A DNA stretch of 64,000 bases from Hyphomicrobiaceae bacterium (GTDB lineage Bacteria > Pseudomonadota > Alphaproteobacteria > Rhizobiales > Hyphomicrobiaceae): positions 310,001-374,000 of the forward strand of contig JALHOW010000002.1 of the NCBI GenBank assembly GCA_022842785.1, in the 5' to 3' direction. Positions within the stretch are counted from its first letter, which is position 1, and each line of letters starts with the position of its first letter. Both the position numbers and the translations under genes were made by a program. The notes beneath the pieces are model-generated. The model worked only from the letters and a program-made list of their open reading frames with translations, had not been told where the DNA came from and made no database searches. Below are positions 1 to 64,000 of this stretch, piece by piece.

Positions 1-58
1 AGCCTCGCTCATGATCGGCGAACGCGGCGCAAGCCTCGTTCTCGGATCCGAGCCCCGA

Positions 59-796
59 CTAAGTAGCGGGCCAATCTGACGTCTTGCGAATGATCATCTG
101 ACGATCATCATGCAGGACGCTAAGGGAGCGCGAGAATGCGGAGCAGAACAGCCGAATGGCGCTCTCCGGGCGCTCTGCATCAGCCTTGCCACCCCCCCAT
201 CTCAGATCATCCCAGATAAGGATGCCATTCACGCGCAAGAGTGGCCACGCGAGCGCCGTGAGGGCAAACACGCCGTCGCGCTGCTTGTCCGCGTCTAGAT
301 AGATGATGTCGTAACTCGCGCGTTCGCCTCTCATCCGATCCAGCGCAGTGGCGGCAGTACCCTTGATTTTGATCACGCGCTCGCCGAACGGCAGAAGGTT
401 GCTATCGAAGCGCTGCTCCACGATCTGCCCGCCATCCGTATCGGCAGTGACGTCCTCCAAGCCGAAGGTGTCGACGCATGTAACGCGGGATTGGGGCAGG
501 TAGCTCAGAAACATAATGGCCGATCGCCCCTCGTAGCTGCCGACCTCGAGAACCTCTGCCGGCGCTTGCCGCCACGGTGCCAGAGCCGTGAACCAAGGGA
601 TGACCTTTTTTGAAAGCCAATCGTTCGAAAATTCCTTGCCCTCGAACCACACGGAAAAATCCGGCAACTCGGCAAGCGGGATGAGGCGAGGTCCGGAAGG
701 GATCTCTTTCTGAGCACCTCCGGCCTTCGCGGCTACTGCCGGGCCAGGCTTTGGTTTGCGCGGCTCTTTCAGTCCGAGGATCGTACGGAGGCCCAT
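59..796 (-). CDS. Class I SAM-dependent methyltransferase (Methyltransf_24 type)
   Basis: About 245 residues. The motif EVLEVGSYEGRSAIMFL is a class I SAM-binding motif I, and YDIIYLDADKQRDGV supplies the acidic post-motif seen in Methyltransf_24 enzymes, which often act on sugars or in polysaccharide and cephalosporin-type clusters. A longer frame reaches 913, but the stretch before residue 40 is Arg-rich and unlike protein, so I start at the ATG at 796, preceded by GGTGGGAC. Glycosyltransferase and ABC exporter genes nearby suggest modification of a surface glycan; this is inference and the substrate is unknown. Confidence 0.8.
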   Translation of the reverse strand: MGLRTILGLKEPRKPKPGPAVAAKAGGAQKEIPSGPRLIPLAELPDFSVWFEGKEFSNDWLSKKVIPWFTALAPWRQAPAEVLEVGSYEGRSAIMFLSYLPQSRVTCVDTFGLEDVTADTDGGQIVEQRFDSNLLPFGERVIKIKGTAATALDRMRGERASYDIIYLDADKQRDGVFALTALAWPLLRVNGILIWDDLRWGGGKADAERPESAIRLFCSAFSRSLSVLHDDRQMIIRKTSDWPAT

Positions 797-1085
797 CGTC
801 CCACCACGGTTTGCTCGCGCACTTCTGGTAGAATACGCAAATGCGGAGACATCATGAAGCCAAAGCCGACGCGCTATCAAAGAAGGCGGTGGATGACACC
901 TTCTGAACCTCATACAATCGGTTCCCCAGAGGCCGCGCGGCTGTGCGCTCGAATATTCCAGTGTTCAGGAATCTGTGGATTGGGCCTGATCAGCTCTAGG
1001 ATATCGCTCGGGCTTCCATTCTGATCACTCAATCGATGGCGGCCTTGGCCGTCATCTATCATTCGCTCTTTGACCCACGATTGAG

Positions 1086-2267
1086 ATGGAACGCCAGCGC
1101 CACCGCTCCCAAGATTCGAAATTTATTCGCGAAGTACGTCGTATTGGTCGCAATGCCACGCGGTTCATCCGGCCACTGCTCCAGCGTCTCCCACGCCGTC
1201 GGCTCCGCCGAGGCGGTCCTTGGCCGGTCGTGGATCTCAGTCAGGTCCGCGCCGACTACCAGGCTTCGCCCCTCGCGGCCGAGCCGGACACCTTTTGCCT
1301 CACGCGCATAATCGGGAATGACCTCGTTCCACGGCACCAAAAGGGCCAATCTCTCGAGAACGTTGCATTCATCCTGGAGCATGAGCCGGCATTAGACAAC
1401 TGCACTAAGTTCTGGGTGCTCAACAGGATATTCGACGCAGACGAAGAGACATCCATCATCAAGCTGCTCGAGGCCCACGGGCAATCGTATCACCGCATCC
1501 CATTCGATCTGTCAGCCTACGCACGCCAACCCTGGGATCTCGATGGCCTCCCCGAACACGCGCTGAGACCTGACAGTGACGACGACGAGGCGACAGCCAA
1601 GGAGCGGCCCAGCTTCGCCACAATCATTCGTCGCAGCAAATCCAACTATGCCATCAACAACAACGGCGCGCGCAATATTGCATTGACGTTGGGGCGCACG
1701 ATGGCGAAGTGGGTGCTCCCCTGGGACGGCAATTGCTTCATGACCCAAGCCGCGTGGGCGAGCATCCGCGGCAGCATCGACGAGAAGCCATATCTGCCGT
1801 ACTTCGTCGTGCCTATGGTGCGCATCACGGATAATGCGGCAGTGCTTCGGGACGGCTTCAATCCTACATCCCGCGAAGAGCCACAGATCATCTTCCGGCG
1901 CGATGCAGAAGAGATGTTCGATGAGCGGTTTCCTTATGGGCACCGGCCCAAGGTCGAGCTGCTTTGGCGACTAGCTGTGCCGGGCGTGTGGGACGACTTC
2001 GAGGTCAAGGAACACGAGTTACCGCGCCCATCCCTCTGCGCGGAAGCTGGACGAGTTGGCAATGCGGGCTGGGTCGCGCGCCTGAACTCTGGCAATCCGA
2101 CGCTCGAGGTCGGCCGCAAAAGCGGATCGCGGCGCGGGGCGGCGCGGAACGCAGCGATAGTGGCGTTCCTCGACATGCTCGATCAGGCGAGCGTTGACGC
2201 AGGTCTCATGCCCGCCGACAACCTGTTGCCGGGTCGAGAGGCGAAGGACCGCCCCTCGGACGGCTGA
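1086..2267 (+). CDS. Uncharacterised glycosyltransferase-like protein
   Basis: 393 residues with a very basic N-terminus (residues 1-45). Conserved-looking blocks are RIIGNDLVPRH, FILEHEP, FWVLNRIFDA and, near residue 205, LPWDGNCFMTQAAW. The last block sits where GT-A glycosyltransferases place their metal-binding DxD motif, and the context (methyltransferase, ABC exporter, GT2 enzyme) is that of surface polysaccharide synthesis. I do not recognise a named family member, so the assignment is by pattern and neighbourhood. No signal peptide or membrane segment is evident. The start has only a weak ribosome-binding site, so an internal start is possible. Confidence 0.65.
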   Translation: MERQRHRSQDSKFIREVRRIGRNATRFIRPLLQRLPRRRLRRGGPWPVVDLSQVRADYQASPLAAEPDTFCLTRIIGNDLVPRHQKGQSLENVAFILEHEPALDNCTKFWVLNRIFDADEETSIIKLLEAHGQSYHRIPFDLSAYARQPWDLDGLPEHALRPDSDDDEATAKERPSFATIIRRSKSNYAINNNGARNIALTLGRTMAKWVLPWDGNCFMTQAAWASIRGSIDEKPYLPYFVVPMVRITDNAAVLRDGFNPTSREEPQIIFRRDAEEMFDERFPYGHRPKVELLWRLAVPGVWDDFEVKEHELPRPSLCAEAGRVGNAGWVARLNSGNPTLEVGRKSGSRRGAARNAAIVAFLDMLDQASVDAGLMPADNLLPGREAKDRPSDG

Positions 2268-2303
2268 GCGCACGCGGGGCGCCTCAGTTGCCGTTGCTGT
2301 CCC

Positions 2304-4061
2304 TCAGCCCGCTTCCAGATGCTCGAACTGGAGGCGGTGAAGGCGCGCATAGCGGCCGTCGCGACGCAGAAGTTCGGCCTGCGTCCCACTTTCCACGACC
2401 ACGCCGTGATCGAGCACGTGAATCACATCCGCGCGTGCCACTGTCGCCAGGCGATGCGCGATCACGATCGTCGTACGATCTTGCGTCAGCGAGCGGAGCG
2501 CCGTCTGAATGATGCGCTCTGTTTCACTGTCGAGGGCCGACGTCGGCTCGTCGAGTAGAATGATCGGTGCATCTTTCAAGACAGCACGGGCAATCGACAG
2601 GCGCTGGCGCTGCCCGCCGGAGAGCCGGCCGCCGAGCTCTCCGACCGGCGTATCGTAGCCCTCGGGCAGGCGGCTGATGAATTCGTCGGCGTGAGCAGCG
2701 CGCGACGCAGCGACTATGGCCTCCTCGGAGCAATCCTTCAGATCACCAACAAGGTTCTCTCGGATTGTGCCCTCGAACAGGAACACATCCTGGCTGACAA
2801 GTGCGATCTGGCGGCGCAGCGAAATCAGCGAAACATCGTCCAACCGCTGCCCATCGATCGTGATGCTCCCGCACGAAGGCCGCCAGAGCCGCTGCAGCAG
2901 GTTAAACACTGTCGTCTTTCCGCTTCCGGACAGGCCGACGAGAGCAGTGGTCTTCCCAGCGGGGGCGGTGAAATTCAGCCCATTGAGCACCGACGCGTTC
3001 TCGCGATAGGCGAATGACACGTCGTCGAAGCGGACCTCACCGCGGGAGACGATCAGCGGGCCCTTCGGCACGCCCTCGGCCTCAATCGCCGGCGTGTCGA
3101 GAATGTCGTAGAGCATCCGCACCTGGACGGCAGAGCTCACGAGCTGAAGCTGAAGCCGGGAGAGACGACGGAGGGGCTCGCCGGCCATCAGCAGCGCCGC
3201 GATGAATGCGAAGAACTCCCCGGGCGATCGGCCATGGGACATTGTGCGCCAGCCGGCATAGGCAACAGCGGCCGCAATGGCCAGCCCCGCGGCGGTCTCC
3301 AGCAGTGGGTTCACGCGGGCCTTGACGGCGACAATCTTGTTGTTCAGCCGCTGCACAGATTCCACGCAGGCCGCCATGTGGCGCCGCATGGCGGCCTCGA
3401 GCTGAAAGGACTTGATGATGCGAATGCCCTGCGCTGTCTCGCGCATGGCTGAAATGACCTTAGCCGTAGAGTGCGTTTCGCTGCCCGCAACCTTTTTGAC
3501 GCGCTTGCTGAGTTGCTTCATGCCGAACGCGACGCCGGGGCCGACGATCAGCATCACGCTCGAAAGCAGCGGATCCTGAAGAATCATGACCACGAACAGG
3601 CCGATGACCGTGAGTAGATCCCGGCCGAGCCCCACCGCGAGAAGATGCATCATCTCCCGCGCGGCACGAGCGTTGACTGAGATCCGCGTGATCAACTCGC
3701 CCGAGTTGCGCTCCTGAAAGAACCTCATGTCCATCCGGAGCATGTGTTCGTAGAGCCGTTTCTGCATCTCGGCGACGATCTGGTTGCCGATACGGCTGAG
3801 AACAACCTCCTGGATGTACGCTGCCACGCCCTTGACCATGAAGAGCCCGGCAATAATCAGCGGAAGCCAAGTCAGTGCCTGCCTGTCCTGCTTGACGAAG
3901 ACGTCATTGATGACGTCCCGCATCAACCACGCCGTTAGCGCCGTCGAGCCAGCGACGAGGGCCATGAACACGAAAGCCACGGCATAGCGTGGCGCGAATG
4001 CGCGCGCGTGTTCCTTGAACAAGCGCTTGATGATCGGCCACGTCGCGTCTTCGGCGCTCAT
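2304..4061 (-). CDS. ABC transporter, fused permease and ATPase (MsbA/lipid exporter type)
   Basis: 585 residues, the usual length for a half-transporter of the MsbA/exporter class. The N-terminal 310 residues form the six-helix transmembrane domain; the C-terminal part is the nucleotide-binding domain with Walker A GLSGSGKTT, Q-loop LVSQD, signature LSGGQRQR, Walker B IILLDEPTSALD and H-loop IAHR. It should act as a homodimer in the inner membrane, exporting a lipid or lipid-linked glycan. Flanking glycosyltransferases support an envelope role. It is not necessarily the essential lipid A flippase, since paralogues are common. Confidence 0.9.
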   Translation of the reverse strand: MSAEDATWPIIKRLFKEHARAFAPRYAVAFVFMALVAGSTALTAWLMRDVINDVFVKQDRQALTWLPLIIAGLFMVKGVAAYIQEVVLSRIGNQIVAEMQKRLYEHMLRMDMRFFQERNSGELITRISVNARAAREMMHLLAVGLGRDLLTVIGLFVVMILQDPLLSSVMLIVGPGVAFGMKQLSKRVKKVAGSETHSTAKVISAMRETAQGIRIIKSFQLEAAMRRHMAACVESVQRLNNKIVAVKARVNPLLETAAGLAIAAAVAYAGWRTMSHGRSPGEFFAFIAALLMAGEPLRRLSRLQLQLVSSAVQVRMLYDILDTPAIEAEGVPKGPLIVSRGEVRFDDVSFAYRENASVLNGLNFTAPAGKTTALVGLSGSGKTTVFNLLQRLWRPSCGSITIDGQRLDDVSLISLRRQIALVSQDVFLFEGTIRENLVGDLKDCSEEAIVAASRAAHADEFISRLPEGYDTPVGELGGRLSGGQRQRLSIARAVLKDAPIILLDEPTSALDSETERIIQTALRSLTQDRTTIVIAHRLATVARADVIHVLDHGVVVESGTQAELLRRDGRYARLHRLQFEHLEAG

Positions 4062-4325
4062 TCTGCTGCTTCTGTTGCCTGATTCGTCGGCGCCCCTCGT
4101 TCTTGGGTGGGCCGGGCCTGAGCATCAAGTCGGCATTTTGGCTCGTGCCGCATGTCAACGAGAAGATGCTGTGGAGAACAATGTTTAGGTCTCGTCACGA
4201 CCTGTTCGCACAGATGATTCCTCCCTACGCTGACCGTTGCGAATGTAAGCCGTGAGGCTGCTTACGCTCAAGCCTCGCTCCAGTCTTGCCTGCTCGGATC
4301 ATGTAGTGCTGCACACCGAATCGAC

Positions 4326-5342
4326 ATGGAACGATACAACCATTCGACGTTAGGGCTGACAGGCATCGTAGAACGGGCGGCGAGCATCGCCAACCCGGCG
4401 ATCAGCATTGTGCTGCCTACATTCAATCGAGGGGGGATCGTTCGCCAGGCGATCGAAAGCGTCCTGGCGCTCGACGAAGAGGCTTTCGAGCTGGTCGTCG
4501 TCGACGACGGTTCAACGGACGCGACCACGCAGGAGCTGGGCCGAATTAGCGACCCGCGCGTCGGAATTGTTCGTTTGCCTGAAAAATTGGGCTCAAATGT
4601 AGCGCGCAACGCGGGCATCTCGCTCTCCCGCGCACCGCACATCGCATTCATCGATTCCGACGACACCTACTTGCCTGGCCGGCTCAGACTGCCGCTGAAG
4701 GTCCTTGAGCGGCATAAGAACGTGGGCATTGTGCTGTCCGCGTTCACGACGGAGAAGGCGTCGAAAACGACCGTGTATTCGATGCCGCAGCGCGTCTACA
4801 CGGGGCGCGACATGCTGCGTCTCGTGGCGCGAAGCGTCATCCAGCCGACCACATCAGGGCTGACGATACGACGGGACGTGCTGGATGCCGTCGGTGGGTT
4901 TGATCCAACACTCAAGCGCATGCAGGACAGTGATCTGGTCATGCGCGTCGCACAAAGAACGATGGCAGCCACGATCGCCGACCCCTTGTGGCACAAGCGC
5001 TGGCAGCGCGACGGCATTTCATCAAATCGTGAGACTTATTTTCCAGCCTTGCTTGCCTTGATTGCACGCCACGAGATCTATCAGGACGAAGAGCTTGAGG
5101 CACGCGACTATCTCATCGCCCGACATCTTGTGGCACTTGTTAAAACCATGCGCTTCCGCCAGCTCCAGTTCGAGTACAATCTGGCGCTCACGCAGCTCGA
5201 CCCGCCACCGCCCACACTGCCGCGCCTGATAGCAAAATACCGCGTCAGTCGTCGGAATCGTCGTCGGCTCCGCCACTGCCTCCTTTCAGGGCTGCCCGTA
5301 ACCGAGATCGGGGAGGCGCCAGCCCTCTCGGTCGCGCCATAA
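4326..5342 (+). CDS. Glycosyltransferase family 2
   Basis: 338 residues. The N-terminal GT-A domain shows ISIVLPTFNRG, then LVVVDDGSTDATTQEL, NVARNAGISLSRAPHIAFIDSDD (read as two adjacent blocks; the DSD is the metal-binding DxD), and an ED-like MQDSDLVMRVAQR acceptor-side motif. No membrane helix is evident, so it is probably a soluble or peripheral enzyme transferring a sugar during surface polysaccharide or glycolipid synthesis. Donor and acceptor cannot be read from the sequence. The last 40 residues are basic. Confidence 0.88.
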   Translation: MERYNHSTLGLTGIVERAASIANPAISIVLPTFNRGGIVRQAIESVLALDEEAFELVVVDDGSTDATTQELGRISDPRVGIVRLPEKLGSNVARNAGISLSRAPHIAFIDSDDTYLPGRLRLPLKVLERHKNVGIVLSAFTTEKASKTTVYSMPQRVYTGRDMLRLVARSVIQPTTSGLTIRRDVLDAVGGFDPTLKRMQDSDLVMRVAQRTMAATIADPLWHKRWQRDGISSNRETYFPALLALIARHEIYQDEELEARDYLIARHLVALVKTMRFRQLQFEYNLALTQLDPPPPTLPRLIAKYRVSRRNRRRLRHCLLSGLPVTEIGEAPALSVAP

Positions 5343-5648
5343 GTACTGGCCCTGACGCGTTTCCAGGTCCTCCAACTCAGGCGAACTTCAGGCTTGCCCG
5401 GCCGGCATCACCGCTTGCGCCCGTGCCTCCTGGTCTGCGAATGATATGCTGTTCAGGTCAAAAGCAGCAGCCTCGCTGCCGACCCCATTGGGCGCGCGAG
5501 CGCGGCACGTGGCATTTCTCCCAAAGCGCAGCATCCCAATGGCCTTTCACTTCGCGACCGGGTCCGTCTGGACGAGCCCTGCAGATCAGCTCGAAAGGCA
5601 ATACCGCGACACGCCGGGCGCCGGCACCCCAGGAAAGCAAGTGACGCC
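5343..5648. other. 306-base gap with only a doubtful short frame
   Basis: Between the GT2 gene and the lipid kinase. A 68-codon plus-strand frame (5446-5652) ends in a TGA overlapping the lipid-kinase ATG at 5649, the geometry of translational coupling, but its residues look unlike a folded protein and I do not call it a gene. I see no tRNA, clear terminator or strong promoter. Confidence 0.3.
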
Positions 5649-6587
5649 ATGAACGGCGCGGAGCCCCGGAGAGAAAGTAACGCCGCGCGCAGACGGCAAC
5701 GCTTTCTCATCGTCCATAATCCTGTGGCGGGACGAAATCGCATCGGTCTTGTGCACGAGGTCGTGCGGCGTCTCGAGCAGGCTGGCGTGACCGCGCACCT
5801 GCATCTGCTAGCGGAGGATGCGAGCGATAGTGGCCTTCCCGCAACGCTGGACACATATGACGCGCTCGTCGCCTCAGGAGGCGACGGGACAGCCCGCAGC
5901 ATGGTGTCGTTGCTGAGCGGCTCGAGCCTACCCTTTGGCCTCATTCCTGCTGGAACGGGTAATGTCCTCGCGGAGGAGCTGCAGCTTCCGCGCGAGGCGG
6001 ACGGAATCGCAGAAATGCTGCTGCATGGTCCGGTGATCGACCTCTCGACGGCAAGCGTCAATGGTGCGCCATGCCTGCTGATGCTCGGCGCCGGGTTCGA
6101 TGGTGAGATCATTGCCCGCCTGCCGATCGAGCTGAAACGACGGATCGGCAAGCCGGCTTTCGGCTGGCCGATCATGAGGGCGCTCGCACGAAAACCGCAG
6201 AGCTTCGACGTCACGATCGACGGCAAACAATGCGCCGCCTCGTGGCTGGTGGTCGCAAACGCCGCGCGATACGGCGGTCGCTTTCTCCTTTCGCCGCGGA
6301 CAACCGTCCTGTCACCCGGCTTCAATGTGGTGATCTCGCGCGCGACCAACCGGCGGCAGCGGCTCCTCGAGGTTGTCCGTCTCGCCACAGGGCGCCTGGA
6401 GGGAGCTGCGACCATCGAGATGATGCCGGCTCACATCATCCATATTCCGAATGCCGAGAATCTTGCCGTTCAGGTCGATGGCGAACAGGTTGCATCGCCG
6501 TCGTTCGACGCGGTGGCCGATGTTGCGCGCACGCCCATGATCGTGCCCACCGGGATCGCACCTAGAGAACCCGCATCAAGCGGGTGA
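5649..6587 (+). CDS. Diacylglycerol kinase family lipid kinase
   Basis: 312 residues. Family markers are IVHNPVAGRNR near residue 23, the nucleotide-binding ASGGDGTARSM near residue 78 and LPFGLIPAGTGNVLAEEL near residue 98, as in DgkB/YegS-type lipid and sphingosine kinases. It should phosphorylate a lipid hydroxyl (diacylglycerol or a sphingoid/ceramide-like substrate) at the membrane using ATP. The C-terminal half forms the beta-sandwich lipid-binding domain, with AENLAVQVDGEQV near residue 274. A short inverted repeat ACCCGC/GCGGGT lies at the very end of the coding region. The exact lipid is unknown. Confidence 0.88.
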   Translation: MNGAEPRRESNAARRRQRFLIVHNPVAGRNRIGLVHEVVRRLEQAGVTAHLHLLAEDASDSGLPATLDTYDALVASGGDGTARSMVSLLSGSSLPFGLIPAGTGNVLAEELQLPREADGIAEMLLHGPVIDLSTASVNGAPCLLMLGAGFDGEIIARLPIELKRRIGKPAFGWPIMRALARKPQSFDVTIDGKQCAASWLVVANAARYGGRFLLSPRTTVLSPGFNVVISRATNRRQRLLEVVRLATGRLEGAATIEMMPAHIIHIPNAENLAVQVDGEQVASPSFDAVADVARTPMIVPTGIAPREPASSG

Positions 6588-6596
6588 TCGGAAGCG

Positions 6597-6812
6597 CTAT
6601 GCTTCTGGCAATCCTGCCGAAGCCTGCGCCTCCATGCGCCGCGGGTCGCGCTCGCCCCGCTCGGCGATTCCAAGGATGCGATCGACGACAGTGATGGCTG
6701 TTGTCTCGTTCAGACTGCAACGGCGTGCGATGTTGTCGAACACGCCAAGCAGCATCTCCCGCGTCTCGTCATCGAACTGGCTGTGCGCAATGACCTCACG
6801 CGGGGCGGTCAT
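6597..6812 (-). CDS. Small hypothetical protein
   Basis: 71 residues, predicted helical and soluble, with no recognised domain. It follows the gene at 6821-7051 by 8 bases on the same strand, so the two are probably co-transcribed. Codon usage matches the surrounding genes and the residue composition is protein-like. No function can be assigned. Confidence 0.6.
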   Translation of the reverse strand: MTAPREVIAHSQFDDETREMLLGVFDNIARRCSLNETTAITVVDRILGIAERGERDPRRMEAQASAGLPEA

Positions 6813-6820
6813 GGTGAGCC

Positions 6821-7051
6821 TCAGGCGACAGCGACGGCGCGATACCTGGCTTCGTTCTCAAGTGTAGGGTGCATAGCGGCAGTCTTCGGCTGCTCATACT
6901 GCGCGGCGATACGCTCGATCGCGGCCTCGGCAGCCTCGGCAATCACGAGGCAATCCCAGTCCGATGTTTCGGAAGTGGCGCCACTCACCGCCCGGCGCTT
7001 GATCTGCTCAAGGGAGTAGATGGCGCTGTCGAGCGCGCGCCGGAGCTGCAT
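6821..7051 (-). CDS. Small hypothetical protein
   Basis: 76 residues from the ATG at 7051, which is preceded by GAAGAGATC as a good ribosome-binding site; a frame extension to 7123 and a GTG at 7066 are alternatives. The protein is helical and acidic (MQLRRALDSAIYSLEQIKRR, then CLVIAEAAEAAIERIAAQYE). First gene of a two-gene unit with the small protein downstream. I recognise no family. Confidence 0.6.
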   Translation of the reverse strand: MQLRRALDSAIYSLEQIKRRAVSGATSETSDWDCLVIAEAAEAAIERIAAQYEQPKTAAMHPTLENEARYRAVAVA

Positions 7052-7346
7052 GATCTCTTCGTTCACGATGGAGACCCCGTGTGCTGGGTGCCGCAATTGC
7101 AGCGTAAACGCGCTGCGCTGCAAAAAGGTTCACACCCTGCCCTTCCGGCGGCGTGGTTACTTTTCCGCTTCAGGGGCAGGCGTGGGCAATTGGGGTCTCG
7201 GTGCTGCTCGAGTGAACTGACATCAAGGAGGCATGCTGCGGGTTCGATGTTGCTCGTTCCAACGAACTCGTGATGCGAAATGATTTTACGGTTTGGAGGA
7301 GGAGATGTTGTCTCAACGACGCAACTTCGCAAGGGAGTTAAAAAAC

Positions 7347-8327
7347 ATGCGTCGCACCTCCGTCGCTCTCGCAGCTCTCACTGGGATGTGTGGTACCGCG
7401 ATCGCCCAGTCTGCAGACCCTGTACCCTCGATCGTCGAGGCTATGCAGACACTCTCGGGAAAGGGCGCTAAGCATCGCCCTAGCGGGGCGAAAGGGCAAT
7501 GTTACACCGGCACGTTCGTGCCGAGCACAGACGCAACGAAACTCAGCAGTGCCAGCATTTTCCAGACAACTTCGCCCGTTCTTGTCCGCTTTTCTGTGGG
7601 CGGAGGCAATCCCAAAGTCGCCGATGGCAGTAAGGTCGCCAACCGTGGCTTTTCATTCAAGATCGACAACGGAGGCCGCGGCCAGACTGAGTTCGTGATG
7701 GTCAACGCACCGATCAACTTCGTGAAGTCGCCGCAGCAAATGCTGGGATTCCTGCAAGCTCGGCTCCCAGGACCGGACGGAAAACCTGATCCCGAGAAGA
7801 TCAAGGCGTTCGCCGAAGCGAATCCAGAGACAACCGGGCAAGGGAAGTGGCTCGCAAACCAACCCATAGCTGGCTCATGGGTCGGCGTGGCCTATTGGGG
7901 TATTCATGCCTACACGCTGACCAACGCCGCTGGAGCGCAGCAGGTCATCAAGTTCAAGATGACCCCAACCGGCGGCGCCGTTGGACTGACTGATGAGGAA
8001 GCAAAGGCCAAGCCTTCGGAATTTTTGGTTGATGAGCTGGCGGGCCGCCTCGCCAGCAAGGCCCCGACAAGTTTCGACATGATTGCCATTCTGGGACGTG
8101 CCGGGGATCCCACCAATGATCCAACGACGCGTTGGGCTGATGAGGACACGCGTCCGACCGTCAAGCTTGGCACACTCAATGTTACGGCGATCGAGAATAA
8201 CGCGAGCTGCGACGATGCGATCTTCGATCCGATGAATCTCGCGAAAGGCATCGATGGGCCGAAGGACGACTTGCTGTTCCCGGCACGGACGCCGGCTTAC
8301 GCAATTTCAATCGGTAGTCGCTTGTGA
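7347..8327 (+). CDS. Periplasmic catalase-related heme protein (SrpA-like) lacking the distal His
   Basis: About 326 residues. The ATG at 7347 has AAGGGAG nine bases upstream and gives a clean Sec signal (MRRTSVALAALTGMCGTAIA, cleavage after AQ); an ATG at 7305 with GGAGG is the alternative. Family features: VRFSVGGGNPK, the RGF block, the distal-Asn region VMVNAPINF, and near the C-terminus ARTPAYAIS, whose Tyr is the expected proximal heme ligand with the Arg four residues before it. The catalytic R-x-x-H-A-K-G motif reads RPSGAKG (residues 44-50), so the distal His is Gly. True catalase activity is therefore doubtful; peroxidase or other heme chemistry is possible. Confidence 0.85.
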   Translation: MRRTSVALAALTGMCGTAIAQSADPVPSIVEAMQTLSGKGAKHRPSGAKGQCYTGTFVPSTDATKLSSASIFQTTSPVLVRFSVGGGNPKVADGSKVANRGFSFKIDNGGRGQTEFVMVNAPINFVKSPQQMLGFLQARLPGPDGKPDPEKIKAFAEANPETTGQGKWLANQPIAGSWVGVAYWGIHAYTLTNAAGAQQVIKFKMTPTGGAVGLTDEEAKAKPSEFLVDELAGRLASKAPTSFDMIAILGRAGDPTNDPTTRWADEDTRPTVKLGTLNVTAIENNASCDDAIFDPMNLAKGIDGPKDDLLFPARTPAYAISIGSRL

Positions 8328-8443
8328 TCTGAACGCGCCCGCCAATCGTGGAGCATCCGCTGCTTGGTACGGCCGCTCGTTCGCCAAGCAGCGCAGAGCG
8401 ATCTCAAGGGCAGAGCAGTGGAGTACTATAGGAGACGAGGTAT

Positions 8444-8812
8444 ATGATGCGCCCGCATAGTCCAGCCCTGCCCTTTGTGATCCTTCTGTTGAGTTCGTCG
8501 GCTGTCGCGGCCGAAGACTTTCAGAAATGGCCCACCTTAAAAAGCAGCTTTCCGTCTACTGGAGGCGGAGGCATCACGATCAAGGGCTATGATCCAGTCA
8601 TTACCGGCGGCAAGTGCATCTCGACGTTCATGGCCGTCGAACCCGGTGAGAACCCTCAAGTCTACTCGAACGTCGCGGAGTTCGACGCCGTTGCTACGGA
8701 AGGTGGTGTTCTGTGCACCAATGGCAGGTGGCGGTCCTTTGACGGAAGCGCGACCGGCACGACGCCATTTCGCTTCTTTTTCAAGGACGGTGTGTTTCGC
8801 GCGCCTGGCTAA
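8444..8812 (+). CDS. Small exported hypothetical protein
   Basis: 122 residues with a signal peptide (MMRPHSPALPFVILLLSSSAV, cut to twenty: hydrophobic core residues 9-20, cleavage near AVAAED). The mature part of about 98 residues has two Cys residues (CISTF and VLCTNGRW), possibly a disulfide in the periplasm. AGGAGACGAGG precedes tandem ATGs. It lies 116 bases downstream of the catalase-related gene on the same strand, so it may be a periplasmic partner. I recognise no characterised family. Confidence 0.7.
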   Translation: MMRPHSPALPFVILLLSSSAVAAEDFQKWPTLKSSFPSTGGGGITIKGYDPVITGGKCISTFMAVEPGENPQVYSNVAEFDAVATEGGVLCTNGRWRSFDGSATGTTPFRFFFKDGVFRAPG

Positions 8813-8920
8813 GCGTAACAATGCACGTCCAACAGCGTGGAAGATCTCGAAGCGTCCCTGCACCGGCGCGACCGCGACACCCTATCGGCGACCTTCAAGA
8901 CTATTGAGCTCTTGAGTTTA

Positions 8921-8995
8921 TGGAGCGGGCGATCGGGATCGAACCGACGACATTCAGCTTGGGAAGCTGACGTTCTACCACTGAACTACGCCCGC
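8921..8995 (-). tRNA. tRNA-Gly (anticodon CCC)
   Basis: On the minus strand the acceptor stem GCGGGCG pairs with CGCCCGC, the D-arm contains AGTTCAGTGGTAGAAC, the anticodon loop is TTCCCAA on a TCAGC/GCTGA stem, and the T-arm is GTCGGTTCGATCCCGAT. Discriminator T and an encoded CCA (8921-8923) complete it. Anticodon CCC (8961-8963) reads GGG glycine codons. Confidence 0.97.
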
Positions 8996-9115
8996 ATTGT
9001 TCTCGATCTACAGCACTTCGGCACACACTTACAAGCCTGCGCGTCGAGGAGAGCTCTGCGCCATCCGACGACAGGTCACCGCGAGGTGGTGTTGCTGCCT
9101 GAATTTGGCCTCCGA

Positions 9116-10270
9116 TCACTGTAGCGAAGAGCCGGCCGGCCTTTGCAGTAGGCGAATGTGGTCGAAGTGCAGCGGCACGCTGCGAGGCTGGCGCACGCGG
9201 AAAGCCTTCGCGTCGATCGGGCCGATGTTCAATCGAAGCGGGTTGCCATCCACGCCGCCGACGGACTCGGCGACGGAATGCAGCGCGTGCCAGGATACCC
9301 CGTCGGGCGAGTATTCGAAAATGGATCCGATAATCCTGTCGCGCACTTCGGCATCGCCATCGAGACGATTGAAGCAGAGAACCTCGTCAATTCGCTGCGG
9401 CTGGCTCCATTCAATCTTCCACCACGAATTGGCCTCTATGGCCGTATGGAAGGAATAGCTTCCATGGGGAAAGCCGCTCACAGCAGTTTGAGCTTCTTCC
9501 AGGTGCGTCGACCAGGGCGACAAGCTGCTTTGTGTGCAATGTCCATCAGGCGCGATGTTCTTCCCATCGCCGAGATCCAGCCCGACATGACGATGAAGAG
9601 GTGTCATGTCCTCGCCCGGCAATCGCCACCACCGCTTGAGGAACAAGGCATTCGTCCAGCCGAACAGATTGAAGTCGGCGTGCTTCAGATAGTAGCCTTT
9701 CGGCTTCAGGTACTCGGCATACAGTCGCTCGAAGGACGGACCGCCCTCGTAAAGACTATCGAGCGCGACTTCGACTTGAATGCCCCACAGTGCGCCTGAC
9801 TCCAGCAGCCTGTGAGCTCCCGCGATGACACGGCTTTCCGCGCCCTGCACATCTATGACCATAAAATCAGGGTCGGACGGCAAGCTGCCAGCCTCGATGA
9901 GATCATCGATCGTCGTGGTGCGAAGCTGAATTTTGTCGGTGACCGTTATGTGAGGATAGGCGAGAGCGTGTCGCCCAAGCGGGAGCAATGATGATGATTG
10001 CCCGTTGTTCGTGACATTGAACTCGACGGCGCGTCCCGACACCTCGTCGCAACAAGCCAAAACGGCCTTTTGCCTTTGGGATTTGCCGCATTGCGCCGCA
10101 ACTTCGGCAAAATATTCCGGATGAGCCTCGACGTGAAATCCTTCGATCCCAGCCTGATCGTAAGGCTCGACTTCCTGTCCTGTATTGGCTCCGATGTGAA
10201 CGATCTTTTTGAGCGGCAGATTCAGCCTGAAATATTGCTTCAGCGCATCAACTGTTGCGACGGCGGTCAT
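9116..10270 (-). CDS. FkbM-family methyltransferase with an extra C-terminal domain
   Basis: 384 residues from the ATG at 10270, preceded by GAGGGGG; the longer frame to 10327 has no such site. The FkbM domain spans about residues 15-235: SAM motif KIVHIGANTGQE near 22, FHVEAHPEYF, TTTIDDL, and FMVIDVQGAESRVIAGA. A further 140 residues follow, with SWWKIEW, IIGSIFEYSPDGVSW and FRVRQPRSVPLHFDHIRLL, resembling a beta-sandwich discoidin (F5/8 C)-like carbohydrate-binding module. FkbM enzymes commonly O-methylate glycans. The fusion suggests the enzyme is tethered to a polysaccharide; the C-terminal assignment is inference. Confidence 0.82.
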   Translation of the reverse strand: MTAVATVDALKQYFRLNLPLKKIVHIGANTGQEVEPYDQAGIEGFHVEAHPEYFAEVAAQCGKSQRQKAVLACCDEVSGRAVEFNVTNNGQSSSLLPLGRHALAYPHITVTDKIQLRTTTIDDLIEAGSLPSDPDFMVIDVQGAESRVIAGAHRLLESGALWGIQVEVALDSLYEGGPSFERLYAEYLKPKGYYLKHADFNLFGWTNALFLKRWWRLPGEDMTPLHRHVGLDLGDGKNIAPDGHCTQSSLSPWSTHLEEAQTAVSGFPHGSYSFHTAIEANSWWKIEWSQPQRIDEVLCFNRLDGDAEVRDRIIGSIFEYSPDGVSWHALHSVAESVGGVDGNPLRLNIGPIDAKAFRVRQPRSVPLHFDHIRLLQRPAGSSLQ

Positions 10271-10449
10271 TTGCCCCCTCTTCGAATGAATCCGGCGGAC
10301 ACCTCGCTGGCGTCCCAGATCGCGCAATTCCCCGAGCTGGCCTGTGAAGACCCAGCCGCCCGACGCAGCGACTCACCCGCACCATTTACGGTCGATAAAG
10401 GGATTTCCCTTAGCGTGCCACGGCTAACTGCGTGCCGAGGGAGTTCCAC

Positions 10450-10932
10450 ATGTCCTGGCGTCTCGTGCTGACGACGGCTGTCCGCGTCAGCCTGGTCATC
10501 TCCGTTGCTCTATCCGGCATGGCTTTCAGCATCTCCGATGCGGAAGCACGACGCGGCGGCAAAGTCCGCACGTCCAAGGATCAATCGTCGAGCCAGGACG
10601 GCACGACCACGAAGCGCAAATCGGACGAGGAGCACCACGACGGGCAGGGCGCGGACAGCTCCGGCGGCACGTCGGGCGGAACGTATGTCCCTCGCGTGCG
10701 CAGCCGAGAGGCCGCGCGCGGCGCCGAGACCGCGAGCGACGCAGAGGATCCGACGAGCCCGAAGGCACTCCCCCGCAATCGCGTCCTGACGGTAAAGCCG
10801 GTCGAGGATCTTGAGGTTGCCGGCTGCCCCACGGGCATGATCTGCACGGTCTGCATCGCAGGCTGCCAGGATGAAATCGGCGGCATCGTAAATGCCCAAG
10901 CCAAGACGCCCATCCCGCGGCCACGACGCTGA
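10450..10932 (+). CDS. Exported low-complexity hypothetical protein
   Basis: 160 residues from the ATG at 10450 with GAGGGAG upstream. A signal peptide covers about residues 1-35, ending near DAEARRGG. A hydrophilic, disordered Ser/Thr/Lys/Asp-rich segment follows (residues 36-105), then a compact C-terminal region with four Cys residues in CPTGMICTVCIAGC. The closely spaced cysteines suggest disulfides or metal binding in the periplasm. No family recognised. Confidence 0.68.
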   Translation: MSWRLVLTTAVRVSLVISVALSGMAFSISDAEARRGGKVRTSKDQSSSQDGTTTKRKSDEEHHDGQGADSSGGTSGGTYVPRVRSREAARGAETASDAEDPTSPKALPRNRVLTVKPVEDLEVAGCPTGMICTVCIAGCQDEIGGIVNAQAKTPIPRPRR

Positions 10933-10953
10933 GCAGGCGCACCGTCGCGGTGT

Positions 10954-13116
10954 CTACTCCGCCGCGACCTTGGGTGCGTATCCCAGCGCGACATTGAGCT
11001 TTTCGAGCAGATCAGCCGCCGCGGCAGGGATGTTCGTGCCCGGGCCAAACACGGCCTTTGCCCCGGCCTCGAACAGGGCAGGATAATCGGCCGGCGGGAT
11101 CACACCGCCAATGACGATCATAATGTCGCCGCGCCCTTCCGCCTCGAGGGCCGCACGCAGCTCCGGGGCCAGGGTCAAGTGGCCCGCTGCGAGAGACGAC
11201 ACGCCGACAATGTGGACGTCGTTCTCGACCGCCTGGCGCGCGACCTCTTCCGGCGTCGAGAATAGCGGCCCGATGTCGACGTCGAAGCCCAGATCGGCGA
11301 ACGCCGTCGCAATTACCTTCTGACCACGGTCGTGCCCGTCCTGCCCCATCTTGGCGATCAGGATGCGCGGGCGACGCCCATCATTGCGCTCGAAATTCTC
11401 GACGAGCCCCTGCACCTTGCCAAGAGCACTGGTCATGGCGCTCGCCTCCGATCGATAGACCCCCGACACGGCGCGGATCTCCGCGCGATGACGGCCGTAG
11501 ACCGTCTCCAGCGCATCTGAAATCTCGCCGACCGTCGCCTTCGCGCGCGCGGCCTTGACGGCGAGATCGAGCAGGTTGGCACTGCCCTTCGCGCCTTCGG
11601 TCAGCGCATTGAGCGCCGCGGAAACCTCAGCCGCATCGCGCTCGCCCTTGAGGCGCGCGAGCTTGGCAAGTTGCTGCTCACGAACCTTGCCATTGTCGAC
11701 GCGCAGAATGTCGAGCTCGGCCTCGCTGGAGACACGGAATTTGTTGACGCCGACGATCGTCTGACGGCCGGAGTCGATCCGCGCCTGCGTGCGCGCGGCG
11801 GCTTCCTCGATGCGCATCTTCGGAATGCCGGCCGCGATTGCCTTGGCCATTCCGCCGAGCCGCTCGACTTCCTCGATGTGCGACCACGCCTTCTCGGCGA
11901 GCTCGTACGTCAGCCGCTCGATATAGTAACTGCCGCCCCAGAGATCAGCCGTGCGTGTGGTGCCGCTCTCCTGCTGAAGGACGAGCTGCGTGTTGCGGGC
12001 GATGCGGGCTGAGAAGTCTGTCGGCAGCGCGATCGCCTCGTCGAGAGCGTTCGTGTGCAGCGACTGCGTGTGACCCTGGGTTGCCGCCATGGCCTCGATG
12101 CAGGTGCGCGTGACGTTATTGAATACATCCTGCGCCGTGAGACTCCAGCCCGACGTCTGGCAGTGCGTCCGGAGCGAGAGCGAACGCTCGTCCTTGGGCG
12201 CGAACTCCGACTTGATGAGACGCGCCCAGAGCAGACGCGCGGCGCGCATCTTGGCGATCTCCATGAAGAAGTTCATGCCGATCGCCCAGAAGAAGGAGAG
12301 GCGCGGCGCAAACTTGTCGATGTCGAGCCCGCCAGCAACGCCGGCACGCGCGTACTCGACGCCATCCGCGAGCGTATAGGCGAGTTCGAGGTCCGCCGTC
12401 GCGCCGGCTTCCTGCATGTGATAGCCGGAAATGGAGATCGAATTGAACTTCGGCATGTTCGCGCTGGTGTAGCCGAAGATGTCCGAGATGATCCGCATGG
12501 AGGGCGCCGGCGGATAGATGTACGTGTTGCGGACCATGAACTCCTTGAGGATGTCGTTCTGGATGGTCCCCGAGAGCTTGGCGAGCGGTACGCCCTGCTC
12601 CTCGCCCGCCACAATGAAGAGCGCGAGCACGGGCAGCACGGCACCGTTCATCGTCATGGACACGGACATCTGGGAGAGGTCGATCCCTCCGAACAGCGTG
12701 CGCATGTCGTAGATCGAGTCGATGGCAACGCCGGCCATGCCGACATCACCCTTCACGCGCGGATGGTCGCTGTCATAGCCGCGATGCGTGGCGAGATCGA
12801 AGGCGACCGAGAGGCCCTTCTGCCCCGCCGCGATGTTGCGACGGTAGAAGGCATTGCTCTCCTCGGCCGTCGAGAAACCAGCGTACTGGCGGATCGTCCA
12901 CGGCTGCGTGACGTACATGGTCGGGTACGGACCGCGCAGGAAGGGCGCGATACCGGGCAGGGTGTCGACGAAATCGAGCCCCGCGGTATCAGCGCCCGTA
13001 TAGACCGACTTGAGCGCAATGCCCTCAGGCGTCTCGAAGGTCGCTGCCGGGGCGGCCCCAGCAGCCTGCGACGGCGTGCCGAGCGTGACAGTCGTGAAGT
13101 CGGGAATTCTGCTCAT
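10954..13116 (-). CDS. scpA: Methylmalonyl-CoA mutase (single-chain, B12-dependent)
   Basis: 720 residues. The N-terminal TIM-barrel catalytic domain shows the substrate channel blocks [24 protein letters not shown] and [20 protein letters not shown] (shortened), and the C-terminal domain carries the cobalamin motif DGHDRGQ, whose His is the lower axial ligand, with [10 protein letters not shown] after it. It converts (R)-methylmalonyl-CoA to succinyl-CoA, the last step of propionyl-CoA catabolism, and fits the propionyl-CoA carboxylase subunit at 20003-22021. No MeaB chaperone or epimerase is in the window. Function depends on B12, unlike the riboswitch-controlled metE and nrdAB. Confidence 0.97.
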
Positions 13117-13342
13117 ACCTCAGTCCTGGCCTCGGCCCTGGTGAAGGAAGCGCTGATCAACCCCGCCCACGGGCGACAAAATCGGTCACCTGACGGTTTC
13201 GGGTGCGTCGCTGCTTAACCAATCAAATTCCACTGTAAAATCGCGCCAACGGGCCGCCGGGTCAACCCCGGGGAACGGCCGGGCAGCCTGCACGGATCGC
13301 GGGGAGCGATCGGAGGGCCGGGGATCTGCGAGCGACCGGAGA

Positions 13343-13831
13343 TCAGCCTCGCTCGGCCTCGACCCAGCGGTAGCGGAAATCGCAGTGGCCCGCGCCCTGC
13401 ATGATGGTCTGGGTCCGCTCCATTTTAAGGCGCGGGTCGTAGCCCTCGCAGAAGGTCCCATCGCGCTGGCACGAGAGCAGGTGGCCGATCTCGCCGAGCC
13501 CCATGTCGCGGTACATCTCGGCATAACGGCAGCGCGTGACGTTGAAATCGAACTCGGTATCGCTTTCGTGCAGCGTCTCGGTCCTTAGCGCATCTCCCAT
13601 GCGCCACTGCGCCTGGCGATCGATGAACGTGCGCATGGACGTCTCGCCACCGGGCTCCGACGCCGCGAGCTGACTCGCCTGCTCGATGGATGAGCGCCGT
13701 ACAGCCTCGGCGATGGCGCGCGCTGCGGCCTCCTTGCCGTGGCTCTGCGCCAGCGTATCATAGACATGCTTGAGGATCGTCGCCTCGATGCGGCGGCGCT
13801 CGAGCATGGGCAGGCTGTCGGCAATCGTCAT
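13343..13831 (-). CDS. L-2-amino-thiazoline-4-carboxylic acid hydrolase family protein
   Basis: 162 residues. The blocks TRCRYAEMYRDMGLGEIGHL, LSCQRDGTFCEGYDP, MERTQTIMQGAGHCDFRY and the helical N-terminus match the ATC-hydrolase-like family. The characterised Pseudomonas enzyme opens the thiazoline ring on the way to L-cysteine, but most family members have no proven substrate. Three Cys (one each in TRCRY, LSCQRD and GHCDF) are positioned as in the family. Same strand as the mutase but 226 bases away, so co-transcription is uncertain. Confidence 0.78.
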   Translation of the reverse strand: MTIADSLPMLERRRIEATILKHVYDTLAQSHGKEAAARAIAEAVRRSSIEQASQLAASEPGGETSMRTFIDRQAQWRMGDALRTETLHESDTEFDFNVTRCRYAEMYRDMGLGEIGHLLSCQRDGTFCEGYDPRLKMERTQTIMQGAGHCDFRYRWVEAERG

Positions 13832-14012
13832 CGCACACCACTCCCGAGCGTTGCATTCATTGCTATCCTAGCCGGATGGCCCCCATCGTCCAGTCACCGC
13901 ATCCTGGCCTTCGCCGGAACGGCCGCACACCCGGTGCGTTGACCCTCGTCCGGTGTCTCATTAACTTTGCACGCAGCATATTGGGGTCACAGAGGCGAGC
14001 CATAGATCCTCC

Positions 14013-15308
14013 ATGACGAATCACCCGAAATTCCGGGCCTGGCGGAGCGGATTGGCGGCAGCAGCGCTTGCGCTGGCCGTCGTCCTTGGGGCGACCGCGC
14101 GCCCCGCAGAAGCCCAGGGCCTGAGCTTCATTCGCGATACCGAGATCGAGCAGCTTCTAAGTGACTACGCTCAGCCGGTATTTCGTGCCGCCGGTCTCGG
14201 CACGGGCCGCATCACCATGCGGATCATTCGGCATGAGGCTTTCAATGCCTTCGTGCTCGACGGCCGCAACGTGTTCATTCACACGGGCGCTCTGCAGGTT
14301 TCGGAGACGCCGAACCAGGTCATCGGCGTCATTGCGCACGAGGCGGGGCATATCGCCAACGCGCATCTCTCGGATCTGCGCTCGAAAATCGCCGCTGATC
14401 CCACGCGTGGCTTTCTGTCGCAGTTCCTCTTCGTCGGCGTGATGCTTGGCCAGATGCGAGGCAACGAGCTCGTCGCCGATCAGGCGGGGATGCGCTACCT
14501 CAATGCGACGAAGCAGTCGACGCGCGGCATGATCGAGACCTTCGAGCGTTTCGCTCAGGAGGAATCTTTCACGCTTCAGCGAACACCGCAGAGCCTCTTT
14601 GCGCGCACGCATCCGTTCGCCGCTGACCGCCTTACGCAGCTCCGCCGCGCGGCCGAGGCGAGCCCTCACTGGAATACTCGTGATCCGGCGCCGCTTCAGC
14701 TCCGCCATGACATGATGCGGGCGAAGATCTCGGGCTATCTCGATCGCCCGCAGATCGTCTTCAACCGCTACCCCCAGTCAGACCAGTCGCTTCCCGCGCG
14801 GTACGGGCGGGCCCTCGGCACGTACTTTCTGAGTGGCGTGGATCGTGCGCTGCCGCTCATCGATGCGCTCATAAAAGAGCAGCCGAACAATCCCTATTTC
14901 CACGAAGTCAAAGCCGACTTCCTCGTGCGCTCCGGCAAGCCGCGCGAAGCCGTCCCGATCCTGAGGCGCGCCGCCCAGCTCGCAGGCCCGAACGCCCCCT
15001 TGATCAGCGTCCGCTTGGCCCAGGCCATGGTGACGGGTGATGACCCCAATCTCGACGAGATCATCAGTCTTTCGCGTAAATCGCTCATCCAGGATCCCAA
15101 TCCGCAGGCCTACCGGGTCCTCGCCAACGCGTTCTACAAGCAGAACCGGCTGCCGGAGGCGGACCTGTCGACTGCCGAGGCTCTTTTTCTCGAGGGTGAC
15201 CTCAAACAGGCCCAGATTTTCGCCAAACGTGCCCAGCCACGCCTCAAGAGCGGGTCACCCAACTGGATCCGGGCTGGCGATATCGTGAGTTTCAAAATTC
15301 CCGGCTGA
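14013..15308 (+). CDS. Periplasmic M48-family zinc metalloprotease with TPR domain (BepA/YfgC-like)
   Basis: 431 residues. Signal peptide residues 1-34 (LAAAALALAVVLGATARPAEA region), metalloprotease domain with HEAGH at residues 109-113 plus ELVADQAGMRYL supplying the third zinc ligand, and a C-terminal TPR-like half from about residue 270 (YFHEVKADFLVRSGKPREAV and following). BepA-type proteases degrade misassembled outer-membrane proteins such as LptD and BAM clients. The gene heads a conserved-looking Alphaproteobacterial string M48 - dsbA - aroQ - accB - accC. Confidence 0.92.
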   Translation: MTNHPKFRAWRSGLAAAALALAVVLGATARPAEAQGLSFIRDTEIEQLLSDYAQPVFRAAGLGTGRITMRIIRHEAFNAFVLDGRNVFIHTGALQVSETPNQVIGVIAHEAGHIANAHLSDLRSKIAADPTRGFLSQFLFVGVMLGQMRGNELVADQAGMRYLNATKQSTRGMIETFERFAQEESFTLQRTPQSLFARTHPFAADRLTQLRRAAEASPHWNTRDPAPLQLRHDMMRAKISGYLDRPQIVFNRYPQSDQSLPARYGRALGTYFLSGVDRALPLIDALIKEQPNNPYFHEVKADFLVRSGKPREAVPILRRAAQLAGPNAPLISVRLAQAMVTGDDPNLDEIISLSRKSLIQDPNPQAYRVLANAFYKQNRLPEADLSTAEALFLEGDLKQAQIFAKRAQPRLKSGSPNWIRAGDIVSFKIPG

Positions 15309-15350
15309 AGCTATAACCGAGCCCTGCTGGACGCCTAGGAGCGCTTCTCT

Positions 15351-16226
15351 ATGATCACCTTCCTGCGCGGCAAAGGTCGCCGCCTGACTGGCCTCGCCGC
15401 ATTGGCCCTGGCTGCAGCTTTGATTTCGCCTGTCGCGGCGCCGTCGGCGGCACCGGCGAACCGCTCTCAGGAGAGCCAAGCCCCAGTCCGCCTCGCCCAG
15501 GCCACGACAGCCGAGACCGGCGCGAAAGCGAGTGACGCCTTCTCGCCGGAGCAGCGCAAGGCGATCGAGGCGATCATCAAGGACTACCTCCTCGCGAATC
15601 CCGAGGTTTTCCTCGAGGTGCAGAGCGCGCTCGAAGCCCGCATGGAGGAAATCCAGGCGAAGCGTCTCCAGGTGGCGATCACGGCGCAGGCGGAGGAGAT
15701 CTATCGCAGTCCGGGCGCCCCGGTTGCCGGGAATGCCCAGGGTGACGTCACCGTCGTCGAGTTCTTCGACTACAACTGCGGCTACTGCAAACGCGCCTTC
15801 ACCGATCTCGCCAAGGTGATCGAGAAGGACACGAAGGTGAAGCTCGTCCTCAAGGAGTTGCCGATCCTCTCGAAGGGCTCCGAGGAGGCGGCGCGCGTGG
15901 CTCTCGCGGCCAAGGCGCAGGGCAAGTACTGGGAGGTGCATCGCGCCCTTCTGACAATGCGCGGCCAGGCCAATGAGCAGACCGCCCTTGCCGCCGCCGA
16001 GAAAGCCGGCCTCGACATGGCCAAGCTGAAGGCCGACATGAAGGGCGATGCGGTGACGCAAGAGATCTCGCGCGTGCGCGAGCTGGCGCAGTCGATGGGC
16101 ATCCAGGGAACCCCGCACTTCCTTGTCGGCGACCGCGCTATCGCAGGTGCACCGCAGAACCTTCAGGAACTCATGGGGCAGCACATTGCCGACATCCGCA
16201 AAGAGGGCGGTTGCAAGGTCTGCTGA
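15351..16226 (+). CDS. DsbA-family thiol:disulfide oxidoreductase
   Basis: 291 residues. An export signal occupies about residues 1-35. A helical N-terminal extension (residues 60-118) resembling the ScsC/BdbD-type oligomerisation segment precedes the thioredoxin domain. The active site is CGYC at 143-146 (EFFDYNCGYCKRAF) and the cis-Pro loop is GIQGTPHFLVG. A second CxxC (CKVC) ends the protein at 288-291, which is unusual. Periplasmic disulfide formation or isomerisation is expected. It lies 42 bases after the protease gene, consistent with an operon, and is followed by a hairpin terminator. Confidence 0.92.
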   Translation: MITFLRGKGRRLTGLAALALAAALISPVAAPSAAPANRSQESQAPVRLAQATTAETGAKASDAFSPEQRKAIEAIIKDYLLANPEVFLEVQSALEARMEEIQAKRLQVAITAQAEEIYRSPGAPVAGNAQGDVTVVEFFDYNCGYCKRAFTDLAKVIEKDTKVKLVLKELPILSKGSEEAARVALAAKAQGKYWEVHRALLTMRGQANEQTALAAAEKAGLDMAKLKADMKGDAVTQEISRVRELAQSMGIQGTPHFLVGDRAIAGAPQNLQELMGQHIADIRKEGGCKVC

Positions 16227-16260
16227 GCGGCGTTCCGCCAACTGACAGTGTCCGTCAGGG

Positions 16261-16291
16261 CCCGCGCGTGCACCTCGCCGCGCGGGCTTTG
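16261..16291 (+). terminator. Hairpin terminator after the DsbA gene
   Basis: A perfect nine-base-pair stem, GCCCGCGCG (16261-16269) and CGCGCGGGC (16280-16288), with a ten-base loop and TTTGACTT after it. The position 35 bases past the stop codon fits an intrinsic terminator, although the T-tract is short. Confidence 0.6.
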
Positions 16292-16496
16292 ACTTGCATA
16301 GGCTGCCGCAGCCCCGCTGATGGGCGCTCGACCATGCGCCAGACGGCCTCCGGCGCTCCACAGCCCGCTCTATCGCACTGCCAAATTAGCTGGTAGACGA
16401 ACGCTGGTTCTAACGAGAATGCAACGTGCTGAGCGCCGCGGGGCAGCCCCTGGCGGCGGCTGCGGCGAAGAGCGGTCCAGGTATCGAGGCGAGGGA

Positions 16497-16949
16497 ATGG
16501 TGAAGCCGGTCTATGTGCTGAACGGGCCCAACCTCAATATGCTGGGGCTGCGCGAACCGCACATTTATGGCTCGGAGACGCTGGACGACGTTCGCCGAAT
16601 GGTCGAGGAGCACGCCCGCGACCTCGGCCTTACGGTGAGCTTCCGCCAGACCAACAGCGAAGGCGAGCTCGTCACCTGGATCCAGGAAGCACGCACGGCA
16701 GCAAGCGGCATCCTTATCAATGCCGGCGCCTACACGCACACGTCGGTTGCCCTCCTCGACGCACTCACCGCCGCCGAAGTGCCCGTAGTGGAGGTTCACC
16801 TCTCCAACATCTTCCGCCGCGAGCCCTTCCGGCACCACTCGTATGTGTCGCCGGCAGCGTTCGGCGTACTCTGCGGCTTCGGACCCAAGGGCTATCTTCT
16901 CGCGCTCGACGGATTGCACGCGCGCCTTGGCGCAGCTGTGAAAAGCTGA
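16497..16949 (+). CDS. aroQ: 3-dehydroquinate dehydratase, type II
   Basis: 150 residues, normal for type II enzymes. Motifs are [19 protein letters not shown] (with the catalytic Tyr at its end region), [26 protein letters not shown], and [19 protein letters not shown] with the catalytic His. It dehydrates 3-dehydroquinate to 3-dehydroshikimate in the shikimate pathway in the cytoplasm. The frame extends upstream to 16320, but the ATG at 16497 begins the conserved fold and has GAGG seven bases before it. The next gene is accB, 37 bases on. Confidence 0.96.
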
Positions 16950-16986
16950 CCGGCGCCCCATCTGACCTCAATCTGCGGACCCAAAC

Positions 16987-17478
16987 ATGGCCAAGGAAAA
17001 CAAGGACCGCGAAGCCCTCGACAAGGGACTGATCAGGGACCTCGCGCAGCTCCTCAACGAAACCGGTCTCACCGAAATCGAGATCGAGAAGGACGACCTC
17101 AAAGTGCGGGTTGCGCGTCACGCCGTAGCGCCAGCAGCCTACGCGGTGGGTGTTCCCGCTGCGGCACCTGCGGCGGCCCTGAGCTCGTCGGCCGGTCCGG
17201 GCTCGCCGGCAGCCGCACCCACCGGTCCCGATCCGGCCAATCACCCTGGCTGCGTTAAGTCGCCGATGGTTGGCACAGCCTACCGCTCGCCCGAACCCGG
17301 CGCCGCGGTGTTCATCGATATCGGCACGCGCGTCACGCAGGGCCAGACGCTGCTGATCATCGAGGCCATGAAAACAATGAACCACATTCCGGCGCCGCGC
17401 TCGGGAGTGGTCAAGGAAATCCTGATCGAAAACGGCCAGCCCGTCGAGTTCGGCGAGCCTCTGGTCATCATCGAGTAG
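16987..17478 (+). CDS. accB: Acetyl-CoA carboxylase biotin carboxyl carrier protein
   Basis: 163 residues. The N-terminal 45 residues form the usual helical segment, then an Ala/Pro-rich linker (residues 48-82), then the biotinyl domain from 85. The biotin attachment site is EAMKTMN with Lys129. It carries carboxybiotin between AccC and the AccA/AccD carboxyltransferase in the first step of fatty acid synthesis. aroQ lies upstream and accC starts 73 bases downstream, the common Alphaproteobacterial arrangement. Confidence 0.97.
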
Positions 17479-17551
17479 CATGACTTCAGGCACGAGGACG
17501 GGCGCCGTCCGCCCTTGATACCTTCTGGGCGATGCGCGACGAGGACGAGGT

Positions 17552-18898
17552 ATGTTCGACAAGGTTCTGATCGCTAATCGCGGCGAGATCGCGCTTCGGA
17601 TACAGCGCGCCTGCAAGGAGCTGGGTATCGCGACGGTCGCCGTGCACTCGACCGCCGATGCCGATGCCATGCACGTGCGCCTTGCCGACGAGAGCGTCTG
17701 CATAGGACCGCCACCGGCGTCCGAGAGCTACCTCAACATCCCGCGCCTGCTCGCTGCGTGCGAGATCACCGGCGCCGATGCCATTCACCCAGGCTATGGC
17801 TTCCTCTCCGAGAACGCGCGCTTCGCCGAGATTCTCGAAGAACACGACATCACTTTCATCGGCCCGACGTCCGAGCACATTCGGATCATGGGCGATAAGA
17901 TCGAAGCCAAGGAAACGGCCAAGCGGCTTGGCATTCCGGTCGTGCCCGGCTCCGACGGCGGTGTCGCCAACGAGATCGACGCGCTGCGCGTCGCGAAGTC
18001 CATGGGCTTTCCCGTGCTGATCAAGGCGGCGGCGGGTGGTGGCGGGCGCGGCATGAAGGTCGCCCGCTCGGAAGAAGATCTCGAGATGGCCTTCAGGACG
18101 GCGCGCGCCGAGGCCAAAGCCGCTTTCGGTGACGACAGCGTCTACATCGAGAAGTACCTGACCCATCCGCGCCATATCGAGATCCAGGTCTTCGGCGACG
18201 GCAAGGGGAACGCAATTCACCTCGGCGAGCGCGATTGCTCGCTCCAGCGCCGCCATCAGAAGGTGCTCGAAGAAGCGCCTTCCCCAGCGCTCAATGCCGA
18301 GCAGCGGAAGAAGATCGGCACGACCGTCGCGAACGCGATGAAGAAGCTCAAGTACCGCGGTGCCGGCACCGTCGAGTTCCTCTACGAGGACGGCGAGTTC
18401 TACTTCATCGAGATGAATACGCGGCTTCAGGTCGAGCACCCGGTCACCGAGATGATCACCGGCCTCGATCTCGTGCTAGAGCAGATCCGCATTGCTTCCG
18501 GCGGCTCGCTGTCGGTGACGCAGGACGAGGTGACATTCTCCGGACACGCTATCGAGTGTCGGATCAACGCCGAGAACCCGAAAAACTTCCGCCCATCGCC
18601 CGGCAAGATCACGTACTGGCATCCGCCGGGCGGCCTCGGCGTGCGTGTCGATTCAGGCGTTTACCAGGGCTATCGCATCCCGCCGAACTACGACAGCCTG
18701 ATCGGCAAGCTCATCGTGCACGGCAAGAACCGCAACGAGTGCCTTATGCGGCTGCGGCGCTGCCTCTCGGAGTTCGTCATCGACGGTATCGAGACGACCA
18801 TCCCGCTCTTCTCCGAGCTCTGCCGCCATCCCGACATTGCGAACGGCGTCTACGACATCCACTGGCTCGAGCGCTACCTGAGCCAGGGCGAGGGTTGA
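17552..18898 (+). CDS. accC: Acetyl-CoA carboxylase, biotin carboxylase subunit
   Basis: 448 residues, standard length. It shows the N-terminal [16 protein letters not shown], the ATP-grasp glycine-rich loop [41 protein letters not shown] and the catalytic [14 protein letters not shown]. It carboxylates biotin on AccB using ATP and bicarbonate. It is distinct from the longer propionyl-CoA carboxylase alpha chain at 20003-22021, which has its own biotin domain. Transcribed with accB. Confidence 0.97.
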
Positions 18899-18982
18899 CC
18901 CCGCGGTCGCCCCGCGCAGCACCGCGAAAGCAAATGCGCCGGCACGAGACCGACGCACACCTTCTCGCTTCGATTGGCGAAC

Positions 18983-19834
18983 TCAGGCTGCCTCGAGCAG
19001 CTGCGCACGCGCTTCCATTTCGTCGCGCACCACATCCAGCGGATGCCGGATATCGATCATCGGCGCCAGTGCGCTTCTCAGACGCGACTTGAGCGCGCTG
19101 CGGCCACCATTGAACGATGCCGTGGGAGCGCACGCCGCTGCCTGATGGAGAGGCAGGCCAAAGAGGGCCACGTACTCCGCGCCATTGTCGAACGACGCCA
19201 CATGCTGGGGTCCGAGTCGCATGCTCTCGCAAGGCGCGCCCTCGGCCACCACCACGTCATGGATCTCGAACTCGACATGGAAGTACTCGAGCTGATCCGT
19301 ATCCACGTCCGCATATGCGATCGTTCGACCGTTGATCAGATTGCCGACCGGCACGAGCAGCCCATTCAAATGGATCATGTGCGCGCGCGAAACATAGAGA
19401 TCGCGGTGCGGGCTTCCGGCGCCGAGTGCGTCGCGCGCCACGCGAACAGGACGGACCTCGTCGGACCAAGTCCCCTCGACGCTGCGCTCGAACGTCATCC
19501 TGCCGATCCAACGAATTGGCCGGATGGCGCCACTCTCGGTCAGGAGCAGGTCGGCAATCTTCAAATCTTCGATCGCTACCTCGCCGCTCGGCGTCAGCAG
19601 CCGCGTGCCGCGCAGGAAGCAGATCGCACATTTCGTCGGACAGTCGTGCTTGCCGGGGTCTCCACCTTCCCATTTGATCTTGGTCGGTTTCGAGCTGGAG
19701 AAAGCGAGGGCTTTGCTGGCTGCACCCGGGCCAAGCGTCGTGAGAATGCCGGCTGCTGCAATCAGGCTGCGCCGACTCAGCCGCGCATCTGGTCGAACGG
19801 AATCCCGCCGACTGAACTCGGACATACTCTCCAC
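18983..19834 (-). CDS. Exported Hint-domain (Hedgehog/intein-like) protein
   Basis: 283 residues. A Tat-like signal lies at residues 20-45 (LSRRSLIAAAGILTTLG, AxA-type end). The Hint domain begins at Cys72 with CFLRGTRLLTPSGEVAIEDL, continues ADLLLTESGAIRPIRWIGR, and has DLYVSRAHMIHLNGLLVPVG and LINGRTIAY, the usual Hint_2 blocks. Just before it is a CxxxCxxC cluster (Cys65, Cys69, Cys72). Stand-alone Hint_2 proteins are common in Alphaproteobacteria and mostly of unknown role; autoprocessing at Cys72 is possible. About 100 residues follow the core without an evident C-terminal extein. Confidence 0.82.
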   Translation of the reverse strand: MESMSEFSRRDSVRPDARLSRRSLIAAAGILTTLGPGAASKALAFSSSKPTKIKWEGGDPGKHDCPTKCAICFLRGTRLLTPSGEVAIEDLKIADLLLTESGAIRPIRWIGRMTFERSVEGTWSDEVRPVRVARDALGAGSPHRDLYVSRAHMIHLNGLLVPVGNLINGRTIAYADVDTDQLEYFHVEFEIHDVVVAEGAPCESMRLGPQHVASFDNGAEYVALFGLPLHQAAACAPTASFNGGRSALKSRLRSALAPMIDIRHPLDVVRDEMEARAQLLEAA

Positions 19835-20002
19835 CCCGCGGTACGCAATACATCACCACACAACAAAGTTGTCGCAACAATGCTGGGAGCCGCGCAAGAC
19901 AGCGGCGCACGCCGCACGCGACTTGTGCCGGCGGCGTGATAAATTCAGCACAAGGCGGGAGGCGTGCCCAGCGGCGGCGGATCCGGAGCGAAGCGCCGAG
20001 CC

Positions 20003-22021
20003 TCAGGCGAACTCTAGGATGACCGCATCGACGGCGAGGCTGTCACCAGCCTTGGCATTGACCTTCTTCACGGAGCCGTCGCGCTCGGCGCGGAGCACGT
20101 TCTCCATCTTCATGGCCTCGACGACCGCGAGGGTGTCGCCGGCCTTCACCTCCTGCCCCACTTGCACGTGTATTGCCTTCACGAGACCCGGCATCGGGCA
20201 AAGCAGGAGTTTCGAAGTGTCGGCGGCCACCTTCTCGGGCATCAGCGCGGCGAGTGTGGCTTCGCCCTCTGTATAGACCCGGATATCAGCGGCGGCACCG
20301 CGATAGGCAAGACGCACTCCGTTAAGAACGGAGCGGACTTGTACCGCAACCCGCTCACCGCCGACCGTGCCGGACCAAACCGGCTGTCCCGGCCACCAAT
20401 CGGACACCACCTCGATCGGCGCACCGACCGTGCCATCTCCATTGACCTTCGTCACCTTGATGGGCGCATCGCCGCCGCCCGCGACCTCGAGATGCACGTC
20501 GCGACTGCCAATGCGCACGACGCGCCGTTTCGCGAAGGCGACCGGCTTGCCGCCCATCTGATCGGTGATGTGCCGGCGCCGCGTGTTGTTGAGATGGTCG
20601 ATCGAGGCTGCTACCGCCGCCAGGATGCCAAGCCCGTAACCATCGGCCGTGGGCGCCGCAAAGCCGTTCGGGTATTCCTCGGCGATGAAGCCGGTCGAGA
20701 GCCGTGCCTCGCGCCAGCGCTCATGCTGCATGAGCGCCGTCAGGAACGGAATGTTGTGCTGAATGCCATCGATATAGAAGGCGTCGAGCGCCTGCGCCTG
20801 AAGGTCGATGGCGCCAGTGCGCGTCGGGGCGTGCGTGACGAGCTTGGCGATCATCGGGTCATAGAACATCGAGATCTCGCCACCTTCGGCGACACCCGTG
20901 TCATTGCGGATGGTGCCGCCGTGCACGTCACCCTCGGCGGGGGGCACATAGCGCGTCAGACGCCCGATCGACGGTAGAAAATTGCGGAAGGGATCCTCGG
21001 CATAGATGCGGCTCTCGACCGCCCAGCCGTTTAGTTTCACGTCCTTTTGCTTGATTTCGAGCTTTTCGCCCGCAGCCACACGGATCATCTGCTCGACGAG
21101 ATCGATGCCGGTCACCATCTCGGTCACGGGATGCTCAACCTGCAGGCGCGTGTTCATTTCGAGGAAGAAGAACGAGCGATCCTGCCCCGCGACGAACTCG
21201 ACCGTGCCGGCGCTGTCGTAACCGACGGCCTTGGCGAGCGCGACGGCCTGCTCGCCCATGATCTTGCGCGTCTTCTCATCGAGCAGAGGTGACGGCGCTT
21301 CCTCGATGACCTTCTGGTTGCGCCGCTGGATCGAGCATTCGCGCTCGCCGAGATAGATGATGTTGCCGTGCTTGTCGCCGAGCACCTGGATCTCGATGTG
21401 GCGCGGGTTCTCGATGAACTTCTCGATGAACACGCGGTCGTCACCGAACGACGACTTCGCCTCCGATCGCGCGAGCGCGAACCCCTCCTCGCATTCCTTC
21501 GGATTGTAGGCGATGCGCATACCCTTGCCGCCGCCGCCGGCCGATGCCTTGATCATCACCGGGTAGCCGATCTGCGCGGCGATCTTCACGGCTTCCGCGG
21601 GGGTGGCGATCTCACCTAGATGCCCGGGAACGGTCGAAACCTTGGCAGCGGCAGCCGCCTTCTTCGACTCGATCTTGTCACCCATGGCGGCGATCGCGCG
21701 GGGGTTCGGACCGATGAAGACGATGCCTTCCTTGGCGAGCGCGATTGGGAATGCCTCCCGCTCGGAGAGGAAGCCGTAGCCCGGATGGACGGCCTCGGCG
21801 CCGGTCGCCTTGCACGCAGCAACGATTTTGTCGATCAGCAGATAGGACTGCGCCGCTGCGGGGGGACCGATGTGCACGGCCTCGTCGGCCATCTCGACGT
21901 GCATGGCCTGGGCGTCGGCGTCGGAATAGACCGCGACAGTCTTGATCCCCATCCGCCGGGCGGTCTTGATGACGCGGCAGGCGATCTCGCCACGGTTGGC
22001 GATGAGGATTTTCTTGAACAT
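20003..22021 (-). CDS. pccA: Propionyl-CoA (acyl-CoA) carboxylase alpha subunit
   Basis: 672 residues: biotin carboxylase domain (1-450; [44 protein letters not shown]), the BT linker region (about 480-590) and a C-terminal biotinyl domain with VEAMKMEN, biotin on Lys638. The long form with its own carrier is typical of propionyl-, methylcrotonyl- or 3-methylacyl-CoA carboxylases. With the mutase at 10954-13116 in the same window, propionyl-CoA is the most likely substrate. The beta (carboxyltransferase) subunit is not in the window. Confidence 0.92.
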   Translation of the reverse strand: MFKKILIANRGEIACRVIKTARRMGIKTVAVYSDADAQAMHVEMADEAVHIGPPAAAQSYLLIDKIVAACKATGAEAVHPGYGFLSEREAFPIALAKEGIVFIGPNPRAIAAMGDKIESKKAAAAAKVSTVPGHLGEIATPAEAVKIAAQIGYPVMIKASAGGGGKGMRIAYNPKECEEGFALARSEAKSSFGDDRVFIEKFIENPRHIEIQVLGDKHGNIIYLGERECSIQRRNQKVIEEAPSPLLDEKTRKIMGEQAVALAKAVGYDSAGTVEFVAGQDRSFFFLEMNTRLQVEHPVTEMVTGIDLVEQMIRVAAGEKLEIKQKDVKLNGWAVESRIYAEDPFRNFLPSIGRLTRYVPPAEGDVHGGTIRNDTGVAEGGEISMFYDPMIAKLVTHAPTRTGAIDLQAQALDAFYIDGIQHNIPFLTALMQHERWREARLSTGFIAEEYPNGFAAPTADGYGLGILAAVAASIDHLNNTRRRHITDQMGGKPVAFAKRRVVRIGSRDVHLEVAGGGDAPIKVTKVNGDGTVGAPIEVVSDWWPGQPVWSGTVGGERVAVQVRSVLNGVRLAYRGAAADIRVYTEGEATLAALMPEKVAADTSKLLLCPMPGLVKAIHVQVGQEVKAGDTLAVVEAMKMENVLRAERDGSVKKVNAKAGDSLAVDAVILEFA

Positions 22022-22143
22022 GCGAGGACTTTTCCGGGTGTTGCTGGGAAGACAGAACTTCTAGACCGGGGGCGGCGGCGCGTAAACGTGTTCCGTGCAC
22101 CACAGGTGCCCGGCTTGTATCCACACGGGCGACGGCGTGCCCG

Positions 22144-22911
22144 CTATCCGTGCATGGTGAGGCCACCCGAGACGCTAATCACCTGGCCAGTGATGTAGGC
22201 GGCCTCGTCGCTCGCGAGGAACGCGACCATACCCGCAATATCCTCGGGCTGACCGAGCCGGCCGAGCGGAATGGCCCGCTTGAGCCCCTCGTGGATCTTC
22301 GCGCCCTGATCACCCGAACCCGTCAGCGCCTCGAGCAGCGGGGTCTCAGTCGGCCCCGGGCAGACTACGTTCAGCGTCACGCCGGAGCGTGCCATCTCCC
22401 GCGCCATGGTCTTGGTGAAGGCGATGATGCCACCCTTGGCGCCGGAATAAACCGCCTCCATGGATGAGCCGACGCGACCGGCATCGGAGGCGATATTCAC
22501 CACGCGGCCTGAGCGGCGCGCCTGCATCCCCTTCAGCACCGCATGATGAAGGTTGATCGGCCCCTCGAGATTGATCGCGATAATCTTGCGCCAGAGATCC
22601 GGCTCGGTCGTCAGGAAGTAGGCGAACTTGTCCCAGCCGGCGTTGTTCACGAGCACATCGGTCGGACCGATGTCCTTCTCGAAGGCTTCGACGGCGCGCG
22701 CGACGCTGGCATGATCCGTAATATCGACTTCATAGGCCTTTGCCGTCGCGCCCTTGGCCGACAGCACCTCGACCGTGCGCTGTGCTGCGCTCTTGTCGAG
22801 ATCGAACACGCCGACGCGCGCGCCGGCCTCGCCTAGTCTTCCGCAGATCGCACTGCCGATGCCACCGCCACCACCGGTAACGATCGCAGCTTTTCCCTCG
22901 AGCCCGCGCAT
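22144..22911 (-). CDS. SDR-family dehydrogenase, BadH-like (2-hydroxycyclohexanecarboxyl-CoA dehydrogenase type)
   Basis: 255 residues from the ATG at 22911 with GAGGAAG upstream; the frame runs further but without protein-like sequence. Classical SDR features: GGGGGIGSAI, NNAGWDKF, catalytic Ser in NIASDAGRVGSS and YSGAKGG, then VVCPGPTETPLL and the C-terminal TGQVISVSGGLTMHG. The NNAGWD and SDAxRVGSS signature closely recalls Rhodopseudomonas BadH, which oxidises 2-hydroxycyclohexanecarboxyl-CoA with NAD. Position directly downstream of boxA suggests a role in aryl- or alicyclic-CoA degradation; the exact substrate is open. Confidence 0.82.
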   Translation of the reverse strand: MRGLEGKAAIVTGGGGGIGSAICGRLGEAGARVGVFDLDKSAAQRTVEVLSAKGATAKAYEVDITDHASVARAVEAFEKDIGPTDVLVNNAGWDKFAYFLTTEPDLWRKIIAINLEGPINLHHAVLKGMQARRSGRVVNIASDAGRVGSSMEAVYSGAKGGIIAFTKTMAREMARSGVTLNVVCPGPTETPLLEALTGSGDQGAKIHEGLKRAIPLGRLGQPEDIAGMVAFLASDEAAYITGQVISVSGGLTMHG

Positions 22912-22945
22912 GAGTGCTTCCTCGCTAGATGTCGATGTTTTGTTG

Positions 22946-24163
22946 TCAGTACGTCTCGACGTGGTAGCGGCCCTCGCCGCGCATGGTCGGCTTGAGGCTC
23001 GCCCAGTCGAGACCATGCGCGGAGGCGATCTCGGCGAGCGCCGCGTCGACACCCGCCTCCATGCCCTTGAGCCCGCAAATGAAGATGTGTGTCGCCGGCG
23101 AGCCGATCAGCGGCCCGAGCGCCTCGGCCTCCTTCTGCATTCGGTCCTGCACGTACTCCTTCGCCGCACCGGGCAGACGCGAGAACACGAGATGCTTGCC
23201 GAGGATTTCATCGCGAACTTTCTGCAGTGGCCCGAAGTAAGGCAACTCACCCGGCGTGCGGGCGCCGAAGAAGAGGAGGGCACGTCCGGGCGCGCCTTCC
23301 ATGGCTCGCCGGCGACGCTCGGTGAAGGCGCGGAAGGGCGCCGAACCCGTACCCGTGCAAATCATGAGGAGGTTCGCATTGGCATCGTTCGGCATGAGGA
23401 ATGTCGCGCCGAATGGCCCCGTGACGAAGACTTTCTCGCCAACCTTGCGATCGCACAGCCACTCTGAGACGAGCCCGCCGGGCACGCGCTTGACCGTCAG
23501 AGAAACGTTATTGGCATTGCGTTTTTCGCCATCGCGCGCCGAAGCAACGGAGTACAGGCGGATCGGCAGTTCCTTGCCATCCGCGTTCGTGACCGGGGGT
23601 ACGATGCCGATCGACTGGCCCTCGAGCACCGGGAACTGCGTTTCGCCGAACGAGAGCACGATGTGGCGCACGTCGCTCTCGGTATCGGCGTCGGTAATTC
23701 GGAAGTTGCCCTGAATGGTCGCAACAGCCGGCTTCGATCGTGTGAAGAGATTGATCGCCGGCTTGGATGCACTCGACGGCGGCACTGCCTTTCCGCCCGC
23801 ACCGTCGTGGGCGGCCGCGATAAGCGCCGCGATCTCGGCCTCACTGGCATCGGCGAGAGACGCCGCGAGCGCGCCTTCACCGAGATCCTCCTGCGTGGGC
23901 AGCTCAGTCCATTCCATCTGCTCGTCGAGCGAATAGGCCGTGTCGGCGCGCACGATCCGCCAGTTGTCGATCGAGCCCGTCGGGCACGGCGAGATGCAGT
24001 CCATGCAGTAGTTGCACTTCTCGGCATCGACGACGTAGTTCGCGTCGTTGTGCGTTACGGCCCCGACAGGACATGTCGCCTCGCACGTGTTGCAGCGAAT
24101 GCAGATCTCGGGATCGATGACATGCTGCTTCTTGAGGCCATCTGGGAGCGCAGGCGTGGTCAT
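22946..24163 (-). CDS. boxA: Benzoyl-CoA 2,3-epoxidase, reductase component BoxA
   Basis: 405 residues. The N-terminus holds two 4Fe-4S clusters (CIRCNTCEATCP with Cys21/24/27/31 and CNYCMDCISPCP with Cys50/53/56/60), followed by PTGSIDNWRIV. A linker of about 80 residues leads to a ferredoxin-NADP reductase-like FAD/NADPH module (LPIRLYSVAS for flavin, ICTGTGSAPFRAF for NADPH) ending in MRGEGRYHVETY, typical of BoxA. BoxA passes electrons from NADPH to the oxygenase BoxB, which epoxidises benzoyl-CoA in the aerobic CoA-dependent benzoate route. Its ATG overlaps the cupin stop (ATGA). boxB and boxC are not visible in the window. Confidence 0.9.
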   Translation of the reverse strand: MTTPALPDGLKKQHVIDPEICIRCNTCEATCPVGAVTHNDANYVVDAEKCNYCMDCISPCPTGSIDNWRIVRADTAYSLDEQMEWTELPTQEDLGEGALAASLADASEAEIAALIAAAHDGAGGKAVPPSSASKPAINLFTRSKPAVATIQGNFRITDADTESDVRHIVLSFGETQFPVLEGQSIGIVPPVTNADGKELPIRLYSVASARDGEKRNANNVSLTVKRVPGGLVSEWLCDRKVGEKVFVTGPFGATFLMPNDANANLLMICTGTGSAPFRAFTERRRRAMEGAPGRALLFFGARTPGELPYFGPLQKVRDEILGKHLVFSRLPGAAKEYVQDRMQKEAEALGPLIGSPATHIFICGLKGMEAGVDAALAEIASAHGLDWASLKPTMRGEGRYHVETY

Positions 24164-24483
24164 ATCTTCTGTGGCCCGTAGAACAGTACCCAGGTCGCGA
24201 AGTCGCTGCTGAACTCGACGAAGCGGTGCTCCTCGCGGGCAGCCGCGAAAAGCATATCGCCTGGACCGAAGCGGACCCGCTCTCCGGCACGGATATAAGT
24301 GCCGCTCCCCGAAATCACGAAGTAGAACTCGTCGCGATCGTGGGGCGTCTGGCGGTCCTCGCCCGTGGGGGCGTAGTGGCGGATTTCGATGCCATCATCT
24401 TCGAACCACCGCGTCGAGAGCCGGCCATCTCTGAGCGGGGCCGCCGCGGCTTCGGCGGGCGTAATCCGGGTCGGGGTGGCCAT
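24160..24483 (-). CDS. Cupin-domain protein of the box operon
   Basis: 107 residues forming a single small cupin: IEIRHYAP, then the motif TPHDRDEFYFVISGSGTYI and GPGDMLFAAAREEHRFVEF, where His and Glu residues make the metal site. It is the first gene of the cupin-boxA-SDR unit and overlaps boxA by four bases. Function is unknown; a role as enzyme, sensor or stability factor in benzoyl-CoA metabolism is inferred only from location. Confidence 0.8.
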   Translation of the reverse strand: MATPTRITPAEAAAAPLRDGRLSTRWFEDDGIEIRHYAPTGEDRQTPHDRDEFYFVISGSGTYIRAGERVRFGPGDMLFAAAREEHRFVEFSSDFATWVLFYGPQKI

Positions 24484-24746
24484 GGCGATGCTCCTCGGCG
24501 CGTAGGTAAGGAAACCATAGAACCGTTCAAGGTGAAAGGCACTGGGCGGATCGCCCGCTTCGCCGGCAGCTTGTCGCCGGGCACAAATGGTCCGGAGCCG
24601 TCGGATCGGATGGCAAATCCACCAAACCGGCTCAAGACTCTGGAAAATGAGCTTTTCTTCTGCGTAAGGTATCTATTCTGCGGTCGCGCGCCTGCCCCTT
24701 CCGTGCACGTCCGGTCGCATTGGTTCGAGTACGAAGGGACATGGCC

Positions 24747-25055
24747 ATGAATGCGACCTCGCTGGGCGAGTTGCGGAACGGCGCCGCGCCGACTGAGGCC
24801 ACAGACGACAAGTTGGAGCAGATCCGCGACTTGCTCCACGGTGAGTTCAGGCGCGATCACGACACCCGGCTGCGCGCCCTCGAGACCCGCGTGAGCGATT
24901 TGGAGGGTGATCTCCTGCGGCGACTGGAGGTGCTCCAGGCCCGGGTCGAGGCCCTCGCCAGCGAGAACGCGACCGAGCGCCGTTCGGCCTTCGACGAGCT
25001 CTCCCGGAGCATCTTCGAGCTCGGCGACCGCATCCGCCGCATCTCGCACGACTGA
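24747..25055 (+). CDS. Coiled-coil protein heading the OmpA/GTPase/kinase set
   Basis: 102 residues from the ATG at 24747, with GAAGGG eight bases upstream; an ATG at 24741 is too close to that site. The protein is almost wholly helical and charged, with heptad-like repeats from about residue 20 to 95 (LRALETRVSDLEGDLL, LEVLQARVEAL), so it should form a coiled coil. No signal peptide. It lies 70 bases before the OmpA-domain gene on the same strand and is likely part of its operon. No enzymatic motif is visible; a scaffold or adaptor role is inference. Confidence 0.72.
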   Translation: MNATSLGELRNGAAPTEATDDKLEQIRDLLHGEFRRDHDTRLRALETRVSDLEGDLLRRLEVLQARVEALASENATERRSAFDELSRSIFELGDRIRRISHD

Positions 25056-25125
25056 CACGACCTCAGACGTGGCGCGATCGTCCTTCCAAATGCGCACCAC
25101 CCGTTAACCCTGGCAGCTCCGCTTC

Positions 25126-26961
25126 ATGTCGCAGGACAGCGTTATCCGGCTGAAGGAACTGCTCTTCGATAAGGAGAGCCGTGAGCTCGATGCGCTTGCT
25201 CTGCGCCTCCGGGAGGTTGCCGAGCGCGCCGGCTCGGATGCCAGTTTCCGGAACAGCGTCGCCGCGACCCTTGAAGGCGCGCTGCGCGACGCCGAGGCGG
25301 CCAATCACCATCAGGTCGCAGATGCCCTCGCGCCCCTCGTCGTGCGCACTGTGCGTACGGAGGTCGAGGCGAGCAGCGATGCGCTGCCGGCGAAGCTCTA
25401 TCCCCATATCGGCGTGATGGTGCGCGACTATGTGCGCAGCGCCATCCGCGATCTCATGGAGGACATTAACCGGCGCCTCGAGGACGGGCTGACGAAAAAC
25501 CGCCTGTCGCTGCAGCTCAGGAGCTGGACCACCGGCCGGCCAATGGCCGAGCTGGCGCTCGCCGATACCGGGCGTTTCGAAGTCGAGGAGCTTCATCTCA
25601 TCCGGCGCGGCTCCGGAGAACTACTCGCGCACTGGAGCCGCTTGGCGCCGGGCGATGACGCGTCTGCACGACCGGAGGGACGCAAGGCGCTGTTCAGCGG
25701 CATGCTGACCGCCATGACGGCCTTCATCGAGGAAGTCTACGAAGCCGAGAAAGCAGGCCTGCGCACGATCGACTTCGGCGGCCACACCATCTATCTGCGC
25801 GGCTCACCGCTCCATCTTCTCGCTGCCAAGTCACGTGGCGAAGCCGGCGCTGGCGCACAGACCCTGCTTGATGAGGAATTCCTGCACACCCTCGAGAAGG
25901 ATGGTGCCGCACCCGACCTTGCAGCCCTCGCAGCACGCCTCGAAGCCGGGATGTCCGAGCGGCAGAGGCATCTCCGCGACGAGAAGCACCGCTCCGGAAT
26001 GCGACCGCTCCGCTTTCTGCTGTGGCTCTTGGCACTGGCGCTTGCGGCGTACGTGGCCTGGCAGAGTTATGTGACGTACCGGACGGACAGTCTGCAGACT
26101 TCGGTCGACCGTGTGATCGATGAAACACCGGCACTGAAGGGCTATCCGACGCGAGCCAAGGTCGAGCGTGGCGGCGAGCGCATCGACGTCAGCGGTCTCG
26201 CCCCGTCCGGCGATACCCGCGCCGACATACTCAAGCGCCTGCGTGAAATAGCGCCTGCTGCTGCCATCACCGAGACGATCGGCGTCGTTCCTGGCGCCGA
26301 GAGCGCTGGACTCGCTGACGAGGCTGCACGCCTGCGCGACCGGCTGGCTGGCCTCGAAGCACGCATCGGCGGCATTGCCGCAACGCTCGGCGACGTCAGC
26401 AAGTCGCTCGACGGCATGAACACCTCAGTCGGCAGCATGGCACGCTCGGCCACGGTCGCTACCGAGCTTCAGGACATCCGTAAGGAAATCTCAGGGATAA
26501 CGACTTCGCTCAGCGGTATGGCACGCGCGCCGGCCATCGAGGCGGAGCTCCAGGGCCTTCGCAAAGAGATCGCGGCACTCGCACCGAAGCCCGATCCTCG
26601 CGCCGATCTCGAGCGCTGGATTCAGGCGCACGCCGTCTTCTTCTCCGATGGCACGACCTATCAGGTGCAGGATCAGACCGACGCTGCGCTTGATGCTCTC
26701 GCTGCGCTCATGCGCCGCGCGGATATGACGATCCGCATTGTCGGTTACACCGACGAGCGCGGCACGGCCGATCGCAATCTGCCGCTAGCGCTCGCGCGCG
26801 CCGATCGTGTTGCGGCCGATCTCGCTCGTCGCGGCGTTGATCCTGCCCGTATGAAGACTGTCGGCCGTGCTGCAATTCTCGACATCAGCCAGCGCAGCGG
26901 CTCGTCGAGCCCGAACCGACGCGCGACCTTCGAGCTCGCGTTCGTTGGCGAGGGCCAATGA
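25126..26961 (+). CDS. Membrane-anchored protein with cytoplasmic N-domain and C-terminal OmpA domain
   Basis: 611 residues without a cleavable signal. Residues 1-290 are soluble and helix-rich, with a conserved-looking block near 133-170 (SWTTGRPMAEL, FEVEELHLIRRGSGELLAHW). One transmembrane helix follows (about 295-313). Residues 320-390 resemble a BON-type domain, 390-480 is coiled coil with near-repeats (LQDIRKEISGIT, LQGLRKEIAALA), and 490-611 is an OmpA-like peptidoglycan-binding domain (IVGYTDERGTADRNLPLALARAD as adjacent blocks). The topology places an inside domain against a periplasmic cell-wall sensor. The stop overlaps the GTPase start (ATGA), implying joint production. Confidence 0.85.
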   Translation: MSQDSVIRLKELLFDKESRELDALALRLREVAERAGSDASFRNSVAATLEGALRDAEAANHHQVADALAPLVVRTVRTEVEASSDALPAKLYPHIGVMVRDYVRSAIRDLMEDINRRLEDGLTKNRLSLQLRSWTTGRPMAELALADTGRFEVEELHLIRRGSGELLAHWSRLAPGDDASARPEGRKALFSGMLTAMTAFIEEVYEAEKAGLRTIDFGGHTIYLRGSPLHLLAAKSRGEAGAGAQTLLDEEFLHTLEKDGAAPDLAALAARLEAGMSERQRHLRDEKHRSGMRPLRFLLWLLALALAAYVAWQSYVTYRTDSLQTSVDRVIDETPALKGYPTRAKVERGGERIDVSGLAPSGDTRADILKRLREIAPAAAITETIGVVPGAESAGLADEAARLRDRLAGLEARIGGIAATLGDVSKSLDGMNTSVGSMARSATVATELQDIRKEISGITTSLSGMARAPAIEAELQGLRKEIAALAPKPDPRADLERWIQAHAVFFSDGTTYQVQDQTDAALDALAALMRRADMTIRIVGYTDERGTADRNLPLALARADRVAADLARRGVDPARMKTVGRAAILDISQRSGSSSPNRRATFELAFVGEGQ

Positions 26962-27470
26962 TCTCCCGCAAGCTCATGCTGCTCGGCGAGATCGGTGTCG
27001 GCAAGACATCGCTGATCCGCCGTCTCGTGGAAGGTCGCTTCGAGACGGAATACAAATCCACATTCGGCGTCGAACTCTATCGCGTGCCGATCACGCGAGC
27101 CGGTCCGAACGGCGACCAGGCCATCGAACTCGTCGTCTGGGATACTGACGGCAATTTCGGCCAGAGCATATTCCGCCACGTCTACGTCAAGGGTGCTTCG
27201 GCTGCCCTCATCATCGGCGATCTGAAACGGCGCGCGACACTCGATAGCATGGTCACGCTCGCGGAAAGTTTCCAGGAAGCGCTGCCGGGTCGGCATTTTT
27301 CGTTCATTGCCAATAAAGTCGATCTCATTGCCGATGGCGGCATCGCCGAGCTGCCGGCAAAGCTTCGGGACGCGCGCCAGCCTGTTCTGCTCACTTCCGC
27401 CAAGACGGGAGCCAATGTCGAGGACACCTTCATCCAGGCCGCCACTTCCATCCTCCGCCGTGATGGCTGA
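26958..27470 (+). CDS. Ras/Rab-like small GTPase
   Basis: 170 residues, the size of a bare Ras-fold GTPase. All five G motifs are present: G1 GEIGVGKTS (10-18), switch I Thr35 in YKSTFG, G3 WDTDGN (Asp62, Gly65), G4 NKVD (119-122) and G5 TSAKTG (146-151). The residue after the G3 Gly is Asn66 where Ras has catalytic Gln61, so intrinsic hydrolysis may be slow or activator-dependent. No lipidation motif or membrane anchor is seen. Its ATG overlaps the OmpA-protein stop, and its 3' end overlaps the kinase start by eight bases. It probably works in the cytoplasm with the N-domain of the upstream protein; this is inference. Confidence 0.92.
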   Translation: MISRKLMLLGEIGVGKTSLIRRLVEGRFETEYKSTFGVELYRVPITRAGPNGDQAIELVVWDTDGNFGQSIFRHVYVKGASAALIIGDLKRRATLDSMVTLAESFQEALPGRHFSFIANKVDLIADGGIAELPAKLRDARQPVLLTSAKTGANVEDTFIQAATSILRRDG

Positions 27471-28632
27471 GAGCGCCGCAGGGCAGGACAGCGAGACGGT
27501 GCAGCTCGCCGCATCGGGCCGCTTTCTGGCCGAGCGCCGTTCCTTCGGCATGGTCTGGATCGATGCCGATCTTGTCGTCCGCCGCCGCTTCGGCCCGCTC
27601 GTCGACTTCGTGGCTCTCGATCGCCCGATCACCGACAGCGTCATGGCGCTCGTCGGCTTCGAGGAGGAGTTCACGGCACTACGCGCGGGAACCGGCGGGC
27701 CGCTCACCATTCCCAATGTCGTCATGAACGACGCGATTGTCACCAGTGCCGAGCCGCCGTTGCGGCTCAGTCTCGACATCTACTGGGACGCGCGCGAGCA
27801 GTTCCACCTCATGCTCGTGCGCCATGTCGTGGATCACTCGTCGCTCGAAACCGAGCTGAGGACCCAGATGCGCTTGCGCGTGATGGCCGAAGCTGAACTC
27901 GTCGAGAAGAGCGAGGCCATTCAACGCGCCAATCAGGAGCTGGCGCTCGTCAATCGCGATCTCGAAGAGTTCGCCTACGTCATCTCACACGATCTCAAGG
28001 CGCCGCTGCGCGCGCTACGCTACGATAGCGGCGATGCCGATCGCGCCCTTGCAGCCGGCGATATCGCGACTGTGGGCGCCAAGCTCGCAGCCATGCGCAG
28101 TCATCAGGCGCGCATGCTGGCCATGCTCAATGGCCTTTTCGACTATGCGCGGGCCGGCCGCAAAGCCGAGGGCATCGAAATGGCCGATACGCGGCAGCTC
28201 GCCGAGAACGTCGTTGCAGGTCTAGCGGCGCCCGCCGGAATGAACATAACGATCGAGGGAAGCTGGCCTCACTTGATGACATTGGCCGCGCCGCTCGAAC
28301 TCGTCCTGCGCAATCTCGTCGGCAATGCGATCAAGCATCACGATCGGCCGGAAGGGCGCATCCTGCTTTCCGCGCGCATTGGCGACGGCACGCTCGACAT
28401 CACGGTTCAGGACGATGGCCCGGGCATTCCCGTCGACTGGCAAACCGCGGTCTTCCTCCCTTTCCGCAAGGTCGACGATACGGACAGCACAAAAGACAGC
28501 TCCGGCATGGGCCTTGCCCTCGTGCGGCGCACTCTGGACCGGATCGGCGGCAGCATCAGGCTCCAGTCCGATGCGCCGCTCGCGCGCGGCACGACTTTCC
28601 ATGTGCGCTGGCCTAACCGCATCAGCGTGTAA
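27463..28632 (+). CDS. Sensor histidine kinase coupled to the GTPase
   Basis: 389 residues from the ATG at 27463 inside the end of the GTPase gene. Residues 20-120 form a PAS-like input region (FGMVWIDADLVVRRRFG), then a helical linker (128-168), the phosphoacceptor H-box FAYVISHDLKAPLRAL with His176, and the HATPase domain with N-box LRNLVGNAIKHHD, DDGPGI and GMGLALVRR. No transmembrane segment is visible, so it is a cytoplasmic kinase. No response regulator lies nearby. Translational overlap with the GTPase gene suggests the two proteins act in one pathway. Confidence 0.92.
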   Translation: MAESAAGQDSETVQLAASGRFLAERRSFGMVWIDADLVVRRRFGPLVDFVALDRPITDSVMALVGFEEEFTALRAGTGGPLTIPNVVMNDAIVTSAEPPLRLSLDIYWDAREQFHLMLVRHVVDHSSLETELRTQMRLRVMAEAELVEKSEAIQRANQELALVNRDLEEFAYVISHDLKAPLRALRYDSGDADRALAAGDIATVGAKLAAMRSHQARMLAMLNGLFDYARAGRKAEGIEMADTRQLAENVVAGLAAPAGMNITIEGSWPHLMTLAAPLELVLRNLVGNAIKHHDRPEGRILLSARIGDGTLDITVQDDGPGIPVDWQTAVFLPFRKVDDTDSTKDSSGMGLALVRRTLDRIGGSIRLQSDAPLARGTTFHVRWPNRISV

Positions 28633-28679
28633 GCGGCCTGGACGCCTTCACACACGCGCTCTCACTGTCATAACCGCAG

Positions 28680-28973
28680 TTAGTTGGCCTTCACCAGCTT
28701 CGGCGCTGACGCAGCTTCGCGCTTCTCACGCTCGCGCGGCGGAGGCGGAGGCGGAGGCGTCGTGCGCATCTCGCCCGGCTTTGCGTTCATGGACACGCGC
28801 TTTCCATTCACGGCCAGCAGGCACTCGGCATAGAGATCGAGGAGATAGGTCCGAAATTCGTCACTCGTTGGTGCCGGCCGGCGCGGATCATCAAGAAGGA
28901 TGTCGCGCATAAGGTCATAAGCCACCGCTGCTTGGCACGTGCGGTCATTCGCGGGGTTCATGTCGTGTGTCAT
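28680..28973 (-). CDS. Small hypothetical protein with Pro-rich tail
   Basis: 97 residues. The first 65 are protein-like (VAYDLMRDILLDDPRRP, TYLLDLYAECLLAVNGKR), followed by a run of eight prolines and a basic C-terminus. It converges on the histidine-kinase gene, ending 47 bases past it. No family recognised. The ATG at 28961 is an alternative start. Confidence 0.6.
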   Translation of the reverse strand: MTHDMNPANDRTCQAAVAYDLMRDILLDDPRRPAPTSDEFRTYLLDLYAECLLAVNGKRVSMNAKPGEMRTTPPPPPPPREREKREAASAPKLVKAN

Positions 28974-29063
28974 TAAGGGCGTCCTTTTGCGTCGGCAGAG
29001 TGCCGTGCTTGAAATCCCGGCCTTCCGGCCGACGCGGAAATGCGCTCATCAATCGTTGCCAGA

Positions 29064-29303
29064 TCAGCTCGCGGCCTTGCCGCGGCGCTTGACCTCGGTC
29101 GGCGTCGGGCCCCGCTTGAAACTGAGCGTGAGGCTGCCATCGGTCAGCTCCGAGCACGAAACGCGAGCGACAAACGGGTCCGACGCCTCGATCTCGGCGG
29201 CCTCGGTGCAGGCCGCAATTGTCTCGAATGGCTTGAGGTGTACGCTGCGCTCCCCACTCGGCAATGCGAGCAGCGTGATCATGACGATGACATTTGGATC
29301 CAT
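29064..29303 (-). CDS. Small conserved-looking hypothetical protein
   Basis: 79 residues. AGGTGG lies upstream of the ATG. The arrangement VHLKPFETIAACTEAA, FVARVSCSEL, GSLTLSFKRG with two Cys resembles short proteins seen widely in Rhizobiales, but I know no function. The first 13 residues are hydrophobic (MDPNVIVMITLLALP) and could be a weak signal. Confidence 0.6.
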   Translation of the reverse strand: MDPNVIVMITLLALPSGERSVHLKPFETIAACTEAAEIEASDPFVARVSCSELTDGSLTLSFKRGPTPTEVKRRGKAAS

Positions 29304-29528
29304 GGCTGGTCCACCTGCGCACGGGTTGGCATTCGGAACGGCGAACCGCTCCTCTGAACGCAGAACGCGATGGCAAGCCCCCGCTCCCCACCTCGCCGGA
29401 CAGATGCGGACAGCAATCCTTTCCCGGCCGTGGCCGCGCGCGAATCAAGCGGCGACCGTCGTCAGTAGGCTCACAGAAAATGGCAAGAATTCGAGCGCCT
29501 TAGGCTCGCACAGCCCATTTCCGTCGGA

Positions 29529-30359
29529 TTATGTGCCGGCGATCACACTCATCAGGAAGCGCGCACCCATGGTCGCGAGCAGCAGCCCGAACCCGATTTC
29601 GAGCTTGCGTCTTGAGATGCCGTGCGCCACGCGCACACCCCACGGTGCCGCCAGCACGCCGGTTGGGATGAGGGCCGCCGCACCGATAAGACTGACATAG
29701 CCGATCGTGAACGGCAGAGGCACAGCCGCTCCCCAGCCGGCCCAGATGAATCCGATCGCGCCCGGTATGGCGATCAACGGTCCGACGCCGGCCGCCGTAC
29801 CAACGGCCGTTTGAATGGAGCGGCCATAAAGCGTGAGCAGCATAGTGATGAGCGCGCCACCGCCGATGCTGAGCAACGTCGAAATCGTGCCTGTGATCAG
29901 GCCCCACAGTTCGACCAGCGGGCGCGGTGGCAGCGCATCCCCGAGCCGCCACGTATCACGCCCGAACCAGAGCTTCGCCGCCATGCTAAAGGAGAAGGCG
30001 ATCCACACCCATTTGAGCGCCGTCCCCGAGGACAGGCTGGCGATCACCGCGCCGAGCACCACCCCTGCGACCACGCCTGGCGCCAGCCGCCGCCACGCAT
30101 CCATGTCGACACCTCCTCGAGCGCGATGCGCAAGAAAGGAGCGTGCGCTGGTCGGTATCATGACCGCCAGCGACGTGCCGAGCGCCAGATGCATGCGGAT
30201 GGCGGGGTCGACGCCGAGAAATGAGAACACTTCGTAAAGGACCGGCGCCGCGATGCCGCCGCCCCCGATCCCGAAAAGGCCGACCAGAAAGCCCATCGCG
30301 AGGCCCGCCACCGCCAGCACAGCCGCGATGGCTACGAGGTCCAGCACTGAGATTTCCAC
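29529..30359 (-). CDS. TauE/SafE-family (TSUP) membrane transporter
   Basis: About 276 residues from a GTG at 30359 with GGGGGCG upstream; the frame continues to 30488 without membrane character. Eight or so hydrophobic segments are visible, with the two repeat signatures FGIGGGGIAAPVLYE near residue 28 and LSIGGGALITMLLTLYG near residue 160. TSUP proteins export sulfite, sulfoacetate or related organosulfur anions, or import some substrates, across the inner membrane. The particular substrate is not indicated by the neighbours. Confidence 0.85.
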   Translation of the reverse strand: MEISVLDLVAIAAVLAVAGLAMGFLVGLFGIGGGGIAAPVLYEVFSFLGVDPAIRMHLALGTSLAVMIPTSARSFLAHRARGGVDMDAWRRLAPGVVAGVVLGAVIASLSSGTALKWVWIAFSFSMAAKLWFGRDTWRLGDALPPRPLVELWGLITGTISTLLSIGGGALITMLLTLYGRSIQTAVGTAAGVGPLIAIPGAIGFIWAGWGAAVPLPFTIGYVSLIGAAALIPTGVLAAPWGVRVAHGISRRKLEIGFGLLLATMGARFLMSVIAGT

Positions 30360-30657
30360 GGCGCCCCCGCGCGTTGCTGGCCACGCCTGGATCGGTCCCG
30401 GCCCGCGCAAGCGATGCCCCCCAGCCCTCCGGGTGTCAATTGAGAGGGCCCCGGACGGGGCTTTGCGCTCGGCGGTCATGCATTGCACGCACCCTTGGAT
30501 AAAGTTCTTCCGCCGCTGGGCCGCCTCGGAAGTGCCCCAGATTGGCCCGCGTTCTAATCAACTTTTAACTCCCTCGGCTGCTAATGGACTGGCGAGAGCA
30601 CGCATCGGCCTGAGCCCGCCTTACCGGTTCAGGCATAAGGCCCCAAAAGGACTTCAC

Positions 30658-31251
30658 ATGCAGATCAATGTGCCCCCCGGAAACAACGGCGACCTCCTGG
30701 AAGCACGCGAGCAGCGCCTCATGGCCTTCGCGGCAGCCGGTATCGAGAGCGCCATCCACACGGGCGGGGGAGTAGTCGCGGCGACCATATTCGCGGTCGC
30801 GCGCTCTGCCGAAAGTCCGGTTGTGCGGGCGCTCGTAGCACTGCGCACGGTTCTCGCGGAAAAGCAGGTCAATGTGCGCCTCGTGATCTCTGACGACGAC
30901 GTGCCGCTCGATCCGATCATCACCGGCGCTTCCGGTGAGAGCGCTGGAAGCCTCTCCGAGGTTCGCATTGTGCGCGACCCGCGCCTGCGCGACGCCCACG
31001 AGCAGCTCATTGTCGGTGGTGCCGCCGTCTGGTTCGGCGACAGCCTGCGCCGCGACATTCATCGCCGTGATCTCTTCGAGCAGTTTCTTTCCGATGCGCC
31101 CGACGCCGCCCGCGCCGCCGCGCACGGCTTTCAGCAACTGTGGTCGCGGACCGAGCCTTGCCTGGCGCTGCCTGCCCTCGCGGCCGACAGCCTGACGGCC
31201 GCCCCTAACCGCAAGACCGGAAACACCGGCCCGGGCACCGCGCTCTGCTGA
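30658..31251 (+). CDS. Hypothetical protein, possible phospholipase-D-like fragment
   Basis: 197 residues from the ATG at 30658; the frame extends upstream to 30253 but with no protein-like sequence. Readable blocks are GIESAIHTGGGVVAATIFAV, VNVRLVISDDDVPLDPI, VGGAAVWFGDSLRRD and AAAHGFQQLWSRTEP. The last pattern recalls the C-terminal part of PLD-like proteins, but no HKD motif is present, so catalysis of that kind is not supported. No signal peptide. Function unknown. Confidence 0.65.
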   Translation: MQINVPPGNNGDLLEAREQRLMAFAAAGIESAIHTGGGVVAATIFAVARSAESPVVRALVALRTVLAEKQVNVRLVISDDDVPLDPIITGASGESAGSLSEVRIVRDPRLRDAHEQLIVGGAAVWFGDSLRRDIHRRDLFEQFLSDAPDAARAAAHGFQQLWSRTEPCLALPALAADSLTAAPNRKTGNTGPGTALC

Positions 31252-31352
31252 GCGCCCACCCCGCCGGTCTCAGGACATGAATTCGGGGTTCTCCGCCCGT
31301 TTGACGGCGTGTTTGCCCTGCCCCCGCCAATGCTGTATCAGAGGCGGTCTCA

Positions 31353-31429
31353 GCACCCGTAGCTCAGCTGGATAGAGTGTCGCCCTCCGAAGGCGAAGGT
31401 CGTAGGTTCGAATCCTACCGGGTGCGCCA
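31353..31429 (+). tRNA. tRNA-Arg (anticodon CCG)
   Basis: GCACCCG pairs with CGGGTGC, the D-arm holds AGCTCAGCTGGATAGAGT, the anticodon loop CTCCGAA sits on a TCGCC/GGCGA stem, and the T-arm is GTAGGTTCGAATCCTAC. Discriminator G and an encoded CCA end it at 31429. Anticodon CCG reads CGG arginine codons. It occupies the otherwise gene-free 31252-31590 stretch, in which I see nothing else clear. Confidence 0.97.
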
Positions 31430-31590
31430 GTTTGGTGCTTCAATTAATCCCAACTGGTGCCATATCGCCCCCTAGGGCGATGAAAATCCCTCATAAAATT
31501 GACGAACCGCAATGTTGGCGTGCATATCGGCGCGAACGAATTGGTCGCTCGCGCCGATGACGCCATCTTCCGCCTAGGAACTGCCGTGCT

Positions 31591-33921
31591 CTAGTTGCGC
31601 ATCGCCTTTGCCGCCGCGACCATGTTCTCGAGCGCCGGCTTCACTTCCTCCCAGCGCCGCGTCTTGAGCCCGCAATCGGGATTGACCCAGATCTGGTCCG
31701 GCGCCAGGCGCTCTTTGGCCTTCTTGAGCAACGCGGTCATATCCTGAGCACCAGGACAGCGCGGCGAATGGATATCGTAGACGCCTGGTCCGATCTCGTT
31801 GGGATAACGAAAATCGGAGAAGCTCTCGAGCAGCTCCATGTCCGAGCGCGACGTCTCGATGGAGATGACGTCTGCATCGAGCGCCGCGATCGACGGCATG
31901 ATGTCGTTGAATTCGCAGTAGCACATGTGCGTGTGAATCTGCGTCGCATCCGCGACGCCGGCAGCGGCAAGCCGGAAGCTGTCGACAGCCCATTTCAGAT
32001 AGTCGGCGTGCTCAGCCGTGCGCAGCGGCAAACCCTCTCGCAAAGCCGGCTCGTCGATCTGAATGAGATGGATGCCCGCCTTCTCCAGATCGATCACCTC
32101 ATCCCGGATCGCGAGCGCAATCTGCTGGCACGTGACCGAGCGCGGCTGATCATCTCGAACGAAGGACCACTGCAGAATGGTCACGGGCCCGGTCAGCATG
32201 CCCTTCATCGGGCGTTTCGTCAGGGACTGGGCATAGGCCGACCATTCGACCGTCATGGGCTTTGGGCGTGAGACATCGCCGAAGATCACCGGCGGCTTCA
32301 CATAGCGAGAGCCATACGACTGAACCCAGCCGTTCTGCGTAAAGGTGAAGCCGGAGAGCTGCTCGCCGAAGTACTCCACCATGTCATTGCGCTCGAACTC
32401 GCCGTGGACGAGCACGTCGATGTCGATATCCTCCTGAATGCGCACCGCCTTCTCGGTCTCCTTCCGCAGGAAGTCGTTGTACGCCGCGTCGTTCAACTCG
32501 CCGCGTTTGTGAGCCGCCCGCGCCTTGCGCACTTCCTCGGTCTGCGGAAATGATCCGATCGTCGTTGTCGGGAACGAGGGTAACGCAAGGGCCGCTCGCT
32601 GCTTCGCGCGACGCGTATCGAATGAACTGCGCCGCGTCAGATCTCTTTCGGATACTCCTGCGAGGCGCTGAGCCACCGCGGGATTGTGAATACGCGCCGA
32701 TGATGATCTCGACGCTGCGGCCGCGTCACTTGCAGCAAAGGCATCCGCGGCAGCGGCCTTGCCCTTTTCTGCTGCGTTCGCCAGCGCGCGCACCTCAGCC
32801 AATTTCTGCTTCGAGAATGCAAGCCAGGATTTGAGCTCGGCATCGAGCTTCGTCTCGCCGTCCAGATCAACCGGGCTGTGAATGAGCGAGCACGAGGGCG
32901 CGATCTGGATGGCGTCGGCGCCCCGCGCGGCGACGGCCATCTCCACCAACGAGAAGGCCTTCGATAGATCCGTCCGCCAGATATTGCGGCCGTCGATCAC
33001 GCCGAGTGACAGCACACGATCCGCTGGAAGCGACTTGAGTGCGCGCTCCAGCTCGGCAGGAGCGCGCACCAGATCAAGATGATGGCCGGCAACAGGGAGG
33101 TCAGCGGCGACAGCCGTATTGTCCAGCAATCCGGCGAAATAGCTCGCCAGCATGATCTTCGGCGCACGCGGCGCGATATGCTTGTAGGCGAGCCTCAGGG
33201 CACGGCGCTGCGGCTGCGATAGATCGAGCGAGAGGATCGGCTCATCGATTTGCACCCAGTCGGCGCCGGCAGCCTTCAGTTCCCCCAGAAGCTCGGCATA
33301 AACCGGCAGCAAGGCATCCAGCAACGATAGCGGATCGAGGCCTTCGCTCTTCGCCTTGCCGAGCACAAGATACGTCACGGGACCGATCACAACCGGGCGC
33401 GTGTGAATACCGAGCGCCTTAGCCTCCTTGAACTCATCGACTGCCTTCCGCGATGTCAGCTTGAAGGTCTGGCCGTTGTAAAACTCGGGCACGATGTAGT
33501 GGTAGTTCGTGTCGAACCACTTGGTCATCTCCATTGCCGGGGCAGCTTTGGAGCCACGCGCCATGGCGAAATAGAGATCGAGTTCGGCGTGCCCCTGGCC
33601 GTTCGCCGCAGCCTCCATGGCGCCGCGCGTACTCCCATTCGGGTGCGTTGGTGGGGCTTCGGCGCTCTCCAGAAAGCGCGGTGGAACGGCGCCTACCGTC
33701 GCGGTCATGTCGAGCATCTGGTCGTAGAAGGAGAAATCATTCGACGGGATGATGTCGATGCCAGCATCGCGTTGCAGCTGCCAGTGCCGCGCGCGCAGTT
33801 CCGCGCCTGCGGAGAGCAACGCCGAGGCATCTATCGATCCTTTCCAATAGGCTTCAGTTGCCTTCTTCAACTCGCGCTTGGCACCGATGCGCGGGAAACC
33901 CAGGTTTGCTGCTTTGGTCAT
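31591..33921 (-). CDS. metE: Cobalamin-independent methionine synthase
   Basis: 776 residues, full length. The N-terminal barrel begins [16 protein letters not shown]; the C-terminal catalytic barrel begins [12 protein letters not shown] and carries zinc ligands His and Cys in THMCYC and the C-terminal Cys in NPDCGLKTR. It transfers the methyl of 5-methyltetrahydropteroyl-triglutamate to homocysteine, making methionine without B12. A small gene at 33918-34319 precedes it with an ATGA overlap, and a cobalamin riboswitch lies upstream of both, so expression should be shut off when B12 is plentiful. Confidence 0.97.
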
Positions 33922-34319
33922 GGCTGTACCTCTTGCTTGAGATCAGGTGTGAGCGCGCAGCGCTTGTGCGCAGCGACGTGGGCGAGAAGATCGAGCAGCC
34001 GCCGCTGAAGGATCGACGGCTGGCCTGAGATCAGTTGATTGAGATGACGCGCGAGATGCGCGGCTGCGGACGGCGCGTCCGCAGCGTTCGGAAGCACGGT
34101 AAGCCAGGCAATGAGCACAGCTTCCGCATCCTCCTCAGGCTGGGTGCCGAGAAAGACGGCTTCGATCAGGCGGCCCGGATCGATCAGCTGACCATCGCGC
34201 TGCTGTGCGCTGAAGAACTCGCGGGGATCGGTATAATCCGCAAGCTCACGCGCAGCGCGCGAGCGCGTCCAGCCAGATGGCGTACGATCGGTCCGCGACA
34301 TCAGTCGCGGCGTGGCCAT
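33918..34319 (-). CDS. Small protein co-transcribed with metE
   Basis: 133 residues, soluble, helix-rich ([44 protein letters not shown]). Its stop overlaps the metE start and it lies directly behind the cobalamin riboswitch, so it is the first gene of the riboswitch-controlled unit. I recognise no characterised domain. The location suggests a role during B12 limitation or in methionine synthesis, but this is inference. Confidence 0.72.
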
Positions 34320-34454
34320 GACTTAGTCGCGGCCAGCGCGCACGGAATTTCTGACAAGCGAACGGGGCGCGCAACGCAGGCGCAATAGTGCCGGAACTGT
34401 CGTAGTCATGTCGCTACCTCCGCCGATGCACCCCGACCGGCATTCATGGGGTTC

Positions 34455-34640
34455 AATCCGGCGGTAGGTCTCCTGGCTCGCGGGCGTGAGGCGCTCGCCT
34501 TCCCGGGATCGGCAATCCCAGTGGCATCTTTGAGCGCCCTTCACCGCTTACAGTTGCGGGGGCAGCTTCGGACTAGCAGGCAGGGCCTGCGCACCGAATT
34601 CCCTGTTATCCCCTCGCGGGGACCGTCGGCAAAATCGATC
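34455..34640 (-). promoter_or_regulatory. Cobalamin riboswitch of the metE operon
   Basis: On the minus strand the order of conserved elements is the B12 box: a GGTGCGCAGGCC-like 5' part, CCCCCGCAACTGTAAGCGG, GCCACTGGGATTGCC, GGGAAGGCGAGCGCC and CCCGCGAGCCAGGAGACC (34464-34484). It reads toward the 133-residue gene and metE, starting about 140 bases upstream. Adenosylcobalamin-type aptamers of this kind repress translation or cause early termination when B12 is bound. Exact ends are approximate. Confidence 0.95.
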
Positions 34641-34658
34641 TACCAGAGACCAGAACCG

Positions 34659-34686
34659 CTGTCGAGCGAGTATGCTGTCTCGACAG
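34659..34686 (-). terminator. Hairpin after nrdB, possible terminator
   Basis: CTGTCGAG (34659-34666) and CTCGACAG (34679-34686) form an eight-base-pair stem 13 bases beyond the nrdB stop. The following bases are not T-rich, so termination efficiency is uncertain. It separates nrdB from the metE riboswitch, which reads in the same direction. Confidence 0.35.
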
Positions 34687-34698
34687 CGGCGCGGGATT

Positions 34699-35835
34699 TC
34701 ACTCCCAGCTCAGCGCCCCACCGTTCTGATATTCGATGACGCGGGTCTCGAAGAAGTTCTTCTCCTTCTTGAGATCCATAGCCTCGGACATCCAAGGGAA
34801 CGGGTTCTCTGTCTCTTTGAAAACAGGTGCGAGGCCCAGCTGCGCGCAGCGGCGGTTGGCAATGAAGTGCATGTATTCCTCACAGAGCGCGGCATTCAGT
34901 CCGAGGAAGCCGCGCGGCATGGTATCGCGACCGTAGGCCGCCTCGAGTTCTGCCGCATCGCGCAGCATCGCCCGCACTTCATCCTGGAAGATCTTCGTCC
35001 AAAGATGCGGGTTCTCGACCTTGATCTGATTGATCACGTCGATGCCGAAGTTCAGATGAATGCTCTCATCGCGCAGGATGTACTGGTACTGCTCCGCAAT
35101 GCCGACCATCTTGTTGCGGCGGCCGAGAGAGAGAATCTGCGCAAAGCCCGTGTAGAACCACATACCCTCGAACACGACGTAGAAGGCGACGAGATCGCGC
35201 AGGAAGGCTTGGTCGGTTTCGGGCGTACCGGTCTTGAAATCCGGATCATCGAGGCTTTGTGTGTGCTTCAGCGCCCAAGCGGCCTTGTCCGTGATCGATG
35301 GCACCTCGCGGTACATGTTGAAGAGCTCGCCCTCGTCAAGGCCGAGGCTTTCGACAATGTACTGGAAGGTGTGCGTGTGCACGGCCTCCTCGAAGGATTG
35401 ACGCAGCAGATACTGGCGGCATTCCGGGTTCGTGAGATGGCGATAGATGGCAAGCACGATGTTGTTCGCGACCAGTGACTCCGACGCTGCGAAGAAGCCG
35501 AGATTGCGCTTGATGGCGCGACGCTCGTCCTCCGTCAGGCCATCGCGCGACTTCCAGAGCGCGATGTCTGCTTGCATGGAGACCTCTGTCGGCATCCAGT
35601 GATTGTTGCATCCTGCGAGGTACTTCTCCCAGGCCCATTTGTATTTGAGCGGGAGAAGCTGGTTCACGTCCGCGCGGCAGTTGATCATGCGCTTGTCGTC
35701 GACGGAGACGCGCGCTCCACCGCGCTCGATTTCGCCGAGCCCTGTGCTGTCGGCCGGAAGTTCGAGTGTCCTTGGAATGGGCTTGCGTGCAGCAGGTGTC
35801 GTAGCCGGCGCTGCTGGTTCAGACCAGTCGAGCAT
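34699..35835 (-). CDS. nrdB: Ribonucleotide reductase class I beta subunit, class Ic type (Phe at radical site)
   Basis: 378 residues from the ATG at 35835, with GGAG nine bases upstream; the ATG at 35844 is too close to it. Metal ligands are Glu119 (ASESLVANN), Glu150 and His153 ([10 protein letters not shown]), Glu223 (VVFEG), Glu257 and His260 (RDESIHLNF). Phe157 stands where the radical Tyr of class Ia R2 lies, and the ligand spacing equals that of Chlamydia trachomatis R2c (each number shifted by 30), pointing to a Mn/Fe cofactor in place of a tyrosyl radical. The C-terminus keeps the [11 protein letters not shown] tail that docks on NrdA. It supplies the radical for deoxyribonucleotide synthesis and follows nrdA in the riboswitch-controlled unit. 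Confidence 0.95.
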
Positions 35836-35872
35836 TGTCGTCATCTCCAGATATGAATGCTTGTTGTTTGGC

Positions 35873-38779
35873 TTACTGGCAGGCTTCGCACGTCGGATCG
35901 TCGATCGAGCAAGCCATGGGGACGGGCGCTTCGGCAACATCAGGCGCCGAGTGCAATCCACCGCCGGACGACACCGCATTGAGCTTGCCGTCCGTTCCCT
36001 TGAGCGTGGATTTCTCGACGTGTGTCGCCGACTGAGTGCGCAGGTAGTAGGTCGTCTTGAGGCCGCGCTCCCAAGCCAGACGATAGAGCGCGTCGAGCTT
36101 CCGGCCATTCGGCGCAGCAAGGTACAGGTTCAGCGACTGCGCCTGATCTATCCACTTCTGGCGACGTGCCGCTGCTTCCACGAGCCAGTGCGCGTCGATC
36201 TCGAAGGCGGTGGCATAAAGCGCTTTCAAATCTTCCGGCACACGATCAATCGGACCGAGCGAGCCATCGAAGTACTTCAGGTCCGAAATCATGACCTCGT
36301 CCCAAAGACCGCGTGCTTTCAAATCGGCCACAAGGAACGGGTTCACGACCGTGAAATCGCCCGACATGTTCGCTTTGACATAGAGATTGCGGAAAGCAGG
36401 CTCAATGGACTGCGCCACGCCAACGATATTCGAGATGGTCGCCGTCGGTGCGATAGCCATGATGTTCGAGTTGCGCACGCCCACAGTCTTCACGCGCTGA
36501 CGCAAGTGCTCCCAATCGAGAGTCGTCGACGTATCGAGGCGCAGATATTCCCCGCGCGCTTCCTCCAGCGGACGAATCGAGTCGATGGGCAGGATACCCT
36601 CGCTCCAGAGCGAGCCATCGAACGAGGCATAGCGTCCGCGCTCTTCGGCGAGATCGCTCGAAGCGGAGATCGCATAGTAGCTGATCAGCTCCATGCTCGT
36701 GTCGGCGAAATGCACAGCTTCTTGCGAACCAAGCGGCAAGCGCAGCATATGCAGCGCATCCTGATAGCCCATGAGCCCCATGCCGACTGGACGGTGACGC
36801 AGGTTCGAACGGCGCGCCTCGGGGATCGTGTAGAAATTGATGTCGATCACATTGTCGAGCATCCGCATGGCCGTATTGACCGTGCGTGCCAGCCGCTCGC
36901 CATCGAGGCCCTTCTCCGTGATATGCGCAGCAAGATTGATCGAACCCAGATTGCAGACGGCGACCTCACTGTCCGATGTGTTGAGCGTGATCTCCGTGCA
37001 CAGGTTCGATGAGTGGATGACGCCGCAGTGCTGTTGGGGCGAACGGATATTGCAGGGATCCTTGAACGTGATCCACGGATGTCCCGTCTCGAAGATCATG
37101 GTGAGCATCCGGCGCCACAGATCGACCGCACGCACGCGTTTGGCGACGCGCATCTCCATGCGCTCGGCTTTCTGCTCGTAGTAGGCATAGCGCTCGGCGA
37201 AAGCCGCACCGTAGAGATCGTGCAGATCGGGCGTCTCATCGGGAGAGAAGAGCGTCCACTGTCCGTCCTCGGACACGCGCTGCATGAACAGATCCGGCAC
37301 CCAATTGGCCGTGTTCATGTCGTGCGTTCGGCGACGGTCATCGCCCGTGTTCTTCCGGAGATCGAGGAATTCCTCGATGTCGACGTGCCACGTCTCGAGA
37401 TACGCACACACCGCACCCTTGCGCTTGCCACCCTGATTGACGGCGATCGCCGTATCATTGGCGACCTTCAGGAACGGTACGACGCCCTGGCTCTGACCAT
37501 TGGTGCCCTTGATATGCGCGCCAAGCCCGCGCACGCGGCTCCAATCATTGCCGAGGCCACCCGAGTATTTGGCGAGCAGCGCATTGTCCTTGATGGACTT
37601 GAAGATGCCGTCGAGGTCGTCCGACACCGTCGTCAGGAAGCAGGACGAGAGCTGCGGATGCGTCGTGCCCGCATTGAACAACGTCGGCGTCGAGCACATG
37701 AAATCGAAGGACGAGATCAGATTGTAGAACTCGATGGCGCGCGCTTCACGATCGATCTCGCGGATGGCGAGACCCATGGCCACGCGCATGAAGAAGGCCT
37801 GCGGCAGCTCGAAGCGCGTGCCGTGCACATGCAGGAAGTAGCGGTCGTAGAGCGTTTGCAAACCGAGGAACTGGAATTGCAGATCGCGCTCGGGCTTCAG
37901 TGCGGCGGCGATGCGCTCCAAATCGAAACGGCCAAGTTCAGGATCGAGCAGGCCTGCCTTGATGCCCGTCGCGACGTAGGCGGGGAAATACTCGATATAG
38001 CCCGCGGCCATTTCGGCCTGCGTCGCTTGCTCGGCACGGCCGTGGGCGTAGGACAGGGCCTCGCGCCGCAGCTTGTCCATCAGAAGGCGCGCGCTCACAT
38101 AGGCGTAGTTCGGCTCCTGCTCGATGAGCGTGCGCGCCGCCATGATCGGCGCCAACGCAAGTTCGTCGAGCGTGATGCCGTCATAGAGATTACGGCGCGT
38201 CTCCGCGAGGACTGGCTCCGGCGAGACATCCGACAAGCCCGCACAGGCTTCCTCGATGACCCCGATCAAACGACGCTCATCGAGCTGAGATCTTGAGCCA
38301 TCTGTATTTGTGACATTGAGCAGTATAGACGGCGCTGTAGCGGGCGCCTTATCAGCGGCGCGCTCCTTCGCCCGCGCCTCGCGATAAAGGACGTAGGCGC
38401 GCGCGACCTTGTGGTGCTCGCCGCGCATGAGCGCGAGCTCGACCTGATCCTGGACCTCCTCGATGTGGAAGGTACGGCCCACATCGCTTCTACGGGTGAG
38501 GGCGCCTACAATGTGCTGCGTCAGCTCCTCGACCACCTCGTGCACGCGTCGCGAAGCAGCAGCCCGTCCGCCTTCCACGGCAAGGAAGGCTTTTGTGAGC
38601 GCTATGGTGATCTTGCTCGCGTCGAACGGTGTGACTGTGCCGTTGCGGCGGATGACCTGGAACATCGGCGCGGATTTGGCCGCTGCGGATGCTGAGCGAA
38701 CGCTGCGGCCAGCAGCGACATCAGTTGTTTTGGCTTCGAGAGTATAGGACACCGCCTTGACCCCATATGATTGGGGCAT
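35873..38779 (-). CDS. nrdA: Ribonucleoside-diphosphate reductase alpha subunit with two ATP-cones
   Basis: About 968 residues from the ATG at 38779; the true start is uncertain, as no clear ribosome-binding site is seen and the frame runs into the riboswitch. Two ATP-cone domains precede the barrel: one from [16 protein letters not shown], the other from [19 protein letters not shown]. The catalytic domain has the usual blocks [38 protein letters not shown] and [14 protein letters not shown]. The C-terminus ends in [12 protein letters not shown], the redox-active Cys tail. It reduces ribonucleotides to deoxyribonucleotides. A cobalamin riboswitch upstream suggests use when a B12-dependent class II reductase cannot work. 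Confidence 0.95.
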
Positions 38780-38883
38780 GAGGCCGAGCGGGCGCGAGCG
38801 GGTACGGCGCGATAACTCGCGCGAGACAAGCCTGCCAGCGACCACCGGGACACCCCGCCCGAGGACGTTGCTTTCGCTATCGC

Positions 38884-39050
38884 GGCAGGTCTCCTGGCTC
38901 GCGGGTCGCTGCACTCGTCCTGGCCTTCCCAAGATCTTGCGATCTCAGTGACACGGATCGGACGAGCACTCGCCGCTCACAGTTGCGGGGGCAGCGCCGG
39001 AATCACCTCCGAGAAGGCTCACCGGCTTCACTCTTAGCCCAGAGCCGAAC
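38884..39050 (-). promoter_or_regulatory. Cobalamin riboswitch of nrdAB
   Basis: Reading the minus strand: GGAATTCC-like region replaced by GGTGATTCCGGCGC, then CCCCCGCAACTGTGAGCGG, GTCACTGAGATCGC, GGGAAGGCCAGGAC and CCCGCGAGCCAGGAGACCTGCC (38884-38905). These are the conserved boxes of the cobalamin aptamer in correct order. It lies about 105 bases before the nrdA ATG and reads toward it. Of the 38780-39196 gap this is the only feature I can support; 39051-39196 shows nothing clear. Confidence 0.95.
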
Positions 39051-39196
39051 CGGCTCCAGGACCACGATGCCTACATCTAGTTGGTGATTCTCATTTGAGC
39101 CGCAAGAGGTCGTGTCGAGCGTTTGGCGGATGCACATCGTACCAACAGCTTTTCTACAACATGGCCCGCAATGCTGAGCCTGTCGGCTAACGTCAT

Positions 39197-40039
39197 CTAG
39201 CGAGCAGGATCCCGCCTAGCGCCGCTGGCGGCGGACGCCATGTAACGTGCGTGATGCGGAAGCACGAAGACGTCCCCATCATGCGGCGTCGTATTCACGC
39301 GGGCCGGCCAATCATAGACAGATGCCAGCAGATCGTCCGTGAGAACGTCCCGCGGCGAACCCACAGCACGGACCCGCCCTTTGGCCATTACGACCAGAAC
39401 GTCGGCCCACGCGGCTGCGAGATTGAGATCGTGCAGGACCAGAACCACGGTCAGCCCGGATGTTGCAAGGTGGCGACAAAGCGCCATCACCTGCGTTTGG
39501 TGTGCGGGATCGAGACTGGCCGTCGGCTCATCCAGCAGGATGACCTGCCCATCGACGCCGTGCCGCATGGCAGCATTGAGCTGGCACAACGCGCGGGCAA
39601 TGTGCACGCGCTGTCGCTCGCCACCCGAGAGCTCGAGGTAGTTGCGCGCCTCGAAACCCGTGAGCCCGACGGCAGAGAGGGCTCCGAAGGCGATCTCCGG
39701 ATTCGCATCCAGGCCGAAGCCGGGCACGCTTGCGCCCAGCATGACAACCTCACCGACGGTGAACGGAAAGCCCAGGCTCGCTCCCTGCGCAACCAGTGCG
39801 CGCCGCTCGGCAAGCTCGCGTGGCTTGTAAGCGGCGATGTTTCGCCCATCAAGAGTCGCCAACCCCTTGGTGGCCGGCCAAACGCCTGAGGCGACCTTGA
39901 GCGCTGTCGATTTGCCGGCGCCATTGGGCCCGATCAATACGGTCAAGCGACCGGGCTCGAGCGCCAAGTCCACGCCAGATATGAGCGTTCGCCCATTGCG
40001 CTCGACAGTTACGCTGCTGAGCTCGATCCGGCCCATCAA
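39197..40039 (-). CDS. hmuV: Heme ABC transporter ATP-binding protein
   Basis: 280 residues. Walker A GPNGAGKST, Q-loop VAQGASLGFPFTVGEVVMLG (family-typical for heme/siderophore ATPases), signature LSGGERQRVHIARAL, Walker B VILLDEPTASLD and switch LHDLNLAA. It energises heme import through the HmuU permease. Its ATG overlaps the hmuU stop (ATGA). The last gene of the hmuTUV unit. Cobalamin uptake (BtuD) was considered but the neighbours are heme-specific. Confidence 0.93.
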   Translation of the reverse strand: MMGRIELSSVTVERNGRTLISGVDLALEPGRLTVLIGPNGAGKSTALKVASGVWPATKGLATLDGRNIAAYKPRELAERRALVAQGASLGFPFTVGEVVMLGASVPGFGLDANPEIAFGALSAVGLTGFEARNYLELSGGERQRVHIARALCQLNAAMRHGVDGQVILLDEPTASLDPAHQTQVMALCRHLATSGLTVVLVLHDLNLAAAWADVLVVMAKGRVRAVGSPRDVLTDDLLASVYDWPARVNTTPHDGDVFVLPHHARYMASAASGARRDPAR

Positions 40040-41142
40040 TCAGCCCCCGCGACGCCGCGTGATAATACTAGGTGCAGGAATACCGGTCCGCCGATAACCG
40101 CCATCACGATGCCGAGTGGCAGCTCTGCCGGCGTGACGATGATGCGCGCCACGACATCGGCGCCAACGACCAGCGCCGCGCCAAGCACCGCACTGACGGG
40201 CAGCACCATACGATGATCAGGGCCTGTGAGAAGACGCACGAAGTGCGGGACGACCAAGCCCACGAAACCGACCACTCCCGCCACGGCCACGGCCGCACCC
40301 ACTGCTGCCGCGGTCGTCACCACGATCACCATCTTGACCCGCTCGACCGCAATGCCGAGATGGTAGGCCTCTGCTTCACCCAGCAGGAATCCATTGAGTG
40401 CGCGCGTGAGCGATGGCGTGACGATCAACAGAGCCACGACGAACGGCACCACCGCGATAACTTTGGTCCAGCTCGCGCCGGCAAGGCTGCCCATCGACCA
40501 TAGCGTCAAATCGCGTAACTCGCGGTCGTCGCTAACATAGGCCATGAGCCCAGTCAGCGCGCCGGCAATGGCCGCGATCGCGACACCAGACAGCAGCAGC
40601 GTCGCGACCGATAGCGTGCCACTACGATTGGCAATCCACACAAGAACCAGCGACGTCACTAGACCGCCAGCGAACGCCGCGATGGGCAGCGCGTAGAAGC
40701 CGAACACGCGCATCCATGAGAGTGCCGGCGTCGCCCCGAGTGCAATGACCGCAACAGCGGCGAGCGCGGCGCCCGAGGACACGCCGATCAACCCCGGATC
40801 GGCAAGCGGATTGCGAAAAAGTCCCTGCATCATGGCGCCAGCGACAGCCAGCGCGCCCCCGACGAAGGCGCCGAGCAACATGCGCGGCAACCTAATTCCG
40901 ACCAGCACGAGATGCTCGCGACGCAGCACCGGATCGCCGATGTCACCGCTGAGAGCAGCCTTCAATACGCGCGGCAGCGAGCCGAGCGATACGCCCGTCG
41001 GGCCGATCGCCAGCGAGGCGATCGCCACGAGAACGAGCGCTACGCCTACGAGCGGCAATACCCATTGGCCGCGAGGCTTCGGCAGCGCAGCGACCGGAGC
41101 GACGCGCGCCGCCGTATCGAAGCGCATCTCAACGCGGTTCAT
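40036..41142 (-). CDS. hmuU: Heme ABC transporter permease (FecCD family)
   Basis: 368 residues with about ten hydrophobic segments. FecCD features: GIRLPRMLLGAFVGGALAVAG followed by MMQGLFRNPLADPGLIGVSSGAA (two adjacent blocks), GALTGLMAYVSDD, and GFVGLVVPHFVRLLTGPDHR with VARIIVTPAELPLGIVMAVIG. It forms the inner-membrane channel for heme. It overlaps hmuT upstream and hmuV downstream by four bases each, a tightly coupled operon. Confidence 0.93.
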   Translation of the reverse strand: MNRVEMRFDTAARVAPVAALPKPRGQWVLPLVGVALVLVAIASLAIGPTGVSLGSLPRVLKAALSGDIGDPVLRREHLVLVGIRLPRMLLGAFVGGALAVAGAMMQGLFRNPLADPGLIGVSSGAALAAVAVIALGATPALSWMRVFGFYALPIAAFAGGLVTSLVLVWIANRSGTLSVATLLLSGVAIAAIAGALTGLMAYVSDDRELRDLTLWSMGSLAGASWTKVIAVVPFVVALLIVTPSLTRALNGFLLGEAEAYHLGIAVERVKMVIVVTTAAAVGAAVAVAGVVGFVGLVVPHFVRLLTGPDHRMVLPVSAVLGAALVVGADVVARIIVTPAELPLGIVMAVIGGPVFLHLVLSRGVAGAD

Positions 41143-42041
41143 CCTTTCGACCCCTGAGCCTTGGGGACCTGCGCAGGAGCCTGCAGTTGCTTCATGAGGT
41201 CGCCCGCAGCCGCTGGTGCACGCGGACCGAAGCCGAGGAAATAGAGACCGTCCACCTCAATGAGGCGCCGGTCGCGGCCGGCGCGCGTGGCAGCGACGCC
41301 CGGAAGCGCCAGGACCGCATCGTGAATGCCGCGGCCCGACGAGCGATTCATCAGGACGATCACTTCGGGATCCATGGCAATCAGCGATTCCTCGGAAACC
41401 GGCTTGAAGCCATTGAGGCTGGAAGCCGCGTTCGTGGCACCAGCGAGACGCAGCATGGTGTCGGCGCTCGTCTCGGCGCCTCCTACGACCGCGCGCCCGC
41501 CCTGGACACTCAGCACGAACAGCACAGCCGGGTTCCGAGACAGCCGTCCCCGCGCCTCGGCGAGGTCGGCAAAACCTTTTTCGATGCGCCCCACGAGCGC
41601 GTTACCAACCTCGGCTTGTTCAATCTTCGTGGCAATCGCGCGCACGCGCGCCTTCAGCGCTTCGGCGTTCGGATCGTCGTTAACTTCGAAATAGTCGATA
41701 CCGCTCCCCTTCAGCGCGCGCACTACTTCCGGTGGGCCGGCTTTATCGCTCGCGATGATGGCGTTCGGAGCGACCGAGAGTACGCCTTCGGTGGAGAGCG
41801 CACGAAAATAGCCGACATTCTTGTGCGTCTTGAGCGCCTCGGGCGGGAACTGGCTCGTCGAGTCGACTGCGATGATGCGATCGGCCGCGCCGAGCTCATA
41901 GAGGATCTCCGTAACAGCGCCGCCGACGGAGAGAATCCGCGATGGCTCTTTCGCCGCTACTGTTGAGCCGCCGGCGAATGCGATTGCAGCTGCCGCAACA
42001 AGCGCAAGGCTCATGCGTCTATTGAAGCGAACGTTAGTCAT
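41139..42041 (-). CDS. hmuT: Periplasmic heme-binding protein
   Basis: 300 residues. Signal peptide residues 1-30 (MSLALVAAAAIAFAGG core). The class III solute-binding fold shows RILSVGGAVTEILYELGA, VDSTSQFPPEAL, NVGYFRALSTEGVLSV, SLNGFKPVSEESLIAMDPEVIV and YFLGFGPRAPAA, as in HmuT/ShuT. It delivers heme to HmuUV. The start overlaps the stop of a short upstream frame (42038-42253). No TonB receptor or TonB genes are in view. Confidence 0.93.
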   Translation of the reverse strand: MTNVRFNRRMSLALVAAAAIAFAGGSTVAAKEPSRILSVGGAVTEILYELGAADRIIAVDSTSQFPPEALKTHKNVGYFRALSTEGVLSVAPNAIIASDKAGPPEVVRALKGSGIDYFEVNDDPNAEALKARVRAIATKIEQAEVGNALVGRIEKGFADLAEARGRLSRNPAVLFVLSVQGGRAVVGGAETSADTMLRLAGATNAASSLNGFKPVSEESLIAMDPEVIVLMNRSSGRGIHDAVLALPGVAATRAGRDRRLIEVDGLYFLGFGPRAPAAAGDLMKQLQAPAQVPKAQGSKG

Positions 42042-42253
42042 CGCGCGCTTTCCATTGTTTCGAATGTTTCAGTGGTCACGCGGTTCACTGCGAAACCAAA
42101 GCAATTGTCTTCGCAGGTGCCGTCGTGGGTGATTTTGCGCCTGGCTGCGAGCAGCTCGGAAATCTGGATGCGCAGTGTGACCGATTTCGCGGCCCTTAAC
42201 TGGACACACGATCGCACTGACACATATTTGCCATGTCCCGTCTCACACCGCAT
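42038..42253 (-). CDS. Short frame coupled to hmuT, possible divergent HemP/leader peptide
   Basis: 71 codons at most; its TGA overlaps the hmuT ATG. The block ISELLAARRKITHDG loosely recalls the SxELL...I.HxG core of small hemin-uptake proteins (HemP/HmuP), but the usual YRLR and KLILTK ending is absent. It may be a decayed HemP, a leader peptide or chance. The overlap is the main support. Confidence 0.35.
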   Translation of the reverse strand: MRCETGHGKYVSVRSCVQLRAAKSVTLRIQISELLAARRKITHDGTCEDNCFGFAVNRVTTETFETMESAR

Positions 42254-42273
42254 GGCTCAATGCCATCTCATAC

Positions 42274-42302
42274 TTGACTGTATCAGTAAAGAAAAATAGC
42301 AT
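42274..42302 (+). promoter_or_regulatory. Candidate sigma-70 promoter toward the hmuQ-like gene
   Basis: TTGACT (42274-42279), a 17-base spacer and TAGCAT (42297-42302). The location fits plus-strand transcription, but the leader to 42626 would be about 310 bases, so another start site nearer the gene is possible. Confidence 0.35.
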
Positions 42303-42402
42303 TCTTCGGTCGACAGCAGAAACCGCAAACAGCAGCGGACTGTTTTCGGCCGTCAGCACGCCCGCGACCGCTCACTGAGCTCTCGCCAGCCAGCCAGACT
42401 GC

Positions 42403-42576
42403 TTAAGCACACTTGATGGCGTTGCCTATCGCCCGCATCTGGTCCAGATCAATGATCCCGGGTTCAATGCGCGCCTTGGTGTCACCGTAAGATTCGGCGC
42501 CAAGTAGCTGCTTCGAGAACAGCGCTTGTTCCGCCACGGCGCTGCAGATCCAATTGGTGACGGACGGTGGCACCAC
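42403..42576 (-). CDS. Possible small protein of about 57 residues
   Basis: A minus-strand frame from GTG (42576 or 42573) to TAA (42403-42405). The inferred residues (NWICSAVAEQALFSKQLLGA, then IIDLDQMRAIGNAIKCA) look protein-like and codon choice is similar to the neighbours. The ribosome-binding site is poor. It may instead be the tail of a decayed gene, since a stop lies directly before the GTG. No family recognised. Confidence 0.3.
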   Translation of the reverse strand: MVPPSVTNWICSAVAEQALFSKQLLGAESYGDTKARIEPGIIDLDQMRAIGNAIKCA

Positions 42577-42625
42577 CCTCAGTCACCGCATTTGAGTTCG
42601 ATACAGAAGAGGCAAGGAGGTACCT

Positions 42626-42976
42626 ATGTACATCGCAATGAACCGCTTCCGCGTCGTCAAGGACCAGGCGAAGGCGTTCGAGCAGCTATGGGCTACCCGC
42701 GAAAGCTACCTTCATGAGATGAAGGGCTTCGTCGAGTTCCACCTCCTGAAGGGGCCGGAGAAGGAAGATCACCACCTCTATTCGTCGCATACCCTCTGGG
42801 AGACGCACGAGGACTTCCTCGCCTGGACGAAATCAGATGCGTTCCGCAAGGCGCACGCGCGCGCCGGCAACGAGCGCACGCAGCCCCTCACCGTTGGCCA
42901 TCCTGAGTTCGAGGGCTTCCATGTCATCCAGGAAGTGAAGGCCGACGGCAGCAAGATCATGCACGCTGCCGAATAG
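42626..42976 (+). CDS. Heme-degrading monooxygenase (HmuQ/IsdG-like, ABM fold)
   Basis: 116 residues. The antibiotic-biosynthesis-monooxygenase fold is shown by MYIAMNRFRVVKDQ, FEQLWATRESYL, GFVEFHLLKGPE and the block YSSHTLWETHEDFLAWTKSD with FRKAHARAG, typical of HmuQ-type heme oxygenases of Rhizobiales; the Trp, His and Asn positions in this family shape the ruffled heme pocket. It should open the heme ring in the cytoplasm and free iron. AAGGAGG lies upstream. It is divergent from hmuTUV and 32 bases before the HutX-like gene. Confidence 0.87.
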   Translation: MYIAMNRFRVVKDQAKAFEQLWATRESYLHEMKGFVEFHLLKGPEKEDHHLYSSHTLWETHEDFLAWTKSDAFRKAHARAGNERTQPLTVGHPEFEGFHVIQEVKADGSKIMHAAE

Positions 42977-43008
42977 GCGATCCCGGCATTCAAGAGAGAA
43001 GCAGCACC

Positions 43009-43536
43009 ATGAGTGAGATGATCCGCGACGCCAGCACCGGCGCCCCACTGGAGCCGTTGCATGAGCGGCTTGCCAAGAATCCTGACGGCATCGTCGAGCG
43101 TATCGCTCGCGAGTACGGCGTAAGCACGCTTGCGGTCGTCGAGTCGCTACCGCCGGCCCATCGCACACTCATCAAAGGCGAGCTCTTTGCAGACGTCATG
43201 AAGGAGCTCGAGAGCTGGGGCGAAATTCTCTTCATCGTGCACACGCCTGATATCGTGCTCGAATGTGCCGGGTCGATCCCACCCGGCTCATTCGGCCGCG
43301 GCTACTACAATATTCACGGCGACAGCCCGATCGGCGGTCACATCCGCGCCGAGGCTTGCTCGCGGATCGTGTTCCTGTCGCGCCCGTTCATGGGCCGGCG
43401 GTCCATGTCGATCCAATTCTTCAACGGCGACGGCGAAGCTATGTTCAAGGTCTTCGTGCGCCGGGACGAGAATCGCGAGCTCAAAGCCGATCAGGTTGCC
43501 AAGTTCGAGGCAATGCGCGCGCGATATGCCGCCTAA
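43009..43536 (+). CDS. HutX-like cytosolic heme carrier/utilisation protein
   Basis: 175 residues. Family-type blocks are RIAREYGVSTLAVVESLP, WGEILFIVHTPDIVLE, GSIPPGSFGRGYYNIHGDSP (core), IRAEACSRIVFLSRPFMGR and AMFKVFVRRDENREL. HutX/HuvX proteins bind heme and pass it to, or act with, heme-degrading enzymes. It follows the HmuQ-like monooxygenase closely on the same strand, so the pair probably handles heme imported by HmuTUV. Confidence 0.85.
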   Translation: MSEMIRDASTGAPLEPLHERLAKNPDGIVERIAREYGVSTLAVVESLPPAHRTLIKGELFADVMKELESWGEILFIVHTPDIVLECAGSIPPGSFGRGYYNIHGDSPIGGHIRAEACSRIVFLSRPFMGRRSMSIQFFNGDGEAMFKVFVRRDENRELKADQVAKFEAMRARYAA

Positions 43537-43824
43537 GCGGTCCAAACGCGAGCGTGGCCTCGACAGCGACATGATGGTGCGCGAGCGGGTACAGCGCTCG
43601 CGCCGCAGTCGCTGACCTTTCACTGCGACCCTGCCACGTGGTGCCGTCGGCTTCATTGGCCCAGAGCAGGCCATCCTGCGTCACCGGCGCCCTGACGCAT
43701 TGCAGATAGGCGGCACGGCGTGCGTGACGGACGCATATTCCCGGAGATAGACTATCCGCAGGCAACCGTTCCTCGATTCAAGGGGCGCGGAGCAATGCCT
43801 TACTAGCATCGAACAAAGGAGCGC

Positions 43825-44208
43825 TTGCGCATGTTCTCGCACGTGATGGTCGGGTCCGACGACGTCGGAAAATCCAAGAAATTCTACGATGCTGCACTCG
43901 GCGCGATCGGCATTCCCGAAGGCGGCGCCGATCCCAAGGGCCGCGTCTTCTATCGTACCAAGACGGGCGTTTTCGGCATCAGCAAGCCGATCGACGGCAA
44001 GGAAGCCTGCCACGCCAATGGCGGCACCATCGGCTTTGCCTGCACCAGCCCCGACCAGGTCAACGCATTTCATGCCGCCGGCGTGGCGAACGGCGGCACC
44101 GCCATCGAAGATCCGCCCGGCTGGCGCGAGATGGGGCCCATGAAGCTTTATCTCGCCTACCTGCGCGACCCGGCCGGCAACAAGATCTGCGCGATGCATC
44201 GCGGCTGA
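43825..44208 (+). CDS. VOC-family (glyoxalase/bleomycin-resistance fold) protein
   Basis: 127 residues. MFSHVMVGSDDVGKSKKFYD opens the first beta-alpha-beta module, GFACTSPDQVNAFH the second, and YLRDPAGNKICAMH closes it; the Asp-Pro-x-Gly-Asn turn and terminal residues are family-typical. A divalent-metal enzyme is likely, but VOC substrates vary widely. The gene stands alone, followed by a terminator hairpin. Confidence 0.85.
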   Translation: MRMFSHVMVGSDDVGKSKKFYDAALGAIGIPEGGADPKGRVFYRTKTGVFGISKPIDGKEACHANGGTIGFACTSPDQVNAFHAAGVANGGTAIEDPPGWREMGPMKLYLAYLRDPAGNKICAMHRG

Positions 44209-44245
44209 GCGAGCGTCAAACTCGTTGCTGCCTCTGCTCGCGGCG

Positions 44246-44274
44246 GGGCGCTCAGGCAATCCCTGAGCGCCCTT
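44246..44274 (+). terminator. Intrinsic terminator after the VOC gene
   Basis: GGGCGCTCAGG (44246-44256) pairs perfectly with CCTGAGCGCCC (44262-44272), an eleven-base-pair stem with a five-base loop, followed by TT. It starts 37 bases after the stop codon. Confidence 0.6.
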
Positions 44275-44364
44275 CGTCACGTGCGTCGCTCAATCACTGA
44301 AAAGCCCGCAACCCACTAGAATGCACATCGCGACAGCATCCGCATCACGGGGGCCGTATTGCCT

Positions 44365-45150
44365 ATGACCTCGGAACTCCTGCTGCTGCTGTCCAAGATC
44401 GGGCCGATGATGCTGCTACCAGAGGGGCTGATCGTGCTGGCGCTGCTCGGCGCGTCGGTCAGCATCGGGCTCCGCGCACGACGCTCCACGGTCGCCTTCG
44501 TCATGGCCGCACTCGCAGTATTCTGGCTCAGCGCGATGCCCGTCTTCGCCAATTGGATTTTGGGCACCCTCGAGCGCCAGCACAAATCCGATCCCGCAAC
44601 CTTGCCGCGCGCCGAGCTTGCCATCGTGCTTGGTGGAGGGGTTGGCGCTCCCATCCCGCCGCGCGAAACTCCTGAGTTGTATGACGCGGCGGACCGCATC
44701 TGGTACGCGGCACATCTCTACAGATCCGGTCACGTGAAGCGGATCATCGCTGTGGGCGGGCAGCTGCCGTGGGATGAGTTGCCGCGTCCGGAGGGTGACG
44801 TCATGCGCGACATGCTGATCACGCTCGGCGTACCGGCCGCGGCAATAGAAATTGGCTCCACGAGCCAGAACACCTACGAAAACGCGACCGAGGCCCGCTC
44901 GATCATGCGCGGCCCGCCGTTCGAGCCAGCGCTGCTCGTGACATCAGCAGCCCACATGTCGCGGGCGCTGGCCGTATTCCGCGCCGCAGGCATACCGGTC
45001 GATCCCGCGCCCTGCGACTTCCGCTCGAACAGCCGACGGGTCGGACACATCCTCGATTGGCTGCCCCAGGCCGGCGCGTTCGCCATGACGAGCAATGCCG
45101 TGCGCGAGTGGCTCGGGTACTACGCCTACAAATGGCGCGGATGGCTCTAG
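44365..45150 (+). CDS. YdcF/ElyC-family membrane protein (DUF218)
   Basis: 261 residues from the ATG at 44365. Two N-terminal hydrophobic segments (residues 12-31 and 40-58) anchor it in the inner membrane; the DUF218 domain shows AIVLGGGV, DAADRIWYAAHLYRSGHVKR, IAVGGQLP, STSQNTYENA and LVTSAAHMSRALAVFRAAG. E. coli ElyC of this family affects undecaprenyl-lipid and peptidoglycan metabolism at low temperature; others are uncharacterised. It converges with the gene at 45160. Confidence 0.88.
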   Translation: MTSELLLLLSKIGPMMLLPEGLIVLALLGASVSIGLRARRSTVAFVMAALAVFWLSAMPVFANWILGTLERQHKSDPATLPRAELAIVLGGGVGAPIPPRETPELYDAADRIWYAAHLYRSGHVKRIIAVGGQLPWDELPRPEGDVMRDMLITLGVPAAAIEIGSTSQNTYENATEARSIMRGPPFEPALLVTSAAHMSRALAVFRAAGIPVDPAPCDFRSNSRRVGHILDWLPQAGAFAMTSNAVREWLGYYAYKWRGWL

Positions 45151-45159
45151 CATAAGGCC

Positions 45160-46518
45160 CTACGGCGCGCGGTCCACCGACAGATCGTCGAACGACATGC
45201 TCCCTGCGACAAGCCGCTCGGAAGGCGTCCGCGCATCGAGGACAAGGCGCAGCGATTGCGCGGCACAATCGGCCGCTGGCACAGTCACGTCGAACGAGAA
45301 CGACGTCCACGAGGAAATGCGGCCAACAATCATCTCGCTTTCCCCGATCGCGACTTTCTGCGCACCAAGACATTGCGTCCGCCAGCGCAGTCCGCGCGAT
45401 CCTTCCAAGTTGCCCGTCGCGTTACCTTCAATCCGATATCGCCCCGGCGGAAGGCGCAGCGTCTGGGAGATGTATTCGAGTTCGGCTGGGCCTCGACCAA
45501 AGCGAACGACCAATGCGCGCTCCGGTGCTCGATCCGCACGGCGCTCGAATGACGCGCGGCCTGATCTTTCGTCTGCCATCACCCAATCGAACGGCATTCC
45601 CGTCGGACGCCTTTCGAAACCGCCGTTGTAGAGCAGGCCGGCATGAGCCAGCTCCCCCGGAGGCAGGAACTGAAGCCAGACATAGTAGGCGAGATCGAAA
45701 AAGCGTCGGTCCATCAGAAAGCGCAGATAGGATCGGAGCTCCTCATCCGTTGGCGGGTTAGGCGTTGTCTTGAGCGCGAGGAAGAGGTCGAGTGGAACGC
45801 GCGCATCCGAGGTCGCATTGAGCAATCGCGTCGTGAAGTGACGACGCCATGATGGCGCTTCTGCCAGCACATCCACTACCGCAGGTGCCGCCTCGGGATT
45901 CTCGAGAAGCTGAGAGAGAAGTGGCGATAGCGCCTCGATGGACTGCCAATAGGAGCGCATCATATCGTCGACGGATCTCACCGCACGCGGCCAGTCCTTT
46001 TGATGCAAGGCATTCTCGATCCGCCAGGCAAGTATCGTCGGGTCTTGCAACGCACGGCGAGCGCTGGCCTCGAAAAGCGCCGTGGCGATGCCATCGGCGC
46101 CAGAGCGGCGGGCAACATCGCCGAGAATAGCCAATGCGCGCGCGTTCCCGGGTTCTTGGGCCAGAACAGCGGTGGCCCAGCGGCGCAGGTCATCCTCATG
46201 TTGACGGCGTAACTCTTGGTCGAGGCTGGAGACGGTCCGAGCACCTGACTTGCTTCTAGCGCGCTCAGCATTTTTCGCGTGTTCGCGTTCGCGTTCGAGC
46301 GCGCGCTCGCTCAAAGCCAGTAGCGCTCCGGTGTCATCGGGGCTGATCGCTAGGGCCTCTTGCGGGTCAATGTCGACCAGCGCAGCAACAAGGCTGTGCG
46401 TCACGATCGCCCAGAGCAGACCGGCGCCGAGAGCGTAGAAGATCAGGAGCCGCACCCCTCGCCGCTGACGCGACAGTTCGACGCTCACACGGCCGTCCTC
46501 CGACCTCGCGGTGCCCAT
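45160..46518 (-). CDS. Membrane-anchored TPR-like protein with C-terminal beta domain
   Basis: 452 residues from the ATG at 46518 with GGAG upstream; the upstream frame is not protein-like. One transmembrane helix near residues 25-47 (LLIFYALGAGLLWAIVTH). A TPR-like helical region runs from about 110 to 310 (ALAILGDVARRSGADGIATA). The last 150 residues resemble a carbohydrate-binding beta-sandwich (LLYNGGFERRPTGMPFDWVM, LRLPPGRYRIEGNATG). Similar proteins accompany exopolysaccharide gene sets in Alphaproteobacteria. It is followed in the same strand direction by no enzyme, so its partner is unclear. Confidence 0.72.
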   Translation of the reverse strand: MGTARSEDGRVSVELSRQRRGVRLLIFYALGAGLLWAIVTHSLVAALVDIDPQEALAISPDDTGALLALSERALEREREHAKNAERARSKSGARTVSSLDQELRRQHEDDLRRWATAVLAQEPGNARALAILGDVARRSGADGIATALFEASARRALQDPTILAWRIENALHQKDWPRAVRSVDDMMRSYWQSIEALSPLLSQLLENPEAAPAVVDVLAEAPSWRRHFTTRLLNATSDARVPLDLFLALKTTPNPPTDEELRSYLRFLMDRRFFDLAYYVWLQFLPPGELAHAGLLYNGGFERRPTGMPFDWVMADERSGRASFERRADRAPERALVVRFGRGPAELEYISQTLRLPPGRYRIEGNATGNLEGSRGLRWRTQCLGAQKVAIGESEMIVGRISSWTSFSFDVTVPAADCAAQSLRLVLDARTPSERLVAGSMSFDDLSVDRAP

Positions 46519-46534
46519 AGCAGCTCCGACGCCT

Positions 46535-47185
46535 TCAGGCGCGCCCCTTCCGTCGAACCTTCGCGAGCAGAAGCTCAAAAATGCGCCACAGCGGTCCGCG
46601 CCGCCGTGCCATTCGGCGGCCAGTGCCGGTGCGCGATGTGGAAATAGTGGCCTTCGGCCTCGCCGGCCGCACGGTTGCACGAACCCCGTCGGAATCCGGA
46701 GTCGCGTTCGAACCAGCACTGGCCCCGCGGGACGCGGTCCCTGCACTCGCCGCACGATTGCGCGTCGCATCGTAAGTAGAACGGCGCTCGGCCGTCTTGA
46801 TATTGTTCCAGGCTTCCGTAATTCGGCCGGCGTACATCGCACGCCCGCTATTGGCCTCGCGGTCCGGGTGCAGCCAGCGAAGAAGCAGAGCCATATTCCG
46901 ACGGAGCTGGTCGTTAGTAGAATCGGCGCTGGCGCCCAAGGCCCGATAGCTGTCCGCGCCGGGATGCAACAGGACCTGCTCGATATAGAAGCTGGCCGCG
47001 TCGCTGACGGTCCTCTCCGTCAAGCCGGTCTTGCGCGCTGCATCGGCGAGCGAGCGCCCCTCATCGGTGACTATATTGAGCAGAGCATCCACATCCCGGG
47101 GAAGCGGCGCATCCCGGAGAGCCCGCACGCGCGAGGGAAGCTGCAAGAGGCCAACTGCCAGTTCGAGCGCCGTTTCCTCGCGCAT
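46535..47185 (-). CDS. J-domain (DnaJ-like) protein
   Basis: 216 residues from the ATG at 47185. A helical N-domain (1-75) precedes a J-domain-like segment with YRALGASADST, the diagnostic HPD in LLLRWLHPDRE and ITEAWNNIKTAERRSTYDA. The last 70 residues are Ala/Ser/Arg-rich and very basic. It probably recruits DnaK to a specific client. It lies 16 bases before the TPR/TM gene, so both are likely in one operon with an envelope or polysaccharide role (inference). Confidence 0.78.
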   Translation of the reverse strand: MREETALELAVGLLQLPSRVRALRDAPLPRDVDALLNIVTDEGRSLADAARKTGLTERTVSDAASFYIEQVLLHPGADSYRALGASADSTNDQLRRNMALLLRWLHPDREANSGRAMYAGRITEAWNNIKTAERRSTYDATRNRAASAGTASRGASAGSNATPDSDGVRATVRPARPKATISTSRTGTGRRMARRRGPLWRIFELLLAKVRRKGRA

Positions 47186-47329
47186 GTGACTACATTCACG
47201 CTTGTTTCGAACGCCGCACCTAAGCGCCGTCCACTGAACCACAATACACGTACAATCTCGGCATCGTAGCCAATTCCGCTATCGTCCGCATACCCGTATT
47301 GCCTATGTCGGCACCAAAGCGTGCCGAGG

Positions 47330-47731
47330 TTACGGGCCTGCAGGCAACTTGCGAGGATCGATCATAGCGGCGCCCTCTCTGAGCCACGCCGGATCGAATG
47401 CGATACGCGGCTTCAGCTTGGGTTCGGGATCGAGAGTGGAATTCGCACCGGCGGCCGCAGCACATGGAGATTGCGAGCCGACCCAGGCGATCATGCCGGG
47501 TACCACATCGACGGTACAGCCATCGTCGTACGTGAGCCTTCCGAGCGATTGCCGGGGGGCCATGGCCGCATCACCTGGTGAGAGGCGCGTGGCCCCGTCC
47601 ACAGCCCGAAATCCGGTGCCGGAACTGACCAGCACCTCTCCGCTGATCGGGCGGATCTCCGCGCCTTGAGCCTGCAGTGACGGCCCGAGCGCAAAGAGCA
47701 CTACCGATGCGAAACCTCGCACCCGCTTCAT
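47330..47731 (-). CDS. Small exported protein, FecR-like
   Basis: 133 residues from the ATG at 47731 with GAGGGACG upstream. Signal peptide ends near LQAQGAE. The mature part begins IRPISGEVLVSSGTGFRAV and has LSPGDAAMAPRQSLGRLTY and DDGCTVDVVPG, the pattern of a short FecR/ring-like periplasmic beta domain. Two Cys may pair. Same strand as the J-domain and TPR genes, 144 bases before them, so it may belong to that group. Confidence 0.7.
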   Translation of the reverse strand: MKRVRGFASVVLFALGPSLQAQGAEIRPISGEVLVSSGTGFRAVDGATRLSPGDAAMAPRQSLGRLTYDDGCTVDVVPGMIAWVGSQSPCAAAAGANSTLDPEPKLKPRIAFDPAWLREGAAMIDPRKLPAGP

Positions 47732-47962
47732 TTGCGTCCCTCGCACCCTGCCCCCCATTCCCCGGCGGTCCGCACCTGACTGGTCACCAGTACCACTCTC
47801 ACTAAGCATACCACCCCGAAACAGCCCTAAGCGTCACGTAAATGCCGCCCTCACGTGGCTTCCGCACAACTGCGAAGCATGCCGGGTTGACCTCACTGGC
47901 CCATATGATACACGGGTGATATATTAGAGATCAGCTGCGGCGACACGCACGAGGGACAGAAC

Positions 47963-48733
47963 ATGATCACGGAACGGCAAAAGCAATTCCGGGCGCAGTA
48001 TCGCAACCGGATCATGGGCTTCTACGACGGCTATCTGCACATCGTGATCATCTACGCCATGGGTGCGGCCGCCTTCTACATCTACCTCCAGCACATTCAC
48101 GCGCCGACTTGGCTCGAACTACTCGCGATCCCCGTGACGTTCCTCTTCACAAACATCTTCGAGTGGTTCGTGCACAAGTACATCATGCACCGGCCGATCC
48201 CCATCAAGGGCCTGCGCGCGGTCTATGAGCGTCACACGCTCAACCATCATCAGTTCTTCACCGACGAAGAGATGCGCTTCCGCGACCACAAGGATTGGCG
48301 CGTGACCGTCTTTCCGCCCTACGCGCTCGTCGTCTTCATCCTGATGTCGACCCCGGGAGCAATGATCCTCGGGCACCTGTTCTCGCCGAACGTCGGCTGG
48401 CTCTTCATGTGCACGACGACGGGCATGTACCTCATCTACGAGTTCATGCACTTCTGCTGCCACGTCGACGAGAACTGGTTCGTGCGCAACTGCCCATTCG
48501 TCAATACGCTGCGCCGCCATCACACCGCACACCACAACGCGCGGCTGATGATGGAAGTGAACATGAACCTCACCTTCCCGATCGCAGACTGGTTTTTCGG
48601 GACGTCGGACTTGAAGCGCGGCCTTGTCGGGCACGTCTTCAACGGCTACGACACCAGTCACCTCAAGAAGGACCTGAGAGGCACACCGAAGCGGCCGGAT
48701 GAAGCAGCTGCCGCAACGATGGGCAACTACTGA
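47963..48733 (+). CDS. Sterol desaturase/fatty acid hydroxylase family membrane enzyme
   Basis: 256 residues with hydrophobic helices near 22-42, 46-68, 115-135 and 140-165. The di-iron histidine clusters are present: HKYIMHR, HTLNHHQ, HFCCHVDENW and RRHHTAHH. Such enzymes hydroxylate or desaturate lipid, sterol or carotenoid chains in the membrane. A small membrane protein and a GntR regulator follow on the same strand. The substrate is not defined by the context. Confidence 0.9.
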   Translation: MITERQKQFRAQYRNRIMGFYDGYLHIVIIYAMGAAAFYIYLQHIHAPTWLELLAIPVTFLFTNIFEWFVHKYIMHRPIPIKGLRAVYERHTLNHHQFFTDEEMRFRDHKDWRVTVFPPYALVVFILMSTPGAMILGHLFSPNVGWLFMCTTTGMYLIYEFMHFCCHVDENWFVRNCPFVNTLRRHHTAHHNARLMMEVNMNLTFPIADWFFGTSDLKRGLVGHVFNGYDTSHLKKDLRGTPKRPDEAAAATMGNY

Positions 48734-48740
48734 GCCGATC

Positions 48741-48941
48741 ATGCCAAACGACGTCAAAGCAATCGTTTCCGTGGTAACGCTGCTCGCCGCGCTGGCCTTT
48801 GCCTATTGGGAGGCGACGGTCGCGCAAGCTGTCCCTGCTTGGTTCGTCATCGGCTTTGCCGTATTCGCGGTCGTGGCCATGTGGATCTTCCCCGAGGCGG
48901 GCGTGAAGAAAGGCGACATGCCCCCCAAAGAGCGGCGCTGA
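48741..48941 (+). CDS. Small two-helix membrane protein
   Basis: 66 residues from the ATG at 48741, eight bases after the hydroxylase stop. Two hydrophobic segments (residues 6-23 and 31-50) and a charged C-terminus (VKKGDMPPKERR). Likely a partner or stabiliser of the upstream membrane hydroxylase, on position alone. No family recognised. Confidence 0.7.
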   Translation: MPNDVKAIVSVVTLLAALAFAYWEATVAQAVPAWFVIGFAVFAVVAMWIFPEAGVKKGDMPPKERR

Positions 48942-48949
48942 GGCTCCCG

Positions 48950-49618
48950 GTGGACGATCGAGCTCCTGCGATCAAACCCGAGACGCTGACCGAGCAGGCT
49001 TACAACCGGCTCGAGGAGATGATCGTCACCTTGCGGCTGGCGCCAGGCGCAGTGCTATCGGAACAGGCACTCGCGACCGAACTCGGCATCGGCCGTACGC
49101 CGGTTCGTGAGGCTCTCCAGCGGCTCACGCATGAGGGTCTCGTACTCGTGCTGCCGCGCAAGGCCATTATCGTCACGGATACGGATCCGCGTCGTCAGCT
49201 GCTCGTACTCGAGGTCCGGCGTGAGCTGGAACGGCTGCTGGCGCGCACCAGTGCCGAGCGCGCGACCGACGCCGAGAGGGAGCACTTCCTCGCGATCGCG
49301 GACGGCATGGGCGCGGCCGCCCTCGCGAACGATGACATTGCCTTCATGCGCCTCGATCGGGAGATGAACGCGCTGCTCACGCAGGCCGCGCACAACGAGT
49401 ACGCCTCGCGATCGATGCGCTTCCTCAATGGCCATTCGCGGCGGTTCTGGTACCTGCATTACAAGGAGGCGGCCGACTTGCCGAAGTGCGCACGCCTCCA
49501 CGCCGAGGAGGCGCGGGCTATCGCCAGGGGGAACGGCATCCGCGCCATGACTGCCTGCGACAAGCTCCTCGATTACGTCGAGAGCTTTACCCGTGCGACG
49601 GTCAGCCTGCGCCGCTAG
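48950..49618 (+). CDS. GntR-family transcriptional regulator (FCD type)
   Basis: 222 residues from a GTG at 48950 with GAGG six bases upstream. The winged-helix domain shows LTEQAYNRLEEMIVTLRLAP and LATELGIGRTPVREALQRL, then the FCD ligand domain (residues 85-215) with helices LLVLEVRRELERLLAR and DREMNALLTQAAHNEY. It probably senses a carboxylate-type ligand and controls the hydroxylase unit it follows by nine bases of the small membrane gene. Confidence 0.9.
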   Translation: MDDRAPAIKPETLTEQAYNRLEEMIVTLRLAPGAVLSEQALATELGIGRTPVREALQRLTHEGLVLVLPRKAIIVTDTDPRRQLLVLEVRRELERLLARTSAERATDAEREHFLAIADGMGAAALANDDIAFMRLDREMNALLTQAAHNEYASRSMRFLNGHSRRFWYLHYKEAADLPKCARLHAEEARAIARGNGIRAMTACDKLLDYVESFTRATVSLRR

Positions 49619-49622
49619 GTCG

Positions 49623-49645
49623 TACATATAATCCGTTGATATGTA
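49623..49645. promoter_or_regulatory. Inverted repeat after the GntR gene
   Basis: TACATAT (49623-49629) and ATATGTA (49639-49645) form a seven-base inverted repeat around nine bases. It is AT-rich in a GC-rich setting and lies between the GntR and TetR genes, so it could be an operator. Which regulator would bind is unknown. Confidence 0.3.
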
Positions 49646-49713
49646 ATTTGTTTCCGGTCTCATAGATGCTGCGGATTCCCCGTTTCGGACTCCGACTATC
49701 ATCTTAACGTGAA

Positions 49714-49754
49714 TTGACCGTGCCATACGCGCTCAATAATAACCGTCCGGACGG
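49714..49754 (+). promoter_or_regulatory. Promoter and palindromic operator candidate of the TetR-RND operon
   Basis: TTGACC (49714-49719), a 17-base spacer and TAATAA (49737-49742), directly followed by the perfect 12-base palindrome CCGTCCGGACGG (49743-49754). The palindrome covers the expected transcription start, 20 bases before the TetR ATG at 49775, a typical autorepression site. Confidence 0.6.
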
Positions 49755-49774
49755 ATATAAATGAGGGCCGTTCA

Positions 49775-50353
49775 ATGGCACGTACGCGCACGATCGACCG
49801 GACGGCTGTTCTCGACGCCGCAGAGCGCGTGGTCGCCCGCGATGGCGCCACCCGCCTGACGCTCGATGCGGTGGCCGCCGAGGCTGGTATTGCCAAGGCC
49901 AGCGTCCTGTATGACTACAAGACCAAACAGGCCCTCATAAAGGCCGTGATCGAGCATCGCATGGCAACTGAGGTTAACCGGCTACGTTCGTTCATCGACC
50001 GCGAAGGCGACAAGCCGGACGCGGCGATTCTCGGCCTGATCACGGCAGTCGAAAAAGACAGCAGTGACATCAATCGCAATGTCGCACTCGACCTCGCGGT
50101 GGCGCTCAACCAGCACGACGATCTACGCGACTCGATCAGGGAGAATTTCGGGGCCTTCTTTGACGGCGTCGAAACGACTTCGATCCATCCACGTCAAGCC
50201 AAGGTCGCGTTTCTCGCGCTGGAGGGACTGAAGCTCATCGAGTCCTTCGGCTTCTACGAATGGGAACAGCGCGAGCGCGATCAGCTCATCGAGGACATTC
50301 GATCTCTTGTACACTGCGATGCAGCGAGCACGGCACCAACCAGGACGGGCTGA
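49775..50353 (+). CDS. TetR-family repressor of the RND pump
   Basis: 192 residues. The N-terminal helix-turn-helix is LTLDAVAAEAGIAKASVLY followed by KQALIKAVIEHR; the rest is a helical ligand domain. GAGGG precedes the ATG. The RND pump genes follow 51 bases later in the same direction, so this is probably their repressor, released by a pump substrate. A palindrome at 49743-49754 is the likely operator. Confidence 0.92.
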   Translation: MARTRTIDRTAVLDAAERVVARDGATRLTLDAVAAEAGIAKASVLYDYKTKQALIKAVIEHRMATEVNRLRSFIDREGDKPDAAILGLITAVEKDSSDINRNVALDLAVALNQHDDLRDSIRENFGAFFDGVETTSIHPRQAKVAFLALEGLKLIESFGFYEWEQRERDQLIEDIRSLVHCDAASTAPTRTG

Positions 50354-50404
50354 ATATCCAGATTGTCCCCCCCGCACATCCAATTTGCACCTCAGGACTT
50401 CAAC

Positions 50405-51577
50405 ATGCTGCACAAAATGCTCAGTAACGCCGCCGTCACGTTGAGCATCGCCGCCCTAGCGGCGAGCGCGGCCTTCTCGTCCACCGCCATGGCACAGATG
50501 CCGCCCAACATGCCGGTGCCGGTCAGCGTCCTCACGGTCGCGCCTGAGGACGTGCCCATCCTGAACGAGCTGCCCGGCCGCATTGCGCCGACGCGCATCG
50601 CGGAGGTTCGCCCGCGCATCTCCGGCATCGTTGTGCAGCGCGTTTTCGAGCAGGGCAGCACCGTCAAAGAGGGCGACGTGCTCTACCGGATAGATCCGGC
50701 GCCATTCAAAGTTCAGGTCGACAGCGCGCGCGCCACGCTTCAGCGCGCTGAAGCCACCCAGCTCCAGGCGCGTCAGAACTCAGATCGACAGACGGCGCTC
50801 CGTCAGCGCGATATTTCAAGTGCGCAACAGTTCGAAACCGCTGCCGCTGTTCTGGCGCAGGCCGATGCCGATGTTGCTTTGGCCAAGGCCGGCCTCGCCG
50901 CCGCGGAGCTCAATCTGCAATACACCGATGTGCGCGCGCCGATCGGGGGCCGCATCGGCCGCGCGCTCATCACAGAAGGCGCGCTCGTCGGTACGGGCGC
51001 CGCCGATATTCTGGCGACCATCCAGCAACTCAACCCCGTCTATGCGGACTTCACGCAGTCAGCAAACGAGCTTCTCCATCTCAGGCGCGCGCTGAAGGCT
51101 GGCGAGCTTGCAGGTAACAAAGCAGACGAAGCGTCCGTAAAGCTGCTGTTCGACGACGGCTCACCTTACCAGCACACCGGGCGGCTGCTGTTCTCGGAGG
51201 CCGCTGTCGACGCACTCACGGGACAAGTCACCCTGCGCGGCGAATTTCCCAATCCGGAAGGCGATCTACTGCCCGGCATGTACGTCCGTGTCGTCATCCA
51301 GCAAGGCGTGCAGCGCAATGTCATCACTGTTCCGCAACAAGCCGTCCAGCGTGATGGCGGCGGCCGCTCTCAGGTATATGTCGCCAAGGACGGTAAGACA
51401 GCCGAACTCCGCATGGTGACGACCGGCCGGATCATCGAGAATCGCTGGGTCATAGAGAACGGCCTGCAAACTGGCGATCAGGTCATTGTCGAGGGCTTCC
51501 AGAAACTTCGCCCAGGTGGACCGATTGCAGCCCAGCCTTGGAAAGGCGCAACCGGCAAGGACGCCGCCAAACAGTAA
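50405..51577 (+). CDS. RND efflux periplasmic adaptor (AcrA/MexA family)
   Basis: 390 residues from the ATG at 50405. Signal peptide residues 1-35 ending SSTAMAQ, with no lipobox, so the adaptor is soluble. Domains: lipoyl halves around IAEVRPRISGIVVQRVFEQG and TDVRAPIGGRIGRALITEGA, an alpha-hairpin between (residues 105-160), then barrel and membrane-proximal domains. It links the RND pump to an outer-membrane channel. The pump gene starts 44 bases downstream. Confidence 0.93.
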   Translation: MLHKMLSNAAVTLSIAALAASAAFSSTAMAQMPPNMPVPVSVLTVAPEDVPILNELPGRIAPTRIAEVRPRISGIVVQRVFEQGSTVKEGDVLYRIDPAPFKVQVDSARATLQRAEATQLQARQNSDRQTALRQRDISSAQQFETAAAVLAQADADVALAKAGLAAAELNLQYTDVRAPIGGRIGRALITEGALVGTGAADILATIQQLNPVYADFTQSANELLHLRRALKAGELAGNKADEASVKLLFDDGSPYQHTGRLLFSEAAVDALTGQVTLRGEFPNPEGDLLPGMYVRVVIQQGVQRNVITVPQQAVQRDGGGRSQVYVAKDGKTAELRMVTTGRIIENRWVIENGLQTGDQVIVEGFQKLRPGGPIAAQPWKGATGKDAAKQ

Positions 51578-51621
51578 GCAGCGCCGCCGCGACCCCATCA
51601 GCAAGCAAGAAGTCCAGAACC

Positions 51622-54600
51622 ATGCCAAGCTTTTTCATCAACCGCCCCATTTTTGCTTGGGTGGTCGCCATCTTCATCATGATCGCGGGCGCGATCGCCA
51701 TTCCGCTGCTGCCGGTCTCGCAGTACCCGACGGTGGCTCCGCCGCAGATCTCGGTGCAGACCAACTTCCCGGGCGCATCGCCTGAGGACATGTACCAGAG
51801 CGTGACGCGACCGATCGAAGAAGAGCTCAACGGCGTTCCGGGCCTCATTTACTTCGAGTCGACGTCCGATTCCTCCGGCCGCATCCAGCTCACGGCAACT
51901 TTTGCGCCGGGGACGCACGTTGGCGAGGCACAGGTCGAGGTGCAGAATCGCATCCGCCGCGTCGAGCCACGCCTGCCTCAGGCCGTGACGCAGCAAGGTC
52001 TGCGCGTCGAACAGGCCGGCACGGGCTTCCTTCTCGTCGTCGCGCTGAGATCGACCGACGGCCATACGGATGCCGTCGGCCTCGGAGACTATCTGAACCG
52101 CAACGTGATGGGCGAGATTCGCCGCATTCCAGGTGTCGGCAGCGCAACCCTATTTGCCACGCAGCGGTCCATGCGCATCTGGATCGATCCCGACAAGATG
52201 CTGGGCCTGCGCCTGACGTCCAACGACATCCTTGCTGCGATCCGCGCCCAGAACGCGCAGGTGGCAGCCGGCGCCATTGGCGCGCAGCCCAATCCGATCA
52301 CGCAGCAGATCTCCGCAACCGTTCTCGTTCAGGGCCAGCTGACCTCGATCGAGCAGTTCGGCTCGATCGTACTCCGCGCCAATCCCGACGGCTCGTCGGT
52401 CCGCCTGCGTGATGTCGCCCGGATCGAGATCGGCGGCGAGAGCTATGCCTTCTCTACGCGCCTCAACCGCCAGCCGACGGCAGCCATTGGCGTCCAGCTT
52501 TCGCCAACCGGAAATGCGCTCGCCACGTCGAATGCGATTCACGCGAAGATGAATGAGCTCGCCCGCTTCTTTCCGCCGGGCATCGAGTATTCCATTCCTT
52601 ACGACACGTCGCCCTTCGTGAGGGTGTCCATCGAGAAGGTTATGTATACGCTCGTGGAGGCGATGATTCTCGTCTTCCTCGTGATGTTCCTGTTCCTGCA
52701 GAGCTTCCGTTACACCATCATTCCCACCATCGTCGTACCGATCGCGCTGCTCGGCGCCTGCGCGGTCATGTTTGCGGCGGGCTTCTCCATAAACGTGCTG
52801 ACCATGTTCGCCATGGTGCTCGCCATCGGCATTCTGGTGGACGATGCCATCGTCGTGATCGAGAACGTCGAACGCATCATGGCCGAGGAGGGGCTGCCGC
52901 CGCGCGAAGCGACGCAGAAGGCCATGGGACAGATCACGGGCGCCATCATCGGCATCACACTCGTGCTGACGGCCGTGTTCGTGCCTATGGCGTTCTTCCC
53001 CGGCGCTGTCGGAATCATCTACCAGCAGTTCAGCCTGACCATGGTCGTCTCGATCCTGTTTTCAGGCTTCCTGGCGCTGTCACTGACACCTGCGCTCTGC
53101 GCGACATTCCTCAAGCCCATTCCCAAGGGACATCACGAAGAGAAGCGCGGCTTCTTCGGATGGTTCAACCGGGGCTTCAACCGGACCTCGCACGGCTACA
53201 GCGGCGCTGTCAGCAAGATCGTGCGCCGGCCGGGCCGTTTCATGGTGATCTATCTGGCACTGCTCATAGGCCTCGGATGGGCCTACGTACGCCTGCCGAC
53301 TGCCTTTCTCCCAAATGAAGACCAGGGCTACCTGATCGTCGACATTCAGACGCCGCCGGAAGCGAGCGCGAACCGGACACTCGAAGTCGTCAAGCAGATC
53401 GAGGATATCTTCCTCGCAGAGAAAGGCGTCAGTCGCATCTTCGCCATCTCGGGCTTCAGCTTCTCGGGCGCGGGACAGAATGCAGCGCTCGCCTTCGTGC
53501 CGCTCAAGGATTGGAGCGAGCGTGGTCCGGAGGACTCCGCTCAGGCCATTGCGAACCGCGCCAACGGCAAGCTCATGCAGCTCCGCGACGCCATGACGTT
53601 CGCGCTCTCGCCGCCGCCCATTCAGGGCCTCGGCACCACGAGCGGCTTCTCCTTCCGCTTGCAGGATCGCGGTGGCGTCGGCCAGGCGCAGCTCGCCGCG
53701 GCGCGCGACCAGCTCCTGGCCGCCGCACGTCAAAGCCAGATACTCAGGGGCGTGCGCGTGGAGGGCCTGCCGGATGCGGCTCAGGTCACGCTCATCATCG
53801 ATCGCGAGAAAGCGAATACGTTCGGCGTGACGTTCGCGGAAATCAACGCAACCATCAGCGCCAATCTCGGCTCCAGCTACGTCAATGACTTCCCGAATGC
53901 GGGACGCATGCAGCGGGTCACTGTCCAGGCAGAAGAAAGCCAGCGCATGCAGACGTCTGATCTGCTCAAGATGAACGTGCGCAATTCTGCCGGCGGCATG
54001 GTGCCGATATCGGCCTTCTCACGCATTGAATGGTCGAAGGGGCCCTCGCAGGTCGTCGGCTACAACGGCTATCCGTCGGTGCGCATCGGTGGCGAGGCCG
54101 CGCCTGGACGCTCATCGGGCGAGGCCATCGCGGAAATGCAGCGACTTGCTGACGCTCTGCCGCCGGGCTTCGGCTACGAGTGGACAGGACAATCCCTGCA
54201 GGAAATCCAGTCGGGCTCGCAGGCACCTTACCTGATCGGCCTCAGCATCCTGTTCGTGTTCCTTCTGCTGGCCGCGCTTTATGAGAGCTGGTCGATCCCG
54301 TTGTCAGTCATGCTCGTCGTACCATTGGGGATCATCGGCTCGGTTCTGGCCGTCACGCTCCGCGGGATGCCGAATGACGTCTACTTCATGGTCGGCCTGA
54401 TCACGATTATCGGACTATCGGCGAAGAACGCGATTCTCATCGTCGAGTTCGCCAAGGATCTGCACGCCGAGGGCAAATCCGTCCTCGAGGCGACGATCGA
54501 AGCCGCGCATCTGCGCTTCCGGCCCATTCTCATGACGTCGCTCGCCTTCACGCTCGGCGTCGTACCGCTCGCGCGAGCAACGGGCGCCAGTGCGGCAAGC

Positions 54601-54780
54601 CAGAACGCCATCGGCACCGGCGTTCTCGGCGGCATGATCTCGGCGACGATCCTCGCAATCTTCTTCGTGCCGGTCTTCTACGTAGTCGTCATGCGCTGGC
54701 TTGGCCCACGCGAGGAGACGGTGCCGGCGACAGAAACAGTTGCAGGAGAGGACGCACCTCCTCCCCCGCCGCAGCCATAG
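51622..54780 (+). CDS. RND multidrug efflux pump (HAE1/AcrB type)
   Basis: 1052 residues, beginning MPSFFINRPIFAWVVAIFIM. Twelve transmembrane helices in the usual two halves with large periplasmic loops. The proton-relay motif is GILVDDAIVVIENVERIM, with the paired Asp residues, and the Lys side is GLSAKNAILIVEFAKD. It exports hydrophobic drugs, solvents or lipids using the proton gradient. No outer-membrane TolC-type gene follows; the next gene is on the other strand, so a channel from elsewhere must serve. Confidence 0.96.
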   Translation: MPSFFINRPIFAWVVAIFIMIAGAIAIPLLPVSQYPTVAPPQISVQTNFPGASPEDMYQSVTRPIEEELNGVPGLIYFESTSDSSGRIQLTATFAPGTHVGEAQVEVQNRIRRVEPRLPQAVTQQGLRVEQAGTGFLLVVALRSTDGHTDAVGLGDYLNRNVMGEIRRIPGVGSATLFATQRSMRIWIDPDKMLGLRLTSNDILAAIRAQNAQVAAGAIGAQPNPITQQISATVLVQGQLTSIEQFGSIVLRANPDGSSVRLRDVARIEIGGESYAFSTRLNRQPTAAIGVQLSPTGNALATSNAIHAKMNELARFFPPGIEYSIPYDTSPFVRVSIEKVMYTLVEAMILVFLVMFLFLQSFRYTIIPTIVVPIALLGACAVMFAAGFSINVLTMFAMVLAIGILVDDAIVVIENVERIMAEEGLPPREATQKAMGQITGAIIGITLVLTAVFVPMAFFPGAVGIIYQQFSLTMVVSILFSGFLALSLTPALCATFLKPIPKGHHEEKRGFFGWFNRGFNRTSHGYSGAVSKIVRRPGRFMVIYLALLIGLGWAYVRLPTAFLPNEDQGYLIVDIQTPPEASANRTLEVVKQIEDIFLAEKGVSRIFAISGFSFSGAGQNAALAFVPLKDWSERGPEDSAQAIANRANGKLMQLRDAMTFALSPPPIQGLGTTSGFSFRLQDRGGVGQAQLAAARDQLLAAARQSQILRGVRVEGLPDAAQVTLIIDREKANTFGVTFAEINATISANLGSSYVNDFPNAGRMQRVTVQAEESQRMQTSDLLKMNVRNSAGGMVPISAFSRIEWSKGPSQVVGYNGYPSVRIGGEAAPGRSSGEAIAEMQRLADALPPGFGYEWTGQSLQEIQSGSQAPYLIGLSILFVFLLLAALYESWSIPLSVMLVVPLGIIGSVLAVTLRGMPNDVYFMVGLITIIGLSAKNAILIVEFAKDLHAEGKSVLEATIEAAHLRFRPILMTSLAFTLGVVPLARATGASAASQNAIGTGVLGGMISATILAIFFVPVFYVVVMRWLGPREETVPATETVAGEDAPPPPPQP

Positions 54781-54809
54781 GCGCTGCTTTTGTCAGGAAC
54801 GTCCCGCGG

Positions 54810-55886
54810 CTACTCGGCAGCCTTCGCCGGCGGCCGCAGCTGCGGGATGACTTCCTGCGCGAACAGCTCCAGGGACGACTTGGCCTTGTCGCTTCCGTAC
54901 CAGGGCGGATAGTGCAGCATCAGCGAGGTGAGGCCGGTCTTCGACCTGAGTTCCTCAATGCGGGCGAGGACCGTCTTTGGCGATCCATGAATGATCGTCG
55001 AGCGCGCCAGCGTGTCGTAGTTCAGAGCATCGGTGATTGAATCCTTGCCCTGTGAAACTTGGCCGAGGTACCCGGATTGGTGCCCTCCCGAGAAATGTCG
55101 CAGATGCTTGAGGATGCCTTCCTCGCTATCCTTCTTCGCCTGCGCATCACTCTCGGCGACGTAAACCCAGCGCGCGATATCGACCTGACCAAACCCCGGA
55201 TTATTCTGCGAGACTTTGTCGGCCTGATCCAGGTTGGCGCGGTAATGCGCAGTCTGCTTCTGGAGCGTGTCGAACGGCGTCAGAGTTGAGAGCATGAGGC
55301 CGAAGCCGAGCTTTCCTGCGGCACCGATCGAGCGATCCGTACCACCGGCAAGAAAGAGCGGCGGGTGGGGCTTCTGCACGGGCTGTGGCAGCAGCTCGTA
55401 GTCACCGTCGACGATAGCCGTGAAGTATTTGCCCCGGCGATCGGTCTTGCCGGTGCGGAAGAGATCCAGCATCAGCGCCAGCGCTTCGTCCTGCATGTCG
55501 CGGCGCGCCTCGAAGTCGAGACCGAACCCGTCGAACTCGTACTTGCGATACCCCGACCCGAGCCCCAGCGCGACGCGCCCGCCACTCAGGATGTCCACGA
55601 AATTGGCGTTCTCGACGACGCGTACGGGATTGGCGAGCGGCAGTGTGACAACCGCCATGCCAAGGCGGATCCGCTTCGTCAGCGCGGCGAGATGCGCGGC
55701 GTAGACCCACACGTCCGGCATGATGCCGTATTCGGTCGAGAAATGATGCTCGGCGAGCCACGCATAGTCGAAGCCGAGGCGATCGGCCGTGATGATCTCG
55801 TCGGTGACTCGAGCATGGACGGCTTGATGCGGATAGGGCTCACGATCCTTGTGCGGGTGGGAAGTGAACAGGATCCCAAATTCCAT
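54810..55886 (-). CDS. LLM-class flavin-dependent oxidoreductase (luciferase-like)
   Basis: 358 residues from the ATG at 55886. Bacterial-luciferase-like blocks: MEFGILFTSH, DYAWLAEHHFSTEYG, IRLGMAVVTLPLANPVRVVE, LSGGRVALGLGSGYRKYEF and IIHGSPKTVLARIEEL. It uses reduced FMN from a partner reductase to oxidise an organic substrate that is unknown. No flavin reductase adjoins it. Confidence 0.9.
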   Translation of the reverse strand: MEFGILFTSHPHKDREPYPHQAVHARVTDEIITADRLGFDYAWLAEHHFSTEYGIMPDVWVYAAHLAALTKRIRLGMAVVTLPLANPVRVVENANFVDILSGGRVALGLGSGYRKYEFDGFGLDFEARRDMQDEALALMLDLFRTGKTDRRGKYFTAIVDGDYELLPQPVQKPHPPLFLAGGTDRSIGAAGKLGFGLMLSTLTPFDTLQKQTAHYRANLDQADKVSQNNPGFGQVDIARWVYVAESDAQAKKDSEEGILKHLRHFSGGHQSGYLGQVSQGKDSITDALNYDTLARSTIIHGSPKTVLARIEELRSKTGLTSLMLHYPPWYGSDKAKSSLELFAQEVIPQLRPPAKAAE

Positions 55887-56038
55887 TCGTGCGTTCCTCG
55901 CTGCGTTTTGTCTGTTCTCAGCGCATCTCTCGTCTACGCATTGGAACAGTGCCATCATCCCACGCAGCATTCCAGCGAGGGCGGCAGCTAGCAGCCATGC
56001 CGCACTTGGGTAGCGGAGGACGTTCGCACGACGTTGGA

Positions 56039-56839
56039 TCAGACGGTGTCGATGTGGCGCGCGATGGCGTCCGCAACTTCGGCCGCATGCGTTGCTATCA
56101 TGAAGTGAGCAGCGCCTGCGATCGTCATGCGTCGAGATCGGGGAATGCGATCGGCGAGCAGCTCGTTGGCGCGCTGCACGGCCTGCGGGCTCGCGCCGCC
56201 CCAGAATACCAGCGTCGGAATATCGATCGCGGCAATCTGCTCGACGCTTTCCGGAAAAGCGTAACCGCAGGCCCAGTCCATTATGTTGACGTGCGTGGTC
56301 TCCACCGCGTAGGCGCGCAGGCGCGGCGGCCAGGAGGCGAAAGTGCCCGCGCCGCCATAGAAGTCGATCATTTCAGCAACGGCCTCCGCCTCACCGCGCT
56401 CGAAAGCGGAAAAATAGACCTCCGTCATCCGACGAAAGCACGCGTAGTGCGCGGCCTCACCCAGATGATGCAGAAGCTGCGCCATCGGCGCTTCCACGAT
56501 GCTGAGGCTGGCGACGGGAACGCGCTTGCGCAATGCCGTCGCCAGCGCCACCGACCCGCCGAATGAATGCCCGACGAGATGGACCGGCCCTCCTGCTCGT
56601 CGAACAACTGCCTCGATCACGTCGATCTCGGGCCCGATGGTGGGCGCCTGCAGGTCGCGCCGCTCCGCGGTGCCACCATAGCCAAGCAGGCTCGTCGTCA
56701 CGCAGCGGAAACGCCCGTTCCATGCGGCCATCATAGGCCGGAAGGCAGCACCCGTGCTGCACGAGCCCGGCACCAGCACCACCGTGGGGCCAGCGCCGGT
56801 CTCCTCGTAGTCGATGCGCCCGCGCGGATCGTCGATCAT
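56039..56839 (-). CDS. Alpha/beta hydrolase
   Basis: 266 residues. Oxyanion region TVVLVPGSCSTG, nucleophile elbow GHSFGGSV with the catalytic Ser, acid Asp in the AAIDIPTLVFWGG area, and C-terminal His in GAAHFM. The lid region around residues 120-180 is short. Substrates of such proteins range from esters to epoxides and lactones; none is implied here. It lies 31 bases after the cysteine synthase gene in the same direction. Confidence 0.88.
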   Translation of the reverse strand: MIDDPRGRIDYEETGAGPTVVLVPGSCSTGAAFRPMMAAWNGRFRCVTTSLLGYGGTAERRDLQAPTIGPEIDVIEAVVRRAGGPVHLVGHSFGGSVALATALRKRVPVASLSIVEAPMAQLLHHLGEAAHYACFRRMTEVYFSAFERGEAEAVAEMIDFYGGAGTFASWPPRLRAYAVETTHVNIMDWACGYAFPESVEQIAAIDIPTLVFWGGASPQAVQRANELLADRIPRSRRMTIAGAAHFMIATHAAEVADAIARHIDTV

Positions 56840-56869
56840 CGTCGTTCCTCCGCGCGGGTGCTCCGATTC

Positions 56870-57916
56870 TCAGGCGGGGAACTGCGCGCTCGGTGTCGAG
56901 CGGGAGATCGCGACCTCATCGGCCGTCATATCCGCCGGCACTTCGGCGAACAGCGGCGTGCTGAGATAGCGCTCACCCGTATCCGGCAGCATGCATAGGA
57001 TCGTCGAGCCCTTCGGAGCCTCCGCCGCGACACGCAGCGCGCCCGCGAAGGTCGCGCCCGCCGTGATGCCGACGAAGATGCCCTCCTTCTGCGCAAGTTC
57101 CATGCTCATCTTCAAGCCGTCGGGTCCCGGAATGCGGATGATGCGATCGATCACCTTCATATCGATAACATCAGCCGTAAGTTTCGGAATGAAATCCGGC
57201 GTCCAGCCCTGCATGGGATGCGGCTTGAAGGCCGGATGCGGTGCGGCCGCCGAGCCGTCGGCATTGCGCTCCTGTGCAATACCACTCGTCAGGAGCGATG
57301 CGTCCTCCGGCTCACAAACTATTACCTTCGTATTCGGCATTTCCTTCGCCAGGACGCGCGACACACCCTTCAGCGTGCCGCCCGTGCCGTAACCCGTCAC
57401 CCAGTAGTCGAGCTTGTCGCCCTTGAAATCATCAACGATCTCGCGCGCCGTCGTGCGTGAGTGCATGTCGGCATTGGCCTCATTCTCGAACTGGCGCGTG
57501 AGGAACCAGCCATGCGTCTTTGCGAGTTCGACGGCTTTGGTCACCATCGCCACCGCGCGTCCAGTAGACGGCGTCAGTACGACCTTGGCGCCAAGGAAGC
57601 GCATGAGCCGACGCCGCTCGACACTGAACTGCTCGGCCATCGTCACGACGAGCGGATAGCACTTCTGCGCACACACCATGGCGAGACCGATGCCGGTATT
57701 GCCACTCGTCGCCTCGATGACGGTCTGGCCCGGCTTGAGCTCACCAGATTTCTCCGCAGCCTCGATCACGCCAAGCGCAAGGCGATCTTTCACCGATCCG
57801 AGCGGATTGAAGGCCTCGATCTTCACGTAGAGATTCACGCCCGCGGGTGCGAGGCGATTGATGCGCACGACCGGCGTGTTGCCGACTGTTCCGAGGATGC
57901 TTTCGAAGCGGGCCAT
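56870..57916 (-). CDS. cysK: Cysteine synthase (O-acetylserine sulfhydrylase)
   Basis: 348 residues, somewhat longer than the usual 310-325. PLP-binding Lys43 is in NPLGSVKDRLALG, the substrate-binding loop is EATSGNTGIGLAM, and the phosphate loop is GTGGTLKGVSRVL. It makes L-cysteine from O-acetylserine and sulfide in the cytoplasm. The extra C-terminal residues (after PLFAEVPADMTADEV) are not part of the core. CysK and CysM cannot be separated by motif alone. Confidence 0.93.
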   Translation of the reverse strand: MARFESILGTVGNTPVVRINRLAPAGVNLYVKIEAFNPLGSVKDRLALGVIEAAEKSGELKPGQTVIEATSGNTGIGLAMVCAQKCYPLVVTMAEQFSVERRRLMRFLGAKVVLTPSTGRAVAMVTKAVELAKTHGWFLTRQFENEANADMHSRTTAREIVDDFKGDKLDYWVTGYGTGGTLKGVSRVLAKEMPNTKVIVCEPEDASLLTSGIAQERNADGSAAAPHPAFKPHPMQGWTPDFIPKLTADVIDMKVIDRIIRIPGPDGLKMSMELAQKEGIFVGITAGATFAGALRVAAEAPKGSTILCMLPDTGERYLSTPLFAEVPADMTADEVAISRSTPSAQFPA

Positions 57917-58028
57917 GGGTGTCTCCTAAATTGCTCAAGCGTTCTCTAGTGGATGCATTGGGCGCAGTCCCGTGCGATCAAGCTATCATCGCCATTGTAT
58001 TTCCGACATGACCGGAAAGCATGATCGA

Positions 58029-58064
58029 TAAAGATACCGGCCCGCCGCATGGAGGACGGGCCGG
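58029..58064 (-). terminator. Terminator hairpin of the cupin gene
   Basis: On the minus strand CCGGCCCG (58057-58064 complement) pairs with CGGGCCGG, an eight-base-pair stem, followed by TATCTTTATC. It begins 17 bases after the cupin stop codon. Confidence 0.5.
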
Positions 58065-58081
58065 CACCTGCTCATGACCCC

Positions 58082-58555
58082 TCATTTCTTGCGTGGGTCA
58101 TCCGCCGGGTTCACGTAGGTAACGCCCCACGGCCCGACGCTATGGATCTGGACGATCGTCTCTTCGGCCGTCCACGCGAAGTGCTGAGTGCCCGGCTGCA
58201 TGATGGCGAAAGCGCCTGGGGTCAGCGGTTTGGTCTTTCCCATGTCGAGCTTGTCGCCGGTCCCCATGTTGAACGTGCCGGAGAGCACGGTGACATGCTC
58301 GATGACGGGATGCGTGTGCGCAGGCAGGCGGTAGTTCGCGGGAAACTTGATCCGTGCCGTGATCGGACCAGCCCTGTCGAGCGGGCCTTCAAGCACCGAG
58401 ATCTGCGCTCCCGCAGGCAGTGACGGCACGGGGCCCCATTTAATTTCGTCCGGCACCACCATGACGTGGTCGGCATGGTGCTGCGCCATGGCTGCCAGAA
58501 CGAACGTTACCGACATCAGGCCGGCGAGCATAAGCGTGCGCAATGCGAATCTCAT
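58082..58555 (-). CDS. Exported cupin-domain protein
   Basis: 157 residues with a signal peptide (residues 1-25, MLAGLMSVTFVLAAMA core, ending near AQHHADH). The single cupin shows RLPAHTHPVIEHVTVLSGTF with His, His and His/Glu metal ligands, and GAFAIMQPGTQHFAWT. The mature start is His-rich. It is 48 bases downstream of the methyltransferase gene on the same strand, so both are likely under the divergent SARP-type regulator at 59563. Confidence 0.85.
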   Translation of the reverse strand: MRFALRTLMLAGLMSVTFVLAAMAQHHADHVMVVPDEIKWGPVPSLPAGAQISVLEGPLDRAGPITARIKFPANYRLPAHTHPVIEHVTVLSGTFNMGTGDKLDMGKTKPLTPGAFAIMQPGTQHFAWTAEETIVQIHSVGPWGVTYVNPADDPRKK

Positions 58556-58603
58556 TGATGTTTCCTCCCATCGTTCAGAATGGCGATTGTCGAGCTTCCG
58601 AAA

Positions 58604-59452
58604 TCAGCGCTTGGTAATGACGATCTCGAGGTATTCACTGGGGACCACCATCGTGCTGTCACCGGAGCGGTTGAAGCGCGCGATCAGGGCCAGGAGATCG
58701 GCCTGAAGAGCAGCCTGCTTCGGCGGCTCGAGAGCATCGAATGCCTTCAGCATCGGTCCGTAGAAGGTCCTGAAGACGTCGAGGCAGTGCATCGGCGAGC
58801 TGTACCGGAAGGTAAATGCGCGCGGCTCGGCCTTGATCGATGCAGCCCCCGACCCGAACAGCTCGGCGAGACGCTCGCGCTTGCCCCAGAGTGCCGGAGA
58901 CTTCACGCCCGCTGGCGGCGGCAGGTGCTGGCCGATCGTTTTGAAGAGCTGGCCGATGTAGCCCTCGGGCGTCCAGTTGGCGAGGCCGATCTTTCCGCCC
59001 GGTCGGCAAACGCGCATCATCTCGGACGCGGCCTTCTCCTGGTCCGGCGTGAACATCACACCGAACGTCGAGACGACGACGTCGAACGTGTTGTCGGCGA
59101 AGGGAAGCGCCTCGGCGTCGGCTTCCTGGAATGTGATCTTGAGCCGATCGGCGGCAGCACGCTGGCGACCGCGCTCGAGCAGGGCCGGCACGTAATCCGT
59201 CGAGGTTACCGCACACCAGCGGCGGGCGGCAGCCAGCGATACGTTACCGTTGCCTGCGGCAACGTCGAGCACCGTCTGGCCGGCGCGAATGTCGAGCGCC
59301 TCGCACAGATCCTCGCCGACGATCTGCAAAGTTGTCCCAACAACAGCATAGTCGCCGGATGACCAGGCGCCCTGCTGGCGGGTCTTGACCGCGCCGAGAT
59401 CGGGCTGGCCCGCACCAGAATTTTGACTGACCGCAGAAGGAGATGTATTCAT
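58604..59452 (-). CDS. Class I SAM-dependent methyltransferase (UbiE/Methyltransf_11 type)
   Basis: 282 residues from the ATG at 59452, with GGAG upstream; the longer frame is not protein-like. SAM motif I is TVLDVAAGNGNVSLAA, motif II region is FDVVVSTFGVMFTPDQEKA, and motif III GGKIGLANWTPEG. It methylates a small molecule of unknown identity. The gene is divergent from the SARP-type regulator and 48 bases before an exported cupin. Confidence 0.9.
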   Translation of the reverse strand: MNTSPSAVSQNSGAGQPDLGAVKTRQQGAWSSGDYAVVGTTLQIVGEDLCEALDIRAGQTVLDVAAGNGNVSLAAARRWCAVTSTDYVPALLERGRQRAAADRLKITFQEADAEALPFADNTFDVVVSTFGVMFTPDQEKAASEMMRVCRPGGKIGLANWTPEGYIGQLFKTIGQHLPPPAGVKSPALWGKRERLAELFGSGAASIKAEPRAFTFRYSSPMHCLDVFRTFYGPMLKAFDALEPPKQAALQADLLALIARFNRSGDSTMVVPSEYLEIVITKR

Positions 59453-59562
59453 AGCCCACTCCATTTTGGTTGATCGAACGAGGCGTTTGCCTGTCCCTTC
59501 GCGCCGTCCTTGCACCGGACGCCTTCGTGCCCGGCGGCTGATTTCAGAGATAGAGCTCGAGC

Positions 59563-61605
59563 GTGGGAAGCAGCGTGGAAAATGGCGTGGAAACGCGCGG
59601 GGCTGCCTCCGGGGAGCTCGACGTGCGCCTCCTCGGCCCGATGGCGGTCCACAAAAGTGGCGTCGCCCTCCCGCTACCCTCGTCGCGCAAGGTTCGTGCG
59701 CTCCTTGCATACCTCGCCATGGCATCCCAGCCCGTGCTGCGCAGCCGGCTGTGCGAGCTTCTGTGGGATGTTCCCAATGATCCGCGCGGCGAGCTGCGTT
59801 GGTGCCTGAGCAAGCTCCGACGCCTCGTCGACACGCCCGCACGGCGACGCGTGGAGACCACGGGCGACACCATCCGGCTCGACCTCACCGACTGCTTTGT
59901 CGACGTCCTAGAGATCGCCCGCGCAACTCAGGCCGGTGTCGAGACACTGGATGCATCGAAGCTCGCCGCCCTGTCAGCCTTGTTCGCCGGCGAGGTTGTC
60001 GATGGCCTGGAGATGGACCGCAATCCGCACTTCAATGCGTGGCTGACGGCTGAGCGGCGACGCTTCCGCGCTCGTCACGCGGCCGTGCTCGAACACCTCG
60101 CGCGGCGCGCGCCGGAGCAGGACGCACTCACTCATCTCGAAAAGTGGCTCGAACTCGCGCCCTTCGACCAGAGCGTTCACGAGCTGATGCTGCGCGCACT
60201 CGTCCAGCGTAACCGTATTCCCGATGCGGAGATGCACCTAGCGACGGCCGTGCGGCTCTTCGAGTCGGAAGGCCTCGATGCCGCGCCACTCCGCCACGCA
60301 TGGCGCACCGCACGAGCGCAGCCGGCAGAGGCGCTGCCACCACAGACGGCCGCGCATCCATTGCAGATCGTGACCGCGCGCGGGGCACCGGCGAGCAACG
60401 AAGCCGATCCAATCGCACCGCCCGCTCTTCGCCGCGCGTCGATCGCCATCATGCCGTTTACCGACCGTTCCGGACCGTCCGGCACCTACGCCAGCGGTCT
60501 CGTTTACGACGTCATCACGCGCCTCGCGAAACTGCGCAGCATCTTCGTCATCGCCCAGGGCACGGTGTTTGCGCTACACGAGCGCGGCATCGGTCCCGAA
60601 GCGGCTGCCCGCACACTGAATGTCGACTACATCGTCACCGGATCCGTCCAACTCGAAGGCCCCAGTATTGCTGTCGCCGTGGAGCTTGCGGAGACGCGCA
60701 CAGCGCGGATCGTGTGGTCCGAAGTCTTCACGCACAGGCTCGACGATGCGTTCGTTACCTTCGACGAGATCGGCAACCGCATCGTTGCCTCGATCGCCAG
60801 CGAGGTCGAGGCCACCGAGCGCAACCGCGCCATCTTGAAGCCACCCACGTCACTCGATGCCTGGGAAGCGCATCACCGCGGCCTCTGGCACATGTACCGC
60901 TTCAACAAAGGAGACAACGAGCAGGCCCGGCACTTCTTCGATATGGCTGTGCGCCTCGATCCGACATTCGCGCGCGCCTACGCCGGTCTCTCGTTCACGC
61001 ACTGGCAGAATGCCTTCCAAGGCTGGGCGCCGCGCGACCTCGAAACCGATCTCGCTTTCGACGCGGCGGGCAAGAGCCTTATGGCCGACGATCGCGACCC
61101 GGCGGCGCATTGGGCCATGGGCCGCGCGCTATGGCTGCGCAACCAGCACGCGCAGTCAGTCTCCGAGCTCGAGACGGCGGTCGATCTGAGCCCGAACTTT
61201 GCGCTCGGCCACTACACGCTTGCGTTCGTCAATGCGCAAACGGGAGATGCCAACGCCGCCATCGGCTACTCGGATCATTCACGAAATCTCAGTCCGTTCG
61301 ATCCGCTGCTGTTTGGCATGCTGGCTTCGCGCGCCATGGCGCTCGCGCGCCTCGGCCGTTTCGAGGAAGCGGCACAATGGGCTACCAAAGCCGCCGCGCG
61401 ACCCAATGCCCATCCCCATATTCTGGGCATCGCGGCGTACAGCCTGGCACTGACGGATCGCCTGGAGGAGGCGCAGACCTACGCGGCGGCCATTCGCAAA
61501 ACGCGCCCCGAATACAGCATCACCGACTTCTTCAATGCCTTCAGGTTCGATGAAGCCGGTGCCGCGCTATTCCGGAAGGGCGCCAAGCGCCTCGATATGG
61601 CCTGA
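59563..61605 (+). CDS. SARP-type transcriptional activator with TolB-like and TPR domains
   Basis: 680 residues from a GTG at 59563; nearby GTGs at 59575 and 59587 are alternatives. Residues 18-105 form an OmpR-like winged helix (LDVRLLGPMAVHK, KVRALLAYLAMA, GELRWCLSKLRRLV), 106-250 the bacterial transcriptional activation domain, 285-410 a TolB-N-like module (SIAIMPFTDRSGPSGTYASG, VDYIVTGSVQLEG) and 430-650 TPR repeats. CadC/AfsR-like one-component regulators of this design respond to an unknown signal. It is divergent from the methyltransferase and cupin genes, its likely targets. Confidence 0.9.
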   Translation: MGSSVENGVETRGAASGELDVRLLGPMAVHKSGVALPLPSSRKVRALLAYLAMASQPVLRSRLCELLWDVPNDPRGELRWCLSKLRRLVDTPARRRVETTGDTIRLDLTDCFVDVLEIARATQAGVETLDASKLAALSALFAGEVVDGLEMDRNPHFNAWLTAERRRFRARHAAVLEHLARRAPEQDALTHLEKWLELAPFDQSVHELMLRALVQRNRIPDAEMHLATAVRLFESEGLDAAPLRHAWRTARAQPAEALPPQTAAHPLQIVTARGAPASNEADPIAPPALRRASIAIMPFTDRSGPSGTYASGLVYDVITRLAKLRSIFVIAQGTVFALHERGIGPEAAARTLNVDYIVTGSVQLEGPSIAVAVELAETRTARIVWSEVFTHRLDDAFVTFDEIGNRIVASIASEVEATERNRAILKPPTSLDAWEAHHRGLWHMYRFNKGDNEQARHFFDMAVRLDPTFARAYAGLSFTHWQNAFQGWAPRDLETDLAFDAAGKSLMADDRDPAAHWAMGRALWLRNQHAQSVSELETAVDLSPNFALGHYTLAFVNAQTGDANAAIGYSDHSRNLSPFDPLLFGMLASRAMALARLGRFEEAAQWATKAAARPNAHPHILGIAAYSLALTDRLEEAQTYAAAIRKTRPEYSITDFFNAFRFDEAGAALFRKGAKRLDMA

Positions 61606-61739
61606 TACGCGCCGTCGAAACCGCAAAGCGGTGGCTCCTCGGGCCAAGTGGGCGCTATAGTCAGCAGGAATGACCGCCGGACGGCCGCGCGACCGTACCG
61701 GGGCTTATAAATCTGGACGCGCTGTCAGGAGGTTCGCCC

Positions 61740-62930
61740 ATGGCCGTTGCCGAAGCCGAAATCAAGAAGCCGATCCCGTTCGACACCGAGCACCTCGACA
61801 AGCTGATGGACGACGCCGGCATCGATGTGCTGGTCGCAACGTCGAAGCACAATGTGCAGTATCTGCTCGGGGGGTACCGCTTCTTCTTCTTCGACACCAT
61901 GGAAGCTGCCGGCACGACGCGCTACCTGCCCGCGATCGTGTATCAGAAGGGCAAACCCGAGAACGCCGCCTACGTCGGCTGCACCATGGAGAACTTCGAG
62001 CGCGAGCTCGGCAAATTCTGGCAGCCGACTCTGAAGCTCGGCACGACCGGCACTCAGGCGACGATGAGCGAAGTGGCCAGCCACATCGCCAAGCTCGGCC
62101 CAGTGCGCCGCATTGGCGTCGAGTCCGCTTTCCTGCCGGCCGATGGCGAAGCCGTCCTGCGCCGCAACGTCGCCAATGCGGACGTCGTGGACGCGGTATT
62201 CCCGCTCGAGCGGCTGCGCGCGAAGAAGACCCCGGAGGAGATCGCGTATCTGCGCCAAGCCTCGGAGCGCGTCGTCGATTCCATGCTGACGACATTCGCT
62301 AAGCATTGCGTCCCCGGCGCGACCAAGCTCGAGATCGTCGAAGCTCTGCGCCGCGAGGAGGTCAATCGCGGGCTCGTGTTCGACTACTGCCTGATGACCG
62401 CCGGCACGAGCCTGAACCGCGCGCCCTCGGAGCAGCGGCTCGCCACGGGCGACATCATCTCCATCGACTCCGGCGGCAACTACAAAGGCTACATCGGCGA
62501 TCTCTGCCGCATGGGCGTCGTCGGCGGCAAGGTGGACTCGGAGTACCAGGATCTGCTGGCCTTCGTCGAAGAAGTGCAGCAGGCTGTGCGCAAACCGATC
62601 CGGGCCGGCGCACGCGGTGGCGACATCGCCGACGTAGCCGAGCGCCTGCTCAATGCTTCGCCGCACCGCAAGTACACGCACTTCATGGCCCACGGCATGG
62701 GGCTCGTGACGCACGAAGCGCCGCGCCTGCAGGATCATGCGCGCATGTCCTACGAGGGCTATGACCGCGAACGCCCGCTGGAGGCCGGCTACGTCATCTC
62801 CATCGAAACGACGATCGGGCATCCAACGCGCGGCTTCGTGAAGCTCGAGGATACGATCCTCGTCACTGACAACGGCCACGAGGCGCTCGGCGATGGCGGC
62901 CGGGGTTACAACGCAGCCGGTGGCGGCTGA
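61740..62930 (+). CDS. M24-family (Xaa-Pro peptidase-like) metallohydrolase
   Basis: 396 residues. The N-terminal creatinase-like domain (1-165) is followed by a pita-bread catalytic domain with metal ligands Asp in IISIDSGG, Asp in YIGDLCR, His in FMAHGMG, Glu in ISIETTIG and Glu in VKLEDTILVT. All five ligands are present, so a dinuclear metalloenzyme is expected: aminopeptidase P, prolidase or a creatinase-like hydrolase. AGGAGG precedes the ATG. Confidence 0.92.
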   Translation: MAVAEAEIKKPIPFDTEHLDKLMDDAGIDVLVATSKHNVQYLLGGYRFFFFDTMEAAGTTRYLPAIVYQKGKPENAAYVGCTMENFERELGKFWQPTLKLGTTGTQATMSEVASHIAKLGPVRRIGVESAFLPADGEAVLRRNVANADVVDAVFPLERLRAKKTPEEIAYLRQASERVVDSMLTTFAKHCVPGATKLEIVEALRREEVNRGLVFDYCLMTAGTSLNRAPSEQRLATGDIISIDSGGNYKGYIGDLCRMGVVGGKVDSEYQDLLAFVEEVQQAVRKPIRAGARGGDIADVAERLLNASPHRKYTHFMAHGMGLVTHEAPRLQDHARMSYEGYDRERPLEAGYVISIETTIGHPTRGFVKLEDTILVTDNGHEALGDGGRGYNAAGGG

Positions 62931-62970
62931 CATCGACCGGCGAGGGTCGGCTCACAAGGAGAGTGAATAC

Positions 62971-63180
62971 ATGACCGACCCGCGCTTGATTGTTGGCGTC
63001 GCATCGAATGAGCGGCGCATGTTCGAGATCACGGTGCCGAACATCGGGAGAATAGTCTGCGAAGCCTCGACACGACTGCCGGGGCCTAGCTCCGGGCGTG
63101 AGGATGAGCGCAAAGCGCTGGCCAAGATCAACGGGCAGCAGCTCAGTGAGGCGCTCGCCAAAGCGATCGAGGATTACTGA
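62971..63180 (+). CDS. Small hypothetical protein
   Basis: 69 residues from the ATG at 62971 with AAGGAGAG upstream. The sequence (LIVGVASNERRMFEITVPNI, then ALAKINGQQLSEALAKAIED) is protein-like and soluble, without a known domain. It lies 40 bases after the M24 peptidase gene and is probably co-transcribed. Confidence 0.65.
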   Translation: MTDPRLIVGVASNERRMFEITVPNIGRIVCEASTRLPGPSSGREDERKALAKINGQQLSEALAKAIEDY

Positions 63181-63187
63181 CGGCGCC

Positions 63188-64000
63188 CTATCCAAGCACG
63201 ACCGGCGAATCGGGCGGGAGACCCAGGAACACCCGCCCGATCGTAATGAAATTCGCTGGCCGGCCCTGAAGCTGTTGCGACGCGGAGTAGGCGTCGCGCA
63301 GGCGCCGCTCGAAAGGATTGACGGGGAAGATCGCGGTCTGCCCCGCGGCGCGATAGGCATCCGCTGCAATCTCGACGCCCTGGTTGATGACGTACGTGCT
63401 CGCGAGCTTGAGGTTGGCACGCTCGATAAGCGGGAAGTCACGCGCGACACGCGTCTTCTCCCAAATCTCGTCGACGGTCGTATGGAGGTAGGCACGCGCC
63501 GCCCTCAATCGCGCTTCGAGCTGGGCGAATTCGGACTGGAAGACCTGGCTCTCCATGAGCGATGAAGGAGCGCCGCGCGGCGTCTTCGCTTTGGCCAGCG
63601 CCGCTAAGTCGCCGACCATGCCCTGCGCAATACCGAGCATGAGCGCGCTGAAAGCCGTCGCATATGCTGCGGTGCCATTGAATATGTAGAGTGCTCCGTC
63701 TTCCGTCCGCTCCTCGGATGCGTCGCGGTCGATCGTTTCGTCCTCGGGCACGAACAAGTCCTGCACTTCGTATGTGTAGCTTGCCGTACCGCGAAGGCCG
63801 AGCGTGTGCCACATGTCGTCGATGCGCGCCTTTGCTACCGGGAAGAGCGCAGTACGATCGAGATGGCGGCCATCGGCGCGTCGGCGTGGCGTTCCATCGG
63901 CTTCGAAGACATAGCTGTGCCCTCCGAGAAGCGTCGCGTTCGCGCAACCGCTGGCAAATGTCCACTTTCCCGAAACACGGTAACCGCCATCCACGGCAAC
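63188..64000 (-). CDS. Acyl-CoA dehydrogenase-family flavoprotein, partial
   Basis: The C-terminal 270 residues are visible; the start lies beyond the window end. Blocks include GYRVSGKWTFASGCANA, MWHTLGLRGTASYTYEV and a helical C-domain (ARAYLHTTVDEIWEKTR, ASTYVINQGVEIAADAYRAA). The WxFASG pattern and absence of the acyl-CoA catalytic Glu context recall the HpaH/DszC group of flavin-dependent monooxygenases rather than fatty acyl-CoA dehydrogenases. Substrate unknown. Confidence 0.85.
   Translation of the reverse strand, partial: VAVDGGYRVSGKWTFASGCANATLLGGHSYVFEADGTPRRRADGRHLDRTALFPVAKARIDDMWHTLGLRGTASYTYEVQDLFVPEDETIDRDASEERTEDGALYIFNGTAAYATAFSALMLGIAQGMVGDLAALAKAKTPRGAPSSLMESQVFQSEFAQLEARLRAARAYLHTTVDEIWEKTRVARDFPLIERANLKLASTYVINQGVEIAADAYRAAGQTAIFPVNPFERRLRDAYSASQQLQGRPANFITIGRVFLGLPPDSPVVLG

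Follow-up and report, generated by a model that had tools for sequence, protein, structure and literature searches.

The four genes at positions 24747-28632 of the window, a stretch of 64,000 nucleotides from a Hyphomicrobiaceae bacterium, probably encode a Group 1 Rup-type switch, in which a peptidoglycan-anchored Roadblock-type regulator sets the state of a small GTPase, by which a PAS kinase and a receiver protein are driven. As a neighbourhood, the gene set is already known: Wuichet and Sogaard-Andersen (2014, PMC4316618) published it under the name 'Group 1 Rup', with no function given in the available sections of that paper, and the original prediction was right to suspect that a functional description was lacking. 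No other paper on this gene set was found in a literature search, and neither were the three additions made here, namely a predicted Roadblock/longin domain, a predicted PAS fold and a relocated receiver gene. The features are as follows:

24747-25055, plus strand: first gene, a cytoplasmic coiled-coil protein of 102 aa
25126-26961, plus strand: OmpA protein, 611 aa (Pfam OmpA)
25573-25911, plus strand: inner domain of the OmpA protein, residues about 150-262, with a predicted Roadblock/longin fold (AF2, Foldseek, VIA-align, profile comparisons)
26005-26061, plus strand: transmembrane helix, OmpA protein residues about 294-312 (hydropathy and charge)
26656-26907, plus strand: OmpA peptidoglycan-binding-type domain, residues 511-594 (Pfam OmpA, E 3e-12)
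26958-27470, plus strand: Rup-type Ras-like GTPase, 170 aa (Pfam Ras), its start overlapping the OmpA stop
27463-28632, plus strand: soluble histidine kinase, 389 aa (HATPase_c), overlapping the GTPase gene by 8 bases
27541-27828, plus strand: N-terminal kinase domain, residues about 27-122, with a predicted PAS fold (model, VIA-align, profiles)

The genes lie head to tail on the plus strand, and both overlaps described in the original prediction, ATGA at 26958-26961 and the 8 bases at 27463-27470, are present. That they form one operon is well supported by conservation across loci and co-occurrence. The sequences themselves show this operon and how it is conserved, as well as the order of domains and the co-occurrence of the receiver gene. 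Among 60 genomes, the window's own counted, the GTPase is present in 26. The OmpA N-domain occurs in 25 of these 26 and in none of the other 34, so the two are linked by more than chance. Neither has a second copy in the window's genome. A homolog of the coiled-coil protein was found in 28 of the 32 loci of a first set, made up of the window, 11 loci and 20 regions; copies (L031, L034, L039 and L042) and a partial locus (L041) were left out, and two GTPase-bearing genomes (G020 and G050) lie outside this set. A wider set of 43 comprised 40 regions, from 38 of 53 matching genomes outside the family, and three plasmids. In 41 of these a coiled-coil profile match, which may also catch unrelated coiled coils, lies just upstream of the OmpA-type gene. 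Assignment of the first gene to Apolipoprotein or other Pfam families was rejected, all matches being under their cut-offs. The original prediction pointed to OmpA proteins with a similar N-domain next to Rab-like GTPases in other phyla, and rightly so: the same four-gene order was found on a Nostoc plasmid.

The OmpA protein consists of inner helices, the Roadblock/longin-type domain, one transmembrane helix, a weak BON-like part and the OmpA domain. Hydropathy shows a single hydrophobic segment (peak 294-312) with six Lys/Arg in the 20 residues before it and two after, which predicts that the N-terminus is inside. The membrane helix and the OmpA domain of the layout first proposed thus hold, while the BON-like part is less well borne out (ArfA/OmpATb N-terminal model, 15.7 bits against a cut-off of 81). 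From this architecture, with one membrane helix and an OmpA domain, it is plausible, as was suggested, that the protein links envelope and cytoplasm and could pass the state of the wall inward.

Roadblock/longin is the fold of MglB, Ragulator, TRAPP and Mon1-Ccz1, all regulators of Ras-like GTPases. We predict, with moderate confidence, that the inner domain of the OmpA protein has this fold. The AF2 model places a strand-strand-helix-strand-strand-strand-helix topology at residues 152-259, which is the Roadblock/longin order of elements. The model was built on 13 sequences and has a mean pLDDT of 61 and a pTM of 0.41; pLDDT is 70-79 in blocks 151-170 and 221-260, and 49-60 in block 171-220, the central helix of the domain. 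Among the best 50 matches each of Foldseek and VIA-align, the titles that name the molecule are Roadblock, longin, TRAPP, Mon1-Ccz1, coat and Rag proteins; axoneme entries and some complexes are presumably of the same kind. Z scores ranged from 8.7 to 11.5 among the VIA-align matches listed, including MglB 6hjm_E (Z 9.9, rmsd 2.6 over 100 residues).

Profiles point in the same direction. A search of PDB sequences with the inner-domain profile, at E up to 10, gave three matches, one Roadblock protein and two TRAPP BET5 (E 0.13-1.2). The profile-profile score to 30 Robl_LC7 members was 23.5, whereas 200 column shuffles reached no more than 18.0 and eight other profiles no more than 16.3. Sequence likeness to Robl_LC7 is weak in each single comparison (best E 0.086-0.13; profile-profile probability 13.5%), and Pfam Robl_LC7 gives no match to the inner domain. 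A Roadblock profile ranked OmpA-type proteins 1-3 of 5657 ORFs; this enrichment is an indication and not a probability, since the ORF set holds redundant loci, counts related proteins repeatedly and contains OmpA-type proteins longer than the average ORF. This fold did not figure in the original prediction, nor did the PAS fold of the kinase or a candidate receiver partner, and the sections of PMC4316618 available assign the domain no function.

An arginine finger was considered and set aside: the position at which 37 of 41 N-domain rows have arginine is Gln130 in the window itself, so that residue is not proposed as catalytic. Residue 161 is Arg in 34 of the 41 rows, the window included (Arg161), and Lys in six. 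No separate MglB-type gene was found in the window's genome by a PF03259 search. Ordinary Robl_LC7 proteins occur alongside the OmpA N-domain in 22 genomes of the phylum, always on a different contig, so a separate regulator is possible there. No conservon GTPases, which might have led to Roadblock genes, turned up in a wide plasmid search.

The GTPase (Pfam Ras, E 4e-23) has, as the original prediction stated and alignment confirmed, all five G motifs (G1 GEIGVGKT, G2 Thr35, G3 WDTDGN, G4 NKVD and G5 TSAK), with Asn in place of the catalytic Gln61 of Ras. Of 72 aligned GTPases, 70 have a residue at this position and none has Gln. An alignment of 25 members shows no variation at the P-loop Lys, Thr35, the G3 Asp (Asp62) and Gly, NKxD or the SA of G5. 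The best 60 of 592 PDB sequence matches are mostly Rab proteins, with Rab14 first and none named MglA. As Asp62 is kept, whereas MglA has Thr in place of a conserved G3 Asp, the protein was not filed as MglA. It contains no cysteine, which speaks against a lipid anchor.

The kinase matches HATPase_c (E 5e-22), the HisKA match (E 0.006) being under the cut-off. Its phospho-acceptor His176, in ISHDL, is kept in at least 90% of 29 rows. The kinase has no hydrophobic segment by hydropathy and is soluble, as proposed. Modelling predicts a PAS fold for its N-terminal domain, followed by a linker helix that carries Gln135 (pLDDT 89.9; best VIA-align match 1odv_A, Z 10.1, rmsd 2.5 over 90 residues). 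Neither a Pfam call nor a PDB sequence search supports PAS at the sequence level. N-domains related to it by profile head kinases, hybrid kinases and class III cyclases at the same gene position elsewhere. The group that includes the window reaches the cyclase groups only via a second kinase group; direct comparison gives 46.5% and 0.4% for the cyclase groups and 1.1% for the hybrid kinases. Profile comparison detected no common N-domain in the GGDEF-EAL outputs. The kinase N-domain alignment left out L043, L050, L056 and L063, with L045 shortened and L105 cut at residue 165; a kinase match at L063, being on the opposite strand, was not counted as a kinase of that locus. The output-domain alignment left out L114 and L130.

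The output enzyme differs by lineage (kinase, hybrid kinase, cyclase or GGDEF-EAL), with the coiled-coil protein, the OmpA-type protein and the GTPase constant; the window has the kinase version. A tree of the sets, in which Mesorhizobium, Rhizobium and Nostoc plasmid sets were also placed (L104, L110, L136, L137 and L138 left out), carries output labels of which the cyclase and GGDEF-EAL ones were confirmed by a check. In four loci of the kinase branch the GTPase gene is not followed directly by an output gene, and at L110 OmpA-type proteins are present but no GTPase was found.

In many relatives a receiver gene follows the kinase gene, and 23 of the 26 GTPase-bearing genomes have it, compared with 2 of the 34 others. 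The window's genus retains this gene, relocated away from the kinase. The statement that no response regulator lies nearby holds for the ORFs at 20-33 kb, viewed by eye; elsewhere in the same genome, at 415802-416284 of contig C4, there is an orthologue of the receiver of the relatives. This stand-alone protein is a candidate partner of the kinase, judging by its genomic distribution.

Binding among the proteins, a GAP or GEF effect on GTP, the direction of the signal and the receiver as kinase target are inferred. The OmpA protein would grip the wall by its periplasmic end and present the Roadblock/longin-type domain to the cytoplasm, where it would bind the Rab-like GTPase and alter the state of its nucleotide, whether as a GAP, a GEF or a loading platform, the coiled-coil protein possibly being a scaffold for this step. 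The GTPase, devoid of the catalytic Gln, would then control the activity of the soluble kinase by docking on its PAS domain, and the kinase would phosphorylate the receiver. Against a regulatory role of the domain, Roadblock folds also serve as scaffolds. A wider version, somewhat less likely than not, would make the set a wall-anchored bacterial counterpart of Ragulator: in a single transmembrane protein the peptidoglycan end would read the wall and the Roadblock/longin domain would load or unload the GTPase, and a common PAS docking domain would let the GTPase drive enzymes that can replace one another (histidine kinase, cAMP-type cyclase, c-di-GMP enzyme), analogous to Ras acting on adenylyl cyclase.

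The signal might run the other way, with the PAS kinase or cyclase sensing a cytoplasmic cue and the GTPase and OmpA protein acting as the output, a nucleotide-dependent landmark on the wall. PAS domains, the fold predicted here, are common sensors, and an OmpA domain of the peptidoglycan-binding type suits a spatial anchor; such a landmark would fix where on the cell wall a complex sits, by analogy with MglA marking the pole, and MglA/MglB polarity is a bacterial parallel in the part of the literature available. However, the enzyme is the part that varies between lineages and the other three are constant, a pattern that one would expect of outputs, and the receiver gene behind the kinase gene in many relatives also speaks against the reversal, which we consider unlikely. 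The set could also be a static envelope scaffold of co-expressed structural parts with a slow or inactive GTPase and no switching. Structural roles are possible for OmpA and coiled-coil parts, and Gln is absent at position 61 in all members examined; the invariant nucleotide-binding motifs of the GTPases, and the interchange of second-messenger and kinase enzymes, argue instead for signalling and make this reading very improbable.

The missing Gln bears on another proposal, in which the output protein is the GAP, a Gln of its linker helix providing the catalytic residue in trans, and the Roadblock-type domain merely anchors the GTPase. That the output protein supplies a Gln in trans is a speculation published in PMC4316618, and an invariant Gln near the N-terminus of the output protein counts among the features of Group 1. 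None of the 70 GTPases has a Gln of its own at this position, and in 55 of 56 output proteins with letters there a Gln (Gln135 in the window) lies within one alignment column, the alignment being shifted between groups. The model, however, puts this Gln outside the PAS domain, on the linker helix that follows it. Furthermore, it is split over neighbouring columns (34 and 26 of 58 rows), the helix is rich in Gln in several groups, and L051 lacks the Gln despite typical GTPase motifs. We regard this proposal as improbable.

Rup GTPases closely resemble eukaryotic Rab and Ras, as the available sections of PMC4316618 and the PDB matches show, and no function or regulator for them was found in the literature. 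The predicted Roadblock-type domain in a constant partner names a candidate regulator and would connect GTPase control in bacteria and eukaryotes at the level of fold. The same fold controls Ras-like switches in animals and gliding bacteria, and its prediction here suggests how the state of the wall could travel inward. A wall-anchored switch would give a concrete route from the cell wall to a kinase or second messenger, with the relocated receiver gene as a measurable end point.

The set resembles Group 1 Rup, as described in the sections of PMC4316618 available, in a GTPase that keeps the G3 Asp and lacks the G3 Gln, within the single-domain range of 150-240 aa, and in its coiled-coil, domain-TM-OmpA and kinase or GGDEF-EAL output neighbours. 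No Rup gene is coupled to MglB there, and none is here, the predicted Roadblock fold aside. It differs in that the domain of the OmpA protein, unknown there, is predicted to be Roadblock/longin, the output N-domain is predicted to be PAS, and cyclases are added to the outputs. The MglA/MglB polarity switch of Myxococcus likewise links a small GTPase to a Roadblock-fold partner and two-component proteins, but the GTPase here is Rab-like with a G3 Asp, and the Roadblock-type domain, unseen by Pfam, is fused to a wall anchor. Streptomyces conservons (CvnA-D) combine a histidine kinase, a GTPase and a Roadblock-type partner in one operon; identity with them was rejected on the absence of a PF03259 match in the genome and the retained G3 Asp. 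In contrast to conservons, the set has no separate Roadblock gene, its kinase is soluble with a PAS domain, it has an OmpA wall anchor, and in relatives a receiver protein accompanies the kinase. We know of no kinship of whole complexes between this set and Ragulator (LAMTOR) with the Rag GTPases. The likeness is one of fold only, a membrane-anchored Roadblock fold presenting a Ras-like GTPase; here the fold would belong to one bacterial polypeptide that spans the membrane and has an end of the peptidoglycan-binding type.

The operon comprises four genes of one strand, all real and closely packed as in the original prediction:

24747-25055, + strand, coiled-coil protein gene, the first of the four
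25126-26961, + strand, OmpA protein gene (Pfam OmpA over cut-off)
26958-27470, + strand, Ras-like GTPase gene (Pfam Ras-type over cut-off)
27463-28632, + strand, histidine kinase gene (Pfam HATPase_c-type over cut-off)

The overlaps noticed earlier were confirmed, the stop codon of the OmpA gene and the start codon of the GTPase gene having ATGA in common and the GTPase and kinase genes sharing 8 bases. The single membrane helix corresponds to one hydrophobic segment near residues 294-312 of the OmpA protein. Hydropathy and charge counts place the heavier positive charge N-terminally of this segment, and residues 1-290 should therefore be cytoplasmic. The GTPase, as predicted, has all of G1-G5 with Asn at the place of Ras Gln61; it contains no cysteine, and its closest PDB sequence, among the matches listed, is Rab14. 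Elsewhere in the window, the - strand gene 22946-24163 encodes a 405 aa protein and adjoins short-chain-dehydrogenase-like and biotin-carboxylase-like genes. We take this protein to carry two cysteine clusters of ferredoxin type together with a flavoreductase-like region, resembling an aromatic-CoA oxygenase component.

The GTPase is present in 26 of 60 genomes (own included), and the expected co-occurrence was found: the OmpA N-domain, the cytoplasmic part before the helix, occurs in 25 of these 26 and in 0 of the 34 others. In G020, the sole exception, only 632 bases separate the GTPase from the start of its 3.6 kb contig. Among the 32 loci of a first set (the window and 31 others), 31 have the OmpA protein (L030 begins within the operon) and 28 the coiled-coil protein; a kinase follows the GTPase in 31, an opposite-strand match in L063 not being counted. 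The 4-base OmpA/GTPase overlap was seen again in 22/31. An N-domain profile matched 9/385 genomes of the class and 49/398 of the phylum (own included in both). A wider set of 43 loci was composed of 40 regions, taken from 38 of the 53 genomes that matched outside the family, and three plasmids, from Mesorhizobium, Nostoc and Rhizobium. The order coiled-coil match, OmpA-type protein, GTPase on one strand is kept in 38/43. The exceptions are L136 and L137, which end at contig ends, L132, with no scored coiled-coil match, L139, whose OmpA-type frame is in two pieces close to a contig end, and L110, with two OmpA-type proteins and no GTPase found in the stretch. Conservation beyond close relatives, one of the points on which the original prediction depended, is borne out by the Nostoc plasmid, which carries the order into Cyanobacteriota. 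L110 (8127-13393) has a coiled-coil gene between its two N-domain proteins and a flavoprotein-like gene after them; L105, of the same genus, has a tandem OmpA-type pair with GTPase and kinase. A Legionella adelaidensis plasmid record (NZ_LR134418.1, 340207-340644) holds a distant match (31% identity) annotated as Rab family GTPase; the N-domain search did not match this record.

Residues 1-309 of the OmpA protein were modelled with AlphaFold2 from 13 sequences (mean pLDDT 61, pTM 0.41; by block, pLDDT 70-79 in 151-170 and 221-260, 49-60 in 171-220). The model has helices to 146, strands 152-160 and 166-171, helix 185-205, strands 212-217, 220-226 and 230-237, and helix 244-259, which we take to be the Roadblock/LC7 order. 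The best 50 Foldseek rows against the PDB include Ragulator p14/MP1, Roadblock homodimers, Mon1-Ccz1, TRAPP, coatomer zeta, MglB (3t12_C, E 5e-4), Rag GTPases, presumably matching through their C-terminal domains, and axoneme entries (chain unnamed) that we take for dynein Roadblock light chains. In VIA, the best 50 rows of 990 chains aligned have Z 8.7 to 11.5; models that have no clear kin typically reach a best Z of 7-8, and a common fold proves no function. By entry title or general background, we take these 50 rows to have a Roadblock/longin-type superfold in common, among them MglB 6hjm_E (Z 9.9 and rmsd 2.6 over 100 residues) as well as the Asgard Roadblock 9jue_E (Z 9.9 and rmsd 2.5 over 97 residues).

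Sequence comparison gives the Roadblock assignment weak backing. With E up to 10 allowed, a profile of 41 inner domains of OmpA-type proteins reached three sequences of the PDB, one Roadblock (E 0.13) and two TRAPP BET5 (E 0.16, 1.2). Against 30 Robl_LC7 domains of the phylum, profile-profile comparison aligned 76 columns, in the register expected, with a score of 23.5 (E 0.002, probability 13.5%); controls gave at most 18.0 in 200 column-shuffled versions, 11.5 reversed and at most 16.3 in eight other profiles. A Roadblock profile placed OmpA-type proteins at ranks 1, 2 and 3 among 5657 ORFs (E 0.086, 0.15, 1.5), with 11 in the top 50 vs 0.7 expected, and in the reverse search Roadblocks made up 14 of the top 50 other matches vs 0.3 expected, redundancy and length bias being still contained in both counts. 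At residue 130, Arg in 37/41 rows of the N-domain alignment, the window alone has Gln. Pfam Robl_LC7 has no match in the window's genome nor in 57 others of the class, so no Roadblock candidate other than the OmpA protein was found in this genome. Ordinary Roadblock proteins coexist with the N-domain in other genomes of the phylum: Robl_LC7 is matched in 49/299, of which 22 carry the N-domain too, with both on different contigs in 22/22 by coordinates.

The kinase N-domain, modelled from 29 sequences, is predicted with high confidence (pLDDT 89.9) to have a PAS-like fold followed by helix 125-185. Most of the rows listed by Foldseek and VIA belong to photoactive yellow protein, PAS or LOV structures, the top one in VIA being 1odv_A (Z 10.1, rmsd 2.5 over 90); sequence search alone detected mainly the kinase helix. 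Behind the GTPase of the 43 wider loci stand 23 class III cyclases (8 confirmed by Pfam, the rest called by BLAST likeness to L112, L117 or L126), three GGDEF-EAL proteins, three hybrid kinases with receiver and five kinases, including L107, counted by its N-domain as its gene ends at a contig end. One locus (L109) has the shared N-domain without a Pfam domain, and eight have none or an undetermined gene. The Mesorhizobium plasmid record is annotated, in a row, as OmpA family protein, Rab family GTPase and adenylate/guanylate cyclase. In profile comparison, the N-domains of the window's kinase group match a second kinase group at 98.5%, this second group matches the first cyclase group at 94.6%, and cyclase and hybrid groups match mutually at 97.4-98.8%; directly, the window's group reaches the cyclase groups at 46.5% and 0.4% and the hybrids at 1.1%. 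GGDEF-EAL N-termini showed no link to other output groups by this comparison (10% at most). A quick-method tree built from the GTPase and the OmpA N-domain together (69 rows, several long branches) sets the kinase branch, which holds the window, apart from one of cyclases, GGDEF-EAL proteins and hybrid kinases. In L113, L115, L116 and L124 no output gene stands directly behind the coiled-coil, OmpA-type and GTPase genes; L113 has a kinase nearby on the opposite strand whose N-domain matches the kinase profile. In the cyclase-type loci L131 (778-2763) and L141 (3433-5400), the gene immediately upstream of that for the coiled-coil protein encodes, by Pfam, a hybrid kinase with PAS and receiver domains, possibly an extra partner; L143 has a gene of the same length (655 aa) at that place.

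Of the 32 first-set loci, at least 17 have a stand-alone receiver gene after the kinase on the same strand, ORF clustering having missed some; the spacing ranges between an apparent overlap of 119 bases and a 275-base gap. The kinase had been described as having no response regulator nearby; an orthologue does exist in the genome, but on another contig (G000:C4:415802-416284, Pfam Response_reg, 67% identity to the L051 protein). At E up to 1e-20, the receiver occurs in 23/26 genomes with the GTPase vs 2/34 without (Fisher p 3e-11 over 60 genomes, uncorrected for kinship), and coordinates place it on the same strand as the GTPase and no more than about 2 kb away in 18/23. The four bearers that belong to the window's genus (G000, G001, G002, G004) all have it on a different contig, and the G015 operon is cut off by the end of its contig. 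GTPase bearers without receiver are G041, G050 and G052, all outside the family; the converse holds for G022 (73% complete) and G011 (weaker match, E 8e-27).

The mechanism we propose combines the observed operon, conservation and co-occurrence with predicted Roadblock-type and PAS folds, and we infer its every arrow, from wall through OmpA protein, GTPase and kinase to receiver. Wall state or anchoring would change the OmpA protein, whose Roadblock-type domain would alter nucleotide loading of the GTPase; the latter would dock on the kinase PAS domain and set the kinase, and the receiver would pass the signal onward. We take the enzyme as output because the input trio is constant while the enzyme varies. 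The direction may also be the opposite, GTPase and wall anchor forming a spatial output. Alternatively, a Gln of the output protein may complete the GTPase active site, an idea published in PMC4316618; a Gln lies within one alignment column in 55/56 output proteins, but our model places it in the helix that follows the PAS domain.

A literature search, with most subscription papers outside its reach, found no later study of the gene set of Group 1 Rup GTPases. According to Wuichet and Sogaard-Andersen (PMC4316618), these lack the G3 Gln and have as neighbours a coiled-coil gene and a gene for a conserved domain of unknown function, after which a membrane helix and an OmpA domain often come. 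The same text gives the output gene as typically GGDEF-EAL or histidine kinase, its protein having an invariant Gln in the N-terminal region, and 'cyclase' appears in the main text once only, within 'diguanylate cyclase'. It further states that no Rup member was characterised at that time, and that coupling to MglB was found for none. The window operon fits the description in this text and so belongs to a kind that is known but functionally blank; the predicted regulator domain and the candidate partner protein make it testable.
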